Source: Terebella lapidaria
Taxonomy: Eukaryota; Annelida; Polychaeta; Terebellida; Terebellidae
Direction: 5' to 3'
DNA length: 64,000 nt
Assembly: GCA_949152475.1 (NCBI GenBank)
Contig: OX424568.1
Span: 6,237,667-6,301,666, forward strand
In this document: positions 1-64,000 of the stretch, in pieces
Numbering within the stretch: the first letter of the stretch is position 1
How the letters are laid out: the number at the start of each line of letters is the position of its first letter
Notes under the pieces: model-generated
The model's database searches: none
What the model was told of the DNA's origin: nothing
What the model saw: only the letters and a program-made list of their open reading frames with translations
Made by a program: the position numbers and the translations under genes

Positions 1-159
1 TATCTTAACGTCATTTGCTGTTTACCAATTGACGGATGGACGTATACATATATATTTATTCATCACCACTCATTTGTATTTGCAGACACCTGTACATAGA
101 CCGGCACAGTTCAATAAACTATTTAAACAACCAACCATTGTTTATTGGCATCGGCGACA
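1..159 (+). repeat. 5' LTR, 3' end only (truncated by window)
   Basis: This is identical to the last 159 bp of the 3' LTR and ends in the same TCGGCGACA. It contains AATAAA near position 112, the probable polyadenylation signal. It is followed at once by the primer-binding site. Confidence 0.93.
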
Positions 160-161
160 TT

Positions 162-181
162 TGGCGCAGTCGGCAGGATTC
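162..181 (+). other. Primer-binding site (tRNA-Ser type)
   Basis: TGGCGCAGTCGGCAGGATTC starts two bases after the LTR end. Its complement ends in CCA and matches the 3' end of animal tRNA-Ser (AGA-type), where the T-loop runs TTCGAATCCTGCCGACT and is followed by the acceptor strand and CCA. Seen: the position and the TGG start. From memory: the tRNA match, which differs from the human tRNA I recall at one acceptor-stem base. Confidence 0.8.
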
Positions 182-2038
182 TTTCAATTTCGTCGACCGA
201 TGCCGCACGGACGTGCCTGCAGGTGAATGTAGCTGTGGTCGAGATCCAGGTGCCGTTATCAACGTCTCCTTTCACCACTTGACAGCTCGCCATTGCTTGT
301 CATCGAGTGTTTACGTTCGCGTTCATCCGACTGGAAGCTAGGGACAGTATCAATCCGCTGCCCGTAAGTGTGTTGTGTTCTCCACGCATCATTGCTTCCT
401 GTATAACCACCGTCGTCGCTGTACATAACCATTAACCACGCATCACCTCACCGAGTGAGTGCTGTTTCGCCGTGGACGAGTTGGACACGTCGCACACCTT
501 ATTCCGCATCGTTGGATCGCTATATCCTCACGCTCGTCATCATCCTCGCAACCTACGTGTCGGACGTCATCCCTGCTGACGGGGAACCGCGGCCTTGTCA
601 TCACAGAGAGACGCCCGGGACACAACAGACAACAGTATCGTCTTTGCGTAGGATCGACGGAGCTGTTCCACAGGTGTGTGTACTGCCAGCAATGTGTGTA
701 TATGCTTCAGACTGGTATTGATTTTTTACGCCTCAGTGAGGATTTTGACATTTACACTTGCTAGTGTTGTGAACAAGTTGTCAAATCGTTGCTTGACCTT
801 TTGATTGAGTTCATTGTTTCTTATTTACAAATTATAAACCATGGTATAATTTGTAGTATGTAATATTCTCCATTAGATATTTGTTTGTTCTAAATATCTG
901 GTAGTTTGTAAAGATATTCACAGTTCTTTACATCTCTGTTCATGCCGCTAATTGTACAGATTCGTGGGTAGAGTGTATGTGATTGCAGTATTGAACGATA
1001 CTGATTGGCTTTCTCTTTGAGAGATACTATATATATTTGTGAGTTCACATTCACAGTTTGTAATTTAATTCAAAGGAACCATATTACATTTTGTGCTAGG
1101 AATCTGCATTGTCTTCAGTGGTGAGTTGGAATTGATTTATTGTTAGGAATTAGTTAAGTAACAAGACTTTGTCTGTTAGTTGACTGTTCATTGCTCCTGT
1201 TCACCCATAGATCAAGCATATTCTTAGATAGGGTATATTAGTATAAGAGGGTCCTTGCTGTGGGGTATTGTAGATAGATAGTTCACTTAGTTAGTTTGGG
1301 TAGTTTGTAGTATTGTGTTGGGTGACTTGTGTTATTGTGCATGTGCATGCAGCTGCTTGTTTTTTTTTATAACATAACTTGATGTCTTGGTAGGATAAGT
1401 GCTTGCAAGTTGCATGATTAGGTGTTTACTTAAGGTGTCTATACTTAAGATACTCTGTTGTACTTGTAGTTAAGTAAGTTGGTTGCCAGATAATTTGTGA
1501 TTCTGTAATTAAGTTAGGTATATAGTTGTTATTTAAGTGGGTAATAACTTATATTTACACTTGTACTTAGGTAGTTGAAACAAATATTGTTTGTGTGTGT
1601 TAGTATTTTATTACAATATTGGTATTTGGTTATTAAGTTAGTAGAATTTGGGTATTATACCATCATTATAGTCTCATGTAGATTTCGTGTAGTTAGCCTG
1701 TTAACAAAAGTAAAACATATTAATAATTCAGTGATAGGGTAAATGTAATTACACCTATTCCCAAGTCACTTGAAATATTTGCTACCTGCTTATATATATG
1801 TTTGGTGGTGATACTTGGTGAAGTTTCTTTTGTGCGTGTCCTTTGAGTTGTAGCTCGAGTACATATGTAGTTCGGACTCACCCTCCCAATCATTGTTTTA
1901 CTGCATCATTTAATGTCAGGGTTTCTTTTTGTGTTTTTTTACCACATCATCTACTTTCAGCTTTTTGTTTAGGTACTTTCAGGTCTTTATTTCTAGGACA
2001 CTTGGTTCTTTGCACCTGGGCGGTTGCTGTCATACAGC
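182..2038 (+). other. Long untranslated leader of the retrotransposon
   Basis: About 1.86 kb lies between the primer site and the gag ATG. The first 600 bp are of mixed composition with short overlapping open frames (443-764) that resemble nothing I know. From about 780 the stretch is T/A-rich, with recurring TTAGT, AAGTTAG and TAGTTTG words. It probably holds packaging, dimerisation or translation-control signals, but this is inference only. Confidence 0.6.
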
Positions 2039-3022
2039 ATGTCTCAGGAGGACCAGAATCCCGGGGCAGGCCCGGATGACTTAGTTACAACTTTGAGGAA
2101 CTTGTCTCCGACAACAAGACGCAGGACTTTAGCTCAGCTGGATATCCAGGACCGGATCGTCGTGGAAACTCAATCCCATGCTCCCAGCCGGAAGCTCAGG
2201 CTCTTCTCTGGTAAGACCCCTATCCCTTCCGGTGAAGTGGATTATGATACTTGGCGGTTGCTGGTTCGGCAGTTGGAGGAAGACGGCACTTATTCCGATG
2301 CCGAGAAGAGAAGGTATCTTTTCCAAAACCTTCTCCGCCCAGCACTTGACACAGTTAAATCTGTATCTGGGTCTTTGTCCGATATCCTGAAGATTCTCGA
2401 CAATGTGTACGGAACTGTCATTGATGGGACGGAACTTCTTATCAGATTTCACAACACCTATCAAGCTGACAAGGAGTGTGCTTCTGCATACCTTCAACGC
2501 ATTTACTTGTCGGTTATGGAGGCAGCAGATAATGGAGGTTGTCGTGTCGCTGATGTTCCTGGTTTGCTGTTGAAGCAGTTTGTTCGAGGTTCTAGTGAAG
2601 AATCGCTGATTGTCAAGTTGAAGCTAGAAGAGAAGATTGATGATCCTCCCCCCTTTGCCGACCTTCTACTTTCCCTGCGTAAGGAGGAGAGCAAGATGAC
2701 GGAGAAGCGGCTTAGGCTTAGGTCTGCTGGTCGATCCGGACTTGGGGAACCGGAGCTTGTTTCTAAGTTGGAGGCTAAGATCACTCAACTGGAAGCTCAG
2801 GTTCAGAACATGGCTGCTAGTCCAAATCCCCCATTGTCGTCAAGTGATCCGTCTACTTCTAGGAAATTTGCAGGACAGAGGCCTTCTAGCTCGAAGCGTC
2901 CTGGGGTATTTTGTTATCGTTGTGGCCAGGATGGACATCGTATCAGCACTTGTAAGAACTCCAAGAACCCAGGTCTTGTGCAGGAGAAATTGGAGGAAAG
3001 GTTTCGCTCGGGAAACGAGTAG
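2039..3022 (+). CDS. gag: Gag polyprotein with CCHC zinc knuckle
   Basis: This is the structural capsid/nucleocapsid protein of the element, 327 residues from the ATG at 2039 (context CAGCATGT). An in-frame ATG at 2024 is a poorer start. Residues about 50-240 form a helical Gag domain whose opening (LRLFSGKTPIPSGEVDYDTW) resembles the capsid-derived PNMA family of vertebrates. Residues 292-305 are a retroviral zinc knuckle, C-x2-C-x4-H-x4-C. A predicted coiled coil precedes a Ser/Pro-rich linker. The frame overlaps pol, and a -1 slippery site lies two codons before its TAG stop. Confidence 0.93.
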   Translation: MSQEDQNPGAGPDDLVTTLRNLSPTTRRRTLAQLDIQDRIVVETQSHAPSRKLRLFSGKTPIPSGEVDYDTWRLLVRQLEEDGTYSDAEKRRYLFQNLLRPALDTVKSVSGSLSDILKILDNVYGTVIDGTELLIRFHNTYQADKECASAYLQRIYLSVMEAADNGGCRVADVPGLLLKQFVRGSSEESLIVKLKLEEKIDDPPPFADLLLSLRKEESKMTEKRLRLRSAGRSGLGEPELVSKLEAKITQLEAQVQNMAASPNPPLSSSDPSTSRKFAGQRPSSSKRPGVFCYRCGQDGHRISTCKNSKNPGLVQEKLEERFRSGNE

Positions 3023-3052
3023 GGATATCTGGTTCAGGATCTTCGGATATCC
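3010..3052 (+). promoter_or_regulatory. -1 ribosomal frameshift signal (slippery heptamer plus hairpin)
   Basis: G GGA AAC at 3010-3016, read in the gag frame, is a canonical X XXY YYZ heptamer. Six bases later GGATATC (3023-3029) can pair with GATATCC (3046-3052), with wobble extension inwards. Spacing, frame direction (pol is -1 to gag) and position just before the gag stop all agree with programmed frameshifting. Confidence 0.85.
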
Positions 3053-6000
3053 GAGTGTGTCAAAACGGTCCTGTGTTACCAAGCCTGGTCGGTCATACTA
3101 ATGAATGTAAGGTGAAAGTGGATGAGATTCCTTGTCGTAGCTTGTTGGATACGGGTTCCATGGTATCCACAGTTGCAAAATCCTTCTTGAAGTCACACTT
3201 TCCAGCGTTGCCTGTGTATCCTCTCTCTGATTTGTTGGTGATCAAAGGTCCATTGGATGATAAGCTTCCATATGATGGCTTTGTTGAATTGGAGTTGACC
3301 TTTCCAGTAGGGGACAGGGATTTACAGGTTGGAGTCTTCCCAATTCTTGTGTCACCGGACACACCCTACAATGTGAATGTCCCAGTTCTTATCGGAACAA
3401 ATGTGTTGCAACGTCTCTTTGATTTGGTGGACAGTTATGAGATTCAGTCGGGAAATACGCTCGACCCATGCATTCGACTTGCGCTTCAGGCTTTGGATTT
3501 ACGGAAGCGACATCTAGACAAGAGTGATGGTGTCTATGGCTTACTCCGTTGTGAGGAGCCAGTTCTGCTCAAGCCTCAGGAAGTCACTGTTGTTCGTGCT
3601 CATGCTCAGATAGCTATTCCCATTCCCCGGGCTCTTGCTTTGGTTCAGGATCATGTGCGAGATCCCAAAGGTACATCAGAGGTAGCTGTTACCCCAGGTT
3701 TGGTCCGGTTGTCAGAAAAGGAGTTGGTGTCGGTTGAGATGGCAAATCTCACAGCTAAGGACATCCATCTGATGGCCAATTCGGTGATTGGTGAGGTTTG
3801 TGAGGTCCAGTTGGCGAATCCTGAGTCCTTGTCTGATGTGGAAATGAAGGCGTTCTTGGAGCAGTTCAAGTTGGAAGGGTTGGAATCTGTGGTGTCTACG
3901 GATGATCTCACTAAATTGAAGAAGCTCCTTTTGGAACAGAAAATGGTATTTGCCCAGTCTTCGAATGACTTGGGTTGCACTTCTTTGTTCAGGCATCGTA
4001 TCCGTCTTAGTGATGATACTCCATTTAAGGACCGTTCCAGGCGGATTCCACCTGGTTTGTACGAGGAGGTTAGGGAACATCTGTGTGATATGATAGAGTC
4101 TGGAGTGATCCGGGAGTCATGTAGTCCCTATTCTTCGAATGTAGTCTTGGTCCGGAAAAAGGATGGGTCTCTTCGTCTATGCATCGATTATCGTCGCTTG
4201 AATAAACTCACTGTGAGAGATGCATATGCCTTGCCCAGGATTGAGGATACTTTAGATGCACTCAATGGTTCGTGCTGGTTTTCCCTGATGGACCTTAAAA
4301 GTGGGTACTGGCAGGTGGAACTCGAAGAGGAAGATAAACCCAAAACTGCTTTTAGTGCAGGCAACCTTGGTTTTTATGAGTTCAACCGTCTTCCTTTTGG
4401 CCTCACAAATAGCCCAGCCACGTTCCAGAGGTTAATGCAGCATGTCATTGGTGATTTGCATCTCAAGTCTTGCCTCGTTTATCTGGACGACGTTATCGTG
4501 TTTTCGAAGACCATTGAAGAACATCTTCCCAGACTACAGGAGGTTCTCGCTAGATTGCAGGCGGCTGGTCTCAAACTCAAGCCGAGTAAATGTAGGTTTT
4601 TGCAGCAGAAGTTGACATATCTCGGACATGTTGTCTCTCGGGATGGTATCGAGTGTAATCCAGAGGGTATTGAGGAGTTGTTGTCATGGAAGGTCCCCAC
4701 GTGTGTGAAGGAACTTCAGAAATTCTTGGGCTTGGCCGGCTATTTCAGACGGTATGTCAAGAATTTCGCTCGGATTGCACGTCCCCTGCACTACCTAACT
4801 GGTAGCACTAAAGGTAAGGATGGTCGGCGTATCGCCGTTCCGTGGTTGTGGTCTCAGGAGCAGCAGTCAGCCTTTGATATGTTGAAACAGGCTCTCACTA
4901 GTCCTCCTATACTGGCATATCCAGATTATTCCAAACCCTTCATACTCCGGGTAGATGCCAGCTATGAGGGCCTCGGGGCTGTTCTTTGTCAAGATCAGGA
5001 GGGTGTCACCCGTGTTATCGCCTATGCTAGCAGAGGGTTGAAGAGATCCGAATTGAACTACTCATCGAACAAGTTGGAGTTTTTGTGTTTGTACTGGGCA
5101 GTAACCAAGAAATTCCATGATTACCTTTATGGTAATAAATTTTTGGTTACAACGGATAACAATCCGCTCACATATGTCATGACCACTGCTAAGTTGGACG
5201 CAGTTGGGCACCGTTGGATGGCTGAGTTGTCCACTTATGATTTCGAGCTGGCTTATAAACCAGGGAGGTGTAATGTGGATGCCGATGTTTTGTCCAGGAA
5301 ACCCAGGGGTCCTCGGGGTATGTCGTCTGCACAAGTATCTGAGGTGTGTCGTTCATTGGAGGATGCTCGGGCTGAAGATTTCCATGGCTTTGTGCACAGT
5401 CTGGTCACAGATTCGTCTGGCGAAGTGGCTGCTAAGGTGGTTTGTCCTGGGGTGTCCAATTTACCTTCTTTGGACGTTGATTGGCAACAGGAACAGTTGA
5501 AGGATCCAGTCGTAGGTCAGATCCTGAAGTGGAAGCTGGATGGTCGTAAACCTGTGTCTGCTAATCTTTCTCCAGATCTTCGCCTGTACTTGCGATTTTG
5601 GGAGAAATTGGTGATTGTTGGGTCAGTGCTGTACCACCGATCCAAGGACTGTGATCAACTTGTATTACCATCTTCCTGGAGAAAAGAGGCTTTTCGTCTT
5701 CTGCATGACGAGATGGGTCATCTGGGCAGAGATCGGACTGTTGCATTCTTTCGTAGTAGGTTCTACTGGCCTGGTATGGTGAAATTTGTGGAGAAAAGTG
5801 TCAAGAATTGTGATCGTTGTCTTCGGACTAAGGCACCAAACCTTCCGGATAGGGCTCCGTTGAAGAGTATCCTGTCCACCCAGCCAATGGAATTGGTTTG
5901 TGTTGACTTTCTTGGTTTGGAAACATCGAAAGGAGGATATGATAACATCATGGTTGTCACGGATCACTTCACGAAATTCGCGCAAGCATATCCCACTAGA

Positions 6001-7191
6001 AATCAGACAGCTGTAACCACAGCGAGGATTTTGTTCGACGATTTCTTCGTGCACTATGGGTTGCCCAAGTACATTCTCAGCGACCAAGGTCGTAACTTTG
6101 AGAGCAGGGTGATTCATCAGTTGTGTTCGCTGACAGGGGTGAAGAAGATAAGGACAACTCCCTACCACCCTATGTGTAACGGGATAACGGAGCGAATGAA
6201 TCGCACCCTCTTGACAATGATGCGTACCTTGTCACAGGAGCACAAGGCTGATTGGAAGTCGTTCCTCCCTAAACTGGTTCACGCCTACAATTCTTCAAGG
6301 CATGACACAACTGGGTTCTCTCCTCATTACCTCATGTTTGGTCGTGAACCCAGGTTACCGGTCGATGTGTTGTTTGGTTTGGGCAATTCCGGTACATCCA
6401 GTTCTGGTACAGATCCCGTTCCGGTGGACGAGTCTTTATTTGTTTCGAAGCTCCGCAAGCAGCTCGAATATGCCTATGCGTTGGCATCTGCTAATATGTC
6501 TTCTGCTTCTCAGAAGAATAAGCATCGGTATGACCTCAAGGCTCGAGGTTCTGTTCCGGAAATTGGGGATCGTGTGCTCCTGAGGAGCGTTGGTGTCCGT
6601 GGCAAACATAAGTTGGCAGATCGCTGGGAGCCGGGTGTTTATATTGTTGTCGATCAGCCTGACCCCACTCTCCCTGTTTATTCCATTCAGAAGGAGAACT
6701 CTCGTGGGAGGATCCGGACAGTCCATCGCAACCTCATTCTACCCCTTGAGGCTCCAAAAGTGACCAGGCAGGTGGATTTGCAAAGTTCGGGTAGCGAGTC
6801 ATGTGTCCCATTGGTGTCCGTTGTGCCTGCTAATCACCCTCTTCCTTCATCTCATTCTACACCCCATTCATCAGGAAAAGCAACAACAGTCGAAACTAGT
6901 GAATCGACTTCTGAAGCGGCTAGTTCATCAGTGTCGAATAGCTCGGCTTCTGAGTCTGATCTGGATCAGAGTTCTGAATCTGATCATGCTGAGGTCCCGC
7001 CCCTCCGTAGGGGTACCAGGGTTCGTCGTCCCCCTTCGTGGATTCGGAGTGGTGATTTTCATACGTTTTCTCAACGTTGTCATCAATCTGGTGCGACTGT
7101 TAGTAAGTTCGACTTACTGGTGAAATTGTACATATCATTCCTGGATCATCATTGTCGTTTGTTCAAACAGCTCCTTTCTATTGCTTCATGA
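3010..7191 (+). CDS. pol: Pol polyprotein: protease, RT, RNase H, integrase
   Basis: The -1 frame relative to gag is open from 2956 to the stop at 7189-7191. No convincing ATG of its own is present, so it is probably made as a Gag-Pol fusion by frameshifting at 3010. Numbering codons from 3055, the aspartic protease signature LLDTGS is at 30-35. Reverse transcriptase follows with LMDLKSGYWQVEL and the catalytic YLDDV near 476-480. RNase H begins near 630 (LRVDASYEGLGAVL). The integrase zinc finger HHCC starts at H884. The integrase core shows VDFLG, DQGRNFE and an E 35 residues later (DD35E). A GPY/F-like module follows near 1150-1220, then a Ser-rich tail. All catalytic residues are present. 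Confidence 0.95.
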   Translation, partial: GKRVGISGSGSSDIRVCQNGPVLPSLVGHTNECKVKVDEIPCRSLLDTGSMVSTVAKSFLKSHFPALPVYPLSDLLVIKGPLDDKLPYDGFVELELTFPVGDRDLQVGVFPILVSPDTPYNVNVPVLIGTNVLQRLFDLVDSYEIQSGNTLDPCIRLALQALDLRKRHLDKSDGVYGLLRCEEPVLLKPQEVTVVRAHAQIAIPIPRALALVQDHVRDPKGTSEVAVTPGLVRLSEKELVSVEMANLTAKDIHLMANSVIGEVCEVQLANPESLSDVEMKAFLEQFKLEGLESVVSTDDLTKLKKLLLEQKMVFAQSSNDLGCTSLFRHRIRLSDDTPFKDRSRRIPPGLYEEVREHLCDMIESGVIRESCSPYSSNVVLVRKKDGSLRLCIDYRRLNKLTVRDAYALPRIEDTLDALNGSCWFSLMDLKSGYWQVELEEEDKPKTAFSAGNLGFYEFNRLPFGLTNSPATFQRLMQHVIGDLHLKSCLVYLDDVIVFSKTIEEHLPRLQEVLARLQAAGLKLKPSKCRFLQQKLTYLGHVVSRDGIECNPEGIEELLSWKVPTCVKELQKFLGLAGYFRRYVKNFARIARPLHYLTGSTKGKDGRRIAVPWLWSQEQQSAFDMLKQALTSPPILAYPDYSKPFILRVDASYEGLGAVLCQDQEGVTRVIAYASRGLKRSELNYSSNKLEFLCLYWAVTKKFHDYLYGNKFLVTTDNNPLTYVMTTAKLDAVGHRWMAELSTYDFELAYKPGRCNVDADVLSRKPRGPRGMSSAQVSEVCRSLEDARAEDFHGFVHSLVTDSSGEVAAKVVCPGVSNLPSLDVDWQQEQLKDPVVGQILKWKLDGRKPVSANLSPDLRLYLRFWEKLVIVGSVLYHRSKDCDQLVLPSSWRKEAFRLLHDEMGHLGRDRTVAFFRSRFYWPGMVKFVEKSVKNCDRCLRTKAPNLPDRAPLKSILSTQPMELVCVDFLGLETSKGGYDNIMVVTDHFTKFAQAYPTRNQTAVTTARILFDDFFVHYGLPKYILSDQGRNFESRVIHQLCSLTGVKKIRTTPYHPMCNGITERMNRTLLTMMRTLSQEHKADWKSFLPKLVHAYNSSRHDTTGFSPHYLMFGREPRLPVDVLFGLGNSGTSSSGTDPVPVDESLFVSKLRKQLEYAYALASANMSSASQKNKHRYDLKARGSVPEIGDRVLLRSVGVRGKHKLADRWEPGVYIVVDQPDPTLPVYSIQKENSRGRIRTVHRNLILPLEAPKVTRQVDLQSSGSESCVPLVSVVPANHPLPSSHSTPHSSGKATTVETSESTSEAASSSVSNSSASESDLDQSSESDHAEVPPLRRGTRVRRPPSWIRSGDFHTFSQRCHQSGATVSKFDLLVKLYISFLDHHCRLFKQLLSIAS

Positions 7192-7227
7192 AATGTCAGG
7201 AGACATTTCTTCTTTAATAGGGAGGTA
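7192..7227 (+). other. Polypurine tract region before 3' LTR
   Basis: After the pol stop, TAATAGGGAGGTA directly precedes the LTR's TGTAGCCGA. The purine run AGGGAGG is the expected plus-strand primer. Confidence 0.7.
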
Positions 7228-7780
7228 TGTAGCCGAGGGCTATTTTACAGCATCTATATGTATATATCTTTACAGGTTGATTCTACAGTCCGCAATTACA
7301 TAGTAGTTCCCGCCAGTCTAATAATCCCCTTTGTTGGCTGTTGCCTCGTTTCAATAAGTGTTTGCCGTATAAAAGTAACTTCGCGCCATTTCCATTCGTC
7401 ATTTGCTGTTTACCAATTGACGGATGGACGTATACATATATATTTATTCATCACCACTCATTTGTATTTGCAGGTTAGTAAATCAGTTTGGTAATAAGAT
7501 CATTGGTGTGATCACATTTATGATAGATCACTATATTACTGAACAGGTCATTCTCTTTAGGTTAGATATATTTCTCAAGTACTTGGTGTTATGTAATAGT
7601 GCCATCCGTCTCTTTTAAGTTTATCTTAACGTCATTTGCTGTTTACCAATTGACGGATGGACGTATACATATATATTTATTCATCACCACTCATTTGTAT
7701 TTGCAGACACCTGTACATAGACCGGCACAGTTCAATAAACTATTTAAACAACCAACCATTGTTTATTGGCATCGGCGACA
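7228..7780 (+). repeat. 3' LTR (553 bp)
   Basis: It starts TGTAGCCGA and ends TCGGCGACA, an inverted pair with one mismatch, as expected for LTR termini (TG...CA). It carries a TATA box at 7368-7375 and AATAAA before the end. A 77-bp segment occurs twice inside it (7397-7473 and 7630-7706). The stretch after the first copy starts GTTAGT and ends TTTGCAG, so it looks intron-like. Confidence 0.92.
7368..7375 (+). promoter_or_regulatory. LTR TATA box
   Basis: TATAAAAG sits 140 bp into the LTR. Transcription would begin some 25-30 bases downstream, near the first 77-bp repeat copy. Confidence 0.65.
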
Positions 7781-10700
7781 CGATCAATGTACAAGTCAAT
7801 ATGTACATGTACATGTTGTAAATAAATCCCCCCGACACAATAGCATTAATTGTCTCTGGGACTTTAATCCTGCTGAACTTCCTACCTTAACAATTTGAAT
7901 CCCAAATTCAACTACATCAATTGTAAAATGATCGCTTTGTTAATGATGTTGATTGGCATGGTTATTCCTCAGTCATGACCCAGAGAGGCATGAACGTACA
8001 GCAACATGGTCATCCTAAGAAAAGTGTTTCATTTTGTGATCAGGTATGCAGCTAGGTGTACAATGGTTTGTGTCTATGACTGTTGTGACAAAAACACTCA
8101 TGAGATTACAGCACGCAGGTATTGTTCTGTCATTGGCCTTTGTACAGTAAGTTGTCACGGTTGCCAGCTAATCGCTGTAAGTGTAAATCTTAATTGTCCC
8201 CAATAACTGACAGCCACTGAATGGGATAATACATACTACAGCATACAATACAGGGCAGTTTATCTTACAATTGAATGTATATGACATCTATAGCTGTGAC
8301 AGACAAGCTGCCTGTACATACACGTGTGCCCATTGTAGCCACCCCCAGTAAATACTGGTCACTATGACACTGCTGTAGCAATTAATACATGTATCACTAA
8401 TTAAAGCATGCAGCTGCTAATACTTTCAGCAGAAGCACATGTGTGGGTGGGCGAGACAATAAGACACCTCCATATGGTCACTGACCCCAACATTTGTAGC
8501 GTCTTTATGTTCTCAAGGTGGGGGTGGGGGATCAGATAGGAAGGGGGGTCGGTTGGTGAGGGGGGGGGGGGGTGAGGGGGGGGGGGTTACCTCGCAGGTG
8601 CTATCGAGTTTAACTACACAAACCTAATTTTCTCAAAATAACCATGGTAATCAATTTAAGATGCAGTAACTTCTTATATTTTGGGCATCTGATACATGTA
8701 TGTGAACATTGCATTATTTAATACAATTAATATTTAATACATGTAGTATACATGTAATATGTATTATCACAATTATTCAATTCACATGGATTTTTTCATC
8801 ATTCCCAAACTATTTACCTGAAATTCACATACTAGTACATGATGGAGTGTTACTTGTTGAAGGAGGAATGAACATGCATGCACACAATACTTCTTCACTC
8901 CTGCATGTGCTTGGTATTATTTAAATTACCAGGATAATTTGGACAGTCTCACGCTAATAATGATTACATAAACACTACATGTATGTTAATTATCAAAGTA
9001 TGATCCCGATATGGCCATATGCTAGATATGTGAATAATTTGAACTTACACATATTGAAAGCTCAACACTGAAATGTACACGGGCGAAAAACATAGTGAAA
9101 CAGCATGATGTAGAGCATATATTCATTATATACAACAAGTACAATGTATGTGGAGTCATAAAACCCTGGAAAAAAACTGTTTATATCGTTTATATGAATA
9201 AATTGTCATCTCGATAATATTGAAATTTTATCTGCAGTCAATTTGGTAGTTCATAGTGGAGTTCTGAGATAAGCATGATAAGCGTGCGAGATGAGTTTTC
9301 TCTCTTCAGGGCCAGGTCATAAATATCCACTGGTGAAACTCTAGTAAATTTCTTGACGAGCCCCCTCCGTGCTCCATTTCCACACGGAAACGTACCAAAA
9401 ATTACTATATATTTTGGCAGGGTTTGCGTTCATTTATCTGGCCAAAAGGAAAGCTTAGCTCTGTGTACTCTCTATACAAATAAAGATATATAGATAACAT
9501 CACATGAAATTACTTCAATATGAGTTGAAAGCGATTAATAGATGATGAATCACAGAACAAAGTTCAGGAGATGCATAGTTTGCAAACAAAAGAAATTGTC
9601 TATAAATTGAATGCATATGTAATATCAAATAGCTGTACTACATATTTCAAGCCAGTACAATTTACATTTACATACGCTTTATTGATTTAAACGGCTAGTC
9701 TCAACAACAATATTCATTAGTCAGATCACTATGATGTTCCATCCAGATTTAGAATTAGAACAATGAACGCTATCTGATATTTGGGCCACATTAACACTAT
9801 TCACAGTCAATTCGCACTGCAAGCTGGATGAATGTCGGAGAGTACAAATTTCCAACAATATACACTGGTTCATGTAACCTGATTCTTGATAACCATCACT
9901 GCTGTGTTCTGTACTCAGCTACACGTATTGTCTAAAAATCACATGATCCTGACATACCATTAACATAACATCTGCACAATTATCATGATTATAGTTTGCA
10001 GTCCAGAATACAATGTAGATCTTGTCTTAGTATTTAATATTCATGATATTACATGTATGATTGTGAAATGTTGACTCAGTCATTAGACCTCAGAATTATG
10101 TGTATGCGGAATATAAAATACACAGTATTAGGAATGTTTTATGGTACCATCATTACACATGAAATTCACATTTATGACAAATATTTGCAGTGCTAGTGCA
10201 CATTTATAACCCATATTTGCAATGCTAACTAGTGCTTTATGATCGATAAACATGATAAAACAAACCTCAAACATATCTAGCTTCGAATGGTGTTATCCAA
10301 AAGATGAAAACTTAGGTTTCTTACATGTAACATTTTAATCATTATTACACATAACTTTTGTGATGCACGTCCTTTCATCAACATGTAGTTTGCAATGAAT
10401 AATTGTGTTCATCAACTAAACATACTTTGTAATCAGTCACTGTTCACTTTGTAATAAGCACCTGTTGTTTTGCATGTGGTGCTTGCTGACTGTCAATCTA
10501 ACACCCAGGTACCTTGACGCACTGCTGAAGCATACCGACTCAAGCCTCCAAGCGCAAGCGTTTATCAGTAATTTTTAAATCAAACAAATAAGTGGGCCTG
10601 TGTCAATAAATTAAGGATAATCTGTACATAGTTGGGATGTACTTCACGGTAATCATTGGTCCACAGAATTAGCGAGCAATCCTGAGAGTGGTCTTCAATT

Positions 10701-11305
10701 GTTCAGCTCAACAATAATAACTTTGACCTTGTTTTCGGATCAGTTATATCGTTGAATTGTCCGGTTGTACAACTGAAGTGGACTATTGTCCCAGGTAATC
10801 TGATTGACATTGGCAGGGCCCTGCAATACATACCTACTCGACTATTAGATTATCCTGATGCATTTATACAATGGATAAGCGGGAGATTAGTAACATGAGG
10901 AACGGCTGAGAGTCATAACAATGAATGACATGAAATCCTAATCATGTACATCTATTGAATCTAAATGTCTCGACACAATTCAAGTCATCACACTCCTGAG
11001 TGTACATGTAAATTTATGCTTCATACATATAATACATGTATATGTACCATATTTTAAATTTTGCTAGCAAGTACTATTAACCACATGAAGATTATTTTCT
11101 TCTGTAATTGATGATCACACAAAAAAATATTGCGAGACAAAATGTTCAGACTGGGCTTGATACAGATCAGCAACATGAACTGTGGCAAATTTTCATTCAT
11201 AAGCTCGAGCGATACAAAAAAGCTGCCTACATCAATGCCGTGGCATCATAGCATGAACAAAATTTACAACTGTAAAATCTCCATAAGAGAGTTAGTGCAA
11301 TCAAA
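7781..11305. other. Intergenic, no gene recognised
   Basis: AT-rich sequence with many ACATGTA words and a G-rich low-complexity tract near 8515-8587. No open frame has codon structure or family resemblance. I see no RNA gene. Confidence 0.6.
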
Positions 11306-11467
11306 GAACACAGACCAAATATATCATATAATTTTCATTGCACGCTAAAAACCATACATGCACAAAACCAAATCTCAAGACTCAAGCCACGCGAGTACGT
11401 TTTTGAGATGTGGTTTGGTGCATGTATGGTTTCAGCGTGCAATGAAAATTATATTTGGTCTGTGTTC
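11306..11467. repeat. Foldback (inverted-repeat) element
   Basis: The arm at 11306-11377 (GAACACAGACCAAATAT ... AAATCTCAA) is repeated in reverse complement at about 11402-11467, around a loop of roughly 20-25 bases. One arm has a small insertion (TCATAT). It is a MITE or foldback with no coding capacity. Confidence 0.75.
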
Positions 11468-11710
11468 CATTTTGGCACGCACATGCGGGTAGAAACGTAA
11501 TATCGTATTACTACGTGAACAGGTAGAAACGTAATATCGTATTACTTGGTTATGAATTTGAAACAGATTTACACAATGACATTTTCTTGCTACCAGACGT
11601 ACACATACATGTTTCTACGTGCAGCTAAAACTCTCTAATATCTAAGCATATTGTCCCAAGTTTGTCAAGTGACAAAAGCGCACAATGAATGACAAATGAA
11701 TACGGCATTC

Positions 11711-12800
11711 TCATGAAATAGGTCCCGCTACATTATGACAACACACACTACAATCATAAGCGGAACCTATTTCACGACAATGAAACACACTACAATCATA
11801 AGCGGGACCTATTTCACGATAATGAAACACTACAATCATAATTAAAGTACTAGTATAGTGCAAATATGATGTGATCTTATATGAAAGATCTCATTGATCT
11901 GAGCAAAATGGCTTTTACGGCATGTAAATATCACAATCCGTTCAAACGTTACAGCACTTTAAAGACTGAAATCGGCAAATTTGCTTTTTCAAAATAATTT
12001 AAGTAATTAGTATGCAAATGAGATATTCATGACGTCATCAGGGGAAGCTGTTTTAATTAGGTACTTTGATATGTGTTATTCATCCACTTAATGTTATGAT
12101 TATTCATCAAGACTTAATTCTATACAGTTTTCAGTATGAATAATCAGTGTTTTCACTTTTTCTGTTGTTGTCAAGGTAACCAGCGACCTGGTACGGCCCA
12201 TAGCAACCATGGTTGCTAGGGCCAGAAACCCACTTAGAACAGGGTATGCACAAATAAAAATGGTGCCAACCCGAGCTCTATATTAATTTAATTAATAAAT
12301 AATCGACAGGAAGTCTGTGGATAGGTTGACTTGGCAGTTAACAGCCATGGCAACCATGGGTAACTACGGCTATAGGGAACGACTGGTAACCATAGCAACA
12401 GTACAGTTTGTGTGAATATTGACTATGTACAGGACATAATATTATGCACTAGTCAGATCGTCAGAACCTTCAATGAGAATCATTATATCATGTCTTAAAA
12501 TACCTTAATTAAAATTTGTTCCCCTCATGACGTCATGAATTCTCATTAGCATCTAATTTGCATATTGATGAGTTGCTAAAACTTTTCAAGAGGCTTCTGT
12601 AATGTAGTGCCGGAATGGCAGTTTCAAATGGCTGTAACTTTTGAACGGATAGCGATATTGATATACCGTAAAAACCATTTTGCTCAGATCAATGAGATCT
12701 TTCATATAACTGAACATCATATTTGCATTTTACTAGTACTTTAAGTGGGACCTATTTCACGACAATGAAACCGGGACCTATTTCACGACAAGGCCATGAA
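11711..12800. repeat. Short tandem array interrupted by a MITE
   Basis: Units of roughly 40 bp contain GCGGGACCTATTTCACGA-CAATGAAACAC and CTACAATCATAA. They lie left of 11842 (one unit inverted near 11714) and right of 12744. The two halves are continuous once the inserted element is ignored. Confidence 0.7.
11846..12740. mobile_element. 895-bp MITE with long TIRs and TTAA target duplication
   Basis: The termini AGTACTAGTA / TACTAGTACT begin imperfect inverted repeats of about 220 bp, which share GAAAGATCTCATTGATCTGA and ATTCATGACGTCAT. TTAA flanks both sides (11842-11845 and 12741-12744). That is the duplication used by piggyBac- and Kolobok-type transposases. It has no coding capacity. Confidence 0.8.
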
Positions 12801-15800
12801 TACAACACACAGATACAGAATTCACACAATTTCAATCGTGGTTTTCTGAATATAATTATTGCAAAATTTCTCAAACTGACAAAGCCGACTGGTTCAGTGT
12901 TGCTGATTTCTTTTTACGAGTTTCGTCACGTTTGACTGATCACCATATCTACTAGAATCGCGGTGCCAGTGGCAGTGGATCGAGACTGAGTGGTCGAGCG
13001 ACGATGGATGGAGTCGACGAGTTGGCCGTCGACGCGCGTCGACGTCAGTAATCAGAAATTCGATTAGGCCTAAATGTCTTTTCGTGCATTCTCCCCATCT
13101 TTGGTAAACTAATTCGTGCATTACAACTAAACATTCTATTGGATTCTCAACAACTGTGTAACCGTTTTATGATAACTAACCTTCAATTTATCAAGATTTC
13201 ATGTCTTTGACAGTTGACCGTTCTTTTGTTTGTGTGAATCAGCTGATCGTTATCATACGATAGGTGGCGCACTTAGGCCTACACATATCGCGCCCTCTAT
13301 CGAATGATAGAATTGTTACCATAATGTCGCACATGTACAGACTGCATATTCACATTTGGAGCACATGTCGGGGAGGAAGTTCAAATTTCTAATTTTATAT
13401 CTCATTGATGAACACACTGCAATAAATACACTGGGTTTGGGGGGTATTTTGTTTCCCAAAACGCGAATACTTCCATTACATCGAGATTTTTTGCGATCAA
13501 TTTTGGCCACATTTTCACAGAGATATACAAGTCAAGTTCAACACAAAACCTAGCCCCTAACTTGGGGCTAATCGTCAGACCACTTTGAAATTGAATATAT
13601 ATGTTCTTATTTGGCATAAACCATATTTTCCACACAGAACACCCTCAAGACACCTAGGCCTATATCCAGGGCGAAACTTCCCCAGAATCTCGGTATGTTC
13701 ATTTTCGCTGCACAACCCTCGATCCATTTCCGTGCCCGCTTGGAACACTCCAGGGCCCAGGGTAAAAGTGCATAATTTATAGGGTTTTGTTGGAATGAAA
13801 AATTCAGTAATAAATTATAATAGCCATTACCTAAATACCATCATCCAGTAGCGTAGATCCGAACTCCGTAGTGTAAACTTTTTCCTTCCCCACAGAATAA
13901 CTGGCTCCAGGGCTGACTCCAAAAATCATTGACGAGAAGTGAAATTTTGGAGGAATATACCGGTAGGTCTTACCGCATCAAATTTAGTTTTCCTAATCTT
14001 GAGTCAGATCTGTGTTGTTTCCATGACAGGTTCATGTGTTCCGTGATGGTCTGCGATTGTAGGCCTATATCATATATATATATATATTTGGTCCTTTACC
14101 ACAAGCTGAGTCACGTATGTTCAGATTTGCTGTGGGATGATCCAGGAATTTTTTTTGCAATCCTGGATTATCTGAGAAGGTCAGGGCGGTCTGGGACAGT
14201 CCCTATCCCAAGAATATGTTGATCATCTGTTGATCCCGGTTGTACCTTGAGGATCCTCATAGGATTCGGCTTCGATCCAAATATCAGTCCATGTAGGCCT
14301 ACTGATGTTTTGATTCTAAAATCCGACCCCCATCCACATTGAGAATAAGTATATTACCCCTTCCACCCCCCCCCCCCCCCCGCAATAATGCCATGACCCA
14401 GGACTATCCTGGTACGGTTTCCCGGCGATTTTACTGCCTTCTTTGTTTGTCGAATCCTGTAGTATGAGGAACTGTTCCAGATCGTCCTCTTTCACAGCAC
14501 TGCCCCGAAATGCATGGCATGACAGCACCCCGGACTGGCCCAATAACACCCAAAAACTTCCACAGACCATTCCAATAATGCCAACGCAACTGCCCTAGCA
14601 AAGCACAGCATATTGACAATGTCAAGGCAACACCAAATACTCGGCCAGACTGCCCAATGACACTCTTACAACACCCTGGCAGAGTCTTAGTACCCTGACA
14701 GAGCATTGGCCCGACTTAGCAGCACTACAGTTTGCTCCAGATAAACCCCACTACCATTTATAGCTTCTAGAACACCCGGCAGCCCAGGCTGAGATACGAC
14801 ACAGGCAAAAGTTTCAAACATCTGCAAACACCATCGGTCAGAGCATGCTTGCAGGGTATGTGCGACTAAAACCACGGCCTTCGCAAAACCACCTGTGAAT
14901 AAACTGTCCACGTGATTGCGGAGACTGTCCACTTGCATGCCGAGCTGATATAGCATGTGTCGGCAGAGGATCGGGCACAAATGTGCAGAGACTATAAAAC
15001 CAGGCAGTCACAGCTCTCGGAGAGCTCAGTTAGGACGAGACATCACAGATGACGGACGTCCTGAGATGGTCCTGCTTTCTCCAGAGCAGGCGAGGAATGG
15101 ACTTTGACCTCTGCTCTACATTTTACATTGTATAGAGCTTAGAAATATATATTGTTTGTGTTATATAAATTACAATATTATTATTGTTTGAACTCCGCAA
15201 TGCAAAGTCAAGACTAAAACTCCCTGTACAAGGGGATATTATTAGGGAAATGCCAATGGGAAGAATATGGGCCTCGACTTATGTAACATTTGACGCTCGC
15301 TACCTAGGGCACAAGCACCCCGCACTGTGGCACGGTCCCGGCAGGCGCTGTAATTACTTAACTATGACCAGGTACTAGTCCGCTGGATGGATCCGGCCCG
15401 ATACAAAACATCAGACATCGCATCATCATGGTTATGTAGCATGGTGTGTCGAGCCCAAGAGCTATGTGAGCGGCATCCTGGAACACTAGCACGTGGGCAT
15501 GTTGCTAGCCGTCCTCGCCCACGGCCAACCACAGGGACCAACCCCGGATAGCCCGACGATCTGCCAGAGCCTGTACGCACCATCCCAGGGCGAGAGACTA
15601 CCAATCCATGGGCGCATGAGCACCGGGAATAAGGAGCCCCTCCCTCCCCCCTCCTGGGGCCGTGGTCCTATACGACCCTCTTAGCCATTAGCCAGACAAA
15701 GGAGACAGGGAGTACATGCCAGTGCTCACCATCATCCTCTCACCTCGTCGGCCCTGAGACAACTCAAAGAGGTCAAGACGGGCTGGCAGGAGACCAAGGG

Positions 15801-16579
15801 TGTGACGTCACAGTCAATGAAACAGTGTAGTGGATCGATGAAAGACAATGCATCACCAGGGAGATGAACGAGCTTCGAACGTGAATCAGCCAAAACGGTA
15901 TGGTGTACGGAAAAGGCCAAATACCTATCGCAATCTTTGGGCAAAATCGCCACATTTACATGTATATGAATCCGGTCCCTGGCCCTGGCCCGGCAGAGAG
16001 AATAGAACAGAGAGCTTTCACTCCTATGGCACCATTTTGAATTTTGAACTGGTGGCACTCCTGGCAGATGGATGTGCTTTATGAATGAATGTGTTTACTA
16101 CTATTACTATCGCATGAATTTATGAATGAAAGAATATGTTAGCAAAACGAAATGACGTAATTCACAATCGTCCCTGAGGACGACGAACTACAACACCGCA
16201 TTCAGCCGCCAGGATTACAGGGCTCCATGAGACAAAATGGTAGACAATAGAAATTTGTAGAGTGAAACCTCTCTGTTCTACACTCTCTGGGCCCGGTCCC
16301 TGAGACGAGACTTGACCTCAGCAAGAGGCGACAACTTGGTGGCTCCACAGCCGCCACCTCCGCATGCAGACGATTTACTGAGCCTGGACTCTTGACCTCC
16401 GTATGACCTCAAGGCATATGATAGTACAGAGGTTTAACGTAGACAAGGTCTTAGTCTAAACTTGGACCCGGTGTAACCTTTCAACACAGAAACGAGAGGT
16501 AGGCTACTACATGTACCGAAAATAAAACACAACGAGAGAACACTACAAACAACACACACGGCACAAAAATGACTACATT
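12801..16579. other. Intergenic, no gene recognised
   Basis: Mixed, partly GC-rich sequence with a poly-C tract near 14370 and a TA-dinucleotide run near 14070. A TATAAAA at 14993 followed by a GC-rich stretch and ACATTTGACGCTCGC near 15290 could be the remains of an LTR element, but I found no second LTR. Short open frames here lack domain signatures. Confidence 0.45.
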
Positions 16580-16804
16580 GAGGGGTTATCAGAAATATCT
16601 GCAATCACCAGCTGGCAGCACTGTTTTATCAGTCTTATGACGTCATTTTACTGTTTTTGCTGGCGTTATCAATATAAACGTAATTTTCCCGCCAAAATGT
16701 ACGTCATTAATGATTACAGACGATATCCGTTTAAGATTTTGGCGCCAAAAAATTACTGATAGTACAATGCTGCCCTCTGTTGAATGATGTTTGATAACCC
16801 CCTA
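16580..16804. mobile_element. MITE with GGGGTTATCA termini
   Basis: The inverted ends are AGGGGTTATCA at 16581 and TGATAACCCCCT ending at 16803. The right end matches, in reverse complement, a second copy starting near 59881 (shared CAACAG, GGCAGCATTGTA). It lies about 300 bp upstream of the FXR start codon. Confidence 0.65.
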
Positions 16805-17105
16805 TTCTGAGCTGCTAACAGTCATGTCCAAGCTGAACTCGAAAATGGCAACTCGGTTTTAAGAATGTTATTTTCAAGTCGCAAAATAGCTATTTTCTGT
16901 TCTAATCTCATGTCGCTCTTTCTATATTTATCTTTCCTGAACTCATTGAAACTACAGAATTTTCGCTCTTCATTATTGTATATTGTGTAATTACCGAGTG
17001 AATTTCGTCTAATGGAATGAAAATTATACGTAATATTTCTCTCGTGTGAAAAAAGACTGCAAAAAGTTCAAGAAATTTCCCATGGATCTTTGCGCCGATA
17101 CCAAG

Positions 17106-17171
17106 ATGGAGTGTTTCACTGTTGAAGTGCACCGTGCACTGCATGGTGGTAGAAACGGAGTTTATTACAAG
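17106..17171 (+). CDS. FMR1/FXR: FXR exon 1 (start codon)
   Basis: Twenty-two codons, beginning MECFTVEVH and ending GVYYK, precede a GTGCAC donor. They align with the FMR1 start (VEVRGSNGAFYK). The ATG context ACCAAGATGG is good. Confidence 0.85.
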
Positions 17172-20100
17172 GTGCACATCTATATCGCTGTGAAAGTGTT
17201 ACAATTGTAACACTTATCCGTTATAGATACTAACTGTGCGGTTTTCATATTATAGGATAAACAGTTATCGCATACAGCCCGAAAGGAATCAGTGACTCAT
17301 TTCTCTGATTCTTGCCATGTTTGTTTTTCAGGAAAAAAGTTAATGTGTGGTCATGACTCTGAGAGTTTCAGTTTCGTTGCAAGTCATTAAAGTGACACAA
17401 TCTATATTTCCTGGGTTTCATTAGCATGACTCCTCCACATAAAACATAATATTTCACAATTTTTTAAGCAGATCCAGCCTGCGTTCCGCATCGCTTAGGC
17501 TGATCCAGATCTATTTCCAAAAGACTGGCCAACTGACCAATATTCAGATTGTGTAAAAATGGTTTCGGAATCTAGATAGGCCCTAGATCTATATATGTAA
17601 ACTCTAATGATCGATCTATTTACTATTCTATCTGGTAAGACCCTCGCAATTTCTGCCCTTCACTTCTCATGAATAGACATGGTTTCTTCACCTTGCACAT
17701 GTTGAACTAAACATGAGTTCAAGGTGAAGAAACTATGTCTGAATAGCATACTAGTATTTTCAATTACTTCCAGCCATACCAGTATTATGTTGCAGGGGTA
17801 ATATCGATAGTTTTGGTGAGTCAGCCTAATTGCAGAAAGCATGAGTTGTGGCCAATTGTTCCATGACTGCCGCTGGTGTTTGATTCAAGATTAATCTAAT
17901 ACCATTTATGTAATTGAATACCCATGGTTATTTACAATACATCAATCTTGTAACTGTGAGGGCCCTAATCTACAGATCATTACAACTTGCGTGTGCCACA
18001 GATTTAGTTTCAATAACATTTTCATATGAGTAGGTCATGCTACATTAGGATGAGGCTACATGTAATTACATCCATTTTCATTCTCTGCCACATTAGATTT
18101 CCCCTATAGGCATTCTCTTTTGGCAACTATTAAATTTGACGGTTGTGAGCTCCACGTTATTTGACGGAGATTTAATTTGGCGGTTTCAGAACCACATATA
18201 TATCTTAGCATATATCTAGTTAATTTGGCGGACGACTTAATTTGGCGGTTTTTCCCCTACCGCCAAATCTGCCAAATAAATCGTCCGCCAAAATTAGTCG
18301 TTTTATAGTATCTTATTGATAGTATGATTTGTATCAAAATGTAGTCAATTTTTTTAATATGTAAGACCCCATCCCCCCACCCCCCTTAAAGTTATGGACA
18401 CTAATACTGCATGTATGTTTGTTATAAATTGCAAATCGATGACTGGGTTTGACTAGTCAACTGAAGGATCACTATCTTTGGTGCTGAAACCATCGGAAAA
18501 CCATGGATATCAAAGTGTTATTCAGTTTGGTTATGTGATATGGAGAGATGATTTATGTTCAATTTTGTTGATTTTTTCAGGCCGTTGTGAAGAATGTGTT
18601 GGAAAAAGAGTTGATAGTTTCTTTGGAAGACAAGTGAGTACAGTAGTTGGAAAACATTTTAAAACAAACTACATCACTTTCCTGAACACAAGACTATATA
18701 TTTTATATGTTTTCATTATTCCGTGTTGTTTTGAAAGAATAATGCACAGTACGTACACTTGCATGTCTACATGATACACAAGATAACAGTCATGTAAGCT
18801 AGATCAAGTTATATGTAAATCATCATAGTCTGTTCTAAATTGATTTGCTGGGATGTTGATCACAGCTGCCAAATAAGCATTATTAACTCTATATTGTAGT
18901 GATTCTCGAGTTGAAAGCAGATGGAGATTGACTCTCTGGAGCTCTTTGAATGAAACATCAATTACACATGGGGCCGATTTATCTATTAATTGGGCTCCCA
19001 CTGTATGTTGATATACTGTCAATATTTCAGTGCCCAGGCGGAGATTCGAGTACCGTTTGCGGAGGTGCGACTACCACCTACCGAGGTCCCGACCAACATC
19101 CAGTACAAACAGGGAGATGATGTCGAGGTCTGTATGAAACATGCTCTATGGTTCATGACTTGCAAGCATACATGAAATGTACAAACTTTATCCTGTTTCA
19201 AACATGTTTACAAATAATTGCCAAGTATTTACATCAGTGACGACTCTTGTAATATTCGCTACTTTACCAATGGTATCATAGTTTTTAGGATTTGACCATT
19301 TTATGTGCAAATTGAAATTAATAAACATGTTAGTGCAAGACAGTCAATGGATAAAAATAGCAAGCCAGAGTCATTGGTGAATCTGACGAAAAGTGTTCCA
19401 ATCAGTTGACTTTGGTGTAAGTATTTTTCGGTGAAAGTCATTTAGAAGCCTGAAACAGTTGAAGGATTTGAAGGATGGGTCCTGACCACATGTCTTGAAT
19501 GAAATCAATGAAAGCATTGATTAAAAACTTTGGTCAAGAGTTTTTTCGTTGAAGTCAATAAACAGATGCTGTCAAAACCAAGAACTGTAACAGCTGGGAA
19601 TGTTGACACTCGAATTCTTGTCTTCATTTGTTCTATTCAAGGCATGCTTCAAGTAAATTCTGCTGATACGTGTTCTGTACTTCTTGATCCAAAAGTTCAT
19701 TCATCCCGACAATCTATTGATTACCCTATACTGGTTACAGGCTTATGACTGAAGTGAACTTGTAACCCGTATACCACTTATTCTGCAGTATATTGCAGTA
19801 AATGTCCAACATCTTATTTCTCAAGATTAGGGCTGGCACGATGTATCAGAATATCGATGTACATACATGTATAATGAGTAGATACATAGTGAAAAATTAT
19901 TATTGATCAATATAGAAGTAAACAAATTGATAATTGACAATTATGGCAATTTCATATCATTGTTCTGTCCGGTAAGCCAAGTAAATGACGTGCAAAATTA
20001 TACACATCAGAATTTTTCAAATAGAAGAAACCTATTCATGCCTAGTTCAATCACGCGAATTTTTTTATCCAAAACGATCCGCAGGATCGGAAAGGAGCAT

Positions 20101-23100
20101 GTAGTAGTTTAGATTGGTGATGTATGAAATAAACTATAGGTTTTCACCACATTTATTGTGTGGTAAATCATATACCGTATTGGTCCTGATAGTAGCACGG
20201 CGAGCCAAAGCAAGACCCCATGCAGTAGCGCCCGCAAAGATGGGGTGAAACTTGGTCATATTTAAGAAAAACACTGAGTAATATACCTATAGCCTTCTAT
20301 TATGATTCAAATAACATGAATATGTGGATAGGAACACTCCCAAGATTTTATTAGAAAGATATAGAGTGGAATATAAGGTTATAAAAATCAAACATTTTGG
20401 GGGAAAACTGGGGGTGCTCTACTATTAGGGCCCATGCCACTATTAGGACCAATACGGTATACTGTATGAATATCCTTCCTATGGATAGCTCTTACTTGTC
20501 AACTGGTGAGAATTCATGGTATGTATGTTATTGTGGTTATGCAAGTTGTAAACACGATCATTACATAACCATCCGGGCTATTTGAGCCATGAGTCATGGA
20601 CACCCACTCATGAATGGCAACCAGGAACATTTATAATGTAATCACCGCAGGATCGTCCTAAGCAGAAACTGAACATAAGCATGATAAGCAGAGATATCAA
20701 ATGGGCTGAAGTACAGTTTGTGATGGTGGAAACAATTTGAGCTATTAAAAAATATTGCTTTACTTTAGTAATTCATGAAAAAAAACCAGTTCTGTTGCTA
20801 AGTTCGATACCACAACATAGACTGTTTATGGGTTGTAATATGAAATTCAGCCATAGCCAAGCATCATTTTGAAATCAGTGTGGTTCAACTGGACCCGAGT
20901 CACTCTCTAGACTTGCCCTACTGGCACTGACAGTAATTCTGTGTATGATGTGCTGTAGACCCCTGGCTGCTTATTGAACTGCAGATGGGATCTTTCAACA
21001 TGGGAATAAATCACACATCAGACATCGTAGCTCCAAATACTGCCCCCACCCCACCCCCCTCCGTCCTTCCTCCCTTGGCCCAGTTTTAATGCCTGATCTC
21101 GCTTGGGCTCTGGCCAAGGAAGCTCCCACAATTCACCAACAACAATATATCGTGTTTGCCTTTCCTCTATGTTGTATCCACACCCTAGCTTCCTAGCCGC
21201 CTTGTGTTTTCTCAATGCCCGCTTTGATCTCGAGATGTACACTGGAACTTACTCCTGTTTCATGCAGGGTAAAATTGTAGGTGAACTGGAAATTGACCAG
21301 AGTGTGACTTCTCTTTGGACATGAATGTTCGATGTTCACATATATAGAAAATTCTGAAGTTTTCTAAAGCTGCCGTGATGATTTTACAACGATAATCCAT
21401 GATTCCTCTAAAGAATCTTTGGAATGAATCTCATGTGTGAAAGCTTTTGGCACATTTTGCTCGGCTTCTAGTCTAGTTTTGAACAAGTATTTAGGTAATT
21501 TCATCAAAATTGTGACCAAAATCAGTTCTGTTAATTGGGTATAAAAAAATCATGCAAAAACATCTGCTTGTTTGGGTCACTCTGGACCCGCTACATGTAC
21601 AGGTGCGCAAATCCGCTGTTTAAATATAGAACATTCTTCAAGATCAAACTATTCCAAACTCAATGAAGAATACCTTCACATTTCCCCCGGCATGTCTGTG
21701 GGTGTACTGCTGAGCAATCTTCTCATTTCTCTGCAGGGCTCGGGTTTTCTGGAATGTCGATTTGATCAGGAGGCAAGATTAGGGTATAATGCCTGTCCAC
21801 ATAGATATAGAAAAAAAAACATGTATTAGTATTCAATGTTTTTCACTCCAAATTTAGGAAATTCAGTGGCCCCCTCAGATAAGACCCTCCTCAATAAAGA
21901 CTTCCCGCTCTGTAAAGACTTTTTCGTGTTGCGCTAGGATAATGTTAACATGGAAATGAACCCCTGAAATAAGACATCCCCTCAGATAAGACCTTAACTT
22001 TGTTGCAGAAGGGTAGGTCTTATCTGAGGGGGACCACTGTACTCAAGCATTTCTTTGTCTACGTCTACCTCACATTGGCTGAGCTTCCTGTTGGGTGTTG
22101 TCCACGGAACAGTTCTACATACAATTATATTGTTCAAACTGTTGTAAACATCCTTGGTTTACATCATATGTGTTCTTTGCTCTGTAATGAATCTCTGCAT
22201 GTTTTTTCTGACACCATTGAGAGCATCCTAGGGATAATAACATACATATGAGGATAATAACATACATATTGCATAATAACATACATGTAGAATTCAGCCT
22301 TCGCTGCGATTAGCTATGTACTGGCAACATACCAGTACCTGTAGTTCATTAAACCCCAGGAAGATGGAAGGTGTACAATTGGGCCAGGGATCTACACTGC
22401 CGTGTGCACCTAGTGCAGGTGCCCCAACAGGTGCCCCTTCTACTGACTGTATCCATGCTCCTGTCATATTTTCATGATGCAAACAGGGACATGTTTTTGG
22501 TGCGTTGGGAAGCAGTACAGTATCAATAGTCATGTCTTTTTACATTTTTCCAGCTATCGTGGTACAAGTAAACTTGCATCAGACTGAATGAACACTACTA
22601 GCATAATACAGTAAATAGCGAGATTTCCAAGAAAACATTTACAGCTGAAGTGAATAAAATCACATTCATGAAAAATTGTGTTGCCTGGTCATCTATAGGC
22701 AGACAGTGTACTGGTATAATACATATGATCTAAGAGAAAAAACATAACATGCATAAGATGATGTTCCCTGGTATGATCTTTAATGTATATAAACAATGAT
22801 ATCAGGGTTAGTTGAGGCATCTGACAGCTATACATCAATAAACATTAGTAGATATTGGATTCAATACAGAAAGGGTTTGTTTATGAGTTGCCAGGTCAAT
22901 CTATTAGCCATTACACAAGGTTGATTGGGCAGCTATCTCTGGCTAGCTATCTATGGTCTGACAGGGTGCTAGATTACAGCCTGCCAGTTAACCTATATAC
23001 AGTAGAGCAGAAACCAGCTGGGGATGTTATCGTTGATTGGCTGTGCTTGCTGCCTGTGATTTGTGCTTTCAAAAATATTGCTCAGAGCATCAGAATAATT

Positions 23101-25915
23101 GCAAATTTTATCTGCAAAATTATTTGAATGTGATTTTTATGCACTAAAATACATATTCATGTAAGATATTTCCATTTGTAGATACGGTAGTACACAAGAA
23201 ATCAAATATTGATCAATATTGATCAATCAATTGATCTTGTAAGGGTAATACTGTCGTAATGCCGAAGTCAGGAAATTCAACTGATAGATCTCACTGCAGG
23301 ATATTTTCGAAGATAATTTTGCCCAAAATGAACATTCTTTCTAATCAAATTTTTGAAGCAAAAAATCCACATCCCTCATGCGTATCCATTTTGATTCCAC
23401 AATCTGTTCAAAGTTAAAAACTTGAATCAACTCCAGCATATTTCTAAACATATTTCATTGTACTTAGGGGCTTGTTCGTAAATACAAGTATTCAATCCAA
23501 TCACAACTTATTTTGCTTTAATCCTAATGGTGATCTACATCTTACTATGTAGTAATGTACACAGGCAGTTCCCATGTACATAGAGAACTGTAGCAGTGAT
23601 GAGTTTCTATTGAGAGGCTGGTGGAGAGGCAGAAATCTTACAGCCAGACCAGAGCCGGTGTTGGTGATTTATCCAAGATTCTGGATCTCCCAATCAGATT
23701 TACCTGTGTGTTGTGAGCTGACTATTGGGGGAGGGGGGGGGGGGGGGGGGAGAGGCAAGGATGGGGCAGTGAGGGGTGTTGTGCACCGGCAGTCGGGTGC
23801 TTTTGCGGATTTGAGGGGAAGGGGGATATTGTGTTTGGGAGCAACTCCTAGGTTCAATTCCAGCTGCCTGTCAGTGGTCAAAAGTTATGATACTGTTTTT
23901 AGTTGAGACATTGATGCATATAGACAGTACAGTTGAGTACAATTTAGTATCCAGAATAACTTGGCATCTAGATCTCACAGCTTCCCATGCCAATATTGAA
24001 CCTGATTGGCAGCATGGGCAGTGGCTCATACAACGTCATTGAATTTCGAACAATCACTGTCTGTCTGACTGTCTGTCTGGCTACCTGCTGGGAATGTTGC
24101 ACAGTCACACTCAGGTGTTACATGGCCTTCAGTACCCCTGGCCACTTCGCCTCACTCTCCTCTAGTACTCCCACCTGCACTGTGTGTGTGTGTGTGTGGT
24201 TCAACCAGCACTCAATCTGTACCACCAGTAACCCAACAAATTACATGTACTCCAGTGCTGATTTTATTTTCAGGGTTAACTACCGCTCCCCCCTTCTTTC
24301 CACAATCCATATCCCTCAAATAACACATACCCAGAATATTAAAGGTTTTCTGGACAGAATCTCCATACACGGACAAGTATGTGCCGTCAGTGAATGTGTT
24401 TGGTTAATTAAGCAGCGGTGGATAAAGAAATTTTGTCCGGAGTTGGCTGTGTAAATGAGGGTCCATGTGGCAAAATACAGAACTCAATTTTACTAATGTA
24501 ATTCCTAAACTGATCAATCCTTTGTCCTGTGTAGTCAGACAATTATAGACATTTATAAAATTTGTAGTCATTACTTGCTGTCATGGAAACTAATTCTGGA
24601 TCACCTATCTAGAACAATGATTAGATAAAGTGAGTCATGATTGGCCGATTCATATTGCATCGCCGTTTGTGGCGTCGTTTTCAAATCTTTTAAAAGTGAG
24701 TTGCAGATGGACCAGCTGTACAGTAGAATGTGATCTCAAAGCTTTGTTGTTGAGTTCATCTGATATATTTGCATTCAATAAGTTTGTGTGTATTGGACAC
24801 TGTGCAAATACTCGGACTGTATAAGAACAACCTGGAAACGTCCGGCGTTCATCACCAGTGACTGATTTATAAACAGGATAAACGTAATTGCGGATCAAAA
24901 CAATGATATGATAATATCCCCCTCATCAAAAAATCAACACTATGATTATGATAATAATATTTTAATGATCACAGGCCAAAAAATTATACCTGTGGTAAGA
25001 TGAAAAACATCTTATTGGTATCACCTGGATCATCAATTATAAATATCATAAACTTTGAAGGAGTCAATTACAAATATGTTATCTGTTGTTTGGTTGTTTG
25101 AAAGTTCTGAGTGGCCAGTCATCATGGTCATCAGTGAGTTTAGCTCTTTCCATCCTGATGACATACACACTATAAGTTATCATGGGCTCCAGACCCTAGT
25201 ACAGCGTGATATATCTGCCTGAAGTCACCATATCCCATGAGGCCATAGGCTGACTGAAGGCAGATATCATGCCGTATTGGGGTCTGAAGTCCATGGTAAC
25301 GATCTTATCATTGGATTATTTGGAGCTCTCTAAAACATCATTCCATATTACCCGCCTGAAGCCCACGATACAGAAAATATCGTGGGGCTGCGTCACAGCT
25401 CTACAAATACGGCGTGGTATTGTCGGGGAATTGACCAATCAGGATCACGCATTTCCAGCAATTCGATGATAAATGTATATATTCAGTCCTCTTTCTGTCT
25501 GTCCAGGTTCTGTCACGGTCCAGGGATGACGAGCCCCATGGCTGGTGGCACTGTCAGATCAAGATGATGAAGGGGGACTTCGCCGTGGTCGAGTACTTGG
25601 GCTGGGAGACGACGTACAGTGAGATCGTTCCGCTAGAGCGTGTCCGACCGGTCAACACAAAGTATGTGTCATAAATTGGGAGGTTGTAGCTGTTTCAGAA
25701 TCTTAATGTACCATTCATCGGATCAAGAACTAAATATTGAATTAGGAATTAAGAATCAAAAACATGAATTAGCTAGATACTTTGCTCCGGAATTTCATGT
25801 AATACAAACATGTTTTGTGCATCAGACTGCATTGAATCAGTTTTTATTGTATCCCCCGAACAAAGTTCGGCGGATACTATGGATTTGGCTTCGTCGTCCG
25901 CGTCCGCGTCCGCGC

Positions 25916-25947
<32 letters not shown>

Positions 25948-28900
25948 GTGTCCGTGTCCGCGTCCGTGTCCGCGTCCGCAGAGATTTTCTTGTGAACGCG
26001 CTACAGGCCGCAATTCTCATCCGATCACCATTATTTTTTGCAGGCACATATATAATGGTAAGATCCCGACACCAATCGATTTTGGTTGCCGTGGCAACTG
26101 AATTGGTCGTTTGGGGACACATTTTGCATTGAAAACAGCCTGTTTGAGACACATGGCTTGTGAACGCGCTATAGGCCGCAATTCTCACCCGATCACCATT
26201 ATTTTTCGCAGGCACATATATTATGGTAAGATCCCGACACCAATCGATTTTGGTTGCCGTGGCAACTGAATTGGTCGTTTGGGGACACATTTTGCATTGA
26301 AAACAGCCTGTTTGAGACACATGGCTTGTGAACGCTCTACAGATGGCAATTTTTGACGAATCTCGATAATATTTGGAAGTGTTGTTGGGAAGGGCTGTCA
26401 CACGAAACCAATCGTTTTTTAGAATGATCATATACATATTAATATGTTAACAGCCTAACTTATTACAGAATTTTGAAATATCCATTTTGACATGTACGAT
26501 CATTCCAATAGCCTGTACAGTGGAAGGTAATGACACTGGTTTCTTGTTCAGAATGGAGAACTGAAGTTTCCAGTGAAAACAGGACAATATTACTGAATAA
26601 GTTAACATTAGTTCTATTAGTTAAGTCTATTATTGTCCACAATAAAAATAGTTAAGACGAGAAACGTTTATTATTAAGCTCAACAAGGTAAAGGTTTTGT
26701 CCAGTACAAATTTCATGGGTGTAACTGAATAAGTTAACATTATTTTTAATAGTTAAGTCTATTATTGACCACAATAAAAATAGTTAAGACAAGAAATATT
26801 TATTATTAACCTCAACAAGGTAAATGTTTTGTCCAGTACAAATTTCATTGGTGTAACTGAATAAGTTAACATTATTTTCACTAGTTAAGTCTATTATTGA
26901 CCACAATAAAAATAGTTAAGTCTATTATTGACCACAATAAAAATAGTTAAGATGAGAAATATTTATTATTAAGCTCAACAAGGTGAAAGTATGTCCAGTA
27001 CAGATTTCATGGGTGTACTGAATAAGTTAACATTATTTTTACTAGTTTAGTCTATTATTGACTACAATAAAAATAGTTAAGACAAGAAATATTTATCATT
27101 GGGCTCAACAAGGTAAAGATTCTGTCCAGTAGACATTTTATGTCTGTAACCAAATAAGTTAACATTTTTTTTGCTAGTTAAGTCTATTATTGACCTCAAT
27201 AAAAATAGTTAAGATGAGAAACAATTATTATTGAGCTCAACAAGGATAAAGATTTGTCCAGTACAAATTTCATTGGTGTAACCGAATAAGTTAACATTAT
27301 TTTCACTAGTTAAGTCTATTATTGACCACAATAAAAATAGTTAAGACAAGAAATATTTATTATTGGGCTGAACAAGGTGAAGGCTTTGTCCAGTAGAGAT
27401 TTTATGGCTGTGACCAAATAAGTCAACATTATTTTTTTGCTAGTTAAGTCTATTATTGATCACAATAGCTTTTTATGAAAACATTGATCAACTTTTACTT
27501 TGAATTTCAACTTGAGACCATGTTTGGCTCAAATTATGAGTTAAAATATAACTTATGGTGAAAAATTCGATCTGGCTCCAATTTTGTCATCTTGAAATGC
27601 AGTTTTGGTCAACTTTTACTTTGAATTTCAACTTGAAAGCATGTTTGGCACATATTATGAGTCGAAATATAACTTATGGTGAAAAGTTCGATTTGGCTCC
27701 ATTTTCGTCATCTTGGAATGCAGTTTTGGTCAATTTTTAGTTTGAATTTCAACTTGAAACCAAGTTTGGCACATATTATGAGTTAAAATATAACTTATGA
27801 TGGAAAGTTCGATCTGGCTCCAATTTCTTCATCTTGAAATGCAGTTTTGGTAAACTTTTAGCTTGAATTTCAACTTGAAACCAAGTTTGGCACATATTAT
27901 GAGTTAAAATATAACTTATGACGAAAAGTTCTATCTGGCTCCAATTTCGTCATCTTGAAATGCAGTTTTGGTCAACTTTTACATTGAATTTCAACTTAAT
28001 ACCAAGTTTGGCACATATTATGAGTTGAAATATAACTCATGGCGAAAAGTTTGATCTGGGTCCAATTTCGTCATCTTAAAATGCAGTTTTGGTAAACTTT
28101 TAGTTTGAATTTCAACTTGAAATCAAGTTGGGCAGGTATTATGAGTTAAAATATAGCTCATGACGAAAAGTTTGATCTGGCTCCAATTTTGTCATCTTGA
28201 AATGCAGTTTTGATTACCTTTTACTTTGAATTTCAACTTGAAACCATGTTTGGCACATACATGTATTATGGATTGAAATATAACTTATGGTGAGAAGTTC
28301 AATCTAGCTCCAATTTTGTCATCTTGAAATGCATTTTTGGTCAAATTTTACTTTGAATTTCAACTTGGAACCAAGTTTGTAAAATATTCTGAGTTGAAAT
28401 ATAAATAGGTGAAAAGATTGATCTATCTGTATTTTCGTTATTTTATCAAACATGTCGAATGGAAATTCATATAAAGAGATTTCAGTGGTGATTTTGAATT
28501 CGACCTTCAATAACCTCGGAAAATCAGTGCAGCAATTTTGGTGGGGAAAAGAAAACAGTTGTGACTTGAGATTTAACATTTCTCTGGTAATCTTTTTTAG
28601 CCCTTACTCTAGTTTTTCACAATTGACAGCGATATATTTGGGGCAACAGAGATGATAGGGCTACGGGGGATACACCCAAGCGGTCGTAGGCGACCGGAAG
28701 CGTCTAGTTGGAATTTATGCTTTGCATGACAGTTTTGTAGGCTTATGGTCCATATATTTCTCAGTTTTACTTTCTGTTTCATGTTTCAGTGACCCCATCA
28801 CGTCAAACACATTTCACAAATATACAATAGATGTCCCTCAAGATTTAAAAGACATGTGAGTATACATGATTTACAACACAACAAACCAGTGGTCATAATT

Positions 28901-31900
28901 ATGTCTTGATGTACCAAACTAACTTAGTTACATGTATCATGAAATGAAAAACTGTTTTGGCTGAAAATTTAAAAAAAAGTGACGTTTGTCAGTATTCTGA
29001 ATGCCATAAAATTTTGATGATTTTGTTGGACATGAATATCACTGTGAATGATCAATATTCCGCCAGATGCCAGGAGGATCTGAATCACAAGGACTTCAAG
29101 AAAGCCTGTGGTGCTGCCCTTATACAATTCAACCCCGAACAAAACTCTATAATATTATTGGTGAGTTTCCGTCCGCATGTTGTGGAAGTGATCACTATAC
29201 ATGTAAATATTTCACACGGTTTTCATGTGCATTTGAAGAGTGAATAATAACTTATACAATACTGTAAAATGACTAATTTTGGCGGCTATTGAATTTGGCG
29301 GTTGTGAGCCCCACGTTATTTGGCGGAGATTTACTTTGACGGTTTCAAAACCACACATATTTCTTATGATAGATCTAGTTAATTTGTCGAACGATTTGAT
29401 TTGGTGGTTTATCCCCTACTGCCAAATTATTCAATTTACAGTATATGTGTAAATTTCAGATCTGAGACATTTTGTGTCAATATATACTCGCATGGTGTTT
29501 TTTATTTGCAGTCAACTTCAGAAGCAGTTGTCAAACGGGCTTCCATGTTAAGTGACATGCATTTTAGAAATCTCCGGCAAAAGATGCTTTTGAAACAGAG
29601 AACAGAGGAAGCTGCCAAGCGATTAGAGGTAACTTTTGTTCTCGTTCACTAATACACGCTGTACCATGGTTGCCGATGCTTGATTTCAATATTATTTCCT
29701 GCCGTCATTAATCAGAAATTAAAGAAATTTGAAATTATAAGCTATAGATCAGGAGTGAGCTTAAGCAGTAAAATCAAGATTGTATTTGTACTTGTGTGGT
29801 TCCCCTGTTGAAGAGTACGAAGCTGCACAATCGGGCACCATTTTGTGAGGAGTTCAGTGTTCGAGACGATCTGATGGGGCTGGCCATCGGAACACACGGC
29901 TCCAACATCCAGAACGCTCGCAAGGTGGACGGGGTCACGGCCATCGAACTGGACGAAAACACGTGTACATTCAAAGTATTCGGCGAGGTGGGTACAGCGA
30001 CCGGCTTGCTCATCGCAATCTGATTCATGTGTGCATTTGTCAGTACTGGCATGAATATTGATGATATGTCATTAGGTGTTTGCTCGAAAGTGCATGGGGC
30101 TGTTTTGAGAGGAGGAGGGGGAGGGGGGGAGGCGTGTGAATTGGCAGAGGAAATAATATAACAATAGAATGATGGAAATTTTGGATGTAGATCCTGCCCC
30201 TCATCTGTGATACAGTGATGTTGCTATGACTATGTGTTTTTGCAGACGGAGCTTTCTGTGAAGGCTGCCCGAGGGATGTTGGAATATGCAGAGGACACTT
30301 TCCAGGTTCCCAGAGATCTGATAGGTCAGTAGCTGTGGCGATAAATCGAATGAGGTTAGCCATATGATATTAGGTCTGATGTATATACAAACCTTTATGT
30401 TATTATCAACCCACAGCGAAAGTGATCGGCAAGAACGGGCGCAACATCCAGGAGATTGTTGATAAGTCGGGCGTTGTCCGAGTCAAGATTGAAGGGGATA
30501 ATGAGAACGATGTCCAGCGTTCAGAGGTAAAACAACTGCATATCTGTCATCACAGCTCTTCTGCCTCTCACATTTGTGCTCCCATCTCAGTGATTCCTGT
30601 GGTAACATGGAGCTGACGATTCTGCTTGCAGGGCCAAGTTCCGTTCATTTTTGTCGGAACAATGGAGGCCATCACAAATGCACAGATATTGCTAGAATAT
30701 CATCTTACACACTTAAAGGTATGTACAATACAATCATTCCAGGTACATAATAAGAATGATCATAATAGAGACCTGTGATAAATCTGATTTCACCTTGAAC
30801 ATTGACAAGCATATGAACGAAGAATTGTTACCTATTCAGTTTAACATAGGTGAAGAACAAAATTAACCTGCCGCTAATTTCACTGCTAACTACCCCACAT
30901 GACATGTTGCTATGGTTACTACAGGAGGTGGAGCAGCTGAGACAGGAGAAGATACAGATCGACCAGGAGCTGAGGACGCTAGCGACCAACCAGCCGGGCC
31001 CGTACTTCCCACCCCCGCGGGAGAGGAGGTACGGTAGACTAGCGTGTGCATGCGTGAGACACAGTATGGAAATTTTGGGATGGCGAGGCCTACTAATTCC
31101 TATGTGTAGCAATTACAGATATATTGAAATCAGTTCAATTGGATTAAATTAATAGTAAATTACTGATGTCTAGTTTCCAACAGTGCTCGCAAGTGATGTT
31201 CGATAGAAATAAGTGCATAGATAAGAGATGAAAATAAGCTGGAATCGATGCTTTGTAACTGGATTGTATTGATTCCCCTCTCTAATTACACACATCTTTC
31301 ACACTGCACACGTTTTCGTCCTATACCAGAGGTAGCCTGGATCCGTACGTGGACGACGTGAGAGGCGGTCTGAGCGGTCGTGGGCGTGGTCGGGGGCGCG
31401 GTGGCGGTGGACGCGGCGGTCGCCGATGGGCCAATGAGAGACATGCCGCCGCCATCGCCGGTGTGTATCTAATCGTTGCCAGGCGACTGGTGCTGAATGT
31501 GTATGGAAGGGTGCAAGCCATTCTGACAGGGAGATTTCTGTAGTGTATATCTTATCTGTTATGTCGAGTGTCATTTCTAGGAGAACTATCAGCTCAGGAT
31601 TTCAATCTCGGGGACATGGGGGAGGGTGACCTTGAAAGCTGTTGAAGTTACTGAGATATGTTCCAACATAGCTCTACTTTGATATTGTCAGCTCATTAGA
31701 TCAAGGGGCAGGGGGAGGGACGGGGAGGGTGGCGGTTGTTCAAGACACATAATATCACTTGTATTGAAATAGTTTCATTGCAGTGTTTTGTTTTCGTTTG
31801 CACATCAAATTTACATTTCACGTCGAAGTTGAGTGTTGTGCCTTCCAACATGTTCAAGTCCATTGCTGTCCTGTTAATCTCCAGATCGTTAGCTATCTTT

Positions 31901-34900
31901 TTGTCAGTGGAAATCTGAATTGTTGTGTATCAAAGTTTTCATTTTCTTGTGCAAAGGTGTTTAAAAAAAGAGTTGTGTATGATCTCTGTTGTTTCTGTTT
32001 ATACTTTACTTTGTCCACCATGGACATCAATTTGACTGCTAAAATCTTCATCTTCAATTGATTTTATATGTGCTTGCACGTCACAGCTCACTGTAGAGAG
32101 CATTGCTCCATAATTGGACACCTATGATATACTGCATAATAAGTGTGTTGGATTGTTAGTCAACAAGTATCATTATCTTGTCTAAAATTCCACTGCACGC
32201 AAGACAAAGTCAAATCTTTAGTTAGGGCGAAAATTTGGTTGTCATGGTGAAGATGTGTATGGTTGTCATGGTGAAGGTGACGGGCTGACAGCGCCTCCTG
32301 TGGCTGACTGGTCGCAGGCGGTGGCTGAGGAAGAGCGCAGACAGGAGGGCTACCACACGGACGGCTCATTGCCACGGAGACCACGCTCTCGGCGGGGCTG
32401 GGCGCGGGCCCGTGGTCGCCGCTTCTCTCAAGGCTCCCAGGGCTCATATGGGGGTTCCTACCAGGACCTTGGTGAGTCCTTGGCGGTCGGTCCAGTTGTC
32501 ATGGCACCATCTTACTGTCTCTATGGTGACGGTATTTGCCGTGTTTGTATTACTCACCTCACTGAGCCATCCATATGTGTACAATTCTGCCTTGTCCAAT
32601 ATTTACCTCGCTTGGGCATGTTGGTTTGTGTGCTGTGAATATAAATTTCCCAGTCCTAGCTTCCTGATTTTATCAATAAATAGCATGAGATGAAAAATAT
32701 GGAGAGCTTGTGCATGTATCTATTTATTTTCGTCTGTCCATTCCACATGAATATTTACTTTCTGTACTCTGCTCGCTAGGGAATTCCGCTTTGAAATTCT
32801 CACACAAACTGAGAGACTTAACCGTAACCTGAATGTTCATGTATGAAATGGGTAGGAAGTAGGTAGAAAAAATAGTTTGTTATCAGTTTGTTCTCAAGCT
32901 GTTGAAATTGTTGGAAATTAAACTGAAAATCATAAGTTGTGTGTGTGTTTGGCATCCAATCAGAATGGTGCATGTCTAACAGTCAATTTTACCTAACCCA
33001 GCCCCTTGTGCATGTTTCCAGGCAACGAGGATCGAGGACGAGGTGGGCGTGGTCGAGGCCGGGGCTTCCACTACGATAATAGACGCCCATATAATACGCA
33101 CAATTCACAAAGAAATGCATTCCCATGTATGTAGAAACCTGTACAACTTACACATGTAGTTCTTGCAACATTCCTGTGAGTTTTGTGATGCCCACCCTGA
33201 ATTTGTTACTCCTTACAACGACCTTGTGATCTAACAATCAAAATACCTGACTAGACCTATCTGTTGTTGCGAAAACATGTCAAATCTAAGATATCCACCG
33301 TAATAGTTTACATTAAATTAATGTTCTCCAATATTGATCAAAAGTTACTTTTAACCTGAGATAGTACCCCGGCATCCATAGTAATGCTGTCTGTTTTCTG
33401 TCGCCAGCGTCGGCGGACGGTTCTGAACACTCGCACGGGCGTGGCGGGGGCGGGCGTTTCTCGGGCGACCGACGGCGACGTAACGACGAGGACGACACGG
33501 TTCTGGACAGTCACGAGATCTCCAGCGTCACGAGCCAGGATCAAGGTGTGTGAGGCTCGCGGTCTGACTTCGTGACATGTGCGAGGGAGTACTCACATGA
33601 AATAAAGCTTTGGCTGGGGTCAAATAGGGAGTTACTTGAAATATTTTGTGGAATTTACATGTGAAAATGAACTGTTTTGAGTGGTTGTTCGTTATGATCA
33701 ATCAAAAGTCATTTCGGCAAAACTGTTTACTTCTGAACACATCGAAATTATGTTGCCAAAGTTTTATTCAATAGCTTGTGTAGAGTGAGCTTCCATGTAA
33801 TACTAATACTTGGTGTATTGTAATGCAGTTTTGTGTTGATTTTATGTACAATAGTATTTGTTTGATAAAAGCATGCTGTAGATTTTTGAAAGTAGCTTCA
33901 AATTAATCAATTTTAGTACCGGTATGTGGAAGTAGAATGCATTCACCTGTTTAAGGTGTTTTCATGCAAGACAAAAATTTTATTTTGTGAATAAACAATT
34001 TTGTACATGAAGTAAATATTCGAGCTAACACAGGTGAATGTATGGGATACAGTGCAAGTGTTTTCATGCATTGTGCCCTGAAATTCTCATGGTTCTTTTC
34101 AGTTTTCCCTTCATTTCTACAAGTTTCAATCCAATTCCATACCGAAATTATTAAATCTTTCCTGTTAACATGCTTGTTAAAATAATTGTTCATGCCCCGT
34201 GTGCATTTTGTTGATGACATGAATGATTTTGTCTGTATTTTAAATCACTTGATTTTATTTGTGTAAATGTGATCGTTTGTGTAGCATGTATGTCTGTAAC
34301 CATGGTAACCTGCCTTGTCACAGAGGTGCAGCTTTTTCACAGAGAACACAGCCAGGCCCGTTGTGCCGCACTTTCAACTGTTTCTATCCCTGCTAATGAC
34401 CCCTCCCTCAACCTTACAGAAGATGACTCATCACGTCGACGGCCAATGTCTAAAGGCTACTATCACACAGTCTGGGTTTCTGATGAGGACAATTGTGACT
34501 CAAACAATAATTTTGGTTCCGGCAGTGCCAATCGTAGTTCTGATAAAGGTATATGGTAATTAGCTGCACTGCAAATAATCACCCAGCGAAGTATTATGTA
34601 ACCATTGGTAACCCTTTGGATGCTTATGTTTTATTTGACATTTTGGTTGACATTAACATATTTGCTCTTTGTTGAGGTTTTGGTGGTCTATGTGAACATG
34701 AATTTTTTGAGAAGGATCGAATGGGGATTTTCATTCCGTTTTCTCTGGTTCCATGCTGTTTATTTGGGAGTTATCAGTATTTTATGGTGCTGAATCTGAT
34801 ACTAGGTTTGTACAAAGATGTACACATAACTCTGTTAATGATTATATTTCAATAAATTATAAAGTACATGTACATTTTATTAACATGATTAATGTCAGCC

Positions 34901-36113
34901 AAATGAACATCACTAAACCTACATAAAAAAATACATGCAATTGTATGAAGTAATGCTTGACAAAATTGTATGCTAATTTAAAAATTCCAGTATATTATTG
35001 CACAGAATTGCAAGCGCTACATATATATATGATATACTGACAATGAAACCTTATTGCTCCTGCTTTACAGGGCACAGTATTTTGCAATGAATAGTATTGT
35101 ATGCCTTACTAATCTCATGTATTGATGTAAATTCTCAATTTGTGAACAGTCAATTTATAGTGAATTTTACCAATACCATGCTTTGAAATTCCTATGTACA
35201 ACTTACATGTATCTGCTTGCACACACATATTACCATCACCACTTTCATGCACATTTTGATGTTTCTTTAAATTTCTGATAACTATTTTAAAAATGTTTGA
35301 AATGTTGTTCTGTTGGCCAGTTCAGAGCTGGTGTTTATTGTTCTGTAAGCTAAATTACCTTCATACAAGCTGTAAATAGCAGGGAAGCTATGTTTCCATT
35401 GCGTCGACTTCCCATTGAATTCTGTCTCGTGTGCATTGTGTTTTGTCAGATTGTTCATTCAACTAATATTTATCCGGATAAAAGATTCATTTTGTCTTTT
35501 TTCAGCAAACTGTCATGATTGAATCCAAACAACATTCACTGAATCACCATTTGTCTTGCTATTTGCAGAGAGTGTTTCTTCCGTTGACGGCAAGCGAAAT
35601 CGTCGTCGACGGCGGCGTAATCGCAACCGTCGTCGTGGCAATGGAGACTCTGAGACAGAGGAGAACGTGACAGGAGAGGGTGGGACCACGCCACCCCCAC
35701 ACGTACCCCCCACTTCCGCCCGTCCCCCACCCGCCACCAGCCAAGATGCACCCGCCCCGGACCGCGCCCCCAAAACCAACAGCGGCCCCCGGCGCAACAG
35801 CAGCAGTGGTGCTCCAGGTCCTCGCAGGGGGGGCCACACTGACGGCAAGGCTGCCAGCGCGCCACAGGCTGTAGGAGGGGGGGCCACACCCAAACAGGGC
35901 GGAGCCCCCGCCGTCAGCAACAACAACAAGCCACAGAGTAACGGCAACGCGTCAGGACCGAAACAGCAGCGTGAGCAACGGCAGCGCCCACGGGAACAAG
36001 CGGCCAATGACTCAGCACCAAACCCGGCGCCCAGCAATGGCTCAAACCAACCGAAGGCGACCCAGGCGAACACCACGCCGAAACCCAAGGACAGCATGGT
36101 CAACGGCCAGTGA
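17106..36113 (+). CDS. FMR1/FXR: FMR1/FXR-family RNA-binding protein (single invertebrate orthologue)
   Basis: A cytoplasmic mRNA-binding and translation-regulating protein of ribonucleoprotein granules. Proposed coding exons: 17106-17171, 18581-18633, 19031-19127, 25507-25661, 28790-28855, 29067-29160, 29512-29628, 29814-29987, 30246-30324, 30417-30526, 30632-30718, 30925-31028, 31330-31460, (31581-31625), 32277-32471, 33022-33126, 33408-33545, (34324-34548), 35569-36113. Bracketed exons are possible cassettes. Without them the frame gives 771 residues, with both 861. Exon lengths 53, 94, 117, 79, 110 and 87 equal those I recall for vertebrate FMR1. Order: two Agenet/Tudor modules, KH1, KH2, export signal, RGG boxes, arginine-rich and low-complexity tail. 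Weakest junctions: the start of 32277 (poor pyrimidine tract) and the bracketed exons. Confidence 0.94.
17675..17740 (+). ncRNA. miRNA-precursor-like hairpin in FXR intron 1 (candidate)
   Basis: AGACATGGTTTCTTCACCTTG at 17675-17695 pairs with the near-perfect reverse complement at 17720-17740 (one G-U pair). After a small internal bulge comes a further 5-bp stem (ATGTT/AACAT) with a 6-base loop. Size and shape suit a pre-miRNA, but GAATA on both sides could equally mark a tiny foldback insertion. I recognise no known miRNA seed. Confidence 0.35.
18115..18311. mobile_element. TTTGGCGG-type MITE, copy 1
   Basis: It is rich in TTTGGCGG and its complement, with a large hairpin at 18219-18298. 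It shares CACGTTATTTG-CGGAGATTTA and CTAGTTAATTTG with the copy at 29261-29442. It lies in FXR intron 1. Confidence 0.65.
18581..25661 (+). CDS. FMR1/FXR: FXR exons 2-4: Agenet/Tudor modules
   Basis: Exons 18581-18633 ([17 protein letters not shown]), 19031-19127 ([12 protein letters not shown] ... GDDVE) and 25507-25661 ([36 protein letters not shown]) join in frame. They form the paired Tudor-like domains that in FMRP bind methylated lysine and partner proteins. The aromatic residues of the second module are visible. Intron 3 is 6.4 kb and rich in mobile-element debris. Confidence 0.92.
20175..20457. mobile_element. 283-bp MITE, TA target duplication
   Basis: The ends CCGTATTGGTCCTGATAGT and ACTATTAGGACCAATACGG are inverted and flanked by TA on both sides, as for Tc1/mariner relatives. 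It lies in FXR intron 3. Confidence 0.75.
21864..22039. mobile_element. CAGTGG-type MITE (176 bp), copy 1
   Basis: CAGTGGCCCCCTCAGATAAG at the left end; its inverted counterpart ends CACTG at 22039, before TA. Same family and length as 58101-58277. Lies in FXR intron 3. Confidence 0.65.
22040..25506. other. Rest of FXR intron 3
   Basis: No exon or gene recognised. It holds a poly-G tract at about 23727-23750, a TG microsatellite at 24180-24199 and scattered ATTCATG/ACATGTA words. GGTTCAATTCC at 23852 resembles a tRNA B box, but no cloverleaf could be built around it. Confidence 0.5.
25886..25982 (+). repeat. CGTCCG hexanucleotide microsatellite
   Basis: Repeated CGTCCG with C/G/T variants near the 5' end of the Helitron. 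Both strands read as open frames (SASASA, RTRTRT) only because of the repeat. Confidence 0.9.
26590..28330 (+). repeat. Two adjacent tandem arrays within the Helitron
   Basis: Array A (26590-27476) repeats a unit with GAATAAGTTAACATTATTTT and AGTTAAGTCTATTATTGACC. Array B (27477-28330) repeats a unit with TTGAATTTCAACTTGAAACC and ATCTTGAAATGCAGTTTTGG. Neither codes. Confidence 0.88.
28790..29628 (+). CDS. FMR1/FXR: FXR exons 5-7: linker and KH0-like segment
   Basis: Exons 28790-28855 ([15 protein letters not shown]), 29067-29160 ([12 protein letters not shown]) and 29512-29628 ([23 protein letters not shown]) correspond to FMRP residues between the Tudor and KH1 domains. Phases 2, 0 and 0 match throughout. 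Confidence 0.93.
29261..29442. mobile_element. TTTGGCGG-type MITE, copy 2
   Basis: ACTGTAAA...TTTACAGT termini enclosing the same core as the element at 18115. It lies in FXR intron 6. Confidence 0.65.
29814..30526 (+). CDS. FMR1/FXR: FXR exons 8-10: KH1 and KH2 domains
   Basis: Exon 29814-29987 holds KH1 with its GTHG loop ([17 protein letters not shown]). Exon 30246-30324 ends in VPRDLI. Exon 30417-30526 holds KH2 with the GKNG loop and [16 protein letters not shown]. The isoleucine equivalent to human I304, mutated in a severe fragile-X case, is conserved. Confidence 0.96.
30632..31028 (+). CDS. FMR1/FXR: FXR exons 11-12: end of KH2 and export signal
   Basis: Exon 30632-30718 ([25 protein letters not shown]) completes the KH2 fold. 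Exon 30925-31028 ([18 protein letters not shown]) matches the leucine-rich nuclear export signal of FMR1/FXR. Confidence 0.94.
31330..31460 (+). CDS. FMR1/FXR: FXR exon 13: first RGG box
   Basis: It encodes a dense Arg-Gly run ([17 protein letters not shown]) in the position of the FMRP RGG box, which binds G-quadruplex RNA. It ends in phase 1. Confidence 0.88.
31581..31625 (+). CDS. FMR1/FXR: FXR possible 45-nt cassette exon
   Basis: TTTCTAG acceptor, 15 codons ([15 protein letters not shown]) and a weak GTGACC donor. Both ends are phase 1, so it can be included or skipped without changing frame. Reading on past the donor meets a TGA after about six codons, which would instead give a truncated isoform. 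Confidence 0.45.
32277..33545 (+). CDS. FMR1/FXR: FXR exons: acidic/Trp segment and further RG-rich boxes
   Basis: Exons 32277-32471 ([21 protein letters not shown]), 33022-33126 ([19 protein letters not shown]) and 33408-33545 ([15 protein letters not shown] ... [11 protein letters not shown]) continue in phase 1. The DWS-plus-arginine pattern matches the FXR1 tail. Three separate RG clusters are present, more than in FMR1. Confidence 0.82.
34324..34548 (+). CDS. FMR1/FXR: FXR possible 225-nt cassette exon
   Basis: CTTGTCACAG acceptor and AAAG/GTATAT donor, phase 1 at both ends, 75 codons without a stop. The product is Ser/Asn-rich with SSRRRP and EDNCDSNNN. No family match, but the frame agrees with both neighbours. 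Confidence 0.6.
35569..36113 (+). CDS. FMR1/FXR: FXR last exon: arginine-rich and disordered tail
   Basis: It starts [17 protein letters not shown], comparable to the basic cluster of FXR proteins, and continues into Pro/Asn/Gln-rich low complexity, ending MVNGQ. The tail probably mediates granule association (inference). Confidence 0.88.
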
Positions 36114-38270
36114 GCTACTGGACTGGAGACTTGCTTACAGCTCCCGAGTGGAGTACTGGACATGACGATACAGACGCCTGCCACAGCCGACAGGCATCGG
36201 GCGATCTGACACGATAAACCATGGACCTAGGACAATAATCTACCTTTGATTAGCTTTGTCATTTTGCTGGTGTTGAGGCGCATGACATGACATGACATGC
36301 TCCGCATAGCTATTTGTGTTTGTGTTAATGATGTGCTTGATGATGATTGCATATGATGATGTAACTATGACTTAGCAACGATCATGGACAATTCCCAATG
36401 ATTGGAGGACCTCGACTGTACACAAAAAGCCTACAGAACTACAATGGAGCTCTCAGATGTGGGCCTGGAGTACGAGTGTATCTGGCGGAGAGGTGATCGA
36501 TGTGTGACCTCCTGTCAGACTCACTGCTGATTATGTCGACAAAACACACGAATTGGGAGTAAATCACACTGATGATATATGACATTATGTAGTTATAGAT
36601 ATGTACCATGTTTCACCATTAGTAAAATAATCGGCATTGAAATGTCTGTATGAATAGTAAATTGTCTGTTTCAGTTTTCCAAACGATGGATTTATGTGAA
36701 GTATATTATGGTTGATACTACTATACATCTGCACTGTTGTGTATTACTGTGCTGATATAAGTAATCCTGTTTATGTCATGGTCATTTTGTAGCTACTCTA
36801 AGGTAGAGTGATGTATTTGTTGCACGGAAGTTAATATCAAACACACTTTTTCCCATATTGTAAAGCATCTTATGCTCTTGTTAAAGAATCCAGAATTGAA
36901 ACATACAGGTAATACAAGTGTTGATTATCGAGATGAGGACAACAAATGAATGCAGAACAATCTGCTATACTGACATGTAACATACAACAAGAATAGTTTA
37001 CTTGCGTCTAGTGATAGATTAACACGTACAGAGCGTATAGCTCGCGCCGTGTCAGCTCTAGGCAGCTGTGAAGAGGGTCACCGTCAGACACGATCAATAG
37101 ACCGACCGACCACGCTGTACGACATTTTGTGATCTTCCCCTTCATCACGTGTAACATTTGTAAAAAAAAAAAAACAGCATCGCTCTCATCTTGTATATTT
37201 CTCCATGCTCGCTTTTTTACGCAAATGAGAAAAAATTGTCATGTGTGTAAAAATGAAGATTTGAGGTCTCAATTTAAAACTTTATATTTCTGTATTCACT
37301 GACTTTTATATGAAAAACAAGAAAAGCATTATTGTGAATGGCCATGAAGGGATCTGTGTTGTTTATTATCAATACACTGAAATAAAAGTGTAAAAAAAAA
37401 GGCAAAAGAAACATTTCTTAAGATTGTATAAATTTATGTACATATTAAGTGTATCCCCGAGTAACTTATGTGTTTGGCTTGGTTTTGAGTGGATTTGGCG
37501 TGTGTACATCAGCTCCTTGTATATAGCGTGTGTATGGCTGGGGAAATCCAGCTGGGAAAATCCAGTGTAGTGTGACCTGCTGTTATGGTACAAGTCTGTG
37601 TGAAGCGGAGGAAAGAAATATGGTGCTTAATTCTTACTGATTGTGATTTTGCAGTTTGATTTCTAATTAGACACGAAAGTGTTTGTCTGTTTGATATTGC
37701 ATCGTCATGACAAGTTCCATGTACAAAATTTCCCAGCATGCTAATTGCACACAAAAACCCTCCCCTAGAATCGACTGTTATAATTTGATGCCTGGCCAAA
37801 GCCCAAGGACAATGCAAATTTCATAACTATATTTAGGTATACATGTGCGCTATATAACCATACAGCCAATCAATATTTAAGGACCCAGACAGAACTTCAC
37901 TTACTTGTAAACCTGTTGAGAGTTATAGCTGCTAGTCATAGATTGCATGTTGATTTATGTGTAGATTCAAGCACATATCATATTAGTGACAGCTTTTGTT
38001 GTTTAACTTTACTTCAATCTACTGTATCTAATCATGATATTAGACGTCATCAAGACCTGCTCTGCGTTTTCTGTCACCTTGGAAATGATGCTCTGCTCTG
38101 TTCCCTGTATTTAGAATTTCAGAAAGTGCTGTTAATATAAGAGTGAGCAGGCATTGTGTTAAATGTTGAATATGAGTGAGACTGCTTTTTCTGTTCGTTT
38201 TATGATGAGAAAAACTCATTGGATTTTTTTCTACTATCGAACTACCACTGAAGTAATTTCAGTAATAAAC
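36114..38270 (+). other. FXR 3' untranslated region with two candidate poly(A) signals
   Basis: AATAAA occurs at 37381, followed by an A-run, and again at 38264-38269, followed by TTTGACTGTTGTTGCTGTTT, a good GU-rich downstream element. The extent of the UTR is inferred. Confidence 0.5.
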
Positions 38271-39521
38271 TATTCAAGTTTGACTGTTGTTGCTGTTTCC
38301 TGAGCTAGGCCAAACAAAAATCAATCACTTCCCACTCATCGTTGCCCAATGGCCCGTTATCTCTTTTCCCCTCATTCAGTGTTGTCCTGGTGTTGCCACA
38401 CTTTACCCCAAACAAACTTTGATGGATTTGTGATTGTCACACCATAGGTGTAGACAATCCTAGTCTAATGCTCTACGGCTGTGCAGGTCAAATTTCTCAC
38501 CTGATATGATCATTTTGTGTGTGTGTTACACTAGCCACTGGTACATATGAGAAACAATAATTATCATAAGGTAAATATGTTTATGGGTATTTGTGACCCT
38601 TCCCCCCCTCCCCCATATGTGGAAAACTGTACTCGAGCTAGTGGGATATCCCACTAGGTCATCAGCAGAGCAGATGGTTGATATGCTAGACATAGTAATG
38701 TCACGGACATGCTAAAGAACAATGTACATACGACACAAGGAAACATTGAAGGACCAGATCCTAAAATACCATATTGATGGATAGTGCAGTGGCCACATCA
38801 CGGAGTGCTGCGATATTCAGACATCTATACCCCACTCTCAGGCTCTACGCCACATCTACTGCACCATAATTAGTAAACACAGCATAAAGGTTTTAAAAAT
38901 TTAACCTATATCGAGCGCTTCACAATTATAGTTCTAAGTGAAGGTGTTTACACTTTACCCGGTCTAGAATTACTACACAGCTGCCAGTCTGGCGTTACAC
39001 TATAGCATCCTATTGAATGACTGGTACCCATGCCTGGGAGGGGATTTAATGTGTACACCTTGCCTAAGGATGTCGGCGTAATAACAGTGGGGTCTGGAGC
39101 CCATGACCTTTGCGTTAGGAGAACAGTAACAAAATTATGCATAAAATGAAACTGTTCCGATTTGTAAAACTTACTTCTGTGCAGAAACACTGACATCTAG
39201 GCCTACAGCTCTTTTTCTTGACATTTCTGACTCCTTCCCCCCAAAATTAATTTCTTTTAAACATAATTAGATCTATACCACTTTATGTTGTGATATGTGC
39301 TAGCTAGGAAGATGAACTCGACATTTTGAACCCAAATTCGAAAATAACTAAGTTGATCAATACGTGACGGGATTTAGTTAGCAGTTGGAAGTTTCGTGTC
39401 GGAATTTAGCTACATCTTTTCGAAGTGTCATGGCGCCGTCCTGCGGAGAACATTTTTCGTGAAAAAAAATGTCCAATTTCCTGGTTGTTTATGAGATTTT
39501 TGAATGAACGCTTGTGAAATA
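38271..39521. other. Intergenic and presumed WDR44 promoter
   Basis: About 1.2 kb separates the distal FXR poly(A) signal from the WDR44 start codon. No TATA box stands out just before 39522. Nothing else recognised. Confidence 0.45.
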
Positions 39522-39589
39522 ATGTCTTCCGAAAGCGACGTAGATGAGTTTTTCGACGCCCAGGATGTCACACCTGTTCGACAATCCAG
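39522..39589 (+). CDS. WDR44: WDR44 exon 1 with FFAT motif
   Basis: It opens [15 protein letters not shown]. Residues 9-15 (EFFDAQD) fit the FFAT core EFFDAxE behind an acidic stretch. It aligns with the vertebrate start SESDTEEFYDAPED. Donor AG/GTAGAT, phase 2. Confidence 0.88.
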
Positions 39590-42500
39590 GTAGATTTTTA
39601 CTTGGGTCCGAGTTTTGGGTCACAAATCTCATTGCAAATGATCTCGATTGTTTGTTGTTGACAATGAATTGATGAATGACAGTTGGCAGTGACTGAGTGT
39701 CAATGAGTGACTTGAAAGTTGTTCAAGTTGATAAACACCAGAACTGTTCGGACATTTACATTTGGACTATCTATTTGCAGACTCAAATTATGTTGACTCT
39801 AGGCCTATCAGTGGAGAAGCACCCCCGTTAGGTTGTATATGTCCCATATGGTAGCATACTGCCTTTTAAAGATACTTTCTTGTTATACCAAACGGGAAAC
39901 CGCCCCCACACTCGCTATAAAAGGCGATTTTCCCGCCAAGTCGGTCTCAGTCGGCCTTTGAAGACAAAGGTAAGTGGTACAGGGCATTGTCCATTATCGA
40001 ACATAGTACTTGGTATCGTCACAGAATCACCACGATAATCAGGATCCAATCATGTTTAGTGTTATCTTTGGACTTCATATACTATCCGATTACAAGAATC
40101 GATGTGAAATGTTACATACGATACCTTGTAACGTGTTTCCTTGATAAATAAGACAAAATATCTTACTGTTTCGGAAGAAGTCCCCATCAGGTGTATCAGT
40201 TGCTGCTTCCGGTTGTCTCAGAGACAATAATCATCCTCCTCATTATCTGGCTGAAAATATGAATAGCCGACGTTGTAAAAACTCGGAGAAAATGTGGCAG
40301 CAGCTACACTGTGTGAACATTATGACAGGAAAAAGCGATAAACATTGTAAAGTGTACACCTCAATTGAAGGCTTTTTCAAAAATATAAGAAGTGTTATTT
40401 GTTCCTTTTGGTGATTAAACGTCCGGTTTTGGTTGCTACATGGTTTGTTTCAATATAAGAATGTAAATGTACGTTTGAATTGGGACCATATAAACCCAAC
40501 CAGTCCAACCGTTTACTAACTTAGCCTCTAGGGGTATAACATGTTGATGGGACACGGCGGGCGTTCAGCAATGAAGAGGGCAATAACCAGTCCAGCAAAT
40601 GCAAACCCAGAATTGTGGCAATCGCGAGTTTGTACTGCAACATCCAGAATGCTGTAATATAAATATGTGGGATTGTTTGGGTCCACACAAAACGTGATTT
40701 CGGTAACGTACACTGCTTTAACGGGCCCTCAACATGTTCAGTGATTGCTCTCAGCCACACCGTGTCCCGTGGCCATGTTCCACCGCTTCAACATATGGTG
40801 GATACTTGGTGTTGCATGTGACATCCCCATAATACATGTACTATTGAAGTTATGGAAAAATTATTGGATTGCAGATTATTGCAATATATAACATGGATCC
40901 ACGAGTAGTTGTGAGTAGCAAAAAGGGCAAGTCGGTGGCCAAGGCGAAATTGATCCCAAACGGAAGAAAACGGTCAACCACTCTGTGTAAGAGGAGGAAA
41001 ACTCTGTTTAAGAAGGTGATACCTGGGGTTGTTGACATATTTGAGGGTGGTGGAGGAAATGTGTGCAGTTCCTAATTATTAATATTGTTTCAATCTTATT
41101 TTAGCACATACTGGTATCATGCCATTGTCATGCAGCTCATGATGAACAATGAATATTAAATGCACACGTAATTTTCATAATACGAAAACTGTTTTTTTTT
41201 AACATTTCAGATGTTTCACTCAGCAATGTTATACTAACCGAGATAGTTACTGAATTCATTAACATCTCCACTTCTTCCTCCACCTCATCTAGCATACGCA
41301 AAAGTTGTGCCTTTGTTTTTGCCGATTTCAATGCACGGTGAGTGTCAGTTGTGTCGTCGCCCAAATCTTCCAAGTGTGATATCAGAAACAAAATATCTGT
41401 CTTCAATTCCGCGTTGGTTTTGCGGCTGTGGCTGCGCTCCTCTGGCAGGAAATAAAGCTGCTCCCGAGGGGTGTTCTACCAAAGATGTATCACATGAAAA
41501 TTTCAAAATGTCATAGAAGGAATACTCCCAATGGGAATCTCCCTGTTAGTGTATGTTTCAATAATGAATATGAAGTTTTCATACAGGTTTCTTTGTGACC
41601 CCCACCCTCCCCCAAACATTCCCATGTTGTGTATTGCCATCTTTCACAAGTTGCAGTGCTGGTGTAGATGCAGAGAAATATTGTTATTTCACCTTTATGG
41701 CCGACTCTATGTCGTTAACAGTCTCTATATTGTGGCGTACTGATGCTTGGCGGCTCTTGGCTTTCTGTGTGATGTTGAGAACTGAAGTGTCCAATACCAC
41801 CCCATCCAAAGATGTCAAGGTGCCTTGCTGGTCGAGATCCGTCAGGAATTGTGAGTCGCGCAGGAGATCTCTCACAGCCCGCACATTTGCATGTTCAGGG
41901 CCTCGTGCTCGGGTGTATGATTTGTGGTCCCAGTCCATAAGGCCTCCAAAGTGTTGTCTAATCTGTTAACACAATAATGGACATATGGTGCCGTTTCCGC
42001 TGTGTGAATCAATGATTGTCAACTTGCATGATAACTGTGATTGCAATATAATGAACACATTAATATATATTGAGTTTGGACAAATAATATTATCATTGGA
42101 CTGCCACTTTTCTGATAACATTTATATGCTTTAAGTGTGAATCACATAAATTAAGCATGTCTGAATACAATTTACTTTGTATGATGTATTTAGTGTAATA
42201 TTAAGTTGCGTAAAAAAGGAAATATAATCGGTGATATGTTATTGAAATATACAACAGCAAGCGAGATTAGTTAAAACCCATGCCAAACGTTAGTATTTAC
42301 ATATTGGTCAATAACTTTTCAAGGCCATTGAATTGCATCTGGCCACCAATACGGATGTGATGGTGTGGACCAAGACTGAAACTGGAAAGACGGCATACTG
42401 GCACAATGGGGTGGAGTATCCAGGTGATGCCCCTCAGATCCTGCCACATGAGGGAGCACAACCGCGGCTGCAGCAACAGGAACAGCCGCAGCCACAGCAG

Positions 42501-45500
42501 CAGGAACAGCCGCAACAGCCGCAGCCACAGCAGCAAGAACAGCCGCAGCAGCCGCAGCCACAGCAACAACCCCATCAGGCACAGGATGCACAGCAGCAGC
42601 AGCAGCAGGCACCACCAGACAGGAAGGAAGCGTCAACGCAAACAGCATGCGAGGGCGCAACAACTGATGAGGTTTCTTTATACTTTCACTGATCATTAAT
42701 ATTCATTTTTGGTTTATGTCCTAGAAGTGTGAAATGACATGAACTGTCACAAATTTCAACAGAACAAGGACGACTGCCCGTTATGTCATCTGGCATTTGG
42801 CACAGCGGCCGACCGAGGGAAAGTGTGGCTGAAGTGTGAGCAAAAAAAATGTCACTATTGGTGCCATGCCCGATGCGTCGGGATCTATAACAGTAAGAGG
42901 GATCTGAAGGGCGTCAAGTGGTATTGCCAGAAACACCGACATTGAGTGCAGCAGGTGCTGTTTCATTGATTGTTTACTTTTTACTCAGCACTTTGTACAA
43001 CAGCACAATGCAGAGGAGGCCATGACATGATTGCACTGTGCACATTTGACTGTACGTGTTGCATGATACCATGAAATATTTGTTTGTTTCCATTAACACT
43101 TTTTCACTCACAGAAATGTTGACACGATTAACAGGAACCACTAACAATAAATTCATTGATCTGACAGTGCAGTGTCCCCCATGCACAGCTCCTTATACAG
43201 CAGTTTTGCATGTCCGATATTATGAAACAAGGTTGTGAATGTATTATTAACAACTTAACACATGAATCACGATGAAGGTGTTCCAAAAGTATTTCCTATT
43301 TTTGCAGGTACTACCGACAGCAAAATATGCAGGTGCCAGTTAAACGAAGAAAAGGGTTATTGCCAGATCAAGTGTGCTGTGCTGATTCTCAGTACTGAAG
43401 GGCCGTTCAAAATGTGAATGGCACCAAGTGCAAAGTCATTAACAGGAAGTGTGTTGTGCAAACACTGCCACTCGAGTGTACAACAACAGTTATAGTTGCA
43501 CTGCACCAACCAGTTCTCGATGTTAAAGGATGTCAAATACTCCATGGAGTACGAGGTGCTGCGATACTGGCATGCCTCATTGCAAAATTCCTTCTGCTGG
43601 GATTTCCCTAAGGCTTCCGCCAGCAATTCCAGTTGCGTTATTGTCAGCAGTCCCTTGGATATGGCATCGACAACTGAGTTGACCAGCTCATCCACACTGA
43701 AGGACTTCCCCTGTGGTTGTTCCCCCGATGAAGCAACACCATCATCAACAAGCAGTTCTTCCCGATCTATGACCTCTCTCTGTGGGCATGAACTTCCTGA
43801 AGCGATGCTTTGAAAGTCTTGTCTCAAGCTCGCACAGCATGCACTACATATGTATGACCCATGTGGAAGGATTTGTTTCTCCTCAATCATGAACTGACGT
43901 AGTCGACCCGATACCTTTTTCGATGCTGTCAGGTGCCAAATCTGATGAGGTTTATTTGCTGATCGCCTCTCATGAGTGACGCAACAACATGCCTTGGTGG
44001 ACATCACCTGAAAAGGAAGACCTTGTGGGAGCGTACTGCTAAATACATTGTGTACACACATGACGAACTGTTTCAGTAAATTATGTGTAGGTGAATTGCA
44101 ATGTCTCATTGTTAGGAAAGGCGGAATGTCGTGTTAATGTCACAATCAAAACAGCAGCGTTCAATGAAAGCCAATCAAAGTTGTCATGAGAAATTTACAT
44201 CATATTGTGCCCCTGTTTTGCTCAATACTAAATGCACTGCCTATTTCAGTATTACCATTTCTGACACAATGTTCCATAATCTTTATGGAATTTGCACTAC
44301 GTAACAATATCTTGTTTGTTCAATTTGTCACTATTTTGTTCACCTTTCATTTTAAAATCACACTGACGTAAATATTATTGTTTTCATCTGACATACATGC
44401 TGTATTCATTATGATTCACAATATGTTTATCACAATATTTGTTGTCCTCAACGATTGGTTTCAAAGCCTCAATTAAGTAATTGACACGTTCATTTTGGAA
44501 GTAATGTGATTTCACGAATTATGCAGATTTTACAGACTAATGTAACACTGTTTTAGCTATTACGTGGTGATTGGTTTTGGTTGTGTATATTTTAATAAGC
44601 TCCTCATATTTTCAGATGTCGGCCCTGTGTCTTCATCATCATTGACAAGGAATAAATGTTCAACACTTCTTCATTATTTCAGATAGATTGCCAATTTGTT
44701 TCCATATTTTGGATAAATAAATTATTCGTAATGGTGTAATTACTCATCAATGATATGGATATGTGTAAGAAACATTTCCCTGTACAATGTGTCCACGTTG
44801 AAGCATGTATGATTACCAAACACAAAAATACCACTTTATTACAACAAACCAACAAAGCAACAAAGCCAATTCTATAATCTGAACCTCTCGAGGTCCACAG
44901 GCAACAAATAGCGTTCAAAAGCTCCCATGACTTCACGCAAGTCGGACAATCGCACTACTAGTTCATATCTGCAGGGTATCACTGCACCACCCCCAACTCG
45001 ATCGTGCCGTGCACCACGCCTGTATCGTTGGTGAACTGGAATGTCATGCGGATGGGATGGAGGGCCAGTGACAGTCGTGTTGATGTCTCCCACCAGTAGT
45101 CCACGCACCCAAAGGTGCCTCATAGCGGTTGACAAATTTGCTGGCACTCTCCCCACCTGAACATCATCAGTAACTCTCATGACCTTCATGGCGTTTACAT
45201 CATGACGATTAAAATACTCGGGAAACACTCGAAGACTGTCGTGCGGTGTTGGGTGTACACGAAAAATGTGATAACCTTTTATTTCCCACGTGATGGAAAT
45301 AGGGTTCATCTGGAAATAAAACAAACATTTGTCTTTCGTCATAAATACATGCTTCAACGTATGTATCGTTGTGTGTGTAGCTGTGTGTGTATGCGTGTGC
45401 AGTGTGGATGTGTGCGTATGAGCGGGGGAGGGGGGGGGGGGGGCATCGCCTGCATCATTGTTAACTGTGAACAGGCATTTTAGCTCCTGACATACTTATT

Positions 45501-48500
45501 TATTGTTTATCAATTTAGTTTTATAACTTATGAAAACTTATTATTTCAACATCTTTCAATTCCAAAGTCATACACAGGGTTGTTATTCATATATTGTATA
45601 TTAATGCGTACCTTAATTGGTGAATACTATTTATATTGGAAGTCATTGACCATACGTATATGTGTACTGGGCTATGTTCAATAAACCAAATTTCAAGTTG
45701 TACGTGTTTTAATTCAATAGCATTCGTGTCTTCAACGCTACAATAAACAAAATTGGCATATATGTTAAGAGTATAACATTGTGATTGACTCGCCAAACAA
45801 TGGCACAACAGAGTCTTCCACACTCCATATTCTATTTTTGAATATGTACAATGTACAATAACAATATTTAGCAAAAACAATAGTATTTCACTCCTTGTCC
45901 CTGCAAATGTAGATATTGGGACCCTCAAGTGGTATTTCTATCTAAATACAAAGTTTCTTTCACGTATTTGTATTACTTCCCACAAACAATTCCTAAACTA
46001 CCGCTTCCAATTATTTGGGGGCATTTTTCATGTTTTGACCAAGATGGTCATTCTTACACATGATAATTTCGGGATCAAGATGTTGTATGTCAGTTATCTC
46101 CATGATACACCGGATATGCTATTTGTCGTTGACGCGAAAAAAAATTAGGACACCAACAAATACCACCAGATATCACTTAAACGACAACATACATGTTCAA
46201 AAGTCATCACAGACGGTTTCAACAACCAGGTAACTACTTATTAACGCATATCATTCGGAAAAATAACGGATCTTACTGTTCCAGGCGATTCTAGGTGAGC
46301 GATAATATGCCAAGATTCTGAACAGTTGACAGGTCCTCTAAGCTGTTGTTAGTGATTTGCCCGACTGACACCGACTTGGCGGGAAAATCGCCTTTTATAG
46401 CGAGTGTGGGGGCGGTTTCCCGTTTGGTATAACAAGAAAGTATCTTTAAAAGGCAGTATGCTACCATATGGGACATATACAACCTAACGGGGGTGCTTCT
46501 CCACTGCCTATCTAGTAAATAAAGTTCGACACAAAAGTGTCAAAACCTTGACGACCTGGCCGCCAGTCATCATGGTCAGATACCATAATATTCAGACGTA
46601 TTCAGACAGAACGATTGCTTTTCGATCGTGTGATAGGCCGTTATATTCTATGTGATCGATTGCATTTGTTTACGCATCGTAGCAACAAATTCTATCTGGC
46701 CAATAACGACACGTTGTGCATTGCCTCCCATTGAATGAGCAATATGTGCGAGATCTGAATAAATTCCTTGTGCATCTTCTCGCCGGTTTCAGTACTGACA
46801 GATGTTCAAGTTGTCCAAAACGCAGGAGATATTCATAAAATCATCACATCTCTCACCAAAACACAAGCCATGTTACCAGTGTTACGTGACTTTAGTTACG
46901 AAGCTTTTTCAATGATGACGTTTTTATATCTTATATGTAATTTGCTTGACAACATTGACCTGCGAGATGGGTTTCGCCCACTCTTGGTGGCCAGTGTTGA
47001 GATGAGCAATAGAGGGTGAGAAATGATGGTCATATCAACTTCTATCTAGCGCCATTTTTTTGTCATACAAACTCAATGGCGTGTCATGCAGATCGTTAAT
47101 CATAGGAATAATCAGTTGTGGAGAAGCATTCGAAAACATTCTGTTTGTGAGTAAGGGCACCAAAATGAAAAATCTTTTCGGGCAGCGATGAAAAATACTT
47201 TGGAACCTGTTTTGGTTGTGGAAAAGGAGTTTGGAATTGACAGTCTTGATCCACGTGTTTGGGATTATGAAATATTATTGTGCTTAGATAGGTAGGTTCG
47301 GAAAAGTTGAGGTCATTGAATGTTGTAACATTGAGTTCAAACGATATTTAATGGATAGCCAGAGTATTTCCTTAAGCTTGTGTGACACGGGTGAAATGGC
47401 GGGCACACGTTAGGATACGACACAAGCCATTTTGAACTTTTAGAAGTCTGTCGATGTATTGATTGGGTACCCTGTATATATAGGAGTTAGTTGCAATAAT
47501 CAAGCTGCTGCTGGCAAGGCCCAAATCTCAAATTGACCCAATTATCCCAAACAAAGGTATGGGCAAAATCATCCAAGGTTTTGTGTTGAACTTGACTAAT
47601 GTTAGATGTCTGATGATTACTAGTAATTCACCTAAACCAATCGTGGTACAGACAACTCAGTTGCCTGGTGATTGCTAGATCTGATATTTCGGCATTGTTC
47701 CTTTTGTATATGACTAATACGAGGTGTCTGTCCTAATTTCGCCACATCCCTGAATTACCCAACCAACGGTTTTGCTGGGTGCTTGCCCTTGTCAACTGCT
47801 AAAAACTCAAATCACGGCTGAGTGCAGAAAAGTTTGACTTTTCATCAGCATCAAGGTCAACAAAATAAAACAGAATCTAGCAAGAATAAAAGACTGTTTA
47901 TGAATTTAGGGATTTGGCACACTTAGGGTGGATAGCCCATAACCAACTGATTAATTGTCAGCTGGGTCGAGTCTTTCACGTGTAATTCAACCAATTGATG
48001 ATCCATTCCTGATCTCTGATTACCCAAAATGTAACATTGAGAAGAACATGAAACACAAATCACAATTCCAGAAAGACAAAGTAGATCAATAGAGTCGGTG
48101 ACTCGGCGACCTATCAATGCGGAGTCCTCTCATAAAATTCATAAAATGCTTCCACCACTTTAGTATTACTTCTTGCATTTACTGTTGATGGCTATACATG
48201 TTGTTTGAAGCTTCTTAAAAATCACCATGTTTTTTTTAATTCCGGAACAAGTGTAAATATGTGCTAAAGTCCATCTTTCAGTGACTTGGTGCACTGTGGG
48301 CCTGATGGGGCTATCCAGTGCAAGTCTGGGTCATGTTTTCACAAGTATGTGGCACGACATAACTTATCTGCCCATGAACTAATATTTTGTTGATTTCATT
48401 GGTAGGTTGCAGTCGAAGAGCAGTGTATCAGACGTGGAGGTGAGAAACATTTAGACTAACTCGAATCGTTTACTGCAGTGCACTTTGCCCGGTCTTCATT

Positions 48501-51500
48501 CCTCATGCATGATAAGTAAAATACTGGTAGATGAAAAGTACACTTTATTGAGAATTGGACTATGTTTTAATACTAGTATATGTTCTGTGTTCTTTATTAC
48601 ACTATTTTTGACCATCATTACTATTGATAGCTTTCAATGAGTGTCCAATGAGCATTATAAAGTTTGACTGATGATGAGTTGTTCTGTTTAAATCAATGAC
48701 AGGGTGAGTTGCTCTTGGATTTGGAGCAGGAAGAATTCCGGCTTCTTGCTCAGAAACAATCCATTGAAGACAGGTACCTTGACTCGAACACCGATTGAAC
48801 CTCTTTTGTAAAAATTTTTGTGGCACTATAAGTACATTCGTATTGTACTCAAATTGTATTTTGTGATCATGGTTACCTTGGTTACAGGCGCAGGAAAGAG
48901 GAGGAGGAAGTCCACAAAAAACTTGTGTCTCTTGAACGTAAAAAGCAGAAGGAGTTGGAACGGCAGGTATTTTGAGTTTGACTTTGGTTTTAGGAATTCC
49001 TCCTTCGTTGTGTCACCCCTTTGTTATAGTTTAGGTATTTGATTGTTTTGTGTTCACTGTTGGCCATTTTGGTTGGGCTGTTTCACACAATAGGGAATGT
49101 TCGTTTTCAGGAAGCAGCCAAAAAGGCGCACGAAAATGAACTGCGACGGAGAAAGCTGGAAGAGATGAGGTTATTCATGTCAGACGAGAGTACGCCGGCC
49201 AAGTCCACCAGCCAAGCAGAGGGTTCGGAAGATTTCAGAAGTTGTCTGGAGAACTCGGATGACCCTCTCGCGGCTGGAGATGGACTCGCCACGGATCAAC
49301 TTATAGCCGAGAAGTTGGAGGCGCTGTCATTCGAACTGGAGCAGTCTGGACGCCTCAATCGCGGAGACGTCGCCAAAATCTGTGATAGGAGCCAACAAGG
49401 CATCGCTGCTTATGAGTCCTTTGTTGGTGAAACATTTGCCAGTCCAAGTCCTAGTCAGTACTCAAGGATGGATCGAGCAGTGTCGAGTTTTGACAGTGAT
49501 CTGTTTGAGGACGCAGTCGAGAATCCGTTGTCTGCGTGTGGAAGTTCTAATGATCGATCTAGCATGGGAAGTCAATCAAACGCCTCAGGACAGTCCCTAC
49601 AGAAGCCACAAAGCAGACAGCTTGAAGAAGTTTTGGCCGATGTGGCTGACGACGACGATCCCAAGAGAAAGTCTAGCTCTCTGCCGAAGGAGCTCAGTGT
49701 CTATCCGTGTGAAGCCACCCCTGAGATAGACCTCGTTAGGAGCACAAAATTACAGGAACCTGACCTGATTCAGAGTACCAAGTCCTTACCACGGCACCAG
49801 CAGCCTGTGACCTCCACCCCCAAGGTCGACAAGCCTCTCAGCGACTTTGGACTAGTGCTGCCCCCTGGGGGCAACTCTCTTGAACCTGTGGCTCCACCTA
49901 GGAGAAAACGATCTACCAACAGTGGAACATCGCCGGTAATGTCGGCCTACATTAGTTTGGGTTGATGGTTCTTTGTGATTATATTTATGACTGACCTGAT
50001 TCGTTTGAAATCAAATTTGGAAACTGTTGATGGATTCCTTCTGTATTTGAACAGTCCTTTGGAATTTGATTTTGTTTTCGTTCAATGGTCAATGTGGGAT
50101 ATATGTATGTTGGTGTCAGACTTTCATGTTCTTGCTCCTTCTATCAAATTGAATGTTGTGGGCAATGTGATATTCAAAGCTGCAGCCTCATCTGATTGTC
50201 AGCCTACTTCATTTAGAATTATGATGTGATGGTAATAGTTATAGTATGTTGCTTCATTTGTCACCATCTGCTCTGAACTTCATCATGATTCCTTCCAGAG
50301 AACCAGTCAAGACCTGGATCAGCTGTCTTCAGGATCATCTACTGATCCTGATCGTCTGAGTGTAAATTCCATTGGGAATTACCCATCTGGGAATTCCCAA
50401 CTAGGACACCGCCCTTCATTGGACCTAAGCGCCGCGACACAAGGCAACAGGCACGTGGTGGCCACGGAGGACTCAGCCGTCAAGGGCGTCAATGATAGTG
50501 AGGAGCCCCCCGCCACCATGGAGACCGTCCAAGAGGAGGACTCCATGAAGAACCTGGTGGCCGGTGATGCGAGCAGCGAGTGTGACCTCGACGTCGTCAT
50601 CCTGAGGGAGGACAGTGTCCCGGGTGCGACACCGGACGAACACGATGAGAACCTACACAACCTGGAGAGGGAGCTGGTGGAGCACGAGTCACGGCGACAG
50701 CGAGATCTCTACCTGATGAAGCATAAGAGTAAGACCCTTGGCGGGGTGGGTGGAGCATCGGGGAGCTCTGACGACATCAAACGGGCGAGGAGTAACGTCG
50801 GGCGTGTCATGTCTGACAAGGTCAGTGCGAGGACACCTTGTGCTGCAGATTATAAATCAAATTCTGAAATGCTTTAGTACTACCCTGTGACATGTACATA
50901 TCTCACAACTTGAATGTATCGGGTCACAGTAAACTTTGTGGAACTTTCTTTTTCGTTAAATATTTTGGAATGTGTATACATTGTCTAGTACCATGTGACA
51001 TATGTACCTTAACTCTTATGTATTATGAAAATACATAAATTTAGTAAATATAAACATGACAAAGTTTTATCTTGTTGATTTTGTTACATGTTCAAAGACA
51101 GCTATTCAACTTATTCAACTTGACAATTAGACAAGCTTTTATGATTTTCTGGCCACACAGGAGATTCTGGAAGGTGTACTGGTCACAAACCTGGACACAG
51201 GGGAGCGTATCCCACTCAGTGAAGCTGAGGAGAAGGTTGCGCCGAGTCTAAACCCCCTCTCCCTCCACATCATGCGCATCACTAAGGAGTATTCCAGGTA
51301 AGGTGCCTGGAGAAAATCTTCTGGGCTTTGCATGAAGATTCAGCTGTCTATAAATAAATGAAAAAATATATAAAACATATATTTATATCCATGATAACAT
51401 GTCTATTAGTCATTTTTGCAATCATCTTATGCCATATATGACTTGTGCGCACTGTGCACACAAGTTGTGCATTCAATGCAAATGATGGGATTGAAAATAT

Positions 51501-54500
51501 ACCCGGTAGCATCACCGGAAACTTTTTCTCTATTAAAAAATTAATGCTATGATTAATGCTATCACTGATCTAGAAGAGTAGCAATGAGGAAGAAAACAAA
51601 CGATCTGTTTTATCATTTTCAGTGTGTTATTGACCGCACACCTATTCATCACATTGTTAGCATGTATAGTACAGTCAAATTCCCTTATTAAGACCACCGT
51701 CCGGACTGCCATGAGATGATGGCCACGAGGGTGCTCATCGCAAAAAGGCAATGATCGCACCAAAGGGGGGGGGGGGGGGGACTGTTTATTCAACAAAGGG
51801 AAATAGTTGGGGACCGTTTGTAATGTTTTATTAGGGGTCCGGTCGCCTTGGGAGAATAGTCGTCCAGGGGAATTCCACTGTATTTGAAAAGATGACTAAG
51901 GGTTTTTGGTTTTCTGCACCTTGTCAGTGAGCAGAAGGCGAAGGATATGCTAGAGAAGGAGGGAATGGACCAGGGCAAGACCGTCAAGACCGTCAAAGTA
52001 CCTAAAAAACGAGGGTAAGTCAGCTGATTTATCCAGGTAGGTGGACTGAAATAAGACAGTGGAATTGTTGTGAATTGACTTGAATACTATGTTAGATCGA
52101 GCCATTTCTTTGCAGTTGCATGCATCTGCAATATGTAGTGATCAGATCCTGAATAACCTGTTGTAAAAATAGTAATCAGGCCTTTCGTGACATGTATGAT
52201 GTTGGTTACTATGTATGTTCATATTGAACTTTTGTTTTGAAGGAAGAAGATTAAGAAATTCCTGAGCAAATCAGTGCGGAAAATCAAATCTGAGCTGAAG
52301 TCAATGAAAGAAGATCGTAAGTAAACGAGACTTTTCTGTATCTGACTTCGCGCTCAGCCTGAATGTGATTCTGCTAGAAAGCTTGAGGATATTGTGATAA
52401 TGAAAAAACTCACCTTATCATGTTTCTATGGTTACCAGGCAACAGTAGTTCAGATGAAGACGAGTTGATTGACGGACGCCGAATGATCAAGGTCAGTTCT
52501 GTAGAGAGTACATTCGACCGTTGAAGAAATCCTTGCAGCAATTGAATCCTTTATCGTTTACCAACCTGGCGCAATGCTTTGAAATAATGATAGACAATAA
52601 TGGCATTTGTGTGTGATTTCCAACAGATCAAAGCGTCACATTCACACAAGGGCCCGTATGACTTTGATCTGCTGGTTCCTGTTCAGAATCTCGCGGAAGA
52701 CTCCGGTGTAAGTTGCTCAATTCCACGCATATATATTTCCATACTCATACACCTATTTATTTGTCCTCTTCTAATAATAACTGACACTTTTTGTTTGTGT
52801 TTGACAAAATGTTCATTAGTTCATTATCTCTCCTGCAGGGGGCAGTCTGGACTATGAAGTTCTCCCACTGCGGAAAACTCCTAGTGAGTTCTTCATAAAT
52901 GTCTATTCATAATGTGTATTCAGTGTGGATGACAATACCACTATTGATAATAATTTTCATCCTGTGAGTTAAAACATGTTTAATTATCTCTTGATGGGAA
53001 AAAGCATTTATTTGGGTTGCCATGGCTACAGGCGACGGGGGGACAGGATAATCTGCTGCGGATCTGGGTGCTGAAGTCGGCGTACACCTACTTTGACGGG
53101 ATGCGACAGAAGTACAGCGAGGCCGCGAGAGTATCGCCCACTCCCTCACAGGACAGCGTACAGTCCTCCGAGCATGGGGACATTGTAAGCAAATATGTGT
53201 GTGATGCTGGACACATCCATGTTTTGTTTGTAGTTTTGTTTTTTTGTCAGTGATTATTCGCTGTTCTTAAATGTGAATTCAATTAGCAACAGTGCTATAC
53301 AATGTGTCGTATTTATTCGGAGCTGTTTAGTATGAGTTACTGTCTGCCCTGTGAACTGTTTTTGCCCAATTTCTGTCATTCAGTTGACTAACTTTCATCT
53401 ATATTTGAAAAATATTTTACACTTTTCAGACTGATTCAGTTGAATATTTAGATGAGGTAACTTTGCACTCTGCTTGTAGTGTTGATGAAGTTTGCAAAAA
53501 CTAAATATGCTGGCTTTTGATGACAGATTTGCTATTTTTTCATCCTGTTGTTTTGACTTGGCTGAATTTTGAATGATTTCCTTGAAACTGTGTCTGATTT
53601 TCCTTCGTTACTACTGTAGATAATTCTCCTGAATCACTGCCTCCCAGTATGTGTTTCTGAACTAGACTCCATTTGATCGATCAGATACCAACAAGGCTTC
53701 ACTTTCTCTGGATATTTGAATGCAAGTTGAGATTTTCCTGAATCGCCTTTAGTGTGACTGCCTCGATCAAAGTTTGCTTTATGCAGCATTATACACAGGC
53801 AGAAAACTGTGATGATTAAGTTCAGACATGACTGTGAGAATTCTTGATGGCTCAGCAATGATAGCATACAGTGCATGTGTAAATATCGACACCATTGGGC
53901 TGTTGAATACAGTTACATGTACTTCTGTTATGTTTGCATGAAAATTGTTTCATCCGAATAGTTTCACCATAGTAATGAACATTTCTTCAAATTTAATTAT
54001 GAGGGAACACACAACTACCAACATCAAATCGCAAATTATCTTCAAGAAGCAAGTCACACACACATTCATGTCGTTCTAAAACACAAATATTTATGTCTAT
54101 CCTCGCTGGTTTTTCCTTGTGACATATAGGAGGAGGAAGATGGCCATGCGCCGTTCGTACGTAAGCCGTTCTGTGTGTACCGTGGTCACACGGCCGATCT
54201 TCTCGACGTCTCCTGGTCAAAGGTCAGTCACTGTAACCATGGCAACAGCACCTCAGGAGATCTTACATACTTAGTCAGGATAAACTCCCTTCGTGTTCAC
54301 AATAAAAATTGTCTTTTTTGTTGTCGAAAAAGACTTTTGTAAATGATGCAACTGAGATTCAATCTTCTGAAAACAAATTGAGAATGATGTTTCACTTGGC
54401 ATCTTATGACTTTTCAGAATTACTTTATCCTCTCATCATCGATGGACAAGACCGTCCGTCTGTGGCACGTCTCACGCAAGGAGTGTCTGTGTTGTTTCCA

Positions 54501-56500
54501 GCATATAGACTTTGTCACTGCGATAGCCTTCCATCCAAAGGTGAGTTCTCAATCAGTCTGCCAGCAATCAGTTCATCGAGTGCTGAATCATTGCATAGAT
54601 CATTTTCTCATCTACCAGTACTAGAATCACACTGCCCAATCACACTGCTGTCTCTCTGCCACGCCCCCTTGCCTTTTCATCCAATCACACTGCTGTCTGT
54701 GTGCCACGCCCCCAGGATGACCGGTACTTCCTGAGCGGGTCGCTGGATGGGAAGTTGCGGCTCTGGAGCATCCCGGAGAAGCGTGTGGCTTTGTGGAACG
54801 AGGTGTCCGGACAGAGCAAGCTCATAACCGCTGCCAACTTCTGCTCCGACGGCAAGATCGCCGTGGGGACGTACGACGGCCGCTGTGTCCTGTACACTCA
54901 GGATGTAAGATCTTCGGATTTATTCAAGTGGCATAAATGGATTGAAGCTGTAAATTTGCCAAGAAAATCTTCATTCATGCTGCTTGTAAAGCCTTACATT
55001 ACAGTTTATCACCGTAAAACTAACTGTGTGAATCAGGCTGCTTTCTTTCTACCATTCAACAAATAGCTGATGATTACCTCTTTATAATTTATCAATTTTT
55101 GCAGTTGTTGCCTTTCTGACAATGATTATGTCACAGTGCAAATTACTGCACATTTTTTTTTGCAAATTTCTGATTTTCTCCATTTTGTATTTCCCTCCGT
55201 CAGCACCTGGACTACCACACTCAGATCCATGTGCGATCCACGAGGGGCAAGAACGCCAAGGGAGGGAAAATCACGGGGGTCGAACCCTACCCCGGGGAGA
55301 ACAAGGTGGGCACGAAAAATTACTGACTACTATCGTTGATTCATACTCATTAAAGAAATTTAAAAATTATGTGGAAATAGTCAAAATTTTAATCTGTATA
55401 GAAACTGTGATCTACAGTTTTCGGCACTAGGACTTTTGTCAATGAATAAACAGTGATAAGAATGCAGAAATAGTTGTTTGTTCAGGAAATATACCATAAT
55501 TTAACAGGGTCAATTTGTCTTTCCCAGAAAAACATCTCTCTGAAATTTGTAATGGGAGTTTTTAGAATGCCACAGAATATTTATAACAACTTGTTGGTGC
55601 CTGAATGAATGTCAACTTTGAGATGTGTAACTTTTCAGATTTTGGTGACTTCAAATGACTCACGAATTCGTCTCTATGACTTACGAGACAAAACGCTAAC
55701 TTGCAAATATCGCGGGTCAGCCAACAACAGCAGTCGCATCAAAGCCAGCTTCAAGTGAGTGTGCACTGTCATACGATGTGTTTGAGGTTATAGCGTTATA
55801 GTGATCATGATTGAAAGATAAGCTTAAAACTCGGTAAAAAGTATGTACTGGTACCTTTGCGCCGCAAAATTATGGTTCTATCTGTGTAAGCTGAGAGCAG
55901 AGTTTCTCTAGATAGATTGAGCTGCATGTTGGACCTGTATAATACTCTTTATCTGGAGGCAGTCATAGGTGAAAACCAGTACATGTAACTATCTCCGCTA
56001 TGTTTTACGATCCACAGCAAAGACGGTCACTACATCATCTGTGGTTCTGAGGATGGTTGTGTCTACATCTGGCGCACGCAACACGACTTTTACAAGTTCT
56101 ACTCCGTCCGTCGAGATAGAAGCGACTTCTGGGAGGCGGTCAAAGGTTGGTGAAAGGAGAAAGCTATTTATCAGTCTCTCTGCATTGATATGCAATAGCC
56201 CAGGCAGTTCAATGTCTATCATTCAATTCACATCACGCCCAAAAAAAGCTGTCGTCAACTGCTGACATGTCACAGAGCTGGATGTTTATACTTGTTCCTC
56301 TTCCTGCAGCTCATGTTGCCGTGGTGACCGCAGCCATATTCGCCCCGGAGCCGAGTCTAATCATTCGGCCGCAGTTCCAGTTCATGGACTCAGACGAGAA
56401 GGAAATGACGGCCGGCGTGCGGGGAGAAGTTATTATCTCAGCCGACTTCAACGGCGCAATCAAAGTCTTCATTAACAAATTCAAGCCTGGGTCTGGCTGA
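39522..56500 (+). CDS. WDR44: WDR44 orthologue (Rab11-binding WD40 protein)
   Basis: A peripheral membrane protein that binds Rab11 on recycling endosomes and, through an FFAT motif, VAP proteins on the ER (established for vertebrate WDR44/rabphilin-11). Proposed exons: 39522-39589, 48406-48439, 48703-48773, 48888-48966, 49111-49935, 50299-50820, 51161-51297, 51928-52014, 52243-52316, 52439-52491, 52627-52707, 52839-52883, 53032-53184, 53430-53456, 54130-54222, 54418-54540, 54716-54904, 55204-55305, 55639-55754, 56018-56145, 56310-56500. All junctions keep frame, giving 1065 residues against about 913 in human; the excess is in the disordered middle. Order: FFAT, coiled coil, Ser/Pro-rich disorder, Rab11-binding segment, basic region, WD40 propeller. 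Intron 1 is 8.8 kb because it hosts a 6.7-kb mobile element. Confidence 0.95.
39809..39954 (+). repeat. Left terminal inverted repeat with inward promoter
   Basis: It contains TATAAAAG at 39916-39923 and, just downstream, TTTCCCGC at 39929-39936, which fits the E2F consensus TTTSSCGC. Transcription would run into the element towards the PHD gene. Confidence 0.85.
40893..42945 (+). CDS. Basic, Gln-rich protein with C-terminal PHD finger (3 exons proposed)
   Basis: Exons 40893-41015, 42324-42671 and 42763-42945 join in phase 0 to 217 residues. Exon 1 ([23 protein letters not shown]) is strongly basic and looks like a nuclear-localisation segment. Exon 2 opens [17 protein letters not shown] and becomes a Gln/Pro repeat. 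Exon 3 is a zinc finger: CPLC, then C-x4-C-HYW-CH-x2-C, then WYC-x2-H. That is the PHD pattern C4HC3 with the last cysteine replaced by histidine. PHD fingers read histone tails, so a chromatin role is inferred. The last two exons are well supported. Linking exon 1 is less certain: exon 1 and the PHD exon could belong to separate genes. Confidence 0.65.
41239..41439 (-). CDS. Possible next exon of the minus-strand cargo gene
   Basis: 67 codons of predicted coiled coil ([19 protein letters not shown] ... [16 protein letters not shown]), bounded by AG/GAGCGC and CG/GTTAGT, in phase 0 with the 41693-41962 exon. No terminal exon was identified. Confidence 0.4.
41693..41962 (-). CDS. Possible exon of the minus-strand cargo gene
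   Basis: GTTAACAG acceptor, 90 open codons ([18 protein letters not shown] ... [15 protein letters not shown] ... [17 protein letters not shown]), AAG/GTGAAA donor. It lies within the intron of the plus-strand PHD gene. No family recognised. Confidence 0.45.
42470..42612 (+). repeat. Gln-coding CAG/CAGCCG repeat
   Basis: Imperfect CAGCAGGAACAGCCGCAG units encode the Gln/Pro tract of the PHD gene. The reverse strand gives an artefactual Ala/Val or Leu frame. Confidence 0.85.
43357..44004 (-). CDS. Cys-rich zinc-finger protein, unassigned family
   Basis: The ATG at 44004 sits three bases after a TCTTCCTTTTCAG acceptor. Residues 5-7 (CCC), then CSACCASL about 55 residues on, suggest a zinc-binding module (THERR, HQIWHLT between). 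A helical segment follows ([30 protein letters not shown]), then [14 protein letters not shown]. The single frame is 215 residues. A GTGCAG donor after ENWL (43507) would instead splice on, in phase 0, to 41962-41693 and 41439-41239. I do not recognise the family. The layout recalls accessory or N-terminal parts of large transposon proteins, but that is a guess. Confidence 0.5.
   Translation of the reverse strand: MSTKACCCVTHERRSANKPHQIWHLTASKKVSGRLRQFMIEEKQILPHGSYICSACCASLRQDFQSIASGSSCPQREVIDREELLVDDGVASSGEQPQGKSFSVDELVNSVVDAISKGLLTITQLELLAEALGKSQQKEFCNEACQYRSTSYSMEYLTSFNIENWLVQCNYNCCCTLEWQCLHNTLPVNDFALGAIHILNGPSVLRISTAHLIWQ
44872..45309 (-). CDS. Stand-alone HIRAN-domain protein
   Basis: It encodes 145 residues from an ATG at 45309 that directly follows a splice acceptor (TTTATTTCCAG), so a 5' untranslated exon near the right TIR is likely. 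Core: [55 protein letters not shown]. The N-x-x-D-x-N-A-x-x-V and V-G-x-(V/I)-P motifs are those of HIRAN domains, which bind single-stranded 3' DNA ends in HLTF. Here the domain is the whole protein, with no helicase. A role in handling element or stalled-fork DNA ends is inference. Confidence 0.75.
   Translation of the reverse strand: MNPISITWEIKGYHIFRVHPTPHDSLRVFPEYFNRHDVNAMKVMRVTDDVQVGRVPANLSTAMRHLWVRGLLVGDINTTVTGPPSHPHDIPVHQRYRRGARHDRVGGGAVIPCRYELVVRLSDLREVMGAFERYLLPVDLERFRL
45310..46360. other. Right interior of the element without assigned gene
   Basis: It holds a TG/GTGT microsatellite near 45370-45420, a G-tract near 45424-45443 and an AT-rich stretch. A 113-codon minus frame (45587-45928) is AT-biased and resembles nothing I know. 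The 5' untranslated exon of the HIRAN gene probably lies here. Confidence 0.45.
46361..46506 (-). repeat. Right terminal inverted repeat with inward promoter
   Basis: Mirror copy of the left end: TATAAAAG on the minus strand at 46392-46399 and TTTCCCGC at 46379-46386. Transcription would run leftwards towards the HIRAN gene. Confidence 0.85.
46512..48405 (+). other. Rest of WDR44 intron 1
   Basis: No exon with family similarity. An 83-codon open frame at 46768-47019 ([31 protein letters not shown]) has protein-like composition but no recognised domain. It might be an unlisted WDR44 exon or decayed repeat. Confidence 0.4.
48406..48966 (+). CDS. WDR44: WDR44 exons 2-4: coiled-coil region
   Basis: Exons 48406-48439 ([11 protein letters not shown]), 48703-48773 ([21 protein letters not shown]) and 48888-48966 ([19 protein letters not shown]) form a charged helix. 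Assigned from splice sites and phase, not from close family similarity. Confidence 0.75.
49111..50820 (+). CDS. WDR44: WDR44 exons 5-6: long disordered middle
   Basis: Exon 49111-49935 (275 codons) continues the coil ([11 protein letters not shown]), then turns Ser/Asp-rich with APPRRKRS near its end, a possible SH3 ligand. Exon 50299-50820 (174 codons) is acidic and ends with a basic helix ([15 protein letters not shown]). Both are open throughout with clean splice sites. Confidence 0.85.
51161..52491 (+). CDS. WDR44: WDR44 exons 7-10: Rab11-binding segment and basic region
   Basis: Exon 51161-51297 ([34 protein letters not shown]) closely matches the conserved part of the vertebrate Rab11-binding region. 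Exons 51928-52014, 52243-52316 ([17 protein letters not shown]) and 52439-52491 ([14 protein letters not shown]) match the basic helix and Ser-Asp-rich stretch before the propeller. Confidence 0.9.
51672..51880. mobile_element. MITE with CAGT(C/G)(A/G)AATTCCC ends, TA target duplication
   Basis: TA-CAGTCAAATTCCC at the left and GGGGAATTCCACTG-TA at the right, 209 bp, with a poly-G tract inside. It lies in the WDR44 intron between exons 7 and 8. Confidence 0.6.
52627..56500 (+). CDS. WDR44: WDR44 exons 11-21: WD40 propeller
   Basis: Repeats visible in order: [174 protein letters not shown]. Exon 53430-53456 is a 27-nt microexon (TDSVEYLDE) of phase 0 and may be optional. The stop is at 56498-56500. 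Confidence 0.96.
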
Positions 56501-56929
56501 TATAGATCATAGCGTGTGTGTCTGAGTGTGTTTTGTAAGCGAGGAATGTTTTTGTTCTGTTAGTGCTGTTGAGTGTTGAGTGAGTGTGGATGGGTATCTG
56601 GATGATGGTGTTTAGTTTTAATTATAAGTGATCGGTCTTGACAGATATGCAAGTCCGTGTGAATTGTATTCCATTTGTGTGTTTATCGTTTGCAGTATAC
56701 AAATTATATATATATATACATACATAGATGTATGGGAGAGTGAGAAATTGTTGTTCCAAAATGATTGTGATATTTTATATTTGAAAAATGTCATATATTG
56801 TTCCAAGGTTGTTGTGATATCGGTGTGAAAATGAGATGTGTAAATGTAAGAGAGTCGCTTGTGTATCATTTGATGTTTGTGTGTAGTCATGTTTAAATTG
56901 ATATAGTGTGGTCAGCATTTTGGTATCAA

Positions 56930-56935
56930 AATAAA
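56930..56935 (+). terminator. WDR44 poly(A) signal
   Basis: AATAAA 430 bases after the stop, followed by a T-rich stretch (AGTTTTTCTATTTTT). Only good candidate in the 3' region. Confidence 0.7.
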
Positions 56936-56959
56936 AGTTTTTCTATTTTTCAATCAAAT

Positions 56960-59320
56960 GAACCACTATTAAATATTAGCTTTTCACTTCTGGGCATACA
57001 TCGTCCGTTTAACATGAGCACTGAGTGTGTATCTTTTCCCTAGATATAAGCTTGATAGGACCTTGCAGAATTCAACATATACCTCTAGCAGGTAGAATTC
57101 ACAACATTTACACCGTGGCAGTTGGTTCTAGGGATGTGATCGTTGTGGCCAAATCAGTAAATGTGATGATAGAAGTAGAAAATTTAGCATCATACATAGC
57201 ACACATGAAGTGTTCTAGTGCATTTGACAATGAAATGGTCAGGAATCGTTTCTGGACTATGCTACTGCTGAAACCGTATTCATGTAAATGGGTACATTAT
57301 TGGGCCACGAATGGGGTACATTATCGACAGGTCCATCTGTATATTATAGACCCACCTTGCTATATAAAGATTTCCCAATGTTTAGTTTAATCATGCAGGA
57401 CTTAAATGAATCGATATTCAAACGACATGGACGGTGCCAACCAGCAAGACGACTAAAATTTGTCAACAATACGGACTTGAAATGAAATGCAAGGTGGGTG
57501 TTTACCGAGACTTCAATGAATTTGCAATTGGCGCAGGTCCCCATTATTTGTATCTTTCTGTATTTAGACCGGACTTATTCCCACAGGTATGTGTTTCTGA
57601 AAATAACCAGCCTATGGCACGAGTCATCCATTCATACTGTACATGTACTGGTTTATGTGAAGCACATTTTTTTGGGCAAAGGAGACAACCATGTAAATTT
57701 TATTTGTGTGTGAGTATATGAATACTTTTGTACGATGTCACAACGTATTAAAACTAAGTATAATGCAGCCATTGAAAGTCCATCTGTATTGCAGGTTTTG
57801 TGTGTGTGAAGTCTCGCTCCATTGAAAAAAAAAAACGGTGCAATAAACATCTCGAGTAAAAAGGATGTTGTCATCTCGTGTATGCTTCTACAGCCTACAA
57901 ACGTTACGGTCAGTCGTAAATTTGGCCGTAAGAAACCAATTTACTCGAGTAACATGAACAAAACGTCAAGCTATAGCAAGGAACCAGGAGAGGTCGGAGG
58001 TGGATTTGTCTTTAATTGGCAATGAACTACACATACGACATAGCATCAAAAATCCGTGCATTATTCAAGAGCAAGGCGTAAATACAGATCTGCACAAGTA
58101 CAGTGGTCCCTGTAAGATAAGACCTCGCCTTTTGCAGAGAAAACGAGGTCTTATCTTACAGGAAGTCTTATCTAACAGGTTCATTTACATGTTAAATTGA
58201 TCTTTGGGGAATACAAAAAAGTCTTTACAGACAGGGAAGTCTTATTTTGGAGGTGTCTCATCTTACAGGGACCACTGTACAACCTTTCACACGATTCTAC
58301 CAATCCGATGCTAACCCGTTCCTTTTGCGCAATCAAACTCCATATATCGGACATGTACACATCGTCATACATACAATGGTTTCTCGAGTATAAATGGACC
58401 GATTAAATACATGATTGCTAACTAATACACATCGATACAAAAGGACTCTGGCAAAATAATTCTGTACAGCTATATTTGGACATTGATGATTGAGTTTGAC
58501 ATGGAAATGAATTGGCCAATTGTTATTCAATAAGTTCTTGAAGATACAATTACGAGTAATATTAACATTGTTGAGCAAAGAAAACTCATTTAAAGAAAGC
58601 AGCACATACCCGATACTCGTATTATATACTGATCCACAGTATAATAATTTTGAACACACCCAAATCAGTACTTGTCCGTTGATTAGTGTAGTTATCAAAT
58701 GGTAATAAACTTATCTCAACAAAACTTCACAAATTTCCCGTCTGGATACATAAACACAACCTGATCACACAGGTATAACATATTACATATAAACAGCAAA
58801 ATGCAGCGGGAATAGGCATCATGGGTATTAGAACATCATACACAGCATTGTGCAGAAATAGGTACTATATGTAGTAGTGCCAGAAATGAATAGCTCTTAC
58901 AGCCAAACTTGTTGAAAACAGTTGCTATTACATATTGTTTGAATCCAAATACGTGGAAACCACATTATCATAATACATAAGGAATGTTCTGCCAATATGT
59001 GGGTAATGTAACTGTAATGTATTGTAAATTTTAATGTAAGTCACCATGGTAACAGAGAAGTAATACAGCTATACAAGCACCAGTGGATAGTGTAAAGAAT
59101 AACCTTTGAAGAGACAAGTCATTATTGTGGCTACGTATCATGTCAATACAAAATGCTATCAAGTTTTGTTACAACTGTGATTTAATCCAGCGTGAGGAAT
59201 GACAACATTGACTTGCACAATCCACAGGTCAATAAGCCACATTACTTCGTCAGTATGAAACACTCACACTATATTTAACCAAACTTACATAATATATATA
59301 TCTGTATATACATAGATACA
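56960..59320. other. Convergent intergenic region between WDR44 and LAMP
   Basis: No gene recognised apart from the MITE at 58101-58277. A 121-codon frame at 57025-57390 has a protein-like stretch (GRIHNIYTVAVGSRDVIVVA) but no known domain and no splice or promoter support. Confidence 0.5.
58101..58277. mobile_element. CAGTGG-type MITE (177 bp), copy 2
   Basis: CAGTGGTCCCTGTAAGATAAG and its inverted counterpart ending ACCACTG, flanked by TA. It shares the AGATAAGAC core and length with 21864-22039. Confidence 0.75.
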
Positions 59321-59324
59321 AACA

Positions 59325-59330
59325 TTTATT
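59325..59330 (-). terminator. LAMP poly(A) signal
   Basis: AATAAA on the minus strand, about 340 bases after the LAMP stop codon. Confidence 0.55.
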
Positions 59331-59670
59331 TATTAGTGTTTATGTTCTTTTCAGTCTCAAAGAAATCAGTATCACAAATGTTGCCTCAGTGGACGTCAAA
59401 ATGAAACCCCAGACCAGAAATTGACATGATTCATGCCATGGATAATTTTCTTATAATTTCAGTGCAACAAACAAGCTGGCATGTCAAAACAATTCGCCAG
59501 TGCCCCACAACGAAAGCGAAATGCAACAATTTCTTGCCCTGAAAGCTTCATAGCTTTTCAAAATATTACCTTTTCCCCCCCCCCCCCCAAACAATTCACA
59601 TGCCCCCCCCCCCTTCCCTTCTGTATCTTTCAGACCCCTTATTAACACAGACACAGCATAGGGCCAGTGA

Positions 59671-59813
59671 TCACACAGATTCGTAGCCGCGCTGGTTTCG
59701 CTTGCGGCCCACAAGGTAAGCGATGAGCACGATGAGTACGAGAGCTCCGAGTGCGGCCCCCACAGCGATCGGGACGATGTTGCTGATGTTGTTGTCTTGC
59801 TCACACTGTGTGT
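59671..59813 (-). CDS. LAMP: LAMP last exon: membrane helix and sorting tail
   Basis: The acceptor is a CT-rich run ending CACAG. A short extracellular piece with the last cysteine is followed by a 22-residue helix and an 11-residue cytoplasmic tail ending GYESV. Stop at 59671-59673. Confidence 0.95.
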
Positions 59814-61446
59814 CTGTGAGAGAGAGAGAGAGAGAGAGAGAGTGATGAGTGTCCCCTGGATTACTTCACACACTCATAATAGGGGGTTATCAAATGATTG
59901 TTCAACAGGAGGCAGCATTGTAATAACAATTTGTCAATTTGGGCACCAAATCACCTGTTAACATCAATGACAAAAGTTATGTTAGTGCAATTCTGTTTAT
60001 ATTGTTGACAGGATGATGACGTCAAAAAACCATAGAACAGTGATGTCAGCTGGCGATTTGAGCATTCCTGAACACCACCATTGACTAGACATTGGGACTT
60101 ACTATTTTGGTCATGTTTATCACTTCCTCTCAAGACAATGCAATAGTCCCAATAGATCTCATTTCAATTTTTTTTTTCATGAAAAAAGTCTGAAGATTTT
60201 TCGATTATGGAAAGTCAACTCACATTCCTTCTCAAACTTTGTTGTGTTTTTGGTGCGATACGCCTCAACCTCCAGTTTGCGAGTTTCGACTTTAGTCAGC
60301 GGACTTTTCACTGTGAACGGGATGGTGTTGTTTGAGCCGCACCTGAATCCCTGACCCTTAGGGGTCTCCATCAGGCTCTGATTCACCATGGCAACTGTCA
60401 AACAAAACAAAAGTTGAGGCAAAGTTGAGAGTTTTGAGTATGTCAAATAGGCAACTTCCCTGAAGTTAATTCATTGTTTAAAAGTACAAGCATTGTACAA
60501 ACTGTAGAGGTAATGAGGTATGCAATCAACTTTCACAGGATAACTGAAAGAAATTCATCCTGAAAGACACTACATGCTACTATAAATATGTATGCACACG
60601 CTTGGCTCGGAAATTAAATAACCTACCATGGTATGGATGGTAAGGGCTAGTAACTGTTGTATTCATGAAAGCATCTGGGAAAATCTTCTTCGTCATCGTG
60701 AAGTCGACTGTGGTTTCTATCAGTTTGATGTCGTTCTTGGTCCTGTTGAATACCATCGTGACATTCCAATCATTGCCATCGACTTTGAACGGTACAGTGA
60801 TGGACTGCGTATTGTTGGAACAAAGACCATTGACTTGGGTTGCAGGAAGAGGCAAATCTGTCACATCGACGAACACTGTATTGTTCTGTAAAATAACAGA
60901 ACATCAAATGGCTATTACTGGCCATGGAGTGACAACTGAATGAACACATAGAAGATGTGAAATTGGAAATGTGAACAGTTCAAGGTTAGAATTTCATAAA
61001 ATTTTGCGGGAATCCTGTTCCCAAATACTTTATTATATTTTGCAAGAATCAAGGGCCATTTTACGGGAATCCCTGCGAGAATGGATTCTCGCCTCAACAT
61101 ACAGTTCTTGTAGCATTAGGCTTGGTGGAGGAGTTGTCGTAAGTGAACCACAGACGGATTCCGGCACTGAGGAGGACACAATTGGTTCCGTTGTCAGCCT
61201 TGACGTAGTACGTCCCGACAGCTGGGCGTTCAGAGGGAGGCGGGGTGGTGGATGCTGGCGGCATCATTGTCGTTGTAGGATGTTTTGTTGTTGTTTGTGC
61301 AGTGGTTGTAGACTTTGTAGTTGTTGTTGCAGTTGTTGTTGTAGTTGTTGTTGCAGTTGTTGTTGTTGTTTTTGGAGTTGTTTTGGTTGTTGTTGTTGGT
61401 TTTTGTGTAGTGGTTGTGGGAGTATCCTCTGTGTCATCTCCATGTA
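59671..61446 (-). CDS. LAMP: LAMP-family lysosomal membrane glycoprotein (5' end missing)
   Basis: A type I membrane protein of lysosomes and late endosomes. Exons in transcript order: 61446-61103, 60885-60627, 60394-60224, 59813-59671. The first visible exon encodes a Thr-rich mucin-like stalk, then one LAMP domain. Its four cysteines (TNCVLL, GLCSNN, FRCGSN, TQCEQD) suit the two conserved disulfides. NxS/T glycosylation sites are common. The last exon is the membrane helix (IVPIAVGAALGALVLIVLIA), YLVGRKR and the tail GYESV, a lysosomal GYxx-hydrophobic sorting signal at the very end. The signal-peptide exon is not found: the visible part starts in phase 1, so upstream coding lies further right or outside the window. 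One domain plus mucin stalk resembles CD68/LAMP3 more than two-domain LAMP1/2. Confidence 0.92.
59881..60090. mobile_element. Second copy of the GGGGTTATCA MITE
   Basis: AGGGGGTTATCAAATGATTG, CAACAGGAGGCAGCATTGTA match the right end of 16580-16804 in reverse complement, with a shared GATGACGTCA further in. The far end is diverged. It lies in a LAMP intron. Confidence 0.55.
60224..60394 (-). CDS. LAMP: LAMP exon: end of the LAMP domain
   Basis: Encodes VAMVNQSLMETPKGQGFRC and TRKLEVEAYRTKNTTKFEKE, comparable to the conserved SLRxxVGxxYxC and VQAFxxxxxxFG segments of LAMP1. Confidence 0.9.
60627..60885 (-). CDS. LAMP: LAMP exon: middle of the LAMP domain
   Basis: Encodes NNTVFVDVTDLPLP, GLCSNNTQSITVPF, WNVTMVFNRTKND and VTSPYHPYHG. 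Phase 0 in, phase 1 out. Confidence 0.9.
61103..61446 (-). CDS. LAMP: LAMP exon: Thr-rich stalk and start of LAMP domain
   Basis: After VHGDDTEDTP comes a Thr run with Gln/Lys (coded by a TTG/ACA-type repeat), then PPASTTPPPSERP and GTYYVKADNGTNCVLL ... IRLWFTYDNSS. The donor ACT/GTATGT is phase 0. Confidence 0.9.
61310..61420 (-). repeat. Thr-coding trinucleotide repeat
   Basis: Imperfect TTG (plus strand) / CAA, ACA units encode the LAMP mucin stalk. Probably variable in length between individuals (inference). Confidence 0.85.
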
Positions 61447-61786
61447 CTGCAAATAGACATGAACGCAAGAGTGAGAACCTTTGTGAACAACAAACAAGGG
61501 TCAATGACCTACCAAGTGATGTCCAATCACTGCAGTTTGCACAGCTTTAAACAATATGACTGAAGGCATATGCTAAGGATATGACTGAAGGCATTTATCA
61601 TATGCTAAGGTCTATGTCCTAGGGGATCAAGACACACAACTGACCCCCACTGTCCCACAGTAAACACCACCCACAGATAGCATCATAGATGGACTACCTA
61701 GACTACCGAGTGGAACCTACTCACCATCTCCAATTGCATGGGAATAGGACATTCTGATTACAACATTATCCTTAATCCTAAACAAA

Positions 61787-64000
61787 CTAGACGCTTCCGG
61801 TCGCCTACGACCGCTTGGGTGTATCCCCCGTAGCCCTATCATCTCTGTTGCCCCAAATATATCGCTGTCAATTGTGAAAAACTAGAGTAAGGGCTAAAAA
61901 AGATTACCAGAGAAATGTTAAATCTCAAGTCACAACTGTTTTCTTTTCCCCACCAAAATTGCTGCACTGATTTTCCGAGGTTATTGAAGGTCGAATTCAA
62001 AATCACCACTGAAATCTCTTTATATGAATTTCCATTCGACATGTTTGATAAAATAACGAAAATACAGATAGATCAATCTTTTCACCTATTTATATTTCAA
62101 CTCAGAATATTTTACAAACTTGGTTCCAAGTTGAAATTCAAAGTAAAATTTGACCAAAAATGCATTTCAAGATGACAAAATTGGAGCTAGATTGAACTTC
62201 TCACCATAAGTTATATTTCGATCCATAATACATGTATGTGCCAAACATGGTTTCAAGTTGAAATTCAAAGTAAAAGGTAATCAAAACTGCATTTCAAGAT
62301 GACAAAATTGGAGCCAGATCAAACTTTTCGTCATGAGCTATATTTTAACTCATAATACCTGCCCAACTTGATTTCAAGTTGAAATTCAAACTAAAAGTTT
62401 ACCAAAACTGCATTTTAAGATGACGAAATTGGACCCAGATCAAACTTTTCGCCATGAGTTATATTTCAACTCATAATATGTGCCAAACTTGGTATTAAGT
62501 TGAAATTCAATGTAAAAGTTGACCAAAACTGCATTTCAAGATGACGAAATTGGAGCCAGATAGAACTTTTCGTCATAAGTTATATTTTAACTCATAATAT
62601 GTGCCAAACTTGGTTTCAAGTTGAAATTCAAGCTAAAAGTTTACCAAAACTGCATTTCAAGATGAAGAAATTGGAGCCAGATCGAACTTTCCATCATAAG
62701 TTATATTTTAACTCATACCGTATTCGCGCGCATACAGTCGCATGTGCGTTTATCCGAAATTTGCTTGTTTTAGGCCACTTATAAATTGGAAAATATTTCG
62801 TACATACGCACATGTGCGATCGTTTTCGATAAGGGGTTGACTACAAATCTCTTTGATCAGGCTCAGATACTTTGACAGTTATACGAGGCCGACACGACTG
62901 TCAAATCCGCCCCGACTCGTCAATTGCAATTACATGGTTCGGTGCATGAATGAATTCAGACATCGGTACTTGTGTTGGTGTAAGTGCATGATGTATAATC
63001 TATTGTTGTGTGAAGCTGTTGAGACTTCGGGGAACAAATAAAATTTGTTGTTTGGGTCGTTGCTATTTCAAAACAAATCCACATGTCACTTGGAAGAAGA
63101 AAGTGAAACAAGCAGCCTGATTGGTGGGGTTCTTTATGACGTCATATCTGGCCTTTCACCACTGGCTGATTCGTTTTGAAAGGTAACGTTTGATTGGTTG
63201 GAATGTGAATCAGCTCATGAATATTAATGAGTACATGCTAGAAAGATGGCAACTTCCTGCTAGGCGGCAAACATCACAAACATGAACGAAACAAGGGTTT
63301 TTTCAAGATATTTATTTCACATGAACAGAAATGACACATCCTGATCATAGGATGTCAAACGAAATCACAAGTGTCAATAAACTCACAGTAATTAGGCAAT
63401 CAACATCGCAACTTATTTGACAGTTTGCAATCCATTGACCGCAGACACAGCCGCGATTGACACGAACTGAGGGGCACGAATGCATGAAATCAGTCAAGCA
63501 CATGACTTGGAACCGATGATCTTACGATCAAAAATTTTTTACTGTCATTCTTGATTTTGATTTTTTTTTCAATCACAAGCACATGTGCGTATATTCGAAA
63601 TATACGCACACCTTCGACTATACGCACATGCGACTGTATGCGCGCGAATACGGTAATATGTGCCAAACTTGGTTTCAAGTTGAAATTCAAACTAAAAATT
63701 GACCAAAACTGCATTTCAAGATGACGAAAATGGAGCCAAATCGAACTTTTCACCATAAGTTATATTTCGACTCATAATATGTGCCAAACATGCTTTCAAG
63801 TTGAAATTCAAAGTAAAAGTTGACCAAAACTGCATTTCAAGATGACAAAATTGGAGCCAGATCGAATTTTTCACCATAAGTTATATTTTAACTCATAATT
63901 TGAGCCAAACATGGTCTCAAGTTGAAATTCAAAGTAAAAGTTGATCAATGTTTTCATAAAAAGCTATTGTGATCAATAATAGACTTAACTAGCAAAAAAA
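61787..64000 (-). mobile_element. Non-autonomous Helitron, copy 2 (runs off the window)
   Basis: Reverse-complement copy of 27430-28707 including the 3' hairpin and CTAG end, with T following in the transcript sense. A 67-codon stretch (28452-28655 versus 61839-62042) is identical at protein level. The copy differs mainly by the nested insertion at 62718-63653. Its 5' part lies beyond the window. Confidence 0.85.
62718..63653. mobile_element. 936-bp MITE nested in the Helitron, TA target duplication
   Basis: The ends CCGTATTCGCGCGCATACAG... are inverted and identical for about 32 bases, continuing TCGCATGTGCGT. TA flanks both sides. The matching position in copy 1 is uninterrupted, which proves the insertion. 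It is rich in ATACGCACATGTGCG words and has no convincing gene. The CCGTATT start is shared with the element at 20175. Confidence 0.85.

Follow-up and report, generated by a model that had tools for sequence, protein, structure and literature searches.

Question and principal result

Within a 64,000-nucleotide stretch of Terebella lapidaria DNA (hereafter the window), an element bounded by inverted repeats had been read as carrying chromatin- and DNA-end-reader genes and no visible transposase, which raises the question of how such an element moves and to which family of transposons it belongs. The analysis described here makes it probable that the element is a recent copy, shortened by an internal deletion, of a three-gene class II DNA transposon, with a putative transposase distantly related to the uncharacterised family DUF6589.

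Boundaries of the element and its insertion site

The nearly identical 146-bp terminal inverted repeats (TIRs) and the CCTAT duplication of the original prediction were confirmed. The two TIRs have a single mismatch, at position 138, and the match between them far exceeds chance; the termini read CAGTGG..CCACTG, and CCTAT immediately flanks the element outside both ends. WD40 repeats were identified by a domain match at 54.6-55.1 kb of the window, downstream of the element, and a likely host exon was read by eye upstream of it. The element apparently lies in intron 1 of a gene that encodes WD40 repeats and is presumed to be WDR44-like. The features are collected in Table 1.

Table 1 Features of the element and its insertion site in the window
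Feature	Position	Strand	Evidence or remark
Likely host exon 1 (gene presumed WDR44-like)	39522..39591	+	By-eye reading; upstream of element
Left target-site duplication CCTAT	39804..39808	.	Identical to 46507-46511
Left TIR, 146 bp, begins CAGTGGAGAAGCACCCCCGTTA	39809..39954	+	145/146 identical to right TIR
MADS-PHD exon 1 (first half of MADS domain), predicted	40893..41015	+	GT donor 41016, phase 0
Putative transposase exon C, predicted	41239..41439	-	Splice sites; kept in L019 and L059
Putative transposase exon B, predicted	41693..41962	-	Acceptor AACAG, donor AAAG/GTGAAA
MADS-PHD exon 2 (second MADS half and Q/P-rich linker), predicted	42324..42671	+	Spliced-protein domain match
MADS-PHD exon 3 (PHD finger), predicted	42763..42945	+	Pfam PHD match as single ORF
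Internal deletion junction	43496..43497	.	About 1 nt of microhomology; blastn of junction against L013
Putative transposase exon A, N-terminal remnant (Cys-rich and helical parts)	43497..44004	-	Matches L013 ORF
HIRAN-domain gene, 145 aa	44872..45309	-	Pfam HIRAN 21.4 bits, E 2.3e-4
Right TIR, 146 bp	46361..46506	-	Pairs with left TIR
Right target-site duplication CCTAT	46507..46511	.	Same letters as left duplication

Related copies in the genome

The TIR gave 12 matches in the genome, counting the two of the window copy itself, and four of the matches were single ends. The end pattern, with up to two mismatches allowed, was found at 10 places (6 exact), compared with 1 place for a reversed-pattern control. 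A perfect 5-bp duplication (CCTAT, TTAAC, or ATGAA) flanks three of the four TIR pairs and is absent from the pair named C4. The TIRs within three copies are 145/146, 144/146, and 143/146 identical, and the termini of the lineage read CAGTG(G/A), with one decayed terminus, CATTGA. With regard to the criteria for class II elements, TIRs are present and the duplication has a constant length of 5 bp at three sites of differing sequence. The element thus belongs to class II, in a lineage that could not be placed in a named family, and its anatomy resembles that of RAG-like transposons.

One bounded relative, L019, is 9.1 kb in length and divergent from the window copy, and two further relatives are long, measuring 16.8 and 39.5 kb from end to end. 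The 39.5-kb copy (L013) contains a unit of approximately 6.5 kb about three times, together with minisatellite-like arrays and, in the part scanned, one ORF with an integrase core, which probably belongs to another element. These contents led us to reject the idea that this copy is simply one very large autonomous element. No TIRs were found in the 1.4 and 1.6 kb that flank the C8 copy; bounded elements are therefore demonstrated only for the window and C2 lineages.

Internal deletion of the putative transposase gene

The original prediction had suggested looking among longer relatives that share these ends for an encoded enzyme, and this proved to be the appropriate test: L013 carries an uninterrupted 789-aa ORF for a putative transposase (L013:4153-6519). 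Blastn of the junction revealed that the window copy is without 1,924 bp present in L013 (3958-5881), and this missing segment holds most of the ORF. The window matches residues 1-214 of the ORF at 99% amino acid identity, and the Cys-rich protein noted earlier is a real ORF that forms the truncated N-terminus of the larger protein. The window copy thus lacks an enzyme because a 1.9-kb internal deletion removed the core of its putative transposase gene. This result revises the view of the element as a cargo transposon without a transposase: a putative enzyme gene is present with its core deleted, and the supposed cargo is a conserved gene set. Exon B of the gene is kept in L019 (38% amino acid identity) and L059 (51%), and exon C sits inside the first intron of the MADS-PHD gene, which is encoded on the opposite strand.

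The genome contains 77 matches to the putative transposase. Five close copies are approximately 96-99.5% identical over the aligned pieces, with an uninterrupted 841-aa frame in three of the five, and L019 carries the same gene at 53-75% amino acid identity with two stops and one frame change. The protein, of about 900 aa, has an N-terminal Cys-rich region, conserved FDN and G(C/S)DG motifs that each contain Asp, GHxE / DxHKS motifs, and a zinc knuckle. Every invariant acidic residue in a seven-member alignment is Asp. L042 and L044 have Gln in place of the Glu of GHxE, and D272-D454-E519 was for this reason rejected as a settled D-D-E triad. Searches of the PDB by sequence and profile gave weak matches only, the best being a zinc finger (E 0.003), and the N-terminal part gave one match by sequence (E 1.9). 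We infer that this large conserved protein is the transposase of the element.

The MADS-PHD and HIRAN genes

The PHD finger reported previously was verified as a single ORF (Pfam, 25.6 bits) and scored 22.1 bits in the spliced protein, the cut-off being 24. Its last ligand position was read by eye as His replacing Cys; the finger is kept across subfamilies, although in L013 its exon carries a frameshift. The finger shares one predicted spliced protein with a MADS (SRF-TF) domain whose coding sequence is interrupted by an intron, and the protein of the window copy scored 41.3 bits for SRF-TF (E 1.1e-10, cut-off 26). An SRF chain (1hbx_A) also matched the spliced MADS protein (E 3.3e-5). MADS-PHD exon 1 is kept in L019 (71% amino acid identity) and in the C8 element (42%). 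The MADS-PHD gene is antisense to and convergent with the transposase gene, and the exons of the two genes are interleaved according to the predicted splicing. The MADS domain and the predicted transposase exons B and C had been overlooked in the first reading.

The HIRAN gene adjoins the transposase and MADS-PHD genes. The Pfam match exceeded the cut-off in a homologue in L049 (25.2 bits against 24.7) and fell below it in the window copy (21.4 bits). L049 alone passed among the six relatives scanned; L055, L051, and L034 were weak, and L043 and L019 gave no match to the HIRAN model at E <= 0.05. The HIRAN protein had no match by sequence in the PDB, and a search against PHROGs gave weak matches only, to families of unknown function.

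Conservation of the three-gene set

In L019, the order is HIRAN, transposase exons A-C, MADS1, MADS2, and PHD, interleaved as in the window copy. The three genes recur jointly at 53%, 43%, and 37% transposase identity, and two of the three were seen in still more divergent members; in the stretches examined, no HIRAN was seen in L042 and L044 and no MADS in L034, L049, and L051. Six of the seven MADS2 matches and 18 of the 22 PHD loci are no more than 5 kb away from a match to the transposase, a distance that takes in approximately 0.09% of the genome. No transposase match was found near three of the PHD loci and two of the HIRAN loci. The dN/dS values were 0.15-0.33 in the seven of 13 comparisons in which dS was unsaturated. 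The genes taken for cargo are not random, because the same three-gene set is conserved across the lineage.

Relationship to known transposons

DUF6589 (PF20231) weakly matched three of seven transposase homologues, all below the curated cut-off of 27 bits, with a best score of 22.0 bits (E 7.8e-5). The places of the matches are collinear: L055 and L034 align with model positions 45-127 and L049 with 327-402. These weak matches suggest that the putative transposase may be distantly related to this uncharacterised family. DUF6589 itself has 76 matches in the same genome (75 above the cut-off), and by-eye comparison showed that their places overlap none of the 77 transposase matches. No named transposase family matched the large protein: hAT, KDZ, polymerase, integrase, RAG1, and Transib models were all absent from the Pfam families of the seven homologues (E <= 1 for the first four). 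A search of NCBIfam gave nothing relevant and Rfam nothing at the gathering threshold. The earlier statement that no nameable family fits is accordingly upheld for the named families tested.

Partial likenesses to other transposons were found. The KDZ elements (Kyakuja, Dileera, and Zisupton) are DNA transposons in which an accessory gene (TET/JBP) modifies chromatin or DNA, but they have duplications of 7-8 bp (PMC12730594). Some Ginger1 transposases contain a PHD finger, the TIRs of Ginger1 measure about 40-270 bp, and the Ginger2 elements TDD-4 and TDD-5 have 5-bp duplications like those of the window lineage (PMC2836005). Ginger elements differ, however, in their gypsy-type integrase, in the 4-bp duplications of Ginger1 (CCGG, CCGT), and in the TGTNR termini of Ginger2 (PMC2836005).

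Two alternatives retain a transposon of known type. The element could be of the hAT5 type, its own transposase replaced or lost, with the DUF6589-like protein as an accessory and a hAT transposase encoded elsewhere acting in trans. CAG ends are a hAT feature, and those of the window lineage fit it. The hAT5 group has published 5-bp duplications, as in the window lineage (PMC12730594). We nevertheless regard this explanation as unlikely, given that no hAT model was found in the seven homologues or in eight further ORFs of the bounded 9.1-kb relative, and that the related copies were seen to share no gene of enzyme size other than that for the large protein. A divergent RAG-like/Transib relative would combine 5-bp duplications and a zinc-finger transposase with a convergent accessory gene that encodes a PHD finger. 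RAGL/ProtoRAG elements likewise have a large transposase (RAG1L) convergent with the PHD-bearing RAG2L, TIRs, and 5-bp duplications (PMC7204232), and the L042 PHD weakly matched RAG2_PHD (16.6 bits, cut-off 27). Against this stand the missing RAG1 and Transib matches, the lack of a kelch domain match among the proteins scanned, and a TIR start of CAGTGG rather than the protostome RAGL consensus CACTWMCAAAC (PMC7204232). The window lineage also adds MADS, HIRAN, and interleaved exons, and neither domain has a counterpart in the RAGL descriptions consulted. We judge such kinship to be quite improbable.

Gene capture by TIR elements is an established phenomenon, and the enzyme gene of the window copy is incomplete, as would be expected of a Pack-TIR type non-autonomous element that had captured host PHD, MADS, and HIRAN gene fragments. 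L019, however, is synonymously saturated relative to the window copy and keeps the three genes in the same interleaved order, and dN/dS is below 0.34 against nearer copies. L019, L043, and the C8 copy largely contradict capture, which is very unlikely. The original prediction had also considered a transposon-like DNA virus of which the element would be a remnant or satellite. For a virus of the Polinton/adintovirus type, the two long relatives and the integrase-core ORF (rva_4) would agree with this. By-eye ORF lists place rva_4 in the 39.5-kb copy alone, in its unshared part, and no Polinton/Maverick polymerase, integrase, or capsid matched the scanned ORFs of the window copy and of the bounded 9.1-kb copy (10 of its 18 ORFs of at least 85 aa); those of the latter matched no viral family at all. 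Viral and prokaryotic collections held no relative of a TIR 20-mer, the HIRAN protein, the transposase protein, or two alignments, nor phage collections of the whole element; this null result says little about other animals because those collections contain few eukaryotic sequences. A viral origin is the least credible of these readings.

Proposed mechanism and implications

In the reading that we prefer, an internally deleted copy of a three-gene transposon, the element would measure about 8.6 kb without the deletion. Its lineage has CAGTG(G/A) ends, long TIRs, 5-bp duplications, and genes for a putative transposase, a HIRAN protein, and a MADS-Q/P-PHD protein. The large protein would bind the TIRs and cut and rejoin DNA with a 5-bp stagger. 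The MADS domain may bind particular DNA sequences and the PHD finger may read histone tails, steering integration or transcription of the element itself. HIRAN may bind the DNA ends that arise in the donor gap or in the intermediate of excision or integration. The window copy is without the core of the enzyme and therefore would be movable only by enzyme that other copies supply.

No transposon with HIRAN, MADS, or DUF6589 and no transposon-encoded MADS-domain protein was found in the literature searched, the coverage of which leaves subscription papers and Repbase Reports mostly outside, and the name DUF6589 occurred in none of its papers; no earlier description of transposase, HIRAN, and MADS-PHD in combination was found. 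Whether the lineage represents a new cut-and-paste superfamily, in which a DUF6589-like catalytic transposase works with a HIRAN protein that binds DNA ends and with a MADS-PHD protein that links sequence-specific DNA binding to the reading of histones, is in our estimation evenly balanced. If so, it would be a three-part machine that reached a RAG1/RAG2-like organisation independently, and another transposon type, like the RAG-like elements, with a separate PHD gene beside the transposase. The recruitment of histone readers by transposons could then be compared between two lineages, the PHD finger of Ginger1 lying inside the transposase (PMC2836005). Proteins akin to an uncharacterised Pfam family with 76 matches in this genome would also gain a function, that of a transposase, and this would suggest that the many anonymous DUF6589 genes of the same genome are transposon genes as well.

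Structure of the element and its host site

An inverted-repeat element had been proposed at this site from sequence alone, and its boundaries were borne out: the two terminal inverted repeats (TIRs) are 146 bp each with one mismatch between them, the ends read CAGTGG..CCACTG, and CCTAT directly flanks the element on both sides. A single copy is present within the 64-kb window. A short exon (16 residues read from it by eye) lies just upstream of the element and WD40 repeats follow beyond it from 54.6 kb; the host gene is taken as WD40-type and is presumably WDR44-like. Elsewhere in the window, two ORFs of 341 and 1411 aa, gag- and pol-like, have, by eye, the look of an LTR retrotransposon.

Positions of features in the window
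Feature	Position	Strand	Remark
gag- and pol-like ORFs	1997-7191		
Short exon, likely of host gene	39522-39591		
Element	39809-46506		
MADS-PHD predicted exon 1	40893-41015	+	GT-AG, phase 0
MADS-PHD predicted exon 2	42324-42671	+	GT-AG, phase 0
MADS-PHD predicted exon 3	42763-42945	+	GT-AG, phase 0
Junction of missing segment	43496/43497		

The three predicted MADS-PHD exons would encode a spliced product of 217 aa, in which a MADS domain (SRF-TF, 41.3 bits against a cut-off of 26; E 3.3e-5 against serum response factor chain 1hbx_A) is followed by a Q/P-rich linker and a PHD finger. The original prediction named PHD and HIRAN cargo; the PHD finger holds as a single ORF (25.6 bits, cut-off 24) and scores 22.1 bits in the spliced protein, whereas the HIRAN gene on the minus strand reached 21.4 bits, under its cut-off of 24.7. 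The minus strand also carries a Cys-rich ORF and predicted exons B and C, both located within the first intron of the antisense MADS-PHD gene.

Relatives with the same ends and the putative enzyme gene

In the host genome (761.6 Mb, 438 contigs), 12 TIR matches were found. Eight form four facing pairs, namely, the window element and relatives of 39.5 kb on C15, 16.8 kb on C4, and 9.1 kb on C2; the others are single ends on C7, C17, C13, and C2 at 3.3 Mb. Perfect 5-bp duplications (CCTAT, TTAAC, and ATGAA) occur at three of the four pairs, and none was found at the flanks of the C4 pair. The 22-base end pattern, allowing up to two mismatches, occurs at 10 places (six exact), against one for the reversed control.

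No transposase had been visible in the window copy, and a search for longer, same-ended relatives encoding an enzyme was suggested; this search led to L013, a piece of the C15 relative with an uninterrupted 789-aa ORF for a putative transposase (hereafter the large protein). The ORF begins with the window's Cys-rich ORF, residues 1-214 matching at 99%. The window element aligns over its first 3.7 kb with L013 266-3957 and thereafter with L013 from 5882 onward; the 1,924 bp between, absent from the window copy, hold most of this ORF, and the junction shows approximately 1 nt of microhomology. The most economical explanation is that the window copy lost this segment, and the undeleted element would be approximately 8.6 kb (6,698 + 1,924).

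The C2 relative (L019), with its own 5-bp duplication, carries the same large gene (53% identity over 512 aa, then 75% over the next 106 aa), damaged by two stops and one frame change, together with exons B and C, HIRAN, and MADS-PHD exons in the interleaved order of the window copy. It has 18 ORFs of 85 aa or longer, and the 10 that were scanned, two of which hold the exon A tail and exon B, revealed no further enzyme; the remaining eight comprise the MADS exon ORF plus seven overlapping these on the opposite strand.

The C15 relative (C15:12163900-12204200; L013-L016 and L024) is TIR-bounded with a perfect duplication. It contains a unit of approximately 6.5 kb about three times (98.6-99.9% identity), with approximately 50-bp minisatellite-like arrays in these units and near its right end. 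An integrase-core ORF (rva_4, 132.8 bits) and a neighboring ORF at L016:4293-5576 are probably a separate inserted element. The length of the C4 relative would be partly accounted for by what looks, by eye, like an LTR retrotransposon inside it (gag- and pol-like ORFs, L017:2720-7878). Large ORFs in the 10 kb before the single C2 end (L023:637-5760) resemble, by eye, a tyrosine-recombinase/reverse-transcriptase (DIRS-like) retroelement.

Properties of the large protein

The large protein has 77 matches in the host genome, with identities from 100% down to 23%, in 41 neighborhoods (counted from 65 matches, the other 12 lying within 2 kb of these). Five close copies, on C8, C13, C1, and C7, share about 96-99.5% identity across the aligned pieces, and three of them keep an uninterrupted 841-aa frame. 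In an alignment of seven members, six of them 30-52% identical to the first, D266, D272 (FDN), D454 (G-C/S-DG), the zinc knuckle residues C471, C474, and H487, and also H517, D558, H560, K561, and S562 are invariant; in two members (L042 and L044) the GHxE motif has Gln in place of Glu. A pair of Asp motifs such as this would be consistent with an RNase H-like enzyme, any triad being a candidate. PDB searches gave weak matches only, the best being a zinc finger (E 0.003). Pfam DUF6589 was matched by three of the seven members at collinear places, the best (E 7.8e-5) being under the cut-off.

Co-occurrence of the genes

Proximity was defined as a distance of at most 5 kb from a transposase match, which covers about 0.09% of the genome. 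MADS exon 2 was near in six of seven matches (the seventh 21.7 kb away) and PHD at 18 of 22 loci, two C15 pieces being merged; one further PHD locus lies 21 kb away and three have no transposase match on hand. With three tandem C15 copies counted once and distances calculated by hand, HIRAN was near at eight of 12 distinct loci and within 12 kb at 10; the others are at C15:22.62 Mb and C3:9.53 Mb. An orphan PHD match (C3:9502952) is found 27 kb from the latter (C3:9530440); with no transposase match, this pair may represent a decayed or more divergent member. As pieces of the window copy itself served as queries, these counts miss divergent copies.

The putative transposase, HIRAN, and MADS-PHD genes were seen together at L019 (core identity 53%), at the C8 copy (43%), and at L043 (37%). 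In the stretches examined, HIRAN and PHD but not MADS were seen at L034, L049, and L051, and MADS and PHD but not HIRAN at L042 and L044. Seven of 13 pairwise comparisons, with dS unsaturated, gave dN/dS of 0.15-0.33, one having a dS of 0.01 and several being against decayed copies; the remaining six, all against L019, were saturated.

Proposed mechanism and classification

Judged from how other TIR transposons move, the large protein would be expected to bind the TIRs and to carry out cutting and insertion with a 5-bp stagger. Being unable to make the whole protein, the window copy would depend on other copies for movement. The accessory proteins may act through the usual activities of their domains: MADS domains dimerize and attach to DNA, PHD fingers recognize histone H3 tails, and HIRAN domains bind DNA 3' ends.

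RAG-like transposons have a large transposase, a convergent PHD-bearing gene, and 5-bp duplications (PMC7204232). They are the nearest parallel, and the element would work in a similar way in outline, but by the membership tests applied it falls outside the group. We conclude that it is a DNA transposon of a lineage that we have not fitted to a named group; an existing entry in Repbase or among other animal genomes is possible.

The host genome contains 76 matches to DUF6589 proper (75 above the cut-off), including C17:25861721, C2:6105786, and 74 others, many in uninterrupted frames. By eye, none overlaps the 77 transposase matches; no DUF6589 match was found in 14 control genomes, nor the name in the literature searched. 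The DUF6589 genes of this genome may belong to further transposons of this kind.
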